DNA of 43,552 nt from Bacteroidota bacterium. Lineage in GTDB: Bacteria; Bacteroidota; Rhodothermia; Rhodothermales; JAHQVL01. Below are positions 1 through 43,552 of the stretch, in pieces. The first letter of the stretch is position 1. Each line of letters begins with the position of its first letter. The position numbers and the translations under genes were made by a program. The notes below the pieces were generated by a model. That model was not told the origin of the DNA. It did not search any database and saw nothing but the letters and a program-made list of their open reading frames with translations. The stretch lies in the NCBI GenBank assembly GCA_039111535.1, contig JBCCIM010000026.1, positions 1 to 43,552 on the forward strand. The letters run 5' to 3'.

Positions 1-1
1 A

Positions 2-64
2 ACGCTTTTAGTTGATGGGCACCCTTGGAGGCTTTTTGACCGTGCTAAAGGTTATACGCAATAG
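2..64 (+). CDS. C-terminal tail of an unidentified protein (partial)
   Basis: The reading frame is open from the window edge to a TAG stop and encodes about 20 residues ending in RLFDRAKGYTQ. The composition is plausible for a protein tail, but too little is present to name a family. It could be a chance open frame. The next convincing gene, radA, is convergent to it. Confidence 0.3.
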   Translation, partial: TLLVDGHPWRLFDRAKGYTQ

Positions 65-418
65 TGGATTGCAAGCTACTGCCCTGCATTAAAGACCGCG
101 TACGATCATTTCTTTTACCCAAAACAAAACAGGGCCCCAAAAGAAACGAACCAAAGAAAAGGGCACCACCAAATAAAGGCACGCTTTTATCCCCTCACGC
201 ACAGGCCCTCCTGAATTGTATTCAGGAAAACGCTTCGATAAAAGCCCCCATCGCACATCACCACGCATTTGGTGGACATCCACGCACTAAATTGCTAAAA
301 ACGTACTGATCTCTGCCAGCTACTTTTTTTCTGAACACCCCTGACACCGAACAAGGAATGTTGGATGTCGAAGTACAACAAAGAATCTTCACCTTTAAAC
401 ATAAAACCTTCAACCAAT
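65..418. other. Intergenic stretch with a nested inverted repeat, no credible gene
   Basis: This 354-base gap lies 3' of radA. Short open frames on both strands show no recognisable domain and no clear ribosome binding site. The only structure I see is a nested inverted repeat. The outer arms are 183-191 and 237-245 (9 bp, GCTTTTATC/GATAAAAGC). The inner arms are 209-215 and 221-227 (7 bp, TCCTGAA/TTCAGGA). Neither strand has a clean T-run directly after the stem, so it is not a textbook terminator. Confidence 0.5.
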
Positions 419-1780
419 CTACAGGACAAGATCCAGCACTTTGCTGAGTTTATCTGCCCCCGTGACCTCCAGTCCTTTTGGTATCGTCGTCCCTTTGATA
501 TTGTTTGCCGGGATAATGGCGCGTTCGAAGCCAAGCTTTGCGGCTTCGTTCAGGCGCGGTTCGATCTGGCTTACAGTTCGGATTTCACCCCCCAGGCCAA
601 CTTCGCCAATCAAGACAGTGCCGGTGTCTGTCGGGATATCGCGAAAAGATGACGCAATGGCCATGATGACGCCGAGGTCAACAGCCGGCTCGTCGAGCCG
701 CACGCCGCCGGCTACGTTGACAAACACATCTTGTCCGGATAAGCGTAGCCCTTCCCGCTTTTCCAGCACAGCAAGGAGCATCTGAATGCGGCGTGCATCC
801 AATCCGGTTGCGTTGCGCTGCGGCGTGCTGTAAGACGTTGAGGTGACCAGCGCTTGAATTTCTACAAGAATAGGGCGGGTGCCTTCAAGAGAGCATACCA
901 CGGTAGAGCCGCTTGCGCCGTAGCTGCGCTCAGAAAGAAAAATCTCACTCGGGTTGGTCACTTCAAGCAGGCCGTTTGCCCGCATTTCAAAGACACCAAT
1001 CTCATTGGTTGATCCAAACCTGTTTTTAACAGCGCGCAGGATGCGAAAGGCGTGGTGGCGGTCGCCCTCAAAATAGAGCACCGTGTCAACCATGTGCTCA
1101 AGGATACGCGGGCCGGCAATTGCCCCTTCTTTGGTAACGTGGCCGACCAAAAAGGTCGGCGTTTCAAAAGACTTGGAAAACTGCAGGAGGGCCGCAGCAG
1201 ATTCCCTAACCTGGCTCACGGAGCCCGGGGCACTCTGGATATCAGGTCGGAAGGTTGTCTGGATGGAGTCTACAATCAGAATATCCGGCTCAATATCCTG
1301 CGCTGCATCAATAATACGCTCAACGTTGGTTTCTGAAAACAGGTACATGTTTTCGCTATTCACGCCCAGCCGCTCGGCACGAATTTTTACCTGACGCGGC
1401 GACTCCTCTCCGGTGACGTACAGCACCTTGCTTTGGGGCAGGTACTTGGCCATTTCGGTCATCAGGGTACTTTTGCCTATGCCAGGGTCGCCGGCAATCA
1501 GTACAAACGAGCCGCTCATGATGCCGCCGCCCATTACCCTGTCAAATTCATTTACACCGGTAACTACGCGGCTTTCGCTGGCGAGGGTAATTTCTTTGAG
1601 TGCCTGGGGCCGGCTAACCCGTGTATTCCGGGCTTTGGGGGCTACTTTGGCTTTGACCTTCGTTGGTAGCAGTTCTTCTACATAAGAATTCCATGCTTCG
1701 CAACTGGGACACTTCCCTAGCCATTTGAAAGACGTGTTGCCACATACCTGGCAAACAAACTGGGTTTTGCTTTTAGCCAT
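419..1780 (-). CDS. radA: DNA repair protein RadA (Sms)
   Basis: RadA is a RecA-like hexameric ATPase that drives branch migration of recombination intermediates. At 453 residues this is the usual length. A four-cysteine zinc finger is visible at the N-terminus (C10, C13, C24, C27). Walker A (GDPGIGKST) is at about 97-105 and a Walker B-like DILIVDS at about 166-172. The RadA-specific KNRFG motif is at about 252-256, and the C-terminal third is the Lon-protease-like domain (for example DVFVNVAGGVRLDEPAVDLGV-type sequence). The ATG start puts the zinc finger at its normal place. The gene stands alone, divergent from the mla operon. Nothing looks broken. Confidence 0.97.
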   Translation of the reverse strand: MAKSKTQFVCQVCGNTSFKWLGKCPSCEAWNSYVEELLPTKVKAKVAPKARNTRVSRPQALKEITLASESRVVTGVNEFDRVMGGGIMSGSFVLIAGDPGIGKSTLMTEMAKYLPQSKVLYVTGEESPRQVKIRAERLGVNSENMYLFSETNVERIIDAAQDIEPDILIVDSIQTTFRPDIQSAPGSVSQVRESAAALLQFSKSFETPTFLVGHVTKEGAIAGPRILEHMVDTVLYFEGDRHHAFRILRAVKNRFGSTNEIGVFEMRANGLLEVTNPSEIFLSERSYGASGSTVVCSLEGTRPILVEIQALVTSTSYSTPQRNATGLDARRIQMLLAVLEKREGLRLSGQDVFVNVAGGVRLDEPAVDLGVIMAIASSFRDIPTDTGTVLIGEVGLGGEIRTVSQIEPRLNEAAKLGFERAIIPANNIKGTTIPKGLEVTGADKLSKVLDLVL

Positions 1781-2042
1781 TCCCGAATTAAATTTTGACT
1801 GACGCGCAGTGATATATTGCGTTTTGTGTGATGTATTGCCTGCCTGTTCTGATACAAAAAACGTATCAAGTGCAATGCTTTTGGAAAATTAAGAATGGCC
1901 TATGACAGCCCGTCGTCACTGCAAAGTCGGAACTATATGTGAGGATGAACATATCGGTTTTTTTGGTTTTATCCTACCATTTTATATAAAACCTGGTCTT
2001 TAGCAGGAGGCGTCGGGGCAGCCCGTCTGAAGCACATTATCT
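1781..2042. promoter_or_regulatory. Divergent intergenic region, radA / mlaE
   Basis: This 262-base AT-rich gap separates two divergent genes, so promoters for both must lie here by position. A small hairpin (TGATAC 1850-1855, GTATCA 1863-1868) is visible. I could not place convincing -35/-10 or Bacteroidota -33/-7 boxes. Confidence 0.35.
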
Positions 2043-2804
2043 ATGTCTGCAGTTGAAGCGTACATGCTGTTTCCCATCCGCGCGCTGGGCCGATACAGTT
2101 TGCTCATGACGCAAGCCTTTGGTTCGCTGCACGAGGTAAATGTATATCGGAAAAACCTCTTTGACCAGTGTGTCAAGATTGGCATTGAGTCTATTCCCAT
2201 TGTTGCACTGGCAGCTGCCTTCTCTGGCGCAGTAACCACCGTGCAAACAGCCTATCAGTTAACGTCACCGCTCTATCCTAAATCGATTATTGGTGCCATC
2301 GTCGCGCCTTCCATGATTCTTGAGTTGGGCGCTGTGGTAACCGGGTTTATTCTGACGGGCAGGGTCGGGGCGCGTATAGCTGCTGAACTGGGGACCATGC
2401 GGGTAACCGAGCAGATCGATGCCCTGGAGGCGATGGGGTTGAATTCAATTGGCTATCTGATTATCCCCCGTGTACTGGCCGGCGTTTTCATGTTTCCTGT
2501 CTTGTATATGGCGGCCGTATTTGTTGGTGTTGGCGGCGGTATTTTTGTTGCTGATGCCGGCGGCTGGCTTGCTGCCGGTGAGTTTATCGACGGCGCACGC
2601 GAATTTTTTAATCCGTTTGATCCCGTATTTGGTGTGATCAAGTCCCTCGTATTTGGCTTTCTTATTACGTCTATATCCTGTTATAAGGGATATTACACAG
2701 GCGGCGGTGCAGAAGGAGTGGGCCGGAGTACAACGCAGGCTGCAGTAACCAGTTGTGTGTACATCCTGCTGGCGGACCTGCTGCTGGCCATTACGCTGTT
2801 ATGA
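2043..2804 (+). CDS. mlaE: MlaE-type ABC transporter permease (phospholipid trafficking)
   Basis: This is the integral membrane permease of an MCE/Mla transporter that moves phospholipids between inner and outer membranes. The 253 residues match the MlaE family in length. Typical features are the hydrophobic helices, the stretch GALVTTVQ-like (FSGAVTTVQTAYQ), and ELGAVVTGFILTGRVGARIAAELGTMRVTEQIDALEAMG, the hallmark of the permease. The C-terminus ends in hydrophobic LLADLLLAITLL. It is the first gene of a tight operon: its TGA is one base from the ATG of mlaF. MlaB and MlaC are not encoded next to it. Confidence 0.95.
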   Translation: MSAVEAYMLFPIRALGRYSLLMTQAFGSLHEVNVYRKNLFDQCVKIGIESIPIVALAAAFSGAVTTVQTAYQLTSPLYPKSIIGAIVAPSMILELGAVVTGFILTGRVGARIAAELGTMRVTEQIDALEAMGLNSIGYLIIPRVLAGVFMFPVLYMAAVFVGVGGGIFVADAGGWLAAGEFIDGAREFFNPFDPVFGVIKSLVFGFLITSISCYKGYYTGGGAEGVGRSTTQAAVTSCVYILLADLLLAITLL

Positions 2805-2805
2805 T

Positions 2806-3582
2806 ATGATCCAGACCGAAAATCTACATAAGAGCTTCCACGATAACCACGTGTTAAAGGGGATTGACCTGGAAATCCAGGACGGTGAAACCTTTGCCAT
2901 CATCGGGCGATCCGGTTCGGGCAAAAGCGTTTTGATGAAACACCTCATTGGCCTCATCAAACCAGATTCTGGCCGGGTGCTCATTGACGGGCTGGATATC
3001 AACAACCTCGCGTACAAAGAGCTGCGCAAGGTGCGGCAGCAATTTGGTGTACTGTTTCAGGGGGGCGCATTGTTTGACTCCATGTCAGCGTTCGACAATG
3101 TGGCCTTCCCGCTGCGTACGTTTACGCGCCGTTCGGAAAGTGAAATCAAGCGGGAAGTGCTTGAATGCCTAGAAATGGTTGAACTTCCGGAAGTTGGTCC
3201 TTTGATGCCATCTGAATTGTCGGGTGGGATGAAAAAACGTGTTGCGCTGGCCCGTGCGATTGCACTCCGGCCGCACTACATTTTCTACGATGAGCCCAAT
3301 ACGGGCCTCGACCCAGAGACATCCAATACCATCGATGACTTGATCACAGGACTCCGGAAACGCCTCAATATCACCAGTATTGTAGTCACGCACGATATGC
3401 ACTCTGTGCTGACCATTGCTGACCGCGCTGGCTTCATCCACCAGGGACACCTGCATTGGGTGGGTACGGTGGAAGAGCTGCACAACAGCGACGATAAAAC
3501 GCTGCTGGATTTTGTGAAAGCAAACGAATACCAGATTGGCCGCTCAGATGCGCGCTCAATTTCAAAATCACCATCATACTGA
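2806..3582 (+). CDS. mlaF: MlaF-type ABC transporter ATP-binding protein
   Basis: This is the ATPase that powers the MlaE permease. From the ATG at 2806 it has 258 residues. Walker A (GRSGSGKS) is at about 34-41, the ABC signature LSGGM at about 138-142, Walker B (YIFYDEP) at about 158-164, followed by the D-loop, and the switch histidine is in VVTHD at about 196. An in-frame ATG at 2755 lies inside mlaE and would add a Cys/Trp-rich tail that the family lacks, so I chose 2806. It follows mlaE after one base and precedes mlaD by 11 bases, so the three are surely one transcript. Confidence 0.95.
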   Translation: MIQTENLHKSFHDNHVLKGIDLEIQDGETFAIIGRSGSGKSVLMKHLIGLIKPDSGRVLIDGLDINNLAYKELRKVRQQFGVLFQGGALFDSMSAFDNVAFPLRTFTRRSESEIKREVLECLEMVELPEVGPLMPSELSGGMKKRVALARAIALRPHYIFYDEPNTGLDPETSNTIDDLITGLRKRLNITSIVVTHDMHSVLTIADRAGFIHQGHLHWVGTVEELHNSDDKTLLDFVKANEYQIGRSDARSISKSPSY

Positions 3583-3593
3583 TAGATTAGTCT

Positions 3594-4523
3594 GTGAACT
3601 ACTCGAATGAATTAAAAGTAGGGATTGCTATTGTGGTCTCCCTGCTCATTTTCTTTCTCGGTACCCGGTTCTTTGAAGATATTCCGTTGTTCAAAGGCAC
3701 CTATACGTTGAATACAGAATTCAGCGATGCACGTGGCATGATCACGGGCAATGCTGTTCGTATTAGCGGTGTGAAAATTGGCAGTGTGCTCGATGTCAAT
3801 CTGAACCCCGAAACCAACCGGGTGGGTATTGAGATGCGGATTAACTCAAAATTTCGCGTCCCGGAAGGCTCTACTACAGAGATTACCGGTATTGATGCCC
3901 TTGGCGCTGTGCAACTTGTCATTAATCCGGGGCCCATCGAAAATGACGCTGTGCCCGACGGTGGCTTTATAGAAGGAAAGGAGGAGGAAGACATCTTCAC
4001 CAGCCTTACTGATAAAGCACCGCAGCTCATCGGTCAGGTTGACAGCGTGTTAACGGGTCTGGATCAGACACTGGGTAATGCAGATCTGCTCATGGAGCCG
4101 GGCGGAGATTTGCAGGTGATGCTGCACTCCCTGAAAAACAGTGCTGCTTCCGTCGAGCATCTTTTGCGCACGGAGCGTAGCCGGCTCAGTAGCGTGCTGG
4201 CCAATGTAGATACCCTTACAACAGAACTTAGCGGCCTTTCTGGCACCGCCAGCGATTCACTCGCCCTGATCACGGGCAACATGAACGCGTTGATGGAAGA
4301 ACTTTCATACAGCCTTGATTCCATCGATTCAACCCTGCATAGCCTCGATTCCGTTCTTGGTAAAATAGACAGGGGAGATGGAACGCTTGGATTACTTGTT
4401 AATGACCCCAACCTGTACTACCGAATCGATTCGACCGTTACCAATATGAATGCCCTGTTAGTAGATTTGAAAGAGAATCCTGTCAGGTACATGCGGGCCC
4501 TGCGGTTGGTTGATATATTTTAA
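3594..4523 (+). CDS. mlaD: MlaD-type MCE domain protein
   Basis: This is the substrate-binding MCE subunit of the lipid transporter, anchored in the inner membrane and facing the periplasm. The start is GTG. A single N-terminal membrane helix (about residues 9-25, VGIAIVVSLLIFFLGTRFF) is followed by the MCE domain (about 35-120, with DARGMITGNAVRISGVKIGSV). The C-terminal half is rich in short heptad-like Leu/Asp/Ser segments such as SIDSTLHSLDSVLGKID, probably a helical barrel or coiled coil. The 309-residue length fits MlaD homologues in Bacteroidota, which are longer than the E. coli protein. It is the third gene of mlaE-mlaF-mlaD. Confidence 0.93.
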   Translation: MNYSNELKVGIAIVVSLLIFFLGTRFFEDIPLFKGTYTLNTEFSDARGMITGNAVRISGVKIGSVLDVNLNPETNRVGIEMRINSKFRVPEGSTTEITGIDALGAVQLVINPGPIENDAVPDGGFIEGKEEEDIFTSLTDKAPQLIGQVDSVLTGLDQTLGNADLLMEPGGDLQVMLHSLKNSAASVEHLLRTERSRLSSVLANVDTLTTELSGLSGTASDSLALITGNMNALMEELSYSLDSIDSTLHSLDSVLGKIDRGDGTLGLLVNDPNLYYRIDSTVTNMNALLVDLKENPVRYMRALRLVDIF

Positions 4524-4546
4524 CTGGTATTTATTTGACCCACACC

Positions 4547-4567
4547 GTACCTTAATACATAAGGTAC
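4547..4567 (+). repeat. Inverted repeat upstream of the DinB-family gene
   Basis: Perfect 8-bp arms GTACCTTA (4547-4554) and TAAGGTAC (4560-4567) flank a 5-base loop. They sit 24 bases after the mlaD stop and 36 bases before the next ATG. No T-run follows, so it could be an operator for the next gene or a weak mlaD 3' hairpin. Confidence 0.45.
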
Positions 4568-4603
4568 ACATATATTCTGAATAGTCACCAAAAGGACATA
4601 GTA

Positions 4604-5125
4604 ATGTTAAAACGCTTTAGTTTTATCGCTGTACTTGCATTCGCATTTACGATTAATGCTTCTGCACAGTCTACCTTCCACTCCACATTTTTGAGCAGCT
4701 ACGACGCAGCAACTGGCAAAATTATGCAGCTTGCTGATGCTTTTTCTGATGAGCAGTACGACTGGCGCCCTGCAGAAGGTGTTCGCTCTGTCTCTGAAGC
4801 AATGATGCACGTTGCTAGCGCAAACTTCTTTTTTGCTTCCATGCTTGGCGCAGAAATGCCAGAAGGTATTAATCCGCAAGAATTTGAAGCAAAAATCAAA
4901 ACCAAAGCTGAAGCCAGCAAAATGCTGAAAAAGTCTATCAACCTTGCCCGCAAGGCTGTTGAGAATACTTCGCTCGAAGCGATGGAAGAAGAGATTGACC
5001 TCTTTGGCAACCAGACGCAGCGTATGCGTCTGGTGTTGCTGGTTGGTGATCACGCCAATGAGCATCTTGGCCAGTTGATTGCCTATGCACGCTCTGCAGG
5101 TGTTGTACCACCATGGAGCAACTAA
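4604..5125 (+). CDS. DinB-family protein with signal peptide
   Basis: This 173-residue protein begins with a clear signal peptide (MLKRFSFIAVLAFAFTINASAQ, cleavage near residue 22), so it is exported. The rest resembles the DinB/YfiT-like four-helix bundle, a family of putative metal-dependent enzymes. It has an early helix ending in LADAFSDEQYDWRPAEGVRSVSEAMMHVASANFFF, and the C-terminal GDHANEHLGQLIAYAR carries histidines in the position of the family metal site. A good ribosome binding site (AAAGGAC) precedes the ATG. It stands alone and is followed by a terminator. Its substrate is unknown. Confidence 0.85.
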   Translation: MLKRFSFIAVLAFAFTINASAQSTFHSTFLSSYDAATGKIMQLADAFSDEQYDWRPAEGVRSVSEAMMHVASANFFFASMLGAEMPEGINPQEFEAKIKTKAEASKMLKKSINLARKAVENTSLEAMEEEIDLFGNQTQRMRLVLLVGDHANEHLGQLIAYARSAGVVPPWSN

Positions 5126-5171
5126 CATGGCGCAACTAAGCCGGGATCCTATCTCTGTTTAGCTAAGTTTG

Positions 5172-5204
5172 GGGCGTGTGGCTTTGGTCACACGCCCTTT
5201 TTAT
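5172..5204 (+). terminator. Rho-independent terminator after the DinB-family gene
   Basis: A 9-bp GC-rich stem GGGCGTGTG (5172-5180) pairs with CACACGCCC (5189-5197). It has an 8-base loop and is followed at once by TTTTTATT. It lies about 47 bases past the stop codon. Confidence 0.9.
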
Positions 5205-5228
5205 TGTCACCTATCTTATTAGAGATCC

Positions 5229-5780
5229 ATGCCGACTTACGACGAATCCCTGGCTCTTTTTCATGAATGGACGCAGACCGAAAGCCTGCGTAAACATGCC
5301 TATGCTGTGGAGGCCGGCATGGCATTCTATGCCAACCACTTTGGCGAAGACCCCGAGCTCTGGCGAATGACTGGCCTTTTACACGACATGGACTATGAAA
5401 AGCATCAAACGCCGGAAGAACACCCCTTTGTCGGCGTGAAAGTCTTACGCGGTCTGGGCTATCCGGAAATTATGCTTGAGGCAATTCTTGGGCATGCAAC
5501 GTACAGCGGAGTTGCCCGTACGACGAAACTGGCTAAAACGCTATTTGCAGTAGATGAACTCGCTGGGTTTATTACTGCAGTGGCCTACGTTCGCCCGGAT
5601 GGATTAAATGGTATGAAACCAAAATCTGTGAAAAAGAAGCTGAAAGACAAGCGTTTTGCAGCTGCTGTTAGCCGGGAAGATATCCATGAAGGCGTAGCGG
5701 ACCTTGGCCTTGAACTGGATACCCACATTGCAAATGTGATTGCCGGCATGCAGGCAAGCGCTGAAAGGCTAGGCTTTTAA
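5229..5780 (+). CDS. HD-domain (HDIG-type) phosphohydrolase
   Basis: This 183-residue protein matches the small HD-superfamily hydrolases. It has an N-terminal histidine in LRKHAYAVE, the paired HD in GLLHDMDYEKH (about residues 54-64), a further histidine in EEHPFVGVKVL, then AILGHATYSG and a later aspartate in AVDELAGF, the usual metal-binding order. Such proteins act on nucleotides or other phosphorylated small molecules. The C-terminal part (VRPDGLNGMKPKSVKKKLKDKRFAAAVSREDI) is typical of the HDIG group. It lies between a terminator and the DUF445 gene, 43 bases upstream of the latter, so they may be co-transcribed. Confidence 0.88.
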   Translation: MPTYDESLALFHEWTQTESLRKHAYAVEAGMAFYANHFGEDPELWRMTGLLHDMDYEKHQTPEEHPFVGVKVLRGLGYPEIMLEAILGHATYSGVARTTKLAKTLFAVDELAGFITAVAYVRPDGLNGMKPKSVKKKLKDKRFAAAVSREDIHEGVADLGLELDTHIANVIAGMQASAERLGF

Positions 5781-5823
5781 GCCTTGCGCCTTCATACGGG
5801 ATTAGCTGAAAGCAAAACGTTAT

Positions 5824-7053
5824 ATGGCAGAAAATAAAGCGGATAAAGCGTCCAATGGGGACATGGCGCCGGCAGAAGACGCCGGGCGTCCTGGTGAGGT
5901 GGTTGTTGAAACCCTGCCCGCCGTCCGAAATACGACGCGGGAGCGGGCAATAGACCTGAAAAACCTGTTTAGTAAATATATCCGCAGGTATATGCCTGAG
6001 CGTGTTGGAGAGGAATCTTCATTCCCGGAGCCGCCGCGCATGGTGGGTTCTTATGCGCAGTTGCTGCCGTTGATGCGTCTTATCCCATGGATTCTTGCAG
6101 CCTTTTTTGTGGTCTCTGCATTTTGGGATTTTGATGGCATCACCTTTACGTTGTTTGGGCAAACGTTGCAGCTGGAGGGGTTGGTGCGCATCATTTCTGT
6201 TAGTGGGATGATTGGTTTTCTGACCAATTGGCTTGCCATCACGATGCTTTTTAATCCGCGTGAACGCCGGCCGTTGTTGGGGCAGGGCTTGATTCCCGAG
6301 CAACGTGAGCGCGTAATTTATCGGATGGCATCAACCATTTCCGAGGAGTTGATCAACGCCGACATCATTAAACAGAAAATTGAGGAAAGCGGCATCATCC
6401 CCAAATACCGGGAAATGGCCCTGTCGGTTACCAAGAGCGTGATTGACGACCCTGATTTTCGGGAAGAGCTTAAAGGGATCATCTCAAACTATGTCGATGA
6501 AGTAGTCGGCTCTGAAGACGTACGCAGCCGGCTTGTTGAGTTTATTGTCGGTAAAATTGAGGAGTATGCAGGGGAGGGGCTGGGCGGTTTTGCCCTGCGT
6601 ACCTACCGCATGATCAATGAAGGCGATTTCCAACGCCGCATTGAAGACGCTGTTGAGCAACTGCCTTCTTCTGTGGATACGTTCCTGGACGAAATGGACC
6701 ACCTGCTCGACGCTGTACCTGAAAAAATAGAGGCGCGTTCGCAGGATATTGAACAAGCTGCTTCTGCGATGATTACCACGTTTGTTGATAACATCGACTT
6801 GTACAGCATGATTGAGAGCAACATGCAGCGGTACGATGACCGCAAGCTTGAAGAATTACTCAAGCGGGCAACAAACGAACAACTCAATTACATCAAATAC
6901 CTTGGCGGTGTGCTTGGATGTATTGGTGGCCTGGTTATCTGGCAGCCAACCCTCTCGCTGATTGCTTTTGGTATCATTGGCAGCATCCTGTACGGGATAG
7001 ATGAACTGCTTTACCGTCGCCAAAAAAGATTGCAGCCGGCAGAAGAGAACTAA
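5824..7053 (+). CDS. DUF445 family membrane protein
   Basis: This is a 409-residue DUF445 protein, an uncharacterised bacterial membrane family that includes YheB/YjiN-type proteins. The N-terminus (about 1-70) is charged and probably cytoplasmic. Two hydrophobic helices follow at about 82-100 and 115-145, the second holding the hallmark GFLTNWLAITMLFNPRERRPLLGQGLIP. A long amphipathic helical middle has repeated short helices. A final hydrophobic hairpin (LGGVLGCIGGLVIWQPTLSLIAFGIIGSILYG) leads to a basic C-terminus. Its function is not known. It is convergent with dusB. Confidence 0.9.
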   Translation: MAENKADKASNGDMAPAEDAGRPGEVVVETLPAVRNTTRERAIDLKNLFSKYIRRYMPERVGEESSFPEPPRMVGSYAQLLPLMRLIPWILAAFFVVSAFWDFDGITFTLFGQTLQLEGLVRIISVSGMIGFLTNWLAITMLFNPRERRPLLGQGLIPEQRERVIYRMASTISEELINADIIKQKIEESGIIPKYREMALSVTKSVIDDPDFREELKGIISNYVDEVVGSEDVRSRLVEFIVGKIEEYAGEGLGGFALRTYRMINEGDFQRRIEDAVEQLPSSVDTFLDEMDHLLDAVPEKIEARSQDIEQAASAMITTFVDNIDLYSMIESNMQRYDDRKLEELLKRATNEQLNYIKYLGGVLGCIGGLVIWQPTLSLIAFGIIGSILYGIDELLYRRQKRLQPAEEN

Positions 7054-7076
7054 GCCGGCAAAAGACTATTAAGCCG

Positions 7077-7091
7077 GCAGCCCTAGGCTGC
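7077..7091. repeat. Short hairpin over the dusB stop codon
   Basis: GCAGCC (7077-7082) and GGCTGC (7086-7091) form a 6-bp stem. Its 3-base loop is the dusB stop codon. It lies in the 29-base gap between two convergent genes and may serve as a weak two-way transcription barrier. There is no T-run. Confidence 0.35.
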
Positions 7092-8141
7092 TACATGGGG
7101 CGGGGGAAGTTCTACTTTCTTAACGCCCGTGATCGGCTTTGGCATTTTGAAACGCGAGATTTTCAACTCGTGCTCATTTTCAGCAAAATTGAGCAGGACT
7201 TCGAGTACGCCTTCCAGCGTAGACTCTTCCATGATGCAGGCACGCAGCATGCTGGCATTTCTGAAGCCTTTGAAGTAGCCGCCATACATACGCCGCATTT
7301 CCAGCACGCCTTTCCGTTCTCCTAGCCACTCACATTTTAGCGTAAGATGCTCAGCAACCACCTGTACGCGTTCTTCCCATGATGGCGGTGGTAATATTTC
7401 CCCCGTTTCGAGAAACGCCTTCGCTTGTTTGAAAATCCAGGGATTGCCGATGGCGCCTCGACCAATCATAACGGCATCCACGCCCGTGATGTCGAACATG
7501 GCTTTGACTTTCTCCGGAGAGGTTGCATCGCCGTTTCCAATCAGCGGCATGGAAATGCCACTCTCTTCGCGAATTTTCTTGAGCCACTGCCAGCGTGCTT
7601 CCCCTTTGTACATCTGCTGCCGGGTGCGCGCGTGTACTGCCAGCGCCGCCACGCCAACAGATTCAAGCATCTGTGCGACCTCGACAATCTTGATGGTTTG
7701 ATCGTTCCAGCCAAGCCGCGTTTTTACAGTAACCGGACGGGTAGCTCCTTCGATCACGGCCTCCGTAATGGCTTTCATTTTGGGCAGGTTGCGTAAAATG
7801 CCGGCGCCGCCATCTTTGCACACTACCTTTTTAACCGGGCAACCAAAGTTGATGTCAATCAGATCTGGGCCCACAGCATCAACAATTTTAGTCGCTTCCC
7901 GGACCTGTTCGATGTTACCCCCAAAGATCTGGATACCAACGGGCCGCTCTTTCTCGTAGATGTCTAGCTTCTTTAGTGAGTCGCGTGCATCGTAGATCAG
8001 GCCGCCTGAAGAAATGAATTCTGTATACAGCATATCAGCCCCGAGCCTCTTGCAAATGAGGCGAAAGGGAGGATCGCTCACATCTTCCATGGGGGCGAGG
8101 AAGAGGGGACGCTCTCCAAAATCGATAGAACCTATTTTCAT
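7083..8141 (-). CDS. dusB: tRNA-dihydrouridine synthase (DusB type)
   Basis: This FMN enzyme reduces uridines in the tRNA D-loop. From the ATG at 8141 the protein begins MKIGSIDFGERPLFLAPMEDVSDPPFRL and has 352 residues, the normal family size. Visible motifs are the FMN-barrel start APMEDVSD, DINFGCPVKK with the conserved cysteine, DGGAGILRN, VKTRLGW, LAVHARTRQQMYKG, PLIGNGD and GVDAVMIGRGAIGNPW. A longer in-frame start at 8228 would add 29 residues (MFQELFRCIFG...) that are not part of the family, so I prefer 8141. Confidence 0.95.
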   Translation of the reverse strand: MKIGSIDFGERPLFLAPMEDVSDPPFRLICKRLGADMLYTEFISSGGLIYDARDSLKKLDIYEKERPVGIQIFGGNIEQVREATKIVDAVGPDLIDINFGCPVKKVVCKDGGAGILRNLPKMKAITEAVIEGATRPVTVKTRLGWNDQTIKIVEVAQMLESVGVAALAVHARTRQQMYKGEARWQWLKKIREESGISMPLIGNGDATSPEKVKAMFDITGVDAVMIGRGAIGNPWIFKQAKAFLETGEILPPPSWEERVQVVAEHLTLKCEWLGERKGVLEMRRMYGGYFKGFRNASMLRACIMEESTLEGVLEVLLNFAENEHELKISRFKMPKPITGVKKVELPPPHVAA

Positions 8142-8375
8142 GGGATACGCTGGATAACGGGTTGAGAAACCAGGTGCTCTGTCAGTAAAGCACAACCCAA
8201 ATATGCATCTGAATAGCTCCTGAAACACCTGCTGTTAGGGGGCTGTTCCTTGAAGGTCAATGCGTTTACCACTAAATTTTGTGTAAAAACACAACCTTTT
8301 TCTAAATCCCCGTATACCTGAACCAAAGCAGCTTTTAAATCGCTAACCGTATTTCTTTATCATTCCTCTGGAACC

Positions 8376-8654
8376 ATGCTTACGCAAAAAAGAGCTATCG
8401 TACCGTTTCTGATTCTTGCTGGCTTGACCCTTTTTATTTCAGGTTGCGGTGGTCCGAACCTGTTTGATTCGCTCTTCAACTTTGGCAGCTACGGCATTTG
8501 TTGGGCCATCGTTGTAATCCTCGATATTATTGCCCTGGTCGAAGTATCAGGCAGCTCACGCAGTACAGGTGACAAGCTTGTCTGGGCAGCGTTGATCATC
8601 TTCTTCCCGTTCCTCGGTTGCTTGTTGTATTACCTGGTGGCGCGGAAAAAATAA
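8376..8654 (+). CDS. Small PLDc_N-type membrane protein, possible lipoprotein
   Basis: This 92-residue protein has two hydrophobic segments after an N-terminal signal-like helix with a lipobox-like ISGC (Cys24). The core, YGICWAIVVILDIIALVEV ... KLVWAALIIFFPFLGCLLYYLVARKK, matches the phospholipase D-nuclease N-terminal (PLDc_N) domain. That domain is a two-helix membrane module often found as a stand-alone protein of unknown role. A perfect hairpin terminator follows 22 bases after the stop, so it is a monocistronic gene. Confidence 0.8.
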   Translation: MLTQKRAIVPFLILAGLTLFISGCGGPNLFDSLFNFGSYGICWAIVVILDIIALVEVSGSSRSTGDKLVWAALIIFFPFLGCLLYYLVARKK

Positions 8655-8676
8655 TAGTAGCATAACGTGCAAGGAT

Positions 8677-8714
8677 AAATACCGGATAATTTCCAAATTA
8701 TCCGGTATTTTTTT
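8677..8714 (+). terminator. Rho-independent terminator, 16-bp perfect stem
   Basis: Arms at 8677-8692 and 8695-8710 are perfect complements around the core ACCGGATAAT. TTTT follows, so the T-run is seven bases long counting the end of the stem. The 5' A-run makes it potentially bidirectional. Confidence 0.9.
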
Positions 8715-8736
8715 ACCCCTACGCTAACGAGGTTCA

Positions 8737-10002
8737 ATGCCAATGAAACGGGTCCTGATTACCATTATCCTCATTTTTTTTGTGCTTATGCTGTTCAACT
8801 GGTTGATGCCGGCCACTGAATCGAACCGCATGGCCGCGGAGGATCCCATTGTCATCCTTGTGTCTATAGACGGGTATCGCGCTGATTATCTCGATCAATA
8901 TCCTTCTCCAAACATCAGCGCCTTGGCTGCACGCGGCGTACGTGCGGAAGGGATGATAGCTGCTCACCCCACAAAAACATTCCCGAACCACTATACCATT
9001 GTAACCGGGCGTTATCCTTCAAATCATGGGATTGTCGCAAATGTGATGTATGACCCCGTTTTTGATGAGACGTTTACCATGTCCAAACGCCATGAAGTAG
9101 AAAACCCGAGATGGTGGGAGGGCGAGCCGCTATGGGTGACAGCTGAGTTACAGGGCGTGAAATCGGGGACTTATTTCTGGCCTGGTTCAGAGGCGCCGAT
9201 TAAAGATGTTAGGCCTTCTTTTTGGAAACGATATGACGGCTCGGTACCGGGCAATCGTCGGGTAGACGAAATTCTTTCATGGCTTGATCTGGACCCCGCT
9301 GAGCGGCCGCGGTTCATTACACTCTATTTCAGCGACGTCGACGCTCAGGGACACCGCCACGGGCCTGCTTCTGGAGAGGTTGAGGAGGCCATCGATCGGG
9401 TTGATGGCTATATCGGCCGGCTATTGGATGGCATCACCTCACGGGGCCTTAATTCCGCTGTAAATGTGATTGTTGTCTCTGATCACGGCATGGCGCAGAC
9501 CAGTCCTGATAAAGTCATTTTTATCGATGAATACATCGACGTTGATGATGTAAAAATTATCGAAACGACGCCGGCCTTGATGATAAATCCAGTAGAAGGG
9601 CAAACCGAAAATGTGTATCGCGCCCTGCAGAACGCACATCCTGCACTAGACGCGCATCGTGTTGGGGCTTACCCGGTAGATTGGCACTGGGAAGGACATC
9701 GCCGCATTCCGCAATTGGTGGCATTGGCTGACGAAGGCTGGTCGATTGTTACGAACCGGGCAGCCTTTGAAAGCGGAGAAACGATGCTTTCGGAAGGGGT
9801 ACACGGGTATGACCGGCAACTTCCTTCAATGCACGCACTCTTTGTCGCAGATGGGCCCGCTTTTGCCAACGGTAAACAGGTGCCCCCTTTTGAGAATATC
9901 CACGTGTATCCGCTAGTCGCACACATCCTTTCGCTCACACCAACCGAAGTAGATGGTCGACTGGATGCTGTTTGGCACCTGCTGGAATCAACTTCAGAGT
10001 AA
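8737..10002 (+). CDS. Ectonucleotide pyrophosphatase/phosphodiesterase family protein
   Basis: This is a 421-residue alkaline-phosphatase-superfamily enzyme that should hydrolyse phosphodiester or pyrophosphate bonds outside the cytoplasm. An N-terminal membrane anchor or signal is at about 5-24. The catalytic set is in order: Asp45 in VSIDGYR, nucleophile Thr81 in TKTFPNHY, the Asp/His pair in SDVDAQGHRHGP, then VVSDHGM, and a final His in EGVHGYD. The family also includes plant and bacterial nucleotide pyrophosphatases; the exact substrate cannot be read. A second ATG at codon 3 is an equally good start. Confidence 0.93.
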   Translation: MPMKRVLITIILIFFVLMLFNWLMPATESNRMAAEDPIVILVSIDGYRADYLDQYPSPNISALAARGVRAEGMIAAHPTKTFPNHYTIVTGRYPSNHGIVANVMYDPVFDETFTMSKRHEVENPRWWEGEPLWVTAELQGVKSGTYFWPGSEAPIKDVRPSFWKRYDGSVPGNRRVDEILSWLDLDPAERPRFITLYFSDVDAQGHRHGPASGEVEEAIDRVDGYIGRLLDGITSRGLNSAVNVIVVSDHGMAQTSPDKVIFIDEYIDVDDVKIIETTPALMINPVEGQTENVYRALQNAHPALDAHRVGAYPVDWHWEGHRRIPQLVALADEGWSIVTNRAAFESGETMLSEGVHGYDRQLPSMHALFVADGPAFANGKQVPPFENIHVYPLVAHILSLTPTEVDGRLDAVWHLLESTSE

Positions 10003-10014
10003 GCCCAAGGGGCT

Positions 10015-10040
10015 ATTGCGCATCTTTTTAGCGCAATTTT
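10015..10040 (+). terminator. Weak hairpin after the phosphodiesterase gene
   Basis: ATTGCGC (10015-10021) and GCGCAAT (10031-10037) form a 7-bp stem with a T-rich loop. Only a short T-run follows. It lies 12 bases past the stop codon and is a plausible but weak terminator. Confidence 0.5.
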
Positions 10041-10197
10041 GCATATTCTCGCGTCTTCTGTAGAAATAGTTACGTGGCTGTGCCTCTCTGGCGCAGTTTT
10101 TGAGATCCATTTTCGCCTATCTAATATTCGCTTTATCCCCCTTTCCCCACTCGGGGCACCAACCAAGCTTATCAAATAAAGCAGGTCTGCCTGCGGT

Positions 10198-12771
10198 ATG
10201 CTGCTAGTTAATATGAAAATGAGTATCAACAGTATTTTATTCGAGCCCCCAGCACGTTCTTCTTTTATTCGCCGATTGGGCCGAAATTTTTTGATGATGG
10301 CTCTTTTGTCGTTGTTCATCGGGACTCAAAATGCACATGCCCAATCCGGTGCTCCTGTATGGGACGATCAGTTTGCGGCTTATGGCGTCGACGGTATTGT
10401 GCTTTCAGCAGTCGTAGATAATGGCGGCGTATTGTACATCGGGGGTGAATTCTCTCGCGCCGGCGGTATTGCTGCAGATGGTATTGCCCGATGGGATGGC
10501 TCAGCCTGGGCCACCCTGGGTGGTGGACTCGGGGCCGGCTTCTCCGGCGTTGTTCACGCCATGGTTATGGCTTCTGACGGGAGCCTGTTTATTGGTGGCG
10601 AATTTGCCGAAGTTTTTCAGGGCAACGGTAATCTGACCGAGGCATTTAATGTTGCCCGCTGGACAGGCTCTAGCTGGGAGCCACTGGGTACCGGGGTTGA
10701 CGGACCTGTGTACTCGCTTGCTGAGGCGCCGGACGGTGTCATCTATATCGGTGGCGAATTTGGTATGGATGGTTCGGGTGAGTTTGAGCTTAGTAAAATT
10801 GCTGCCTGGGATGGTGCAAATCTCTCTTCCGTAGGAAACGGATTAGGAACGTTTAGTGGTGTCCAGGTTCGGGCGCTCGCGTTTGACAGCCAAGGGGACC
10901 TGTTTGCAGGCGGTGCTGAATTGGCTGGTGGAATTTTTAAGTGGGATGGTAGTGCCTGGGCAACCATCGGCGCGCGCCATCAGGGTGTTGTGAATACCCT
11001 CGCGTTTGATAGCAACGATGCCCTGTATGCCGGCGGTGACTTTCAGGCAGTCATTCAATCAGATGACGCAGAATTGCAAGCCAATCGTATAGCGCGCTGG
11101 AACGGTGCCTCCTGGGAAACGCTTGGTACCGGATTCGATGGCGAAATTACGGCGATGGGATTTGATATGGGTGGCATGCTCCACGTAACCGGATTGTTTG
11201 GTGCACGCGGAGATGGCGCACTGTTGCGCAACTTGGCCCGATGGAATGGCGACTGGGAGGCCGTTGGTAACAGTGATGACGAAAATTTATTCGAAAGCCT
11301 GAATGCGCTGGCTTTTACCCCTGCAGGTGGCCTGTACGCCTTGGGTGACGTTCAGCACTTGGGAGGAACGCTTGTGAATGGCGTTGGCTACTGGGATGGA
11401 CAGCGCTGGCAGGGTACGGGTGGTATGGGACTGGATGATGCTGTCAAAGCGCTGGCTTTTGATAGCAGTGGCATCCTCTATGCCGGCGGCAGCTTTGCAT
11501 ATAGCGGACCTCGCCACGCCGGCCACGTTGCCGCATGGATTGATAACGCCTGGGCACCGCTTGGAGAAGGGGTACAGGGGATTGAGATTCGTGCCCTCAC
11601 CAGTGGCACCAACCGGAAAATGTATGTCGGTGGCGATTTTGCCATGGTCCTACAAAATGGTGGTACGGGGCTCGTGGCCTACAATTTTGCAATTTGGGAT
11701 GCCGTAACACAAAGCTGGTCTACGCCAGGAACGGGTGTGAATGGTGACGTGCACGCTATTGCGGAAGACGCAAATGGCAATGTATATATCGGAGGTGCCT
11801 TTACCCAGGATGGTAGTGAGCAAGAGGCGCGCAATTTTATAGCGATGTGGGATGGGACTGCATGGTCAACGCCTGGGGGTGGGATGGATGGCCCAGTTTA
11901 TGCCCTGGCTGTGAACAATGCCGGCGAAGTAATCGCTGGCGGTGCCTTTACACAGGCAGGTACAGTGGGTAACACGGCATACCTCGCTAAATGGGATGGT
12001 GCAGCATGGGCTCCGCTCTCCGATAACACTGTGCTGGATGCTACCGTTCATGCGCTGCATGTCGATGCTGCCGGTGGTGTATATGTAGGCGGTGAGTTTA
12101 CGCAGGTAGGCACCGCAACCGAAGCCAATTATATCGCGCGCTGGGCTGATGATGCGTGGGCGCCGCTGGGTTCACCAAATAGCAACGGCTTAAGCGGTTG
12201 CTGTGTCTATGCGATTTCCGGAGCGACGGGTGAGGCAATTACGGTTGGTGGAGACTTTGAAGGTGTGCGTAACCCGGTAGGGCCAGATCAACAAGCAAAC
12301 CGCGTTGCCATATGGCAGCCTGCGGGCGGCTGGTCACCGCTGGATTCCGGCGTTGACGACCGGGTACTCGCGCTTGCTTCAAATGGTGAAGATGTATTGG
12401 TAGGCGGGGACTTCAGGGTAGCAGGCGGACTGGCATCTTCCTTTGTTGGGCGCTGGAGCAGCAATGAAATGCTTGTCTCAACCGAAGAGGTTGCCGGATT
12501 ACCCGAAGCCCCAACTGTATTAGATATTTATCCTAACCCTGCGGCAAGCCGGGCGCGGCTTAATGTAGCCGTGAACAGGGCACAGGAAGTACGTGTTACG
12601 CTGTTTGATATGCTGGGTCGGCGTGTTGAAGAGGCTTTTTCAGGTTATTTGGCTGCTGATGAGAAACACGTAATCGAACTGAATGCATCTCGCCTGTCCG
12701 CCGGGATGTATATGGTTCGCATCCAGGGCGATTCATTCACGGAATCTCGTTCCCTGGTTTTGGTCAAATAG
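10198..12771 (+). CDS. Secreted repeat (probable beta-propeller) protein with T9SS sorting domain
   Basis: This 857-residue protein has a signal peptide (hydrophobic MALLSLFIG, cleavage near AHAQS). About 14 imperfect repeats of roughly 50 residues follow. Each is built from a strand LYIGGEF or close variants, then a variable loop, then ARWDGSAWATLGGGL-like Trp/Gly-rich sequence. This is the spacing expected of propeller blades. The last 85 residues are a Por/T9SS type A sorting domain (LDIYPNPAASRARL, LFDMLGRRV, LSAGMYMVRI, ending in VLVK). It is therefore secreted and probably attached to the cell surface. Ligand and role are unknown. Codon 6 (10213) and codon 8 are also possible ATG starts. 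Confidence 0.85.
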   Translation: MLLVNMKMSINSILFEPPARSSFIRRLGRNFLMMALLSLFIGTQNAHAQSGAPVWDDQFAAYGVDGIVLSAVVDNGGVLYIGGEFSRAGGIAADGIARWDGSAWATLGGGLGAGFSGVVHAMVMASDGSLFIGGEFAEVFQGNGNLTEAFNVARWTGSSWEPLGTGVDGPVYSLAEAPDGVIYIGGEFGMDGSGEFELSKIAAWDGANLSSVGNGLGTFSGVQVRALAFDSQGDLFAGGAELAGGIFKWDGSAWATIGARHQGVVNTLAFDSNDALYAGGDFQAVIQSDDAELQANRIARWNGASWETLGTGFDGEITAMGFDMGGMLHVTGLFGARGDGALLRNLARWNGDWEAVGNSDDENLFESLNALAFTPAGGLYALGDVQHLGGTLVNGVGYWDGQRWQGTGGMGLDDAVKALAFDSSGILYAGGSFAYSGPRHAGHVAAWIDNAWAPLGEGVQGIEIRALTSGTNRKMYVGGDFAMVLQNGGTGLVAYNFAIWDAVTQSWSTPGTGVNGDVHAIAEDANGNVYIGGAFTQDGSEQEARNFIAMWDGTAWSTPGGGMDGPVYALAVNNAGEVIAGGAFTQAGTVGNTAYLAKWDGAAWAPLSDNTVLDATVHALHVDAAGGVYVGGEFTQVGTATEANYIARWADDAWAPLGSPNSNGLSGCCVYAISGATGEAITVGGDFEGVRNPVGPDQQANRVAIWQPAGGWSPLDSGVDDRVLALASNGEDVLVGGDFRVAGGLASSFVGRWSSNEMLVSTEEVAGLPEAPTVLDIYPNPAASRARLNVAVNRAQEVRVTLFDMLGRRVEEAFSGYLAADEKHVIELNASRLSAGMYMVRIQGDSFTESRSLVLVK

Positions 12772-12837
12772 GCTAGACACAGCGCCCTGACATAACCCGG
12801 TTACGCAATCGATAGGCAGTATCGGAGTGAAAATTAC

Positions 12838-12869
12838 GCCTGATCGGTCACAATTGTGACTGATCAGGC
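12838..12869. terminator. Near-perfect 16-bp palindrome, candidate terminator or operator
   Basis: The left arm is GCCTGATCGGTCACAA (12838-12853) and the right arm TTGTGACTGATCAGGC (12854-12869). They have one G/T wobble and no loop bases between them. It lies 66 bases after the stop of the 857-residue protein. The weakly T-rich CGTTGTTTGT follows, so termination is plausible but not certain. Confidence 0.5.
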
Positions 12870-12903
12870 CGTTGTTTGTAAAGTCTGGTACGAAACTTGG
12901 CCT

Positions 12904-12917
12904 ATACAAGCTTGTAT
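12904..12917. repeat. 14-bp perfect palindrome
   Basis: ATACAAGCTTGTAT is a perfect dyad of the size expected for a dimeric regulator site. It is followed one base later by another inverted repeat. Confidence 0.5.
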
Positions 12918-12918
12918 T

Positions 12919-12939
12919 ACTTAAAGTTTTACTTTAAGT
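12919..12939. repeat. Inverted repeat ACTTAAAGT / ACTTTAAGT
   Basis: Perfect 9-bp arms (12919-12927 and 12931-12939) flank a TTT loop. It is AT-rich and directly adjacent to the 14-bp palindrome, so the two may form a compound operator or a structured transcript end. Confidence 0.5.
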
Positions 12940-13199
12940 TAGTGTATGCATCTGTATTGCCGGCAATTCCTGACCGGAAAAAAGCAGGTCGAAAATAGGG
13001 GGCTGGCTCTGGCCTTGCCTGTTTTTGATTGAAAATGCGCAGAATTAAGCAGTGAAATTGCAATACTTTACGGATGAAATCCGTTTTGCAATGAATTTAA
13101 TTGTGATTCTGAGTGGAATTGACGCGCCCGTTTCTTTGGATAAGGTGCGTACACAAAACTGTTTAACCGTGTAATAAAGAGGACATTTGTAGTTACCAG

Positions 13200-14627
13200 A
13201 TGAAAACGGTTGTTACAAATAGTAAAATATATAGATTGACACAGCGCCTGACATTTGTTTTGATGATCGCTTTGCTGGGATTTACGCCATTCCAGCAACC
13301 TGAATCGCAAACTGAAATCAGAAGAGTTTCGTTTGCCTCCCGTTCAGATGGGCAGGGGATTGTGATCCGTTTGCATGCAAAAGCGCCTTTAAACGCGTAT
13401 AGCGAACCGCGTTTTGATGACAACAACCAGATCGAAGTCATCCTCTTTAACGCAAAACTGGCGCCTACCTACAAGTCTGATTCGCCATTTGAGCCAGTTG
13501 TCGATTTTGACGTGAACGAGCGAAATGGACACCTCGTGTTCAAATTCTCGCTGGAAGACACAATTTCTGTACAGACAGCAGCGTATCCTGATCAGGGTAC
13601 AAACGATTTGCTAGTGGGTGTTACGAAGGTTGCTGATCAGCACCAGATACCTGTTGCAGCTGTTTCAGACTCAGCAGATCGTGGGAAAAAATTACCAGAC
13701 ATGTCGGTCAAGAAAGTGACCACCAAGCCAGTAGCAACGACTAAAGATGCTGATCTTTCTACTGCTGGTGTAGACCGTAAAACGCTGCCAACCAATACAT
13801 TGAAAAATGAGGCAATTGCGAAGGCTGTTGCCAAAGAATCTGACGTCAGGGATGTAAAAGCTGTTGAATCGATGCCCATCAGTTCCGTCGCGCTCACTAC
13901 GGAAGAGAAGGCAGAGAAGTGGACCCTTGATACTGTTGTAATAGACGCCGGCCACGGAGGGCATGACTCTGGCGCTGTTGCAAACGGTATCATGGAAAAA
14001 GACGTCAACCTTGCTGTTGCCTTGAAGCTGGGGGCCTACCTCAAACGCTTCCTCAAAGTCAACGTTGTATACACCCGTACCAATGACAGCTTTGTTGAGC
14101 TCCAGGAGCGCGGTCACATTGCAAATGAAGCCGGCGCTAAGCTGTTTATTTCCATCCACGCCAACTCAGCACCTTACTCTAACAAGGTCAGTGGCACCGA
14201 AACCTACATTCTTGGCCTGCACCGTACCGAGAAGGCCAAAGACGTGATGGAGCGTGAAAACGCGGTTGTAAGCATGGAAGCCAATCCGGACCAGTACAAT
14301 GCGTTTTACCAAAACAGCATTTTACGGACGCTGGCGCTAAGTGCCAACCTGCGCATGAGTGAAAAACTGGCAGGTGAAATTGAAAGCCAGTTTGCAAATC
14401 GTGCCAATCGCCAGAGCCGCGGTGTGAAGCAGGCAGGCCTGATTGTACTATGGGCTGCATCCATGCCGGCTGTGCTGGTGGAACTCGGATATCTCACAAA
14501 CCGCTTCGAAGCGGCATATCTCAATAGCAACCAGGGGCAAGATTACCTCGCAAGTGCTATATTCAGGGCTGTTCGCGATTTCAAACAGGAGTACGAAAAA
14601 GGGCTCAACCTGCCGGCTGCCAATTAA
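13200..14627 (+). CDS. N-acetylmuramoyl-L-alanine amidase (AmiC type, amidase_3)
   Basis: This zinc amidase cleaves the amide bond between MurNAc and the stem peptide and usually acts in daughter-cell separation. Of 475 residues, the first 35 hold a signal-like hydrophobic segment and about 40-145 an AMIN-like beta-rich region. About 155-240 is a charged Lys/Thr/Val linker, and from about 243 it is the amidase_3 catalytic domain. Zinc ligands are visible: His252 in DAGHGGHD, Glu266 in GIMEKD, His320 in SIHANS; the catalytic Glu428 is in VELGYLTN. A regulatory insert with RENAVV and NQYNAFYQN-like sequence is present. It is 87 bases upstream of apt. Confidence 0.93.
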   Translation: MKTVVTNSKIYRLTQRLTFVLMIALLGFTPFQQPESQTEIRRVSFASRSDGQGIVIRLHAKAPLNAYSEPRFDDNNQIEVILFNAKLAPTYKSDSPFEPVVDFDVNERNGHLVFKFSLEDTISVQTAAYPDQGTNDLLVGVTKVADQHQIPVAAVSDSADRGKKLPDMSVKKVTTKPVATTKDADLSTAGVDRKTLPTNTLKNEAIAKAVAKESDVRDVKAVESMPISSVALTTEEKAEKWTLDTVVIDAGHGGHDSGAVANGIMEKDVNLAVALKLGAYLKRFLKVNVVYTRTNDSFVELQERGHIANEAGAKLFISIHANSAPYSNKVSGTETYILGLHRTEKAKDVMERENAVVSMEANPDQYNAFYQNSILRTLALSANLRMSEKLAGEIESQFANRANRQSRGVKQAGLIVLWAASMPAVLVELGYLTNRFEAAYLNSNQGQDYLASAIFRAVRDFKQEYEKGLNLPAAN

Positions 14628-14714
14628 GCAGCGGTGTAACTGGCGGTAAGGCCTTGTACAACCCGGAAGTCGATTCATAAACCGGGCCCTGGCCCTTAAC
14701 ACGAAAGCCCCCTG

Positions 14715-15233
14715 ATGGCCAACGACCAATTGCTTGGTGCCATTCGCACTGTACCTGATTTTCCCAAACCCGGGATTCAATTCAAGGATATTACGCCCAT
14801 TCTCAAAGACGTTGAATTGCTGCGTCAGGCCGTTAAGTCGCTTGCCGCACCCTTTGAGCAGGCAAATATTGATAAAGTTGTAGGGATGGAGTCACGTGGA
14901 TTTATTCTGGGCGCCATGCTTGCCGACCACCTTGGCGCAGGATTTGTACCCGTAAGGAAAAAAGGGAAACTGCCTTACCAGACCATCGCTGAAACCTACG
15001 CGCTCGAGTATGGCACAGATGAACTGGAGATGCATATTGATGCGCTTACGCCAGGCGAACGGGTACTGATTCACGACGATGTGATCGCTACCGGTGGCAC
15101 AGCCGCCGCAACCGCTAACCTTGTAAAACGGTCTCAGGGGCACATTTTAGGGTATAGTTTCCTGATTGAACTGGCTTTCCTTAATGGCAAAGCAAAACTA
15201 TCTGAAACTGTTCACGCTGTCCTTACCTACTGA
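14715..15233 (+). CDS. apt: Adenine phosphoribosyltransferase
   Basis: This enzyme makes AMP from adenine and PRPP (purine salvage). The 172-residue length is typical. Diagnostic sequence includes FPKPGIQFKDITPIL near the N-terminus, VVGMESRGFILGAMLAD, VPVRKKGKLPYQT, LEYGTDELEMH, and the PRPP-binding loop VLIHDDVIATGGTA at about residues 116-129. Its TGA overlaps the ATG of the next gene (TGATG), so the two are translationally coupled. Confidence 0.97.
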   Translation: MANDQLLGAIRTVPDFPKPGIQFKDITPILKDVELLRQAVKSLAAPFEQANIDKVVGMESRGFILGAMLADHLGAGFVPVRKKGKLPYQTIAETYALEYGTDELEMHIDALTPGERVLIHDDVIATGGTAAATANLVKRSQGHILGYSFLIELAFLNGKAKLSETVHAVLTY

Positions 15234-15808
15234 TGCAAGCAACATACAAACCAACCCACAACCCTCGCGTCCGGGCGTCCTTCAAACGCTACACCGTTGT
15301 ATATCTTGTTCTACTGTTGCTATCTAGTGCATGTGACAGCCTTGAAGCTGTGCCCGGCGGTGAAGGCATTATCCTGAATACCTCACGTGTCCTTTGCTTT
15401 GAATTCAACGGCCTCACAAACGGCGAAAGCAAGTCCGTTGAATCTACCGATATGCTTGATCTGGATAACTTTCTCGCTAACGAGGGATTTGCTACAGATG
15501 AAGTGTTGCGTGCCGAAGTAACGGATGTGTCGATTCGCCTGCGTTTTCCGGGGTCTGAAAACCTGTCTGTATTTGATGAGGTAGATCTCCGCCTGTCTGG
15601 AACGGGTAGCAACACCCGTGTTGCAGGTGCTAATGATCTGGGCACAGGCCGAACGCTGGTCCTTTCTTCCACTGGCAGCAATGTCGGCAACATCGTACGA
15701 ACTGGAAGTTTTCAGGGGATATTAGATGTGGTTGGTGCAACCTCCTCTTCGGAAGACTTTCTTGCTGAGGTAGAGCTCAACTTTACGGTAGAAGTAGAAG
15801 GAATTTAG
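15233..15808 (+). CDS. Hypothetical lipoprotein, coupled to apt
   Basis: The gene encodes 191 residues and I do not recognise its family. The N-terminus carries a basic region, a hydrophobic helix (VVYLVLLLLSSAC) and a lipobox with Cys34, so it is likely a membrane-anchored lipoprotein. The rest is acidic and rich in Ser, Thr, Val and Gly, with alternating hydrophobic residues (LSGTGSNTRVAGAND, VEVEGI), suggesting a beta-sandwich. The start codon overlaps the apt stop by one base. The last four bases overlap the convergent ridA stop. Confidence 0.75.
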   Translation: MQATYKPTHNPRVRASFKRYTVVYLVLLLLSSACDSLEAVPGGEGIILNTSRVLCFEFNGLTNGESKSVESTDMLDLDNFLANEGFATDEVLRAEVTDVSIRLRFPGSENLSVFDEVDLRLSGTGSNTRVAGANDLGTGRTLVLSSTGSNVGNIVRTGSFQGILDVVGATSSSEDFLAEVELNFTVEVEGI

Positions 15809-16182
15809 CGCACCGCAATACAGGAGATCTCAACGCGGGCACCACGAGGGAGTGCCTGCACGGCCACCGTTTCACGCGCCGGCGGGTCTTCTCTGAAGTA
15901 GCGGGCATACACTTCATTTACCACCGCATAATCGTTCATGTCGGTCAGATATACGGTGCAGCGCACCACGTTATCGAAGGACATCTGAACGGAACGCAAT
16001 ACTGCCCCCAGATTCTCCAGTACCAACTCAGTTTCTGCCTCAATCGAGGAAGTTACCAGCGTGCCCGTTTCTGGCTCAATGGCGATTTGGCCAGAGCAAT
16101 AGAGGGTATCATTTGCCAGGATTGCCTGACTGTAAGGGCCAATTGCAGCAGGGGCCTGATCAGTTCTAACGGTAGAACGCAT
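15805..16182 (-). CDS. ridA: RidA family enamine/imine deaminase
   Basis: RidA proteins hydrolyse reactive enamine and imine intermediates made by PLP enzymes. The 125 residues cover the whole family: QAPAAIGPYSQAI at the N-terminus, LYCSGQIAI, then CTVYLTDMNDYAVVNEVYARYF. The segment PPARETVAVQALPRGARVEISCIAVR contains the key arginine (PARET) and the C-terminal glutamate. It is a stand-alone gene, convergent with the lipoprotein gene and overlapping it by four bases at the stop codons. Confidence 0.96.
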   Translation of the reverse strand: MRSTVRTDQAPAAIGPYSQAILANDTLYCSGQIAIEPETGTLVTSSIEAETELVLENLGAVLRSVQMSFDNVVRCTVYLTDMNDYAVVNEVYARYFREDPPARETVAVQALPRGARVEISCIAVR

Positions 16183-16316
16183 AAATAAAAGACGTTAAAT
16201 TGGTACTGCACACACGTCATGAAGGAATATGGGACGCCAGACGTGACTTGTCATGTATGATACCTTAACTTCGGTGGGAAGAGGCATATTATAAACGAAG
16301 ATTACTCAAAGAATTT

Positions 16317-17132
16317 ATGGATTTAGGTCTAAAGAACCGGATTGCCCTTGTTGCCGGCGCAAGCGATGGTCTTGGCTATGCAACCGCTGCTGCGCTACTG
16401 GGGGAAGGATGTCGGGTGGTAATTTGCTCGCGAAGTAAAGAAAGAATTGATGCTGCTGCCGCACGTATGGCCGCGGCGTGTGGGGTACCGTCCGATCAGA
16501 TATTGCCTATAGTTTGCGACGTGACAGATGAAGACAGCATTATGCGAATGCTGTTCGAAACTACGGAGCAGTGGGGAGGACTGGATATCCTGGTGACAAA
16601 TGCCGGCGGACCACCGGCCGGATACATCGATAATTTCTCTGCAGACCAATGGCGAAGCGCACTTGAACTGAATCTGATCAGTACCATCAACCTGTGCCGG
16701 CACGCGCTGCCGCTGTTGAAAAAAGCAGCAGCCAGCCCCGACCCGGTTGCACGTATCCTCATGGTGACCTCTGTTTCTGCTCGTCAGCCCATTCCCAATC
16801 TCTACCTCTCTAATACGTCCCGCGCCGGCGTGCAAGGGTTTGCAAAGAGCCTTTCCCTGGAACTGGGGCCGCTTGGCATCACAGTGAATACCATCATGCC
16901 AGGCTATACAAAAACGGCGCGTCTAAACGACCTGTCGAAAGCCATCCAGTCGCAAACAGGTCAGTCGGAAGCGGAAATTGAAGCGGGATGGGCCGAAGAC
17001 AACGCGTTAAAACGATTGGGTGAACCTGAAGAATTTGCAGCAGCAGCAGCATTTTTAGTGAGTAAACCCGCGGCATACATTACCGGCATCGGTATGGTGG
17101 TAGATGGCGGACGGGTCAAAAACTTGCTTTAA
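16317..17132 (+). CDS. SDR-family oxidoreductase with atypical active site
   Basis: This 271-residue short-chain dehydrogenase/reductase has a Rossmann cofactor motif AGASDGLGYA (about residues 14-23), CDVTD, and the NAG strand motif in LVTNAGGPPAGYI. The loop SVSARQPIPNLYLSNTSRAG aligns with the catalytic Ser...YxxxK segment, but Lys is replaced by Arg and Tyr lies two residues too early. The C-terminal ITGIGMVVDGG is standard for FabG-like members. It belongs to a known branch with a degenerate catalytic pair, annotated variously as 3-oxoacyl-ACP reductase. The true activity is open. A small secreted-protein gene follows closely. Confidence 0.9.
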   Translation: MDLGLKNRIALVAGASDGLGYATAAALLGEGCRVVICSRSKERIDAAAARMAAACGVPSDQILPIVCDVTDEDSIMRMLFETTEQWGGLDILVTNAGGPPAGYIDNFSADQWRSALELNLISTINLCRHALPLLKKAAASPDPVARILMVTSVSARQPIPNLYLSNTSRAGVQGFAKSLSLELGPLGITVNTIMPGYTKTARLNDLSKAIQSQTGQSEAEIEAGWAEDNALKRLGEPEEFAAAAAFLVSKPAAYITGIGMVVDGGRVKNLL

Positions 17133-17161
17133 CGATGTATTCCCAATCCCTCAGGTGCTTT

Positions 17162-17704
17162 ATGCAAAGGTTTTTATTAAAAATACGTAAGCGGTATAGA
17201 TACCTGTTTTCAGGGCTCGCTGTTTGCTTGCTGGTGTCGCCGATTTGCGCTTTTGCCCAACAACTGGCCTCGCCATGTACGGCTGACGAAGCTTATACGG
17301 CATTTGATTTCTGGATAGGGGAATGGATAGTTGAAACCGCAGATGGCAATAAAGCCGGAGAAAACAGCATTACCCGCGAGGTAAGTGGCTGTATGTTGCA
17401 GGAGCGGTGGACTTCTGCTCGCGGTTCTTCAGGGCAAAGCATCAATTATTATGATCCATCTGATGGGCTATGGCACCAGGTATGGACCGACGTTGCTGGT
17501 AATATTGGATATTTTGAAGGCGGACTTGAAAACGGTAGTATGGTGCTTAAAGGCAGATGGGTCAATCCGGATGGTAGCAGTTATCTGCTGAATGGCACAT
17601 GGAGCCAGCTTGAAGATGGCCGCGTGCGGCAGCATTTTGAGCAATCCACAGACGACGGAAAAACGTGGTCCACGTGGTTTGACGGGTACTACAGAAAAAA
17701 ATAA
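17162..17704 (+). CDS. Hypothetical secreted protein (DUF1579-like)
   Basis: From the ATG at 17162 it encodes 180 residues; an in-frame ATG at 17135 would add nine. A signal peptide is clear (YLFSGLAVCLLVSPICAFAQ). The mature part opens with FDFWIGEWIVE, a pattern of small lipocalin-like or DUF1579-like proteins. It continues with beta strands typical of a barrel: YYDPSDGLWHQVWTD, YFEGGLENGSMVLKGRW, LLNGTWSQLEDGRVRQHFEQSTDDGKTW. The role is unknown. It is 29 bases downstream of the SDR gene and may share its transcript. Confidence 0.75.
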   Translation: MQRFLLKIRKRYRYLFSGLAVCLLVSPICAFAQQLASPCTADEAYTAFDFWIGEWIVETADGNKAGENSITREVSGCMLQERWTSARGSSGQSINYYDPSDGLWHQVWTDVAGNIGYFEGGLENGSMVLKGRWVNPDGSSYLLNGTWSQLEDGRVRQHFEQSTDDGKTWSTWFDGYYRKK

Positions 17705-17760
17705 AAACCCACGCCATCCTGTTAAGTCCCCACTTGCTGGATGTATCCTACAGAGAAAAT

Positions 17761-18924
17761 ATGCTTGAAGAAGGCAGTTTCAGGCTCATAATGCTGTTGC
17801 TTAGTACAGCACTTGGGCTTTCGTTTTTGATAGAGCGGCTTTTGGAGTTTCTCAATGGTCTGTTTAAAAAGCTGGCGTTCTCGGATCTCGACTGGTTTGA
17901 ACAAAAAGGACAACTTCCTGCTGTTTTGCAACGCGAGGTAAGAGATGAGGATCTGACGGAAGCCGACTTTAATGAGCAATACGAACCGGTGTTGTTCACG
18001 ATGAAAGCCATGGAGGCGCGCAATACATTTGAAACGGCGCAACGCTTCTGGTTGCAACTCATCGGTGTGCTGGCTGGCATTGCCGTTTGTTGGATTGCGA
18101 AATTTGGCTTGTTTGGTCCGCTCGCTGCCTTTGATGGGTTGCAGGGGGGCATGGACTGGGTTTTGACCGGCATCCTGATTGGAGGAGGTTCTCAGCCTAT
18201 CCATTTCTTAATCAAATTCCTTAATCAGCGCCGTGTAGTTGAAGCCGGCCCGCCGGAAGTACTTCCCGTGGTCTCACCATCTGGTGTAATTGTGGATCTT
18301 GGCAACGATCCAGATCCCTTCTTCAAAATCCTCGATGTCCCTTACAACGGCGGGTATCGCCCAGAAACGTTGGAAAACAGAAACATCAGACCCGCACCGC
18401 CGGACTTGATCGTATACCATCATACTGCGCTGCATAGTGATGCTTCATTTTTTGATGTGGTACGGGAAATTGTTGAAGTAAAAGGCTGGTCTACCGGATA
18501 CCACAGCGTGATTGCTGATGATGGCGTAATCAACAACTTTTGCCGATGGGATCGCACGGGGGTTCACGCACTTGGCGTCAACAGCCGTTCACTCGGTATT
18601 GCCCTGAACGGTAATTTCCATTCGCAGCCCGGTGACCCGTTTAGCAATGATAGCGGACAGTTTGGCAATTTACGCCCGACGGATATCCAGTTGCTTTCTG
18701 CTGCCAAAGTTGTTGCGCTTTGGTGCCATCTGTACAACATTCCAGTCAAATTTGGCGAGACCATTGTTTCGCACCGCGATGTGCGGCCTACAGCCTGTTC
18801 GGGATCGAATTTCCCGTATGACGCCTTTGAGGCGTTGGTAAAAAACTGTTTTGAAGCATGGCAATCCCACGACGCGCAAACTGAACTGATTTTTTACAAG
18901 CAGAAACAGCTTATTTACGCCTGA
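17761..18924 (+). CDS. Membrane-anchored amidase_2 (PGRP-like) peptidoglycan amidase
   Basis: From ATG 17761 it encodes 387 residues; a TTG nine codons upstream is also in frame. The N-terminal 160 residues form a membrane module with helices near 8-30, 98-118 and 130-150. It contains SFLIERLLEFL and TGILIGGGSQPIHFLIKFL (136-154). From about 215 it is a zinc N-acetylmuramoyl-L-alanine amidase of the T7 lysozyme/PGRP fold. That domain has YHHTA with a zinc His near 220, STGYHSVI, and SHRDVRPTACSGSNFP with His338 and Cys346. The amidase domain probably acts on peptidoglycan while held at the inner membrane. The next gene encodes a protein with the same membrane module alone. Confidence 0.88.
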   Translation: MLEEGSFRLIMLLLSTALGLSFLIERLLEFLNGLFKKLAFSDLDWFEQKGQLPAVLQREVRDEDLTEADFNEQYEPVLFTMKAMEARNTFETAQRFWLQLIGVLAGIAVCWIAKFGLFGPLAAFDGLQGGMDWVLTGILIGGGSQPIHFLIKFLNQRRVVEAGPPEVLPVVSPSGVIVDLGNDPDPFFKILDVPYNGGYRPETLENRNIRPAPPDLIVYHHTALHSDASFFDVVREIVEVKGWSTGYHSVIADDGVINNFCRWDRTGVHALGVNSRSLGIALNGNFHSQPGDPFSNDSGQFGNLRPTDIQLLSAAKVVALWCHLYNIPVKFGETIVSHRDVRPTACSGSNFPYDAFEALVKNCFEAWQSHDAQTELIFYKQKQLIYA

Positions 18925-18957
18925 TTTTTACACCACATAGTCTATCTAAAAAAGACC

Positions 18958-19560
18958 ATGGAAACGATACTTACGATTACCTACCTCTACATGCTGGTAT
19001 TGCTGATGGCCCTGCTGATTGAGCGGGTGATGGAGGTTATCATGACAATTTGGAATGTTGTGGAAGTCCGATTGCAGGCGCATCATTTCTGGAATCAGCG
19101 GACAGAAACGTTAATGAAGCGTTTTGCTGCGCAAGTTGAATCTAAACGAGCCAGAAATGCGCTGCATTCGCTTGGCCTGAGCCGGCGTATTCGTCAGTAT
19201 ACAGACATCGAACAGGAAATTCGGCCCGGGCAATCCATTGAGTTTTCCAGCGAAGCCGTACGCTATGCCTTTGTCCGCACGTTTGCTTTTTTTGCAACCT
19301 CCGCTATGGGCATTGGTCTGTGTCTTCTGGCTGATGTAAACCTCATCGCTATCATCAAGCAGGCGCTTGCGCCGCAATCGATTCCTGTGTTGGATGCCCT
19401 GGGTGAACCGCTGCAGCATCTGGTAAGCGGATTGGTCATTGGCCTTGGTGCTGAGCCAGTCCACCGTGTAATTAAAGGCCTCGAAGCGGCAAGGGATTGG
19501 CTCGACAAACGTAACCGCCTCAACAACGCGCTTTCTGAGTCAATCCAGATTCGGGGGTGA
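18958..19560 (+). CDS. Membrane protein sharing the membrane module of its neighbour
   Basis: This 200-residue protein has no recognised catalytic domain. It has an N-terminal membrane helix (about 7-30) with LMALLIERVMEVI, an amphipathic basic middle (about 40-95), and two further hydrophobic segments (about 105-135 and 150-172). It ends in the motif SGLVIGLGAEPVHRVIKGL (157-175). The IERxxE motif and the GxxIGxGxxPxHxxIKxL motif match those in the membrane part of the amidase gene 33 bases upstream, in the same order and spacing class. The two are therefore paralogous modules in one operon. A scaffold or holin-like role is possible but unproven. Confidence 0.8.
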   Translation: METILTITYLYMLVLLMALLIERVMEVIMTIWNVVEVRLQAHHFWNQRTETLMKRFAAQVESKRARNALHSLGLSRRIRQYTDIEQEIRPGQSIEFSSEAVRYAFVRTFAFFATSAMGIGLCLLADVNLIAIIKQALAPQSIPVLDALGEPLQHLVSGLVIGLGAEPVHRVIKGLEAARDWLDKRNRLNNALSESIQIRG

Positions 19561-19658
19561 GTTTGGTGGCGTTTTGGAAACTGGTATTTAGCCAATTTTT
19601 AGGAACGACGCTATAGCAGAATTATAGCACAATAAAAGTCACGCGGTATGCCATGCAA

Positions 19659-19695
19659 AAACACCCGTTGGGTCTTCAAGACCCGACGGGTGTTT
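19659..19695 (-). terminator. Strong hairpin terminator at the end of the cox-like operon
   Basis: A stem of about 17 bp (19659-19675 with 19679-19695, one G/T wobble) contains ACACCCGTTGGGTCT. On the minus strand it ends in GGGTGTTTTTGC, a T-run that suits termination of the operon whose last stop is at 19788. On the plus strand only three T follow, but it can also end transcription from the membrane-protein gene. Confidence 0.88.
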
Positions 19696-19787
19696 CACAA
19701 AAGACGTATTTCGCTACAAAAACGCACCTTCTTCTTCGATAAAATCCCAAATAAATACTACTTCATGTAGCGTGGATCAATCGTATG

Positions 19788-20957
19788 CTACCTGATCTGT
19801 GCAAGCACCTTTGTCAGCTGCTCGAGAGAGACCAGGTTGTGCACGGGTAACAAGTGGTCTACGTAGGGGAGGGCGGCTTGCATGCCCTGGGTGAGGGGTT
19901 CGTAATTGCTATACCCCATGAGCGGATTGAGCCAGATAAGCTGGTGGCAACTGCGACGCAGGCGCTGCATTTCTGATGAAAGTACGGTCGTATCTCCCCG
20001 GTCCCACCCATCGCTGATGATGAGTACGACACTGTTGCTTTTCATAACACGACGCAGCCAGGTGAAGTTGAACGTTTTAATTGCATCGCCAATTTTAGTC
20101 CCTCCGGCCCAGTCTAGCACTTCTTTAGAAACAGCCGCAAGGGCTGCATCTACATCCTGGTGTTTCAAGTGGTGGGTGATGCGAGTTATACGAGTCCCAA
20201 AGACAAAGCTTTCTACGCTTCGTTTGTCTGCCGTAAGCAGGTGCATGAAGTGGAGGAGCATCTGTGCATACCGCTCCATGGATCCACTGATATCGCAGAT
20301 GAGCACAACCGGACGCGGTTTTTTCTTTTTTGCAAGATGGGCCAGACGCAGTAATTCCCCTGCATGCCGGCTGCTGTCTCTTACCGTGGCGCGGAAATCG
20401 AGTTTAATGCCGCGAGACGCAGGCAGCAGCCTCCTCGAGGCGTAGGGCGGAATCGGCCACTTGAAACGTGCCACGTATTGCTTGGCAGTTGCGATATCTG
20501 CATTGGTAAACGCAGCAAAGTCTTTTTGTCGAAGGATCTCTGTCTGGCTGTAGGTTACAATTTGCTCGAGCTCAATTTCCGTTGCTGAGGTCTGTTCGCT
20601 TCGTTTTTTAGGCTTGGGTTTCTGGTGCTCTCTCAGCGCTTCCTGGATGCGGTGGTAGCCGCCGGCGCTGGCATTTACCGGAATTTGTGTTTGCTGAAGC
20701 AGCCATTGCATCACCTTGGGGAATTTGGTTGGTGCTTTCCAGAAAAGCTTGAAGGCCAAGTCAAAAAGTTCGCGTTCTTCGTGGCGACTAACAAGGCAGG
20801 CATGCAGCGCATTTTTGACATCTTCTTTCTCTGATACGCCCACATGCGCAACAGCTTCAAGTGCCACCATCATTTGTGCCGGGCCAATGGCAAAGCCAAG
20901 CCGGCGCAACACCCGGCCAAAAGCAACAACGTGATCTGAAAACGAATGCGCTTCCAT
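19788..20957 (-). CDS. coxE: VWA domain protein, CoxE type
   Basis: CoxE-like proteins work with a MoxR-type ATPase (CoxD) in maturing the metal site of CO-dehydrogenase-like enzymes. This one has 389 residues. The N-terminal half is helical and charged. The von Willebrand A domain begins near 215 with the MIDAS motif DISGS (222-226), a later Thr in WAGGTKIGDA and Asp in IISDGWDRGD. That is a complete metal-ion adhesion site. Its ATG overlaps the moaA stop (TAATG), so it is translationally coupled, and it is the last gene of the operon. Confidence 0.9.
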   Translation of the reverse strand: MEAHSFSDHVVAFGRVLRRLGFAIGPAQMMVALEAVAHVGVSEKEDVKNALHACLVSRHEERELFDLAFKLFWKAPTKFPKVMQWLLQQTQIPVNASAGGYHRIQEALREHQKPKPKKRSEQTSATEIELEQIVTYSQTEILRQKDFAAFTNADIATAKQYVARFKWPIPPYASRRLLPASRGIKLDFRATVRDSSRHAGELLRLAHLAKKKKPRPVVLICDISGSMERYAQMLLHFMHLLTADKRSVESFVFGTRITRITHHLKHQDVDAALAAVSKEVLDWAGGTKIGDAIKTFNFTWLRRVMKSNSVVLIISDGWDRGDTTVLSSEMQRLRRSCHQLIWLNPLMGYSNYEPLTQGMQAALPYVDHLLPVHNLVSLEQLTKVLAQIR

Positions 20958-21946
20958 TAGCCGCCAATAAGGATCATGGGGCGGTTTTCCATGTCTTTCA
21001 GGTTGTACATACCGGCATGAGCGGCTTTTTTTCGTTGTACAGCCGCCTGGATAATGGTACCCAGTTCTTCATCAGATGCGCCAGTGCGCATCGCATCACG
21101 CAAACTCACTTCAGCATTGCCAAAGAGACATACTTTCAGGTTGCCATCCGCAGTAAGGCGCAACCGGTTACACGATCCACAAAACTGCTCACTCATCGAA
21201 GTGATGAAGCCTACCTGGCCCGCATAACCCGGTACCTTGTATGTTTTTGAGGTGTCATTCGGCCCATCCTCACACCGCGCAAGTGTTGGGTGCTCCTGCT
21301 CGATAATCGAAATCATATCTTTGTAGGAGAGGAATTGGGTATCATTCCAGCCGTTGCCGCCAAACGGCATATACTCGATAAACCGCACTTCAATTTGCTT
21401 GTCGCGTGTAAGGGATACGAAGTCGGCAAGCTCGTTCTCATTGAAGTTTTTCATCACCACGCAATTGACCTTTACTGGTGCGTAGCCATATTCAAGGGCT
21501 AGGTCAATGGCCTGCATGACCAGGTCAAAGCCTTTCCTCCGGGTGATGAACTCAAACTTTTTAGGATTCAGCGTATCCAGGCTGATGTTCATCAAATTGA
21601 TGCCTGCTGCGTGCATCATTTTAATTTTCTTGGGGACGAGCAAGCCATTGGTCGTAATGGCAAAGGTCTCAATACCTTCAATTTTCCCGAGCCTGGCAAG
21701 CAACTTGTCGACATCCTTTCTAACAAGGGGCTCACCACCGGTAAGCCGGATTTTGTTTACGCCGGCTGCAGCAAAAAGCCGGACAAGCCGCTCGATTTCC
21801 TCGAACGTCATGATGTGATCTTGTGGCTGCAGTTGTACCCCTTCTTCCGGCATACAATACTGGCACCTGAGATTACAGCGTTCTGTGAGCGAAATACGCA
21901 GGTAGCTGTGAAAACGGCCAAAGGTGTCTGTAAGTATTTCTGACAT
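20957..21946 (-). CDS. moaA: GTP 3',8-cyclase MoaA (molybdenum cofactor biosynthesis)
   Basis: MoaA is a radical-SAM enzyme catalysing the first step of molybdopterin synthesis. The protein has 329 residues. The SAM-binding Fe-S cysteines are in CNLRCQYC (24, 28, 31), followed by the [12 protein letters not shown] segment. The second cluster is in [21 protein letters not shown], and the protein ends with the required double glycine (MILIGG). Its position inside a molybdenum hydroxylase operon, coupled to coxE, suggests a dedicated supply of cofactor. The other pterin genes (moaC, moaD, moaE, moeA) are not in the window. The leader region upstream contains a hairpin. Confidence 0.97.
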
Positions 21947-21972
21947 CCTGAATTACGTATCCAACGTTTAGC

Positions 21973-22015
21973 AAAAAAGGCGAACGGAGTGCCCGAAAGT
22001 TGTCGGGGGAAGCAC
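21973..22015 (-). promoter_or_regulatory. Hairpin and T-run in the moaA leader
   Basis: On the minus strand, arms GTGC and CCCGA pair with TCGGG and GCAC (22015 to 21989, with a small bulge). A run of six T follows ten bases later (21978-21973), 27 bases before the moaA start. It may be an attenuator or leftover terminator after the ATPase gene. It does not show a Moco riboswitch that I can recognise. Confidence 0.4.
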
Positions 22016-22084
22016 AAGGATCCGGCTGATGAGACCGCGCCATAAAAGTTGCGTTACGGCAATTCCTAATATACATCATAGGTG

Positions 22085-22999
22085 TTAGTGCTGCATGTCA
22101 GCGAGCCTTACACGGGCTTGCTCAAGAAGCGTGGTCGCCTGCGATCCTGACACCTTGCTGATGTCGTCGCGATATTTCAGGAGTGTACCCAGCGTATCGT
22201 CAACAACCTCAGCGTTCAGTTCATTTTGTCCAAGGAGCATGAGTGCACGGGACCAGTCGATGGTTTCAGCAACGCCTGGCTGTTTATACAAATCAGTTGT
22301 ACGAAGTTCGTGTAAGAAAGCCACAACTTGTTTCGCAAGGCTCTCGGCAAGCCCCGGGACCCGTGTGCGGATAATGGCGAGCTCCTTTTCGAATGCAGGA
22401 TAATCAACCCAATGGTACAGACACCGGCGTTTCAGCGCATCATGTATTTCACGGGTTCGGTTTGAGGTGATAACTACGTGCGGGGGGATGGTTGCTTTGA
22501 TGGTCCCTATTTCTGGTATGGTGATCTGGAAGTCAGAGAGGAGTTCAAGCAGGAACGCCTCAAATTCTTCATCAGCCCGGTCGAGTTCATCGATCAGTAG
22601 CACGATGGGCACTTCCTTTGTGCCAGCTTCAAGTGCATTCAAGAGGGGGCGTTTGATCAGGTAGGACTCCCCAAAGATCTCTTGCTGGATAACGGAGCGA
22701 TCCTGGCCCTGCTCTGCTTCGAGCATACGGATTTGCAGGATCTGACGGGCGTAATTCCATTCGTATACTGCAGTGTTTACATCCAGTCCCTCGTAACACT
22801 GTAGCCTGATGAGTTGTCCGCCCAGCATGGTTGCCAGCACTTTGGCAACTTCGGTTTTGCCGACGCCGGCTTCTCCCTCAAGAAAAAGCGGGCGCTGCAT
22901 GTTCAGGGCCAGAAACAGTGCGGTCGCGAGGCTACGGTCTGCAATATAATCGTGGGCACGCAACCCTTCCTGAACAGCTTCGATGCTGGCGTACGGCAT
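22085..22999 (-). CDS. coxD: MoxR-family AAA+ ATPase, CoxD type
   Basis: This 304-residue AAA+ ATPase has Walker A GEAGVGKT (42-49) and Walker B IVLLIDELD (132-140). It also has VVITSNRTREIHDALKRRCLYHWVDYP, which carries sensor 1 and the arginine finger. The segment LQCYEGLDVNTAVYEWNYARQIL is typical of the MoxR subgroup found beside CO-dehydrogenase-like genes. CoxD is thought to remodel the apo-enzyme during metal-centre assembly, together with the VWA partner CoxE two genes downstream. The length is normal. It is 153 bases after coxM. Confidence 0.9.
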   Translation of the reverse strand: MPYASIEAVQEGLRAHDYIADRSLATALFLALNMQRPLFLEGEAGVGKTEVAKVLATMLGGQLIRLQCYEGLDVNTAVYEWNYARQILQIRMLEAEQGQDRSVIQQEIFGESYLIKRPLLNALEAGTKEVPIVLLIDELDRADEEFEAFLLELLSDFQITIPEIGTIKATIPPHVVITSNRTREIHDALKRRCLYHWVDYPAFEKELAIIRTRVPGLAESLAKQVVAFLHELRTTDLYKQPGVAETIDWSRALMLLGQNELNAEVVDDTLGTLLKYRDDISKVSGSQATTLLEQARVRLADMQH

Positions 23000-23152
23000 A
23001 GTGTGACTACTGAAGGTGGAAAAACAACAAATATCTCCGGGAATAACGACCCAAGTATAAACTTCGTTGCATGTTGGTGGCCCAAGATGTCTTCAGCTTA
23101 CAAACAGATCATTAAGCCCAAAGATATTTGTCTACTAACCAGTATGGCAGCA

Positions 23153-24019
23153 TTATCCGCGAGCTTGTTTTGCCGCAGCCATAATTGCACGGCGAGCCAT
23201 TACACCACACAAATGTGCGCGGTATGCGGCGCTGCCACTGAGGTCGCTCAGCATATCATCTTCATCCGGTTTATGCTGACAGGCTGCTGCAATGCTTTCG
23301 CCGTCCAGTGCCGTGCCTTTAAGCGCATCTTCCATAGCTGTTGCCCGGAAGGCGCAGGGTGCAGCACCTGTAATGCCAATGCGAGCATCAACGCAGCGGC
23401 TGCCATCCATAGTGATGTGTGCTGCAACGCCGACAACTGCAAAGCGGGATGCCGGATTGGGAAACTTGGCATATGCCGTACCACTGCTTGCGCCGCCGGC
23501 AGGGAAGGAGACGCGGGTAATGATTTCTGCATCGTCCAGGGCAGTGTCAAACATACCCGTGAAAAAGTCATCTGCGGAAATATTGCGCGCACCATTGGGG
23601 CCATGCACGGCAATTGTTGCATTTAGCGCGAGTACAATCGCCGGATAATCAGCGGCCGGGTCGGCATGGGCAAGGCTGCCGCCGATGGTGCCTTTGTTAC
23701 GCACCTGCGGATCGCCAATACCCGACGCCGTCTCTGCTACAGCCGAACAGTGTTGCTTCACTATATCCGACATCTCAACGGAGCGGTGCGTGGCCATTGC
23801 ACCAATGTGTACCTGATTGCCAGAGGCTTCAATGCCATCAAGCCCAGAAATCCCACTGAGATCAACAAGCATGGTTGGTGCATTGAGGCGGAGCTTCATT
23901 GTGGGAATGAGGCTGTGTCCACCTGCCAGCAACTTGGCTTCGTCTCCGTGGGACTGTAATTGCGCAACTGCTTCTTCTATGGAGCCGGCGCGCTGGTATT
24001 CAAATGAATTGGGAGTCAT
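23153..24019 (-). CDS. coxM: FAD-binding medium subunit of a CO-dehydrogenase-like molybdenum hydroxylase
   Basis: This subunit passes electrons from the Fe-S subunit to FAD. From the ATG at 24019 it has 288 residues. FAD-binding motifs are AGGHSLIPTMKLRL near the N-terminus and TIGGSLAHADPAADYP (the AGGxS and TIGG loops of this family). The start at 24019 gives MTPNSFEYQRAGSIEEA, as in relatives; an upstream in-frame ATG at 24064 would add 15 residues and nearly touch coxL. It sits between coxL and the CoxD-type ATPase gene. Confidence 0.95.
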   Translation of the reverse strand: MTPNSFEYQRAGSIEEAVAQLQSHGDEAKLLAGGHSLIPTMKLRLNAPTMLVDLSGISGLDGIEASGNQVHIGAMATHRSVEMSDIVKQHCSAVAETASGIGDPQVRNKGTIGGSLAHADPAADYPAIVLALNATIAVHGPNGARNISADDFFTGMFDTALDDAEIITRVSFPAGGASSGTAYAKFPNPASRFAVVGVAAHITMDGSRCVDARIGITGAAPCAFRATAMEDALKGTALDGESIAAACQHKPDEDDMLSDLSGSAAYRAHLCGVMARRAIMAAAKQARG

Positions 24020-24073
24020 AATATGGGATAAGAAATTTGGTCTTTGCTGGAAAAAGGAAATCACACGGGTTGG

Positions 24074-26422
24074 TTATGACTTCCCGTTTTGCAGAGCCTG
24101 CCAGACACGCTCTGGTGTCATTGGCATGTCGAGGTCGCGAATGCCGTGGCTGTAGAGCGCGTCGATCACAGCGTTGGCAACACAGGCGGTTGCTGCGATA
24201 GCGCCGGCTTCCCCAACGCCCTTGGCACCCAGTGGATTGTGCGGGCAAGGCGTAACGGTCCGGTCTGTTTCAAACTGCGGGAAATTATCTGCTTTAGGCA
24301 GGTTGTAATCCATAAATGAACCGGTGACCAACTGGCCGGCGTCGTCGTAGTGCGCGCCTTCAAAGAGGGCCTGGCCGATGCCTTGCGCAAGGCCACCGTG
24401 TACCTGGCCGTCTACAATCATCGGGTTGATGACGTTACCCACATCATCCACACAAACATATCGGAGGAGGTCAACTTTGCCCGTTTCGGGGTCGATCTCA
24501 ACCACCGAAATGTGCGAGCCGAAGGGGAAGGTGAAGTTGACCGGATCGTAAAATCCGTTTTCTTCGAGCCCCGGTTCAAGGCCTTCCGGATAATCGTGGG
24601 GGATGTAGGCGGTTAGCGCAACATCACCAAAAGAAACGGAGCGGTCTGTACCTTTTACAGTGAAATTACCGTCTGAAAAGTCCAGGTCGTCTTCTGAGGC
24701 TTCCAGCTTGTGGGCAGCTATTTTACGGGCTTTGGCTTTTACTTTGTCGAGTGCTTTTACGATAGCGCTGCCACCCACTGCAAGGCTACGCGAGCCGTAG
24801 GTGCCCATCCCAAACGGAATCTGCGCTGTGTCGCCGTGTACCACTTCGACGTCGCCCATATCTACCCCTAACTCAGAAGCCACAATTTGGGCGAACGTCG
24901 TTTCGTGGCCCTGGCCGTGTGAATGGGATCCGGTGTACACCTGTACCTTTCCAGTAGGATGAACCCGAATCGAGGCACTTTCATAGAGGCCGGCGCGGCC
25001 ACCGAGTAAGCCTACAACTTTGGAGGGTGCAATACCGCAAGCTTCAATAAAAGCGGAGAAGCCAATGCCAAGCAGCCGGCCTTCAGCCCGCGCTTTTTTC
25101 TGTTCTTCACGGAGTGCTTTATAATCAATGATTTCAAGCGACTTATCCAGCGCACCTTCATAGTTGCCGCTGTCATATTGAAGGGCAACCGGGGTGTCGT
25201 AAGGGAAGGCGTCGGGGGGAATGAAATTCTGCCGGCGGAGTTCTGCCGGATCTCTACCCATTTCGTGCGCAGCGAGGTCTACCAGCCGTTCTACAAGATA
25301 GGTTGCTTCGGGGCGGCCAGCGCCGCGGTAGGCGTCTACCGGCACGGTGTGCGTCATCACTCCCAGTACATTCACATAGATGTTGGGGGTCCGATACTGG
25401 CCGGCGAGCAACGTGCCGTAGAGGTATGTTGGTACGGCGCCTGAGAAAGTCGAGAGGTAGGCGCCAAGGTTGGCGAGGGTCTTCACGCGCAGGGCAACCA
25501 TGTTGCCGTCTGCATCAAACGCCATTTCAGCATCGGACTGGTGGTCGCGGCCATGGGCGTCTGTGATAAAGCTTTCGCTTCTTACAGCGGTCCATTTAAC
25601 GGGCCGGCCGATTTTTCTGGTTGTCCATGCGCAAATGGCTTCTTCCGGGTAATGGAAAATCTTGCTACCAAATCCACCCCCAACATCAGGCGAAACCACG
25701 CGCACTTTGTGCTCTGGCAGACCGAGGACGAACGCACACATCAACAGGCGGATGAGGTGAGGGTTTTGAGAACTGGTGTAAAGCGTGAGCTCGTCGCGTG
25801 CACTGTTGTAGTCACCTATGGCAGAACGCGGTTCAATGGCATTGGCCACCAGGCGCTGGTTTTTGAAACTCAGGCTGGTCACGTGGTGCGCGCTTGCTAT
25901 CGCTGCATCGGTTGCTTCTTTGTCGCCTAATTCCCAGTTAAACGACGTGTTGTTGGGTGCGCCGTCGTGTACTTGCGGTGCATCGCTTTTGAGTGCTGCA
26001 GAAGAATCTGTAACAGCCGGCAGGACGCCGTAATCAACAAACACATGCTCGGCTGCTTCAATTGCCTGGGCTTTGGTTTCTGCAATCAGGACTGCAATGC
26101 TGTCTCCTACATGCCGCGCTTTGTCGGGCGCAAGCGGGTAGTGGGGGGGCTCCTTCTGATCCTCGCCAATCGCCCAGCCATTGGGTAGCGACAGCACGCC
26201 GTCGTCTACCATATCTTTGCCTGTGAAAAATGCCACCACACCCGGCATTTTCATGGCTTCGCTGGCATCAATCGAATTGATGGTGGCGTGTGCATGTGGG
26301 CTGCGTATGATATACGCGTATGTCATCTTTGGCAGTACGATATCGTCTGTATACTGCCCTTGACCTGTTACAAACCGCTTGTCCTCAACTCTTTTGACCG
26401 CTGATCCAATATATCCTAACAT
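24074..26422 (-). CDS. coxL: Molybdopterin-binding large subunit, form II CO-dehydrogenase-like
   Basis: This 782-residue catalytic subunit binds the Mo-molybdopterin cytosine dinucleotide. Visible landmarks are [22 protein letters not shown] at the N-terminus, DVGGGFGSK near 246-254, the active-site loop AYRGAGR at about 364-370, [27 protein letters not shown], and the catalytic glutamate in GAKGVGEAG (about 738). The AYRGAGR loop marks form II; genuine CO-oxidising form I enzymes carry AYxCSFR with the copper-binding cysteine. The protein is full length and 55 bases downstream of coxS. The substrate is not known. Confidence 0.95.
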
Positions 26423-26477
26423 AATGTCGATTAATTCTGGAAGTTCGATAAATAGCGATGTGATGCAGACATGAGGA

Positions 26478-26942
26478 CTACATGTTTGCTGCTGCCGTTT
26501 GGATGGCCTTTACGATATTTTGGTAGCCTGTGCACCGACAGTAATTCCCTTCCAGCGCATGCCTGATTTCACCTTCGGATGGATCAGGATTGTGTTTGAG
26601 GAGGTCGGCTGCAGCCATAATGACGCCTGGGGTACAGAAGCCGCATTGCAAGCCATGCTCTTGTTTAAAGCCCGCCTGCAGCGGATGCAAGGTGCCATTG
26701 GTGGCCATGCCTTCGATTGTGGTCACTTCGCTACCATCTGCCTGAACGGCAAACATGGTACAAGATTTTACCGAAGTGCCGTTGACGTGAACAGTGCAGG
26801 CACCGCATTGGCTTGTGTCGCAGCCAACATGGGTACCGGTCAGAGAGAGGTGCTCTCTCAGAAAATCTACAAGCAGGGTACGAGGTTCGACCTCCGCGGC
26901 ATGCTCAACGCCATTCACGGAGACTTTGATGGATTGCGTCAT
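26478..26942 (-). CDS. coxS: 2Fe-2S small subunit of the molybdenum hydroxylase
   Basis: This subunit carries two [2Fe-2S] clusters that take electrons from the Mo site. It has 154 residues, the normal size. The plant-type cluster motif is [22 protein letters not shown]. The second cluster lies in CGFCTPG and in the [12 protein letters not shown] stretch. The order coxS-coxL-coxM is the form II order; known form I loci are usually coxM-coxS-coxL. A 196-base gap separates it from the sulfurtransferase gene upstream, so an internal promoter is possible. Confidence 0.96.
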
Positions 26943-27138
26943 ACTTCAGGGAATTTTGCGAAAAAGTTGAAGGGATAACGGGGGTGCTTTACCCGGAGTC
27001 AGACACGTACTGAAGGGAAGTCTGCATCCGGCAATCTATGCGTGTGAAGGTAGTGCGAAGAAAGCGGTTTCTGTAAATAGGTAATCTAGCCCAACATGTC
27101 AAGAGACTGGCATATTTTGCTGGTACGGAAAACCGATC

Positions 27139-27987
27139 TTAGGTATCAGATTTGGCGATTTTGTGGTGCGAATCGGTTATCCATGCACTCCACGATCCGT
27201 GGTAGAGCCGGGGGGAAGGGAGGCCGGCATGTGCAATGGCCAGCAGATTGTGCGCAGCAGTTACACCGGATCCACAGTAGCTGATGCTGTTGCCGGTATC
27301 CACAGCCGCAAAGCGGGTCCGTAGTTCGTCTGCAGATCGGAAGTGCCCATCAGGCCCAAGATTGTCAGCCCAGGGAAAAGAAAGAGCAGACGGTATATGG
27401 CCAGCTACAGGGTCAATGGGCTCGTGCTCGCCGGCATATCGGGCAGCAGCCCGTGCATCTAGCAGGCAGATGTTATCATTTGTAGTGGCCTGCTCAACTG
27501 CTTCCGTATTTGCAAGCATCGCCTTCTGCGTTGTGGGGGTGAAGACAGTTGGAGTAATTGCAGGCGTGTCTGATTCGGAAGGGAGGTCTGCTGCAAGCCA
27601 GGCCGGCCAGCCGCCGTCGAGCACGGCAACGTTGTTGTGTCCGAGCCAGCGTAGCATAATCCACAACCGCGCGGCAATAGCACCGCCCATGTCGTCGTAT
27701 GCAATCACTTGTGTATCTGTGCGAATACCCCAGCTGCCAAGTTTGGCTGCAAATTGCGCCGGCTCAGGGAATGGGTGTCGGCCGGTTTGTCCGGGAATAA
27801 TAGAGCCAGACAAGTCATCGTCCAGATGCGCATACCGTGCACCGGGGATGTGCCCTTCGGAGTAAGCGCGCCGGCCTTGTTCGGTGTCTTTTAGGGAAAA
27901 CCTGCAGTCCACGACAATCCAGTTTGGATTGGTAAGATTTTGTCCAAGGGCTTGCACCGAAACCAGGGTTTGATAAGATGAGGGCAT
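27139..27987 (-). CDS. Sulfurtransferase (thiosulfate / 3-mercaptopyruvate type)
   Basis: This 282-residue protein has two rhodanese domains. The N-terminal one is inactive-looking (AYDDMGG at the loop). The C-terminal one carries the catalytic cysteine at about 238 in CGSGVTA, the loop typical of 3-mercaptopyruvate sulfurtransferases (rhodaneses have CRKGVT). VVDCRFSLKDTEQGRRAYSEGHIPGARYAHLDDDLSG is a standard N-terminal signature. It lies between coxG and coxS in the molybdenum hydroxylase operon, 24 bases after coxG. A role in supplying sulfur to the Mo cofactor is an inference from position. Confidence 0.93.
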   Translation of the reverse strand: MPSSYQTLVSVQALGQNLTNPNWIVVDCRFSLKDTEQGRRAYSEGHIPGARYAHLDDDLSGSIIPGQTGRHPFPEPAQFAAKLGSWGIRTDTQVIAYDDMGGAIAARLWIMLRWLGHNNVAVLDGGWPAWLAADLPSESDTPAITPTVFTPTTQKAMLANTEAVEQATTNDNICLLDARAAARYAGEHEPIDPVAGHIPSALSFPWADNLGPDGHFRSADELRTRFAAVDTGNSISYCGSGVTAAHNLLAIAHAGLPSPRLYHGSWSAWITDSHHKIAKSDT

Positions 27988-28011
27988 GGCTGGGGGGAGT
28001 GAGAATGCCGG

Positions 28012-28455
28012 CTACAGGCTATTTTCAATTTCGGTTTTAAGCGCTTTGAATCCTTGTTTGATGATGATTTTTGCGCCGGATTCTACAAGGCGCTGTCCGA
28101 TACTTGCAATTTTACCGCCGACCGTTGCTTCGCCCGTGTAGGTAAGGCGCGTCCCTTCTGCTTCTTCTGAAAGAGATATTTTAGTGTACCCCTGCACAAA
28201 GCCTCCCGGGCCCTGGCCGTCTATCTTCAATTGGTAGCTGTGGGGTGGATTGCGATCGCTTAGTTTGAATTTGGCTTTGTAAGTACTGGAAATTGGACCC
28301 AGCTTCGCTTTGATGACACCTTCGAACGTGTCGTCGTCTATGCGGTTGAGGGTATCGCAGCCTGGCATTACAGCCGCGAGCACTTCGGGGTCTTGCAGCA
28401 GGTCGTAAACTTGTGTCGGTGTGCCCGACAATAACTGATCACCGTTTAGATCCAC
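28012..28455 (-). CDS. coxG: CoxG family SRPBCC protein
   Basis: CoxG proteins have a START/SRPBCC-type hydrophobic pocket and are linked to membrane attachment of CO-dehydrogenase-like enzymes. The 147 residues begin MDLNGDQLLSGTPTQVYDLLQDPEVLAAVMPGCDTLNRID, the family N-terminus, which supports the GTG start at 28455. The C-terminal part has TRLTYTGEATVGGKIASIGQRLVESGAKIIIKQGF, also typical. It follows coxI after 96 bases and precedes the sulfurtransferase gene. Confidence 0.93.
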   Translation of the reverse strand: MDLNGDQLLSGTPTQVYDLLQDPEVLAAVMPGCDTLNRIDDDTFEGVIKAKLGPISSTYKAKFKLSDRNPPHSYQLKIDGQGPGGFVQGYTKISLSEEAEGTRLTYTGEATVGGKIASIGQRLVESGAKIIIKQGFKALKTEIENSL

Positions 28456-28551
28456 GTCTGTATCAGGTCTGGTTTGAAGGAGCAGTTGCTGAGCTATTGG
28501 CCAAAGGTAAAAAGCGCGCCAAACATATCCTACTCTGTCGAGCGTTCCTAC

Positions 28552-29730
28552 TCATGAAGAGACTTGCAGCGGAGAGCGTGTACTATGAATGGGGCTGTTG
28601 CGCTGGCGCAGCGAAGCGCCGGCCCGTTTGTGTAGTACCGCCTGTATTTCAGAAATAGCTGAGAGCGCAATTTCTTCTGGTGTTTCAGTACCAATATCAA
28701 GGCCAACCGGCCCAAATATCCTGTCCTGATCTTCTTCCGAAGGCGTAAGAAAGGCTTCATCAGCCGTCAACATATCTTGTGTTCTTTCACGGGGCCCCAA
28801 CATGCCTATGTAGGGAATGTTGGTTTGCAGCAAATGGTGCATTATGGCCCGATCGCGGCTGTACGTGTGATTCATCACAAGGGCAGCGCAGCGCAGGTCT
28901 GTTTGAATATTGGCTGCCACATCTTCTGGATGCATGAGAAATTTCCAGTCGGTAGCCAACTGAAACCGGTCTTTTAATACATCTACCGGTTTGCGGCCAA
29001 CAATTACAACTTCCCAGCCCATCAGGGCACCTTGAGCGACAACGGCATGTACGTCGTATCCTTCGCCAAAAATGAAGAGCTTTGCCGGAGGACGCACAAA
29101 TTCAAACAACACTTGGTAAGTACAATCTGGTGTGATAAACTTCCGCGTATGCCACAAATACATTTGTGGATTGGACAGTTCCGCTTCGAGAAAACCGTTG
29201 CTCTCCAATGCCACTGCGTGTTTAATGGATACCCCCAGGTTTGAAGGGCCCACGTGGTTACTTTCATCTATCAGCAGGTGATCGCCGAGCCCGGGATCAT
29301 TTGCCGCAGTTGTTGAGGACGCTGCTTCAATGATGGTTGCCATCACGCTCGTGCGTCTGTGATAAACTGCGTGTTGCAGGGCATCAATCACCGTGTTGGT
29401 GGCTGCCGGTTCCAGGGGTTGGATGAGGACATGCACAACCCCGTTGCAGCCTGTTCCAAATCCAAGCACTATATCATCCTCTGCAAGGTTGAAAGGGATA
29501 AGGCGCGGATGCCCGGAGGCCATAACTTCAAGGGCCTGTTGTGCTACTTCGCCTTCCAGGCAACCCCCGCTTAAAGCGCCCCAACGTTCGCCAGACGCAG
29601 AGATGAGCATACGGGCGCCCGGACGTCGGTAGGTTGAGCCGCCAATTTTTACGACGGTAGCAAGGGCAAATTTCTGACCCGCATCAGCCAATTGGCCGGC
29701 TTTATGCAGGATTTGTAGTAATTCTCTCAT
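28552..29730 (-). CDS. XdhC/CoxI family molybdenum cofactor maturation protein
   Basis: XdhC-like proteins bind the Moco, help its sulfuration, and deliver it to the apo-hydroxylase. This one has 392 residues. The N-terminal XdhC_CoxI domain has FALATVVKIGGSTYRRPGARMLIS and WGALSGGCLEGEVAQQAL. A middle linker follows, then a Rossmann-type XdhC_C domain from about 215 with KLFIFGEGYDVHAVVAQGALMGWEV and NIPYIGMLGPRERT. It is the first gene of the minus-strand operon and is divergent from the mocA-like gene. Confidence 0.93.
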   Translation of the reverse strand: MRELLQILHKAGQLADAGQKFALATVVKIGGSTYRRPGARMLISASGERWGALSGGCLEGEVAQQALEVMASGHPRLIPFNLAEDDIVLGFGTGCNGVVHVLIQPLEPAATNTVIDALQHAVYHRRTSVMATIIEAASSTTAANDPGLGDHLLIDESNHVGPSNLGVSIKHAVALESNGFLEAELSNPQMYLWHTRKFITPDCTYQVLFEFVRPPAKLFIFGEGYDVHAVVAQGALMGWEVVIVGRKPVDVLKDRFQLATDWKFLMHPEDVAANIQTDLRCAALVMNHTYSRDRAIMHHLLQTNIPYIGMLGPRERTQDMLTADEAFLTPSEEDQDRIFGPVGLDIGTETPEEIALSAISEIQAVLHKRAGASLRQRNSPIHSTRSPLQVSS

Positions 29731-29830
29731 GTGATGCCGGCACCTGTTTCAGCCTGAAAACTCAGCGGAGTCACTGTTTTTTGTGTATCCTGTTTAATAA
29801 CAAATTAATCTGAATGATTCAGGATAAATT
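29731..29830. promoter_or_regulatory. Divergent promoter region of the cox-like locus
   Basis: This 100-base gap separates the heads of the coxI operon and the mocA-like gene. It is AT-rich with TTAAT/ATTAA arms (29794-29798 and 29804-29808). A dyad CTGAATGATTCAG is at 29810-29822. It is the natural place for shared control of the Mo enzyme and its cofactor maturation. Exact promoter boxes are not clear. Confidence 0.45.
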
Positions 29831-30472
29831 TTGAGCAGGCAGGGAGATAAATCGGAGCAGGGGGTAACGGCCATTGTACTTGCAGCCGGCATATCACGCC
29901 GGATGGGTGCTGACAACAAGCTCCTGTTACCGTTTAAAGGCCAGCCGCTTGTATTCCGTGTGGTTTCAGCCGTGTGTAAAGCTGATATCGCGCGTTGCAT
30001 TGTTGTGCTCGGCCACGAAGCGGCGCGCGTCAAAGCTGCCTTGCAGGGCCTGCCCGTAGAGTTTGTGGTCAATGAAGCGTTTGCCGAAGGTATGGGGACG
30101 TCAATCAGCGTCGGTGTTAAAAAAGCGGGTGTGGCAACTGCAGGATTTCTCGTGTGTCTGTCTGATATGCCGTTGATTACAACCGAAGAATACAACGCCA
30201 TTATCCACCAGTTTGAAACAAGTGTTGCCAGAAATCCAGCGGTAATAGTGCGGCCAAACCATGCTGGTCAACCCGGGAATCCGGTATTGCTGGCTTCTGA
30301 ACACCGGGTTGCAATGGAAGAGCAACGGGGTGCAGCCGGCTGCAAACCTATCGTGCAGCAGCACATCGATCAGGTCGTTTACGTCGAAACATCAACTGAC
30401 CATGTTTTACAAGATGCAGATACTCCGGAAGCTTATGCTGCGATGCGGATCAATAGTAAAAAAGCGGGTTGA
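29831..30472 (+). CDS. MocA-like molybdenum cofactor cytidylyltransferase (NTP_transf_3)
   Basis: This 213-residue protein shows the nucleotidyltransferase P-loop LAAGISRRMGADNK (about 17-30) and the later CLSDMPLITTEEY and NHAGQPGNPVLL segments. These are typical of MocA/MobA-like enzymes found with CO-dehydrogenase and xanthine dehydrogenase genes. It likely adds CMP to molybdopterin to make the dinucleotide form used by this enzyme class. The start is TTG: no ATG or GTG lies before the conserved P-loop in frame, and an AGGA sequence sits about nine bases upstream. MobA (GTP-specific) remains possible. Confidence 0.88.
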   Translation: MSRQGDKSEQGVTAIVLAAGISRRMGADNKLLLPFKGQPLVFRVVSAVCKADIARCIVVLGHEAARVKAALQGLPVEFVVNEAFAEGMGTSISVGVKKAGVATAGFLVCLSDMPLITTEEYNAIIHQFETSVARNPAVIVRPNHAGQPGNPVLLASEHRVAMEEQRGAAGCKPIVQQHIDQVVYVETSTDHVLQDADTPEAYAAMRINSKKAG

Positions 30473-30631
30473 CCCCATGACCAATTAATGCTATCATTCT
30501 GCCTGGAAAAGCGGTTTTTTCAATCTGAAAATAAAAGAGATCAAATTGAAGGCTTGGCCGTATTGCTAAAGTCTGGGAGCCCTTCTAACTTCCAGCAAAT
30601 TTACAGATCAAACACTCCCATCTACTGAATA

Positions 30632-32047
30632 ATGGCAAATAAAATTTCTTTCTTTGATCAGGTTAGTCAGTATCTGTACAAAGCAGCTGCATACACGGAT
30701 TACCCTGAAGGGTTGATCGAGCAAATACGCATTTGTAACAGTGTCTACCTTATCCAATTTCCGCTTAAACGAGATGATGGGAGTATTGAAGTCATCGAAG
30801 CCTGGCGGGCAGAGCATAGCCATCACCGTCAACCTGTAAAAGGTGGCATTCGGTATAGTCCACATGCAGATATGGATGAAGTGAAAGCGCTGGCGGCCTT
30901 GATGACGTATAAATGTGCCATGGTTGACGTGCCATTTGGTGGTGGGAAAGGGGCGGTGAAAGTCGATCCGAAGAACTACTCCGATGCAGAAATTGAACGC
31001 ATTACGCGCCGTTATGCATTTGAACTGGTACAAAAGAAATTTATTGGACCCGGGATTGATGTGCCGGCGCCGGATTATGGCACTGGCGCACGAGAGATGG
31101 CGTGGATTGTAGATACCTACTCCTCGATGGCCAATTCTGAGCTTGATTCACTAGGTTGTGTTACGGGCAAGCCGGTAGAGCAGGGGGGGATTCGAGGCAG
31201 GGTGGAAGCAACGGGCCGCGGTGTTGCGTATGGCATTCGCGAAGCCTGCAAAGTCTCATCTGATATGAAAAGGCTGGGGTTAAGCACCGGCCTGGGTGAC
31301 AAAACAGTTGTTATACAGGGCCTTGGAAATGTTGGCTATCACTCAGCCAAATTCCTGATCGAAGAGGGCGCTACCATTATTGCAATTGCAGAATACGACG
31401 GCGCCATTTTTAATCCGGACGGGATTGATGTTGATGATGTGCTTGCACATCGTAAAGCGCACGGCTCCTTCGAGGGATATGCAAAAGCGAAACATCTGGA
31501 TACACGAGAGGAAGCGCTGGAGCTGGCTTGCGATATCCTGGTGCCGGCGGCGCTCGAGAATCAAATAACGATGGATAATGTTGACCGGATCAAGGCCAAA
31601 ATCATTGGTGAAGCGGCCAATGGACCTGTGACTGCTGATGCTGCTGAGAAGCTGTTAGAGCGAGGCACCCTGATCCTCCCCGACATTTACCTGAATTCAG
31701 GGGGTGTAACCGTGTCGTATTTCGAATGGCTGAAAAATCTTTCGCATGTCAGGTTTGGACGTCTACAGAAACGGTTTGTTGAGCGCAGCAACACCAAGAT
31801 GTTGAAGAAGCTCGAAGAGTTCACGGGCCGAAAAGTGACAGAAGAGGAAGCGCATTATATCGCTGATGGCCCCAGTGAAGCCGACCTTGTTTATTCCGGG
31901 CTTGAAGACACGATGGTCAATGCATACCAGCAAATGCTTACAGTTCGCACCAAGCACGACGAGAAAATTGACTTGCGTACAGCCGCCTTTATATCTGCGC
32001 TACACAAAGTGGCGACTTCGTACGAATTACGGGGTATTTTCCCTTGA
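30632..32047 (+). CDS. gdhA: Glu/Leu/Phe/Val family dehydrogenase (glutamate dehydrogenase)
   Basis: This enzyme oxidatively deaminates glutamate or runs in reverse, using NAD(P). The 471 residues include VEAWRAEHSHHRQPVKGGIRYSPHAD, the catalytic lysine region CAMVDVPFGGGKGAVKVDP, VPAPDYGTGAREMAWIVDTYS, TGKPVEQGGIRGRVEATGRGVAYGI and the Rossmann motif IQGLGNVGYHSA. The C-terminal third has AANGPVTADAAEKLLERGTLILPDIYLNSGGVTVSYFEWLKNL. The extra length over the usual 420-450 is mainly at the C-terminus. It is a single gene after a 159-base gap in which I see nothing else. Confidence 0.96.
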   Translation: MANKISFFDQVSQYLYKAAAYTDYPEGLIEQIRICNSVYLIQFPLKRDDGSIEVIEAWRAEHSHHRQPVKGGIRYSPHADMDEVKALAALMTYKCAMVDVPFGGGKGAVKVDPKNYSDAEIERITRRYAFELVQKKFIGPGIDVPAPDYGTGAREMAWIVDTYSSMANSELDSLGCVTGKPVEQGGIRGRVEATGRGVAYGIREACKVSSDMKRLGLSTGLGDKTVVIQGLGNVGYHSAKFLIEEGATIIAIAEYDGAIFNPDGIDVDDVLAHRKAHGSFEGYAKAKHLDTREEALELACDILVPAALENQITMDNVDRIKAKIIGEAANGPVTADAAEKLLERGTLILPDIYLNSGGVTVSYFEWLKNLSHVRFGRLQKRFVERSNTKMLKKLEEFTGRKVTEEEAHYIADGPSEADLVYSGLEDTMVNAYQQMLTVRTKHDEKIDLRTAAFISALHKVATSYELRGIFP

Positions 32048-32210
32048 TTCTTAGCAAGGCCGGCGCTCGCTGATGCGCGGTTAGGAGCACCTTGCCTGGC
32101 ATTTGATGCGTAAATTATTTTACCTGCTTTTTACGAATCAGCTGCATCCGAAGCGGGGTAGTGTAACGAATACAATACGAATTGGGGATTCATGCCGCTT
32201 TTGCGTCTTA

Positions 32211-32251
32211 GTCAGTAACCCATAACAGGTTACTTTAGCCTACTGACTTTT
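32211..32251 (+). repeat. Hairpin between gdhA and the EamA transporter gene
   Basis: GTAACC (32215-32220) and GGTTAC (32228-32233) form an inner stem. GTCA (32211-32214) and TGAC (32244-32247) extend it across a 10-base bulge, with TTTT after it. It ends nine bases before the next ATG, so it could end gdhA transcription or control the start of the transporter. Confidence 0.4.
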
Positions 32252-32260
32252 ACGCAGAAC

Positions 32261-33316
32261 ATGACAGGTACTCCTTTATCTATAGAAAACCCAACGGCTG
32301 CTCAATTAGAGTTTCGGACCGCAGAAGTTGTGATCAACAAGGTTCAGGAATTTAATACCACGCTATCAGCTGGTGCCGCATCGGTGCCTGCTGTATTGCC
32401 ACGCACCCACCACAGTTTGTTGGTACTGTTCACGATTATGTGGGCCGGCAACTTTGTATTGGCCGAAGTAGCACTTCACGAACTATCTCCCATTTCTTTC
32501 AGTGTATCCCGGTTTTTGATGGCCGGGATTGTGCTGCTGCTAATTCTTTTTGTACAAAGCCGGCGCACCGGCCATAGGAGCCCAATGTTCCCCCGCGTTT
32601 CTCGGACAGATTGGCCACGACTTGTTGTTGTATCGCTGATTGGTGCCGCGTTTGCCCCGTGGCTTGGCATCGAAGGGTTAAACCTGACTTCAGGTGGACG
32701 TGCGTCGCTGTGGCTTGCGCTGTGTCCTGTCCTGAGCGCCAGCCTCGGGTACTTTATGAAAACGGAGTCGCTCGGTCGATACGGTGTGGTCGGATTGGTG
32801 ATTGCCGGCGTCGGCACTTTTGGCCTGGCTGCAGACGGTCTCGGGACAAGCAACCAGTACTGGCTCGGTGACTTGCTGCTCATTACCGCAATGGCCTGCA
32901 CCATCCTCGAATTACACCTGATTAAGCCGCTTGTTAACACCTATGGCCCAACGGGCATGGTAACAGCACGTACACTGATTGGTGGTTGCTGCTATCTGTT
33001 GCTGGCATCCTCTTCGCTGGTACAGCAAAACTGGCTCGACCTGAGTGGCTGGACCTGGATTGCCATCATCATCGGGGGTGGCATTGGGGTTGGCATCGGT
33101 CAGTGGGTAAAAGTACGGGCTTTGCGTACGCTGGGGCCGACGCGCGTTGTGCTGTATGGCAACCTCGTCCCACCTGTAACACTATTGCTTGCCTGGATCA
33201 CACTGGGGAATGAACCCAGTATGCTGGAGATCCTGGCCGGCACCCTCATCATTCTAGGTGCGCTGTGTATTCAGGTAGTTGATCAACGCCGGATCGACGC
33301 ACAAACTGTAAACTAA
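32261..33316 (+). CDS. EamA/DMT family transporter
   Basis: This 351-residue integral membrane protein of the drug/metabolite transporter superfamily has ten hydrophobic segments in two halves. The segments start with HSLLVLFTIMWAGNFVLAEVAL (about residue 50) and end with EILAGTLIILGALCIQVVD. The DMT hallmark ELSPISFSVSRFLMAGIVLL follows helix 1. The first 45 residues are a soluble N-terminal extension that is unusual; an internal start is possible but no better ribosome site is visible. The substrate cannot be read. Confidence 0.9.
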   Translation: MTGTPLSIENPTAAQLEFRTAEVVINKVQEFNTTLSAGAASVPAVLPRTHHSLLVLFTIMWAGNFVLAEVALHELSPISFSVSRFLMAGIVLLLILFVQSRRTGHRSPMFPRVSRTDWPRLVVVSLIGAAFAPWLGIEGLNLTSGGRASLWLALCPVLSASLGYFMKTESLGRYGVVGLVIAGVGTFGLAADGLGTSNQYWLGDLLLITAMACTILELHLIKPLVNTYGPTGMVTARTLIGGCCYLLLASSSLVQQNWLDLSGWTWIAIIIGGGIGVGIGQWVKVRALRTLGPTRVVLYGNLVPPVTLLLAWITLGNEPSMLEILAGTLIILGALCIQVVDQRRIDAQTVN

Positions 33317-33490
33317 TGCGAATTAAGGGTTGAAAGCGTGATCTAGTTTTTTTCGTGTTTTCGTCTTTCTGTTTTGCACGATTGCGGCAGAGGCAGCGAT
33401 GCTATTGCGGGCGGCTTTTACAAAAAAACAGCATCCGGCACTCGAAAATCGGCATTAATCGCAACCCCTGAATTCGCATCACGGTCCCTA

Positions 33491-35056
33491 TTACTTCGCC
33501 AACACCACCGCACGGGTTTGGGCAGTTGTGGGCGTAACAATTCGATAGTAGTACAGCCCATTGGGTAACTGGTTACCGTCAAAAGACACGGCATGGGTAC
33601 CGGCCGGCTGTTCCGCGTCCACCAGCGTTGTGATGTGCTGTCCGATGCTATTAAAGATTTCAACCCGTACAACCTCGGGTCGGGATAACGCATAGGTGAT
33701 TTCTGTACGGTTGCTGAATGGATTGGGATAGCTCGAGATGGGCATCTCATCTGCATTCGGCATGCCTTTGTCGTCATTTGCGGTTGCAGAAGCACCGTCG
33801 CGCTCAAAGGCGCCAATGTCTACTTTGCCTGATTCACGGGCCACGTAGTTGATATCGCAGAACGACACGATGAGGTCGCTGCCGGCGTCGATGGCAGGGC
33901 TGTTCTGACGCAAAGTGAAATCAGCATCGCCGGGATTGCGGAATAAGGGATCAACCCCGAGCAGGTTATTGGCGAGGTCGGCTTCTGTAACGGAAGTCCC
34001 GCTGAAGTTAACCGAGATGTCGCCAGCTGAACCGCTGTATGAAATGTTGTTTTCCCAAATCATGTCTTCGGAGCGCGCAATCAGAATTCCCCGATTCCAT
34101 GCCAGGATGCCTTGCCCGGGGTTTGCATAACCAATATTGTTGCGCCAGACGGTATTCTTGGAATACACAAGGCTCAACTCAGCGCGCCATGTGCCGGTGT
34201 TCTGCGTGTCGGTGTTATTGTGGTACACGGTGTTGTTGAAAACATCGACGTTATCACTTTTGAAGAGATGGAGTCCTTTGCCGCCGTTGTTGTAACTGAG
34301 GTTGTTCTCAATCAGCGTGCGATGGGGATAATTTACATTTGTTGACCCTTCATTCTGGAAATTGTCGACAATAATGCCGTTGCCATCGCTGGTGCCAATC
34401 GGCCGGCCCGACAATACGAGGTTGATGTTGTTGTAGCTGCGGTTATTTCTAATAACAATGTGGTATCCTGGCGCGTCATCCACGGCGCGGGCCTGAAACA
34501 TGCCAATGCCACTGGATTGTACCGGATTGTATTTTGCGTTGTTGTAGACCACGTTATTCTCTACAAGCACGTGGTCAAATCGACCTAACTGGATGCCGGC
34601 GCCCCCACAGTCGTGTAACCTGTTATTCAGAATGTTGACGTGATGATTCTCCCAAACCGTTATGCAATTCCCATGGCTGGCTGTATTGAGGTTGGGGTCA
34701 TAGATTTCGAATCCATCTACCGTGATGTAGTTGGCTGCAATTTTAATCCCGTCCGTTTGGCCAGACTCAGCAACTTCGACCTTCGCGCCCCACTTGTTGA
34801 TGGACTTGAGGACGACATAGTTATCGGGTGTGCCAGAGCGCGTGATAATCACTTTCTCGCGGTATATGCCGTCTCCTACAAACACGGTATCGCCAGGGGA
34901 TACCTTGGTTACGGCAAAAGATATATTTCGCCAGGGTTGCGCAGCAGTGCCGGGGTTGCTGTTGTTGCCGGAGGTGGCTACGTAAAATGTATCGGCGATT
35001 GACACGGCTGGAAAGCACAGCCACGCCATGATCAGAAAGAGCTTGAGCGTTGACAT
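33491..35056 (-). CDS. Secreted right-handed parallel beta-helix protein with T9SS sorting domain
   Basis: This 521-residue protein has a signal peptide (LFLIMAWLCFPAVSIA) and a pectate-lyase-like parallel beta-helix from about 24 to 410. The helix opens with TFYVATSGNNSNPGTAAQPWRNI (a DUF1565/Beta_helix start). It contains repeated coil units rich in NN and HN steps (ILNNRLHD, VENNVVYNN, IENNLSYNNGG, VFNNTVYHNN, WRNNIGY). The last 90 residues are a T9SS sorting domain (SSYPNPFSNRTEIT, LPNGLYYYRI, ending VVLAK). It is likely secreted and surface-attached. A carbohydrate-related role is usual for this fold but no catalytic residues are certain. Confidence 0.87.
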   Translation of the reverse strand: MSTLKLFLIMAWLCFPAVSIADTFYVATSGNNSNPGTAAQPWRNISFAVTKVSPGDTVFVGDGIYREKVIITRSGTPDNYVVLKSINKWGAKVEVAESGQTDGIKIAANYITVDGFEIYDPNLNTASHGNCITVWENHHVNILNNRLHDCGGAGIQLGRFDHVLVENNVVYNNAKYNPVQSSGIGMFQARAVDDAPGYHIVIRNNRSYNNINLVLSGRPIGTSDGNGIIVDNFQNEGSTNVNYPHRTLIENNLSYNNGGKGLHLFKSDNVDVFNNTVYHNNTDTQNTGTWRAELSLVYSKNTVWRNNIGYANPGQGILAWNRGILIARSEDMIWENNISYSGSAGDISVNFSGTSVTEADLANNLLGVDPLFRNPGDADFTLRQNSPAIDAGSDLIVSFCDINYVARESGKVDIGAFERDGASATANDDKGMPNADEMPISSYPNPFSNRTEITYALSRPEVVRVEIFNSIGQHITTLVDAEQPAGTHAVSFDGNQLPNGLYYYRIVTPTTAQTRAVVLAK

Positions 35057-35278
35057 CGTATATGGTAAAGGACAGAAATTGCATGCAAACCTGCATGTAA
35101 ATTGCTGGTTTGCGTCAATCCACTTCGTCCGAATGGTCGCAGGTAGGTGAGATCAGCTAGTTAATATATAAAGTAATGGGGAGCTGTATCGGCAATGAAC
35201 GGCATAGCCGCCCGTCTTGTTCTTCTAACAACGTGGCCAGGCCTTGTCTCTGTTTGATTTCGATTCTTCAGACAACCC
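35057..35278. other. 222-base gap upstream of the beta-helix gene
   Basis: No gene or strong hairpin is visible. The part near 35057-35160 is AT-rich and should hold the promoter of the minus-strand beta-helix gene. Confidence 0.4.
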
Positions 35279-35806
35279 CTAGTTGAAGCTTCTGAGTTCT
35301 TTGTTGAGCAGCATACCCCATACCCGGTTGTATGGGTGCACCGCTTTCACTTCCTCTTCGCCGCGCATCACGGTGTGTCCTTCATTGGCCCAGGTAAATA
35401 TAGATCCTTCCAGATTGGACACGTTGGTAAAGCCGGCTTTTTCAAGTTTCTCGGCCATTTTGGATGAGCGGTAGCCCACCGAGCAGTAGACAACAATGGG
35501 TGCATCTTTATCAACACCTTTTAGGGCTTTGAACCGCCGGGTGTCCGGATCCATGTGGATGGCGCCGGCGAGGTGACTCACCTCGTACTCTTTTTTCTCC
35601 CGGATATCTATCAGCAGCGGCTGGGGGGCATCCGATGTTGTTAACCATTGTGCGAGCGAATCTGTTGAAAGTTGTACTACGTTCGGATGCTGCTTCCGGA
35701 CGTCCTGCAATATTTCTGACCAGGCCAGTTCCTGGCTACAACCGATCTGTATAAAAGAAAAAGACATCAGTAAAGTGGCTAATGATGTGTAGAATATCTT
35801 GGCCAT
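35279..35806 (-). CDS. Rhodanese-domain lipoprotein
   Basis: From the ATG at 35806 it encodes 175 residues: MAKIFYTSLATLLMSFSFIQIGC gives a lipobox with Cys23. A single rhodanese domain follows with LLIDIREKKEYEVSHLAGAIHM and the active-site loop VVYCSVGYRS (Cys108). It would transfer sulfur or sense redox state in the periplasm. An ATG 22 codons upstream would displace the lipobox, so 35806 is better. It is divergent from mnmA; the 5' ends are about 90 bases apart. Confidence 0.9.
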   Translation of the reverse strand: MAKIFYTSLATLLMSFSFIQIGCSQELAWSEILQDVRKQHPNVVQLSTDSLAQWLTTSDAPQPLLIDIREKKEYEVSHLAGAIHMDPDTRRFKALKGVDKDAPIVVYCSVGYRSSKMAEKLEKAGFTNVSNLEGSIFTWANEGHTVMRGEEEVKAVHPYNRVWGMLLNKELRSFN

Positions 35807-35896
35807 GGGTATAATTTGTTTGCGGATGGATACCTTCGGAACGCTCAAATCGTGATTCCGTTCAAGATGCAATCATTCAATCAATTTATCAAACCT

Positions 35897-37027
35897 ATGA
35901 GTGCTAAAGGACGTGTTCTTGTTGCAATGAGCGGTGGGGTGGATTCATCCGTAGCTGCAGTATTGTTGCGTGAGCAAGGATACGAAGTGATCGGCATTAC
36001 CATGAAGACGTGGGATTACCAGTCCAGTGGCGGCCGTAAAAGTGGCAAAGAAGTCGGGTGTTGCACCCTTGAGTCGATGAACGATGCCCGTTCGATTGCA
36101 CTCAAACACGACTTCACCCACTTTATTGTGGATATCCGCGAAGAATTTGGCGACTGGGTGATTGAGAAATTTACCGCAGAATACCTCGCCGGCCGTACCC
36201 CCAATCCGTGTGTGCTTTGCAATACACACATCAAGTGGGCATCGCTGCTCAAGCGGGCTGATGACCTCGATTGTGAGTTCATCGCAACGGGCCATTATGC
36301 GCGTCTACGCCACGACAAGGCCTTGAACAGGCATGTGCTGATGAAGGGCCTCGACAACAACAAAGATCAGAGCTACGCGCTTTGGGGGCTGCCGCAGCAT
36401 CATTTGGCGCGCTCCATTTTCCCGCTCGGGGAGTATACGAAGCCGGCAATACGGCAGATGGCTGCCGATTTTGAGCTCTTGCGGGTGGCTGACAAACCAG
36501 ACTCCTACGAAATTTGCTTCGTCCCTGACAATGACTACCGCCGTTTTCTTAAAGACCGCGTGCCGGGCTTGAAAGAAAAAGTGGAAGGGGGCAATTTTGT
36601 GTCAACCGATGGTACGGTAATTGGTCAGCATCAGGGCTATCCATTTTACACTATCGGCCAGCGGCACGGACTTGGGCTTGCCCTTGGGCATCCGGCGTAT
36701 GTAACGCATATCAACCCGGAGACCAACACCATTACGATTGGCCAGAAAGAGGACCTGATGCAGCAAACGCTCACAGCGAAGCAGCTCAACATGATCAAAT
36801 ACGCGTCGATCCCTGAAGAAATGCCGGCGGTTGCCAAAGTCCGCTACAAAGACGCCGGCGGCCCATGTCTCGTATGGGAATCAGGTGACGATGAATTGAC
36901 TGTCGCGTTCGCTGAGACGCGTAAAGCCATTACGCCCGGACAATCCCTCGTTTTATACGAAGGAGAAGACGTGCTGGCTGGGGGCTGGATTCAAACTGTC
37001 GGAGAACCTGTACCTGCTAAATCTTAA
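35897..37027 (+). CDS. mnmA: tRNA-specific 2-thiouridylase MnmA
   Basis: MnmA makes 2-thiouridine at the wobble position of some tRNAs. From ATG 35897 it has 376 residues. The PP-loop ATPase motif SGGVDSS is at 12-18, the two catalytic-type cysteines are in TPNPCVLCN (105, 108) and YEICFVPD (207), and GHYAR and YYTIGQRHGLGL-like sequence follow. The C-terminal domains are complete. In-frame ATGs at 35816 and 35867 lie upstream; I chose the one that gives the conserved GRVLVAMSGGVDSS start. A small lipoprotein gene follows after 12 bases. Confidence 0.97.
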   Translation: MSAKGRVLVAMSGGVDSSVAAVLLREQGYEVIGITMKTWDYQSSGGRKSGKEVGCCTLESMNDARSIALKHDFTHFIVDIREEFGDWVIEKFTAEYLAGRTPNPCVLCNTHIKWASLLKRADDLDCEFIATGHYARLRHDKALNRHVLMKGLDNNKDQSYALWGLPQHHLARSIFPLGEYTKPAIRQMAADFELLRVADKPDSYEICFVPDNDYRRFLKDRVPGLKEKVEGGNFVSTDGTVIGQHQGYPFYTIGQRHGLGLALGHPAYVTHINPETNTITIGQKEDLMQQTLTAKQLNMIKYASIPEEMPAVAKVRYKDAGGPCLVWESGDDELTVAFAETRKAITPGQSLVLYEGEDVLAGGWIQTVGEPVPAKS

Positions 37028-37039
37028 CCAGGAAGCTGT

Positions 37040-37378
37040 ATGCGTGTATTTGTGTTTGTTTTGATATTGGGAATTGCCGGCATCGGGTGCAAATCCGCTA
37101 AACCTGAAGCACCTGCTTCGGCGCAGGAAGGCGATGACAAAATGGAAGAGGTAATGATGGAAAATGGCATTCATGCAACGGTCCGGTTTATCGAACTCGA
37201 AGGCGGCTTTTACGGCATCGAAAGTGACGCCGGCGATAGCTATCTGCCGATCAACCTTGCTGAGGAATACAAAGAAGACGGACTGCGCATTGTGTTCACG
37301 ATGAAAAGTCGGCCCGACATCATGACCACCAAAATGTGGGGCAAGACCATCGAGATTACGGAGATTCAGAAGCAGTAG
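37040..37378 (+). CDS. Hypothetical small lipoprotein downstream of mnmA
   Basis: This 112-residue protein has a signal with lipobox (Cys17 in GIAGIGC), an acidic linker with KMEEVMMENG, and a C-terminal region (HATVRFIELEGGFYGIESDAGDSYLPINLAEEYKEDGLRIVFTMKSRPDI) resembling a small beta-barrel. I do not recognise the family. It is 12 bases behind mnmA and is probably in the same transcript. Its role is unknown. Confidence 0.75.
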   Translation: MRVFVFVLILGIAGIGCKSAKPEAPASAQEGDDKMEEVMMENGIHATVRFIELEGGFYGIESDAGDSYLPINLAEEYKEDGLRIVFTMKSRPDIMTTKMWGKTIEITEIQKQ

Positions 37379-37381
37379 GGT

Positions 37382-37470
37382 CGTGACTTCGGTTATTCGT
37401 GCTTCCGGGTTTTCGAATTCAGTTACGAAGATAATCGTAAGCCAGAAAAATCCGGAAGCACGAAATCACG
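37382..37470. terminator. Large imperfect hairpin between two convergent genes
   Basis: A perfect 13-bp stem pairs TTCGTGCTTCCGG (37396-37408) with its complement at 37452-37464. The outer flanks CGTGACTTC (37382-37390) and GAAATCACG (37462-37470) also match with one mismatch. A second small hairpin sits in the loop (TTACGA 37423-37428, TCGTAA 37435-37440). It separates mnmA-lipoprotein from the PIG-L gene and can act on both strands. No long T-run is present. Confidence 0.6.
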
Positions 37471-37476
37471 TGCTCA

Positions 37477-39720
37477 TCATGGAGACGCTACCTGCCCATC
37501 AACCAGCGGCTGGCTAATCAAGTTGGCGAAGAAGGCGTAGACGCCCGGGTGGTATACTTTCAGTTGCCGATACCAGCCCAGCGCGGTATACATGTAGGTG
37601 CCGGCGCCGTAAGGCGTCACAAGCGTTGAACTGCGCAGCGATCCTTCTCCGGGGTCGTTCATCTCAAACAACTCTTTGTACTGCGTATCATATTCGCCGG
37701 GAAAATAGAGGCCGCGCTCCTGGACCCAGCCGTCCCACAAAGTTGCATCAATGACATTGGGCTGGTTGAATAGCGGCAATTCCGGCGCTAACACGGATAC
37801 CGGGGAGTCTTCCGTTGTAACCCTGTTTCGGCTCAACGTGATCGGGTAAGGTGGGAAATTACCGAGGTTTTTGACTTCCCGGTCAAACGGATCGGGATAG
37901 CCTTCATTCCACTCAAACGTCTTCTGGTAATTCACCACCAGTTGGCCGCCATTTTCAACCCAGTCGAGTAAAGATGCGTTGTAGGTACGCAGGTCCTGCC
38001 GAACGAGGTATGCGCGGATGTCAACCAGGATGGTATGCAGACCGTCAAGCTGGTTGTTGGCAAGTGCCATGGAGTCGAGCAGCACGTAGTCCACGTCTAG
38101 TTCGCTGAGGGCCCGTGCAAGGGTATTATCGTAGCTTTCGATAACGCCTACTTTGAGGCCTTCCACAACATCAACAGAGAAAATGCGGCCATCTACAAAA
38201 GCAATTGCGGGCTCCACTTCCGTTACCGCAGCGCTGGGCAAGCCGGTAATGGAAATGGTATAGTTGCCGTCTTGAATGGCTGCCGGCAGGTTGAATGCCA
38301 GCTTCTCAGCCAAAATGGTTGTCTCTGCAAAGGAAAACGTAAACGGTTTCTGGAAAACTACGGTACGGTTGTCATCACGGGTAACAGCGAGCTGTACATC
38401 CAGAACTTCTGCTTTTGCGTCAAACTGCGAAAGCAGTACGTCAATTTCGTTTTTTCCGGGCCGGAGGCGAATCACATCCTCAATAGTAGTAATCACTACC
38501 TGCGGTGCAATGTGCAGCCGCAAGTAATCCGCTGCCAGCAATTCCCCGGTTTCAGCGTTGCTAACGGCATATACAACAGGCGGACTGCTCAAAAATCGGT
38601 TGTATTGGTAAGTTGGTTTGGGGATGGAGGCTTGTGCGTTTGATAGGACGCGCACGGCAGACTCCTGGTATGCATTACCAGAGACGGCGAGCATGGTGTC
38701 AATGGGGCCACTGAGCGTCACATGCACGGGGACGTCAAACATTGACGCATCCGCCCGTAATTTTAGGGACTGGCCGGCTACAACCACTTCGTCGTTTGGC
38801 AGCAGGAAGCCTTCTGGCGGCTTGGGTAGCCGTTGCGAGTCGAGCCAGTAGCGTACGTTAGGATTGTTTGCTGTGTTGGGCGGGAGGTTGCCGGCAAGAT
38901 CGGTTGAATCGAGCGCTGCTTCGGTAGCGGAGTGCAGGAGAGAGAAATACGTATTGTCTTGCATCCGGCGAAAGCTCGCGAACATCCCCATACCTTGAGA
39001 AGCGTGTTCGCCGAGCGCTTCGGTTGCAATTTTGCTGTAAGACTTGCCCGCGGTCTCATCGATGTCTGTAACTGGGATAACAACATCGTGCTGTTCTTCG
39101 CCGCCGCGCCAGCGCCGCAGAAACAGTCGCTTTGGTTGCCACAGGTCAACCCCCGGCTCTTCCAACTGCTCTGGATGATATGATGCATCCGCTGCGAGCG
39201 TAAAGGCATCATAGGCCGAAATACCAACCGCCTGGTGTTGTCCGTGCTGGACGCGGGGGCCAACGGTCAGCGTATCGTGGTTGGTGAAAATGACATCGGG
39301 CTTGAGCTTCCTGACGAGGTAAACAAGCCGCGAGGTCACCTGGTCCTGGCCGCCCCAGAAGGCAAACGCTTCGCTGGCCTTTTTTGAATACCCGAAGTCT
39401 TTGAAGTTCAAGAAATAGGTTTGCGTGCCCAGAATACGTGCCGCGCGCTCTGTTTCGTCCGTCCGGATAGCGCCGAGGTCCTCATACAGTTCAGGGCCAA
39501 TTTCATTCTGCCCGCCTTCACCGCGCGTATAAATTACGCTGTAGGCAATGGCGTTTTTGGCCCGCCGATAATACGTGAGGGTCCGTCCGTCTTCGTCATC
39601 AGGATGCGCAGCGAGGTTCATAACAACCAGTGGCGCGGCTTCCTGACCCTGGGCCGGCTGCGCGGTCCCGATCAACAAGATGAACAATACGAGGCTTAAT
39701 GAATTAAGAGAGCACTTCAT
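37477..39720 (-). CDS. Large secreted PIG-L family deacetylase
   Basis: PIG-L/LmbE enzymes are zinc N-deacetylases of GlcNAc-type substrates. From the ATG at 39720 the protein has 747 residues, far longer than the roughly 250 of a minimal family member. A signal peptide (SLSLVLFILLIGTA) precedes the catalytic domain, which has HPDDE at about 39-43, RGEGGQNEIG, and VQHGQHQAVG with the later zinc His. The middle (about 320-500) looks like beta-sandwich domains. The C-terminus has LDVDYVLLDSM ... ILVDIRAYLVRQDLRTYN ... WVENGGQLVVNYQ, resembling a class I glutamine-amidotransferase-like fold. An ATG seven codons upstream is also in frame. Confidence 0.88.
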   Translation of the reverse strand: MKCSLNSLSLVLFILLIGTAQPAQGQEAAPLVVMNLAAHPDDEDGRTLTYYRRAKNAIAYSVIYTRGEGGQNEIGPELYEDLGAIRTDETERAARILGTQTYFLNFKDFGYSKKASEAFAFWGGQDQVTSRLVYLVRKLKPDVIFTNHDTLTVGPRVQHGQHQAVGISAYDAFTLAADASYHPEQLEEPGVDLWQPKRLFLRRWRGGEEQHDVVIPVTDIDETAGKSYSKIATEALGEHASQGMGMFASFRRMQDNTYFSLLHSATEAALDSTDLAGNLPPNTANNPNVRYWLDSQRLPKPPEGFLLPNDEVVVAGQSLKLRADASMFDVPVHVTLSGPIDTMLAVSGNAYQESAVRVLSNAQASIPKPTYQYNRFLSSPPVVYAVSNAETGELLAADYLRLHIAPQVVITTIEDVIRLRPGKNEIDVLLSQFDAKAEVLDVQLAVTRDDNRTVVFQKPFTFSFAETTILAEKLAFNLPAAIQDGNYTISITGLPSAAVTEVEPAIAFVDGRIFSVDVVEGLKVGVIESYDNTLARALSELDVDYVLLDSMALANNQLDGLHTILVDIRAYLVRQDLRTYNASLLDWVENGGQLVVNYQKTFEWNEGYPDPFDREVKNLGNFPPYPITLSRNRVTTEDSPVSVLAPELPLFNQPNVIDATLWDGWVQERGLYFPGEYDTQYKELFEMNDPGEGSLRSSTLVTPYGAGTYMYTALGWYRQLKVYHPGVYAFFANLISQPLVDGQVASP

Positions 39721-39830
39721 TAGTAATCTATATCTGAACACGGATGGTTTGGTGGTGGCTACAGAACCTATGTTTGTAGCATCCTTCGTGTTGTTACAGT
39801 GATACGTTGAGTGTAATAAATACTGATGTA

Positions 39831-40925
39831 ATGAAAAAGAGCGAAAAACAATTCCTTTTTGATCTCCTCAACACCCCAAGTCCTTCAGGGTTTGAAGCAG
39901 AAGGCCAACGAAAATGGGCCGGCTATGTTCGCTCCTATGTGGATCAGGTGGGTAACGATCACTATGGTAATACTTGGGGAGTCCTGGAAGGCTCCGCAAA
40001 GGGAAAAGGTCCCCGCATTATGCTGGAGGCCCATGCAGATGAGATTGGCTTTATGGTAAGCTACATTGCCGAAAATGGTTACCTGCGCGTAACACGCATC
40101 GGCGGATCAGATCGTGCCATTGTACGCGGCCGAATTGTCCGCATTTTGGGGGATAAAGGCGAGGTGAAAGGGGTAATTGGGAATACAGCCATTCACCTGC
40201 GCGAAGCATCTGACGTTAAAATTCCCAAATGGGAAGATGTATTTATTGATGTTGGCGCCAAAGACAAAGCCGGCGTAGAAAAAATGGGTATCCGGGTTGG
40301 GCACCCGGCCGTCTTTGCAGAGTCGGCGCAAGAAGTAGGTAAAAATCGCCTGGTTGGTCGTGCGCTGGATAACCGGATCGGGGGCTATATCATCGCCCGG
40401 GTGATGGCGCGATTGGCGGCAGCCAGGAAGAAGTCGCGCAAGAAACTGCAGGGGAGTGTGTACGCTGTGAATGCGGTGCAGGAAGAAATTGGTGGCAATG
40501 GTGCGCGTATGGTCACGTACCGGCTTGAACCAACGGTAGCTGTTGTATTGGATGTAACCCACGCAACAGATTCACCGGGTATCTCCGCGAGCAAACATGG
40601 TGACGTAAAACTGGGTGGAGGCCCGAGCCTGACACACGGCACCGCCAATCACCCGGCTGTTGTTAAGCGATTGATGGAAGTGGCTGCAAAACAAAAGATC
40701 AGCATCCAGCACGAAGCCTCGTCACGCTATACGGGCACTGATACAGACGACGTATTTGTCTCCCGCGCCGGCGTCCCAAGCGCGCTCGTTTCCCTGCCGA
40801 TGCGCTACATGCACTCAACCGTAGAAATGGTAGACCATGCCGACATCGAATCCGTGATTAAGCTGCTGACTGGCTTCTGTCAGTCGGTCAAAGCCGGCGA
40901 CAAGTTTAGCGCTGAGATTGTGTAG
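39831..40925 (+). CDS. M42 family metallopeptidase (glutamyl aminopeptidase-like)
   Basis: These are cobalt/zinc aminopeptidases related to endoglucanase M and FrvX. From ATG 39831 there are 364 residues. Signatures are LLNTPSPSGFEAEGQRKW, MLEAHADEIGFMV (metal His and Asp), RALDNRIGGYI, AVQEEIGGNGARM with the catalytic Glu pair, VLDVTHATD, and MHSTVEMVDHADI at the end with the last metal His. A TTG eight codons upstream is in frame but has no better support. It is divergent from the PIG-L gene. Confidence 0.92.
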   Translation: MKKSEKQFLFDLLNTPSPSGFEAEGQRKWAGYVRSYVDQVGNDHYGNTWGVLEGSAKGKGPRIMLEAHADEIGFMVSYIAENGYLRVTRIGGSDRAIVRGRIVRILGDKGEVKGVIGNTAIHLREASDVKIPKWEDVFIDVGAKDKAGVEKMGIRVGHPAVFAESAQEVGKNRLVGRALDNRIGGYIIARVMARLAAARKKSRKKLQGSVYAVNAVQEEIGGNGARMVTYRLEPTVAVVLDVTHATDSPGISASKHGDVKLGGGPSLTHGTANHPAVVKRLMEVAAKQKISIQHEASSRYTGTDTDDVFVSRAGVPSALVSLPMRYMHSTVEMVDHADIESVIKLLTGFCQSVKAGDKFSAEIV

Positions 40926-41139
40926 CAGGAGTGCTGCGTGCAGAATGGTAAAGGTATAGCGCCATGCCCCGCCCTTGTCTTTCTGAGCCCTGCGAAGAAT
41001 CTGGGCGAGCAGCCTCTCTTGCATCAATTGAGCTTACAGCGCGAGCAAGCTGGGCCCGGGATGACGTAGGGTGTTGGGGGCGGTTGAATTTTACCACCCC
41101 AATCAGCCTTAAACTTTCAACCAGCAACCTTCAACCTGT
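40926..41139. repeat. Intergenic segment resembling a dispersed repeat
   Basis: This 214-base gap between convergent genes contains TTTCTGAGCCCTGCGAAGAATCTGGGCGAGCAG-type sequence (about 40979-41012), a similar GCGAGCAAGCTGGGCCCGGGATGAC at about 41040-41064, and TTTCAACCAGCAACCTTCAACC (about 41116-41137). This style recalls the short interspersed intergenic repeats seen in many bacterial genomes. No second copy is in this window, so the call rests on style only. Confidence 0.4.
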
Positions 41140-42543
41140 TCACCCCATTTTACGCCATTTGCGCACGATGCTCATCGCAATCTCTAACGCCTGTTCAGCG
41201 TTGAGTCGCGGGTCTACCTGCGAGGTATAGGCGCGTTCGAGGTCGGCATCGGCGAGGCCGCGGGCGCCGCCCGTGCATTCGGTGACGTCTTCGCCCGTCA
41301 TCTCAAAGTGCACACCACCCAGGTGTGAACCGAGCTGTGCGTGGATATCGAGGGATTGTTCGAGCTCAGACAAAATGTTCTCGAAGGGCCGCGTTTTGAT
41401 GCCTTTTTCCGTTTTAACGGTATTACCATGCATCGGATCGCAAGACCAAACCACAATCTTGTTGGCCTTTTTGACCGCCTCAATCATTGGTGGCAGATGA
41501 TCTTCGATGTTGTTGTGGCCAAAGCGGGCAATCAACGTGAGCCGGCCCGGGTCGTTTTTCGGGTTCAAGATGTCGATCAACTTGATCAAATCTTTGGGCG
41601 CAAGTCCAGGTCCCACTTTCATGCCAATAGGATTGGCAATGCCGCGCATGTATTCAATGTGCGCGCTATCGGGAAACGCCGTCCGCATACCAATCCACGG
41701 CATGTGGGTTGATAGATTGAAGGTACCCGGATTATGGGGTACTGCACGGGTTTGCGATTCTTCGTACGGCAGAAATAGCGCCTCATGGCTCGTATAGAAA
41801 TTTGTGCGGCTAAACGGAGCATCTGATACATCGCCAAACGCCTTCATAAAGCTAACTGCTTCACTGATGTAATCTACAATCGACCTATACTCAGCGGCGC
41901 GGGAAGAATGTTGTACAAAGTCGAGGTCCCAGTATTCCGGATTATGCAGATCTGCAAAGCCACCATCTACAAGGGCGCGCACAAAGTTGAGTGTCATCGC
42001 AGAGCGGCTGTGTGCCAGGAGCAAGCGCTGTGGGGAAGGGGTGCGCTCGTTGGGATTAAACCCCAGCCCGTTGATCATGTCGCCTTTGTAGGTTGGCAGG
42101 GTAACGCCATCTACGGTCTCTTCGTCGGCTGAACGCGGTTTTGCATACTGGCCGGCAAATCGGCCGACGCGAACAACAGGCAGCTTGAGTCCGTAGATGA
42201 GCACCAGGCTCATCTGAAGGATGACTTTGAGCCGGCGGGTAATGATATCTGAGGTACATTCGTTGAAGCTTTCAGCACAATCACCGCCTTGCAGCAAGAA
42301 GCGTTTGCCAAGTGCAGCTTCGCCGAGTTGTTTGCGCAGCGACTGGATTTCCCAGGATGTGACCAGCGGGGTGAGGCCGGAAAGCTGCTTCAGCGTTGCG
42401 TCAAGTTCTTCCTGGTTGGGGTATACCGGCTGATGCAATGCCTTTTTTGATCGCCACGATGCCGGCGTCCAATCGGATGGGGCAGGATGGGTCTCTTGAT
42501 CTGCTGCTCCGTTCTGGGCCACTTGTTCGCTCACGTCGGACAT
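41140..42543 (-). CDS. Class II 3-deoxy-7-phosphoheptulonate synthase (DAHP synthase)
   Basis: This enzyme makes the first compound of the shikimate pathway from PEP and erythrose 4-phosphate. The 467 residues belong to the class II (plant/actinobacterial) family: SKKALHQPVYPN near the start, RFLLQGGDCAESFNECTSD with the metal cysteine, VRVGRFAGQYAKPRS, RGIANPIGMKVGPGL, LIARFGHNNIEDHLPP, WSCDPMHGNT, and GVHFEMTGEDVTECTGG. It is complete. It is divergent from the response regulator gene. Confidence 0.96.
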   Translation of the reverse strand: MSDVSEQVAQNGAADQETHPAPSDWTPASWRSKKALHQPVYPNQEELDATLKQLSGLTPLVTSWEIQSLRKQLGEAALGKRFLLQGGDCAESFNECTSDIITRRLKVILQMSLVLIYGLKLPVVRVGRFAGQYAKPRSADEETVDGVTLPTYKGDMINGLGFNPNERTPSPQRLLLAHSRSAMTLNFVRALVDGGFADLHNPEYWDLDFVQHSSRAAEYRSIVDYISEAVSFMKAFGDVSDAPFSRTNFYTSHEALFLPYEESQTRAVPHNPGTFNLSTHMPWIGMRTAFPDSAHIEYMRGIANPIGMKVGPGLAPKDLIKLIDILNPKNDPGRLTLIARFGHNNIEDHLPPMIEAVKKANKIVVWSCDPMHGNTVKTEKGIKTRPFENILSELEQSLDIHAQLGSHLGGVHFEMTGEDVTECTGGARGLADADLERAYTSQVDPRLNAEQALEIAMSIVRKWRKMG

Positions 42544-42727
42544 CTTCTCTTCGTTTTTTGTTATTATTTTGTGATGAAGCCGGTCTGGGAAAGCTTTTTA
42601 TTCTATACCGACCCTGAATTGGTTTCAGATTGCAAAATTCATGCGTACTGATATCAGCTTTTTCTTGCTGATGGGACTACATGTAACGTGCAACGCGAAC
42701 CGTGCACCGAAGCAATAGTACGTCCGA
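42544..42727. promoter_or_regulatory. Divergent gap, DAHP synthase / response regulator
   Basis: This 184-base gap between divergent genes must hold both promoters. I see no clear boxes or long inverted repeats. Confidence 0.35.
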
Positions 42728-43504
42728 ATGCAGTTCGATTCAGAAATATTCGACCTAAACATACAATACATGGGCACGTCTTATCCTGAAGCGTCTTCTA
42801 TACTAATCGTTGAAGACGACCCCGATCTCGCAAAGTTGTTGCAAATTCATCTTTCTGACCTGGGTTACGAAGTCGAAATCGCCGCTGATGGCCAAACTGG
42901 GCTGAATAAAGCGCTTACAGGCAGTTTCTCTTTGATCATCCTGGACATCATGCTGCCTGTATTGGATGGTTTTGAAGTCTGCAAACGCGTACGCAACGAA
43001 AACCGTTCGCTGCCAATCTTAATGCTGACCTCCAAGGCAGAAGAGCTGGATAAGGTGCTTGGGCTCGAGCTGGGTGCTGACGACTACATGACAAAGCCGT
43101 TCAGTATTCGGGAATTGATTGCCAGGGTAAAGGCGATATTTCGCCGCATTGAGGTTGTGCAGACGGAGAAAAAGGTTGATGACCGGAAAATGCTTGAGTA
43201 TGGTGATCTGGTTGTAAATCTGGAAAAACGAAAAGTATTGCTTCGCGGTCAGATGCTGGAATTGACTGCGAAGGAATTTGATTTGCTCGTACTGTTTGCT
43301 GAAAACCCGGGCCGCGCGTACAGTCGGCAGGAGTTACTCGACCTCGTTTGGGGGTACCAGTACAGCGGATACAGCCATACGGTGAATTCCCACATTAACC
43401 GTCTGCGCAATAAAATAGAAACTGATCCAGCTACACCACGCTACATCAAAACCGTTTGGGGGCATGGCTACCGCTTTGCTGAACCGGAGGAATTACTTAC
43501 CTGA
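42728..43504 (+). CDS. OmpR/PhoB-family response regulator
   Basis: This is a DNA-binding regulator switched by phosphorylation. Its 258 residues hold a receiver domain (SILIVEDDPDLAK, phosphoacceptor Asp in LIILDIMLPVLDG, Thr/Ser in LMLTSKA, Lys in DDYMTKPFS). A winged-helix output domain follows with LTAKEFDLLVLFAENPGRAYSRQELLDLVWGYQYSGYSHTVNSHINRLRNKIE and VWGHGYRF. A second ATG at 42770 gives MGTSYPEASSILIVEDD and may be the real start. Its TGA overlaps the ATG of the next gene (TGATG). Confidence 0.95.
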   Translation: MQFDSEIFDLNIQYMGTSYPEASSILIVEDDPDLAKLLQIHLSDLGYEVEIAADGQTGLNKALTGSFSLIILDIMLPVLDGFEVCKRVRNENRSLPILMLTSKAEELDKVLGLELGADDYMTKPFSIRELIARVKAIFRRIEVVQTEKKVDDRKMLEYGDLVVNLEKRKVLLRGQMLELTAKEFDLLVLFAENPGRAYSRQELLDLVWGYQYSGYSHTVNSHINRLRNKIETDPATPRYIKTVWGHGYRFAEPEELLT

Positions 43505-43552
43505 TGTCTTTTCTGAAAACTTTTTACGCTAAAATCTTTGCGATTTTCCTTG
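43504..43552 (+). CDS. Start of a probable sensor histidine kinase (partial)
   Basis: An ATG overlaps the response regulator stop and opens a frame that runs off the window: MSFLKTFYAKIFAIFL. A basic start followed by a hydrophobic helix fits the first membrane segment of a histidine kinase. Position after an OmpR-type regulator supports this; no catalytic part is visible. Confidence 0.65.
   Translation, partial: MSFLKTFYAKIFAIFL

Follow-up and report, generated by a model that had tools for sequence, protein, structure and literature searches.

The window, by which we mean the whole stretch of DNA that was analysed (43,552 nucleotides), carries on its forward strand two neighbouring genes, here called A and B, which are separated by exactly 33 bases. 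Gene A (17761..18924) encodes 387 amino acids counted from its ATG, although a longer start at a TTG (17734) is possible, and is a fusion of a three-helix membrane module with a zinc N-acetylmuramoyl-L-alanine amidase. Gene B (18958..19560; 200 amino acids) is the membrane module standing alone, without a fused enzyme. The N-terminal module of A (17761..18240, residues 1-160) contains the motif IERLLE at the end of helix 1 (17830..17847), of which E25 and R26 are invariant in all members of a 12-member alignment, and the helix 3 motif TGILIGGGSQPIHFLIKFL (18166..18222), which holds a GxGxxPxH break and the invariant residues T136, G137, I140, G141, G143 and P146. The corresponding motifs of B are IERVME (19018..19035; E22, R23 and E26 invariant in 12/12) and SGLVIGLGAEPVHRVIKGL (19426..19482; G164, P167 and H169 invariant). 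The open reading frames, their spacing and these motif strings are present as a preliminary description of the window had reported them.

Upstream of the pair lie an SDR gene and a gene for a small secreted-looking protein, and downstream a convergent coxE-like gene. Between B and the latter a very stable hairpin was found (19659..19695; 17 bp stem, 3 nt loop, -35.7 kcal/mol, z -5.9), which is a probable terminator of the A-B unit. GC and GC3 of A and B resemble those of the neighbouring genes, and with this host-like composition there is no evidence for a recent horizontal import of the pair. Elsewhere in the window, a separate Amidase_3 gene (13200-14627, about 3 kb upstream of A-B) probably encodes an ordinary host amidase. 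The region 19788-26422, with a CoxE-like VWA protein, a MoaA-like radical SAM protein, an AAA ATPase and FAD and molybdopterin subunits, is a CO-dehydrogenase-type molybdoenzyme cluster, and a large propeller-type protein (10198-12771) has a Por secretion tail, which implies that the host has type IX secretion.

A shared membrane module and its predicted topology

The membrane regions of A and B are homologous by sequence comparison, along the entire module rather than at the two motifs alone. BLASTP of window A against window B gave an E-value of 6e-6 across 62 residues, and a profile built from three amidase modules retrieved B at E 0.0078 in a search of the window's whole genome. Single-family profiles each retrieved the other family among the open reading frames of the window (1.4e-13 and 1.2e-9), and hhalign aligned 12-sequence profiles of A and B over 160 columns with a probability of 98.3, an E-value of 1.5e-14 and a score of 104.7. 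As a control, the columns of B were permuted inside the hydrophobic and the non-hydrophobic class, so that the membrane pattern was preserved; 40 such shuffles scored at most 24.7 with a probability of at most 3.2. Profile comparison thus found the two regions to be related, not unrelated, and the shared module proposed from the window alone is upheld.

The same holds for the statement that this module, comprising about the first 160-165 residues of A and all of B, has no named family, since no match was obtained in Pfam, NCBIfam, PHROGs or PADLOC; in PADLOC, only relatives of window A and B gave matches, all weak. A Retrotrans_gag match to B (E 0.031) was below the cut-off and was disregarded. 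A limited search of the open-access literature found no description of the A-B module or operon. An apparent charge pairing at the motif, with K in A and E in B, was seen in one clade and was not significant over 28 pairs (p 0.17). Solitary module proteins occur in other bacteria (L013 1354-1773, 139 aa; L015 1450-2460, 336 aa; L029 9467-10273, at most 268 aa). These resemble A and B in having IERxxE-like and GxG-type motifs and in matching the A and B profiles, but differ in that no neighbouring amidase was recognised, and they hint at a larger unnamed family.

In the AlphaFold2 model of A (mean pLDDT 71) the module helices span residues 2-64, 89-113 and 130-141/144-161, the third being interrupted at 142-143. 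The model of B has a pLDDT of 84, and in both models the interruption of helix 3 falls at GxGxxP. This helix holds G, P, H and frequently one charged residue. Foldseek with the B model returned no match at E <= 0.001 among the solved folds of the PDB or the viral folds of BFVD, and the best VIA-align hit (Z 6.1) does not rise above the background of helical models.

Over 27 A-B pairs, lysine and arginine are scarce at the N-terminus and in the hairpin that links helix 2 to helix 3, and frequent directly past helix 3 and at either end of the loop joining helices 1 and 2. The hairpin contains fewer of them than the C-terminal tail in 26/27 A and 27/27 B proteins. Moreover, six relatives of B that belong to a second clade carry a Sec-type signal peptide immediately ahead of helix 1, which places that end outside independently of the charge bias. 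Both modules are therefore predicted to be N-out/C-in. With three predicted helices in this orientation, as read from charge bias and signal peptides, they resemble class I holins, which have three transmembrane helices, N-out and C-in (PMC9636201). A predicted C-in orientation puts the amidase of A on the cytoplasmic side of the membrane, where it could not reach peptidoglycan without an opening of the membrane or a re-entrant helix 3; the latter, to which the interruption in the models might correspond, would put the amidase in the periplasm.

The amidase domain of A

The fusion to a peptidoglycan amidase, read earlier from the window alone, is borne out by a match of A to PF01510 (Amidase_2) with an E-value of 7.6e-18 and 65.5 bits (gathering score 26), at residues 212-348 (18394..18804). 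The zinc triad, formed by H220 (18418..18420), H338 (18772..18774) and C346 (18796..18798), is invariant among 14 A sequences. The zinc set H-H-C is that of T7 lysozyme and the PGRPs, whereas AmpD has H-H-D. Residue 344, two ahead of the zinc cysteine, is Thr or Lys in 12/14 sequences, as it is at the equivalent site of PGRP-LB and T7 lysozyme. The best PDB match of the A model in Foldseek is an endolysin amidase (6srt, E 5.7e-7), and the top matches include the endolysins LysCS/LysC and Ts2631, PGRPs and T7 lysozyme. The amidase of A is probably active.

Relatives and a four-gene operon

A adjoins B in all 29 loci examined, which are spread over Bacteroidota, Ignavibacteria, Calditrichota/KSB1 and Pseudomonadota. 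Within this range the occurrence is patchy. Among 60 near relatives of the window's genome a credible match was found in only one other genome (G001, of the same family), in which the copy of A (L004/L009; L009 4400-5320) is decayed by an intra-module deletion and a frameshift and has lost its amidase core, and no match to B was found near it in the 12 kb read. A further match in this genome (G001:C214, L002) lies inside an ABC-transporter-like open reading frame and was taken as chance. A phylum sample of 394 genomes contained two more carriers, and a scan of GTDB contigs gave nine further loci (Calditrichota/KSB1, Ignavibacteriales, Bacteroidia, a gammaproteobacterium and an unclassified bacterium) and one more distant solitary module. 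Carriers make up 19/82 genomes of the Calditrichota/KSB1 group, 2/398 of Pseudomonadota and 2/247 of the phylum of locus L023, the last count including a genome (G721, L082) that may be the same as G185, as their coordinates are nearly equal. Neighbouring genes at the other loci are mostly housekeeping genes that vary between loci. The patchy spread and the pseudogene decay in G001 indicate that A-B is dispensable.

In 19 of the 29 loci, A and B are followed by two further genes, C and D, as they are in one more locus that is cut by the contig end. C (about 140-165 aa) has two hydrophobic helices, predicted to be a membrane anchor, and then a long coiled coil, the side of which is ambiguous by charge. 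D (about 180-205 aa) begins with what looks like a cleavable signal peptide, continues with a coiled coil and closes with apparent beta strands, after which an aromatic residue, usually Phe or Trp, stands in 10/11 proteins. Mantel tests between the distance matrices of the four families gave r 0.84-0.91 (0.91 for A vs B), so the parts have diverged together. With the adjacency at every locus, this co-divergence substantiates the view that the tandem pair belongs together. In a second clade (L068-L073) A and B have a short loop, and the sufficiently long loci contain C-like and D-like proteins, assigned by position. At L068 the D protein itself terminates in a hydrophobic helix, and a separate small signal-peptide protein that reads like an outer-membrane beta-barrel is encoded directly after it (2183-2632). 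Two genomes (G499, L021/L037; G506, L028/L038) each have two cassettes, one A-B-C-D and one A-B alone. At L022 an endolysin-like Amidase_3 gene (156-692; phrog_435, E 2.8e-42) lies directly upstream of A-B-C-D, giving two consecutive genes for wall amidases.

The window itself carries the two-gene form, and its genome contains no homologue of D. C and D were invisible to the preliminary description because the window copy is without both; the conserved module and operon exceed what one window displays. In trees the A-B pair of the window is closest to C-bearing loci (L044 and L063/L064/L067), with support that is not firm; this position makes a reduced cassette possible, and the window pair may represent one.

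A proposed lysis-like device, its alternatives and known systems

A cytoplasmic wall amidase would be useful mainly behind a gated membrane, and we therefore favour, tentatively and with less than even confidence, a non-phage chromosomal device that works like a holin/endolysin/two-component-spanin cassette but is made of unrelated parts, of which the window holds a reduced A-B version. A and B would form a heteromeric inner-membrane complex, with the peptidoglycan amidase of A held at the predicted cytoplasmic face. Upon a trigger, the three-helix modules would form an inner-membrane lesion, through which the amidase could get to peptidoglycan and cut it, serving as endolysin. In full cassettes, C (an inner-membrane anchor with a coil) and D (an exported coil with an outer-membrane-type C-terminus) would then bridge or disrupt the outer membrane. 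No regulator or trigger for the cassette was found.

In favour of this lysis reading we count the constant A-B pairing, the four-gene order in 19 loci, the common module, the co-divergence, the intact zinc triad, the endolysin fold matches, the predicted class I holin topology, the dispensable and patchy spread and the Amidase_3 gene upstream in one relative. The operon moreover ends in a membrane-anchored coil followed by an exported coil, as Rz-Rz1 do, and most D proteins have aromatic ends. Against it we count the empty searches of phage, plasmid and viral contigs, the lack of a holin match, the loop of 50-100 residues, the ambiguous side of the C coil, the host-like composition, the housekeeping neighbours and the two observations on C and D given below (the FtsB control and the missing lipobox).

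The module was not found in phages and plasmids (tblastn) or in viral contigs (three scans), and no phage genes were recognised in the loci read. The best PHROG holin match had an E-value of 0.078, in 1/12 members, and no holin family matched better than E 0.01 and no holin fold matched. Having no sequence match and not being found in phages, A and B are not members of the holins. The earlier holin-like proposal draws support only from the predicted topology and from the four-gene arrangement; searches by sequence and by fold gave no holin match. An i-spanin is an inner-membrane anchor with a periplasmic coiled coil and an o-spanin an outer-membrane lipoprotein (PMC6139136, PMC9636201). C matched Rz-like spanin PHROGs at best at 2e-6, the commonest family being matched by 5/9 members; E. 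coli FtsB, included as a housekeeping control, matches that same family at 0.0034. This weakens the spanin likeness of C, and we do not claim C as a spanin. No lipobox was read in 11 D proteins. With D lacking a lipobox and FtsB sharing part of the matches of C, we do not assign C and D to the two-component spanins.

The main rival, which we consider almost as likely, is a constitutive, non-lytic complex of A to D that has A-B as its membrane core and spans both membranes and the wall, and in which the amidase opens or trims peptidoglycan locally, either to let the complex through or to remodel the wall. In this reading the amidase would be periplasmic and helix 3 re-entrant, with which the break at GxGxxP in both models would agree. 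The predicted export and apparent outer-membrane anchoring of D and the co-divergence of all four parts suit it as well, and carriage by 19 of the 82 Calditrichota-group genomes and the host-like composition in the window fit a housekeeping role. The K/R-rich tails past helix 3 (26/27 A, 27/27 B) nevertheless favour C-in, and two-gene forms would lack the bridge, which the genome of the window does not supply by a D encoded elsewhere.

The predicted cytoplasmic position would also suit a membrane-anchored recycling amidase acting, like AmpD, on imported muropeptides with B as an aid to import, and AmpD is itself an Amidase_2 protein in Pfam. We judge this improbable, as the third zinc ligand is the Cys of T7 lysozyme and PGRPs and not the Asp of AmpD, the closest folds are endolysins and PGRPs, and C and D are left without a role. 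There is little likelihood, too, that the cassette is an anti-phage abortive-lysis module for the early killing of infected cells: the set of parts looks lethal and its spread is patchy and dispensable, but PADLOC gave no convincing match and no defence genes were recognised adjoining the cassette in the loci read. The injection-type system considered earlier, in which A and B would aid the release or firing of a contractile injection system or tailocin, is very improbable and was rejected. A wall amidase with membrane proteins might serve particle release, and chromosomal lysis genes have a precedent in the explosive cell lysis of Pseudomonas, for which a phage-type endolysin is used (PMC4834629). 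A search of 13 genomes, however, gave no Phage_sheath_1 match over the cut-off and sub-cut-off matches in one genome only.

If the lysis reading is true, cellular bacteria of several phyla own a full three-layer lysis kit around an enzyme-pore fusion, with a bearing on how eDNA and vesicles are released and on the origin of lysis systems. Its stricter form, a non-viral chromosomal lysis machine of diderms with parts unrelated to holins and spanins, in which the wall-cutting enzyme, fused to a pore-forming module of its own, is kept on the cytoplasmic side of the inner membrane, we hold to be rather doubtful. If the non-lytic reading is true, A to D would make up a so far undescribed complex across the envelope, with a wall hydrolase of its own.

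Among known systems, the lambda-type lysis cassette (S holin, R endolysin, Rz/Rz1) is similar in that membrane protein(s) and a wall enzyme, a membrane-anchored coil and an exported coil follow in order. A-B(-C-D) differs from it in being chromosomal, in having its membrane module duplicated and fused to the amidase, in the cytoplasmic loop of 50-100 aa, unlike small holins, and in a D with a beta-strand end instead of a lipobox, and no sequence relation to the lambda-type cassette was shown. A large cytoplasmic loop linking helices 1 and 2 is what the module has in common with ExbB, TolQ and MotA, together with the predicted N-out, C-in topology, which is established for ExbB and TolQ; it is unlike these proteins in that neither B (12 members) nor window A has a Pfam match to them, and in VIA-align the B model scores against them (Z 3.3-3.6) amid unrelated rows. 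With the Amidase_2 enzymes T7 lysozyme, the PGRPs and the LysC/LysCS endolysins (6ssc/6srt), A shares the fold and the H-H-C zinc triad, but these matched enzymes are soluble domains, whereas the enzyme of A is attached to a three-helix module.
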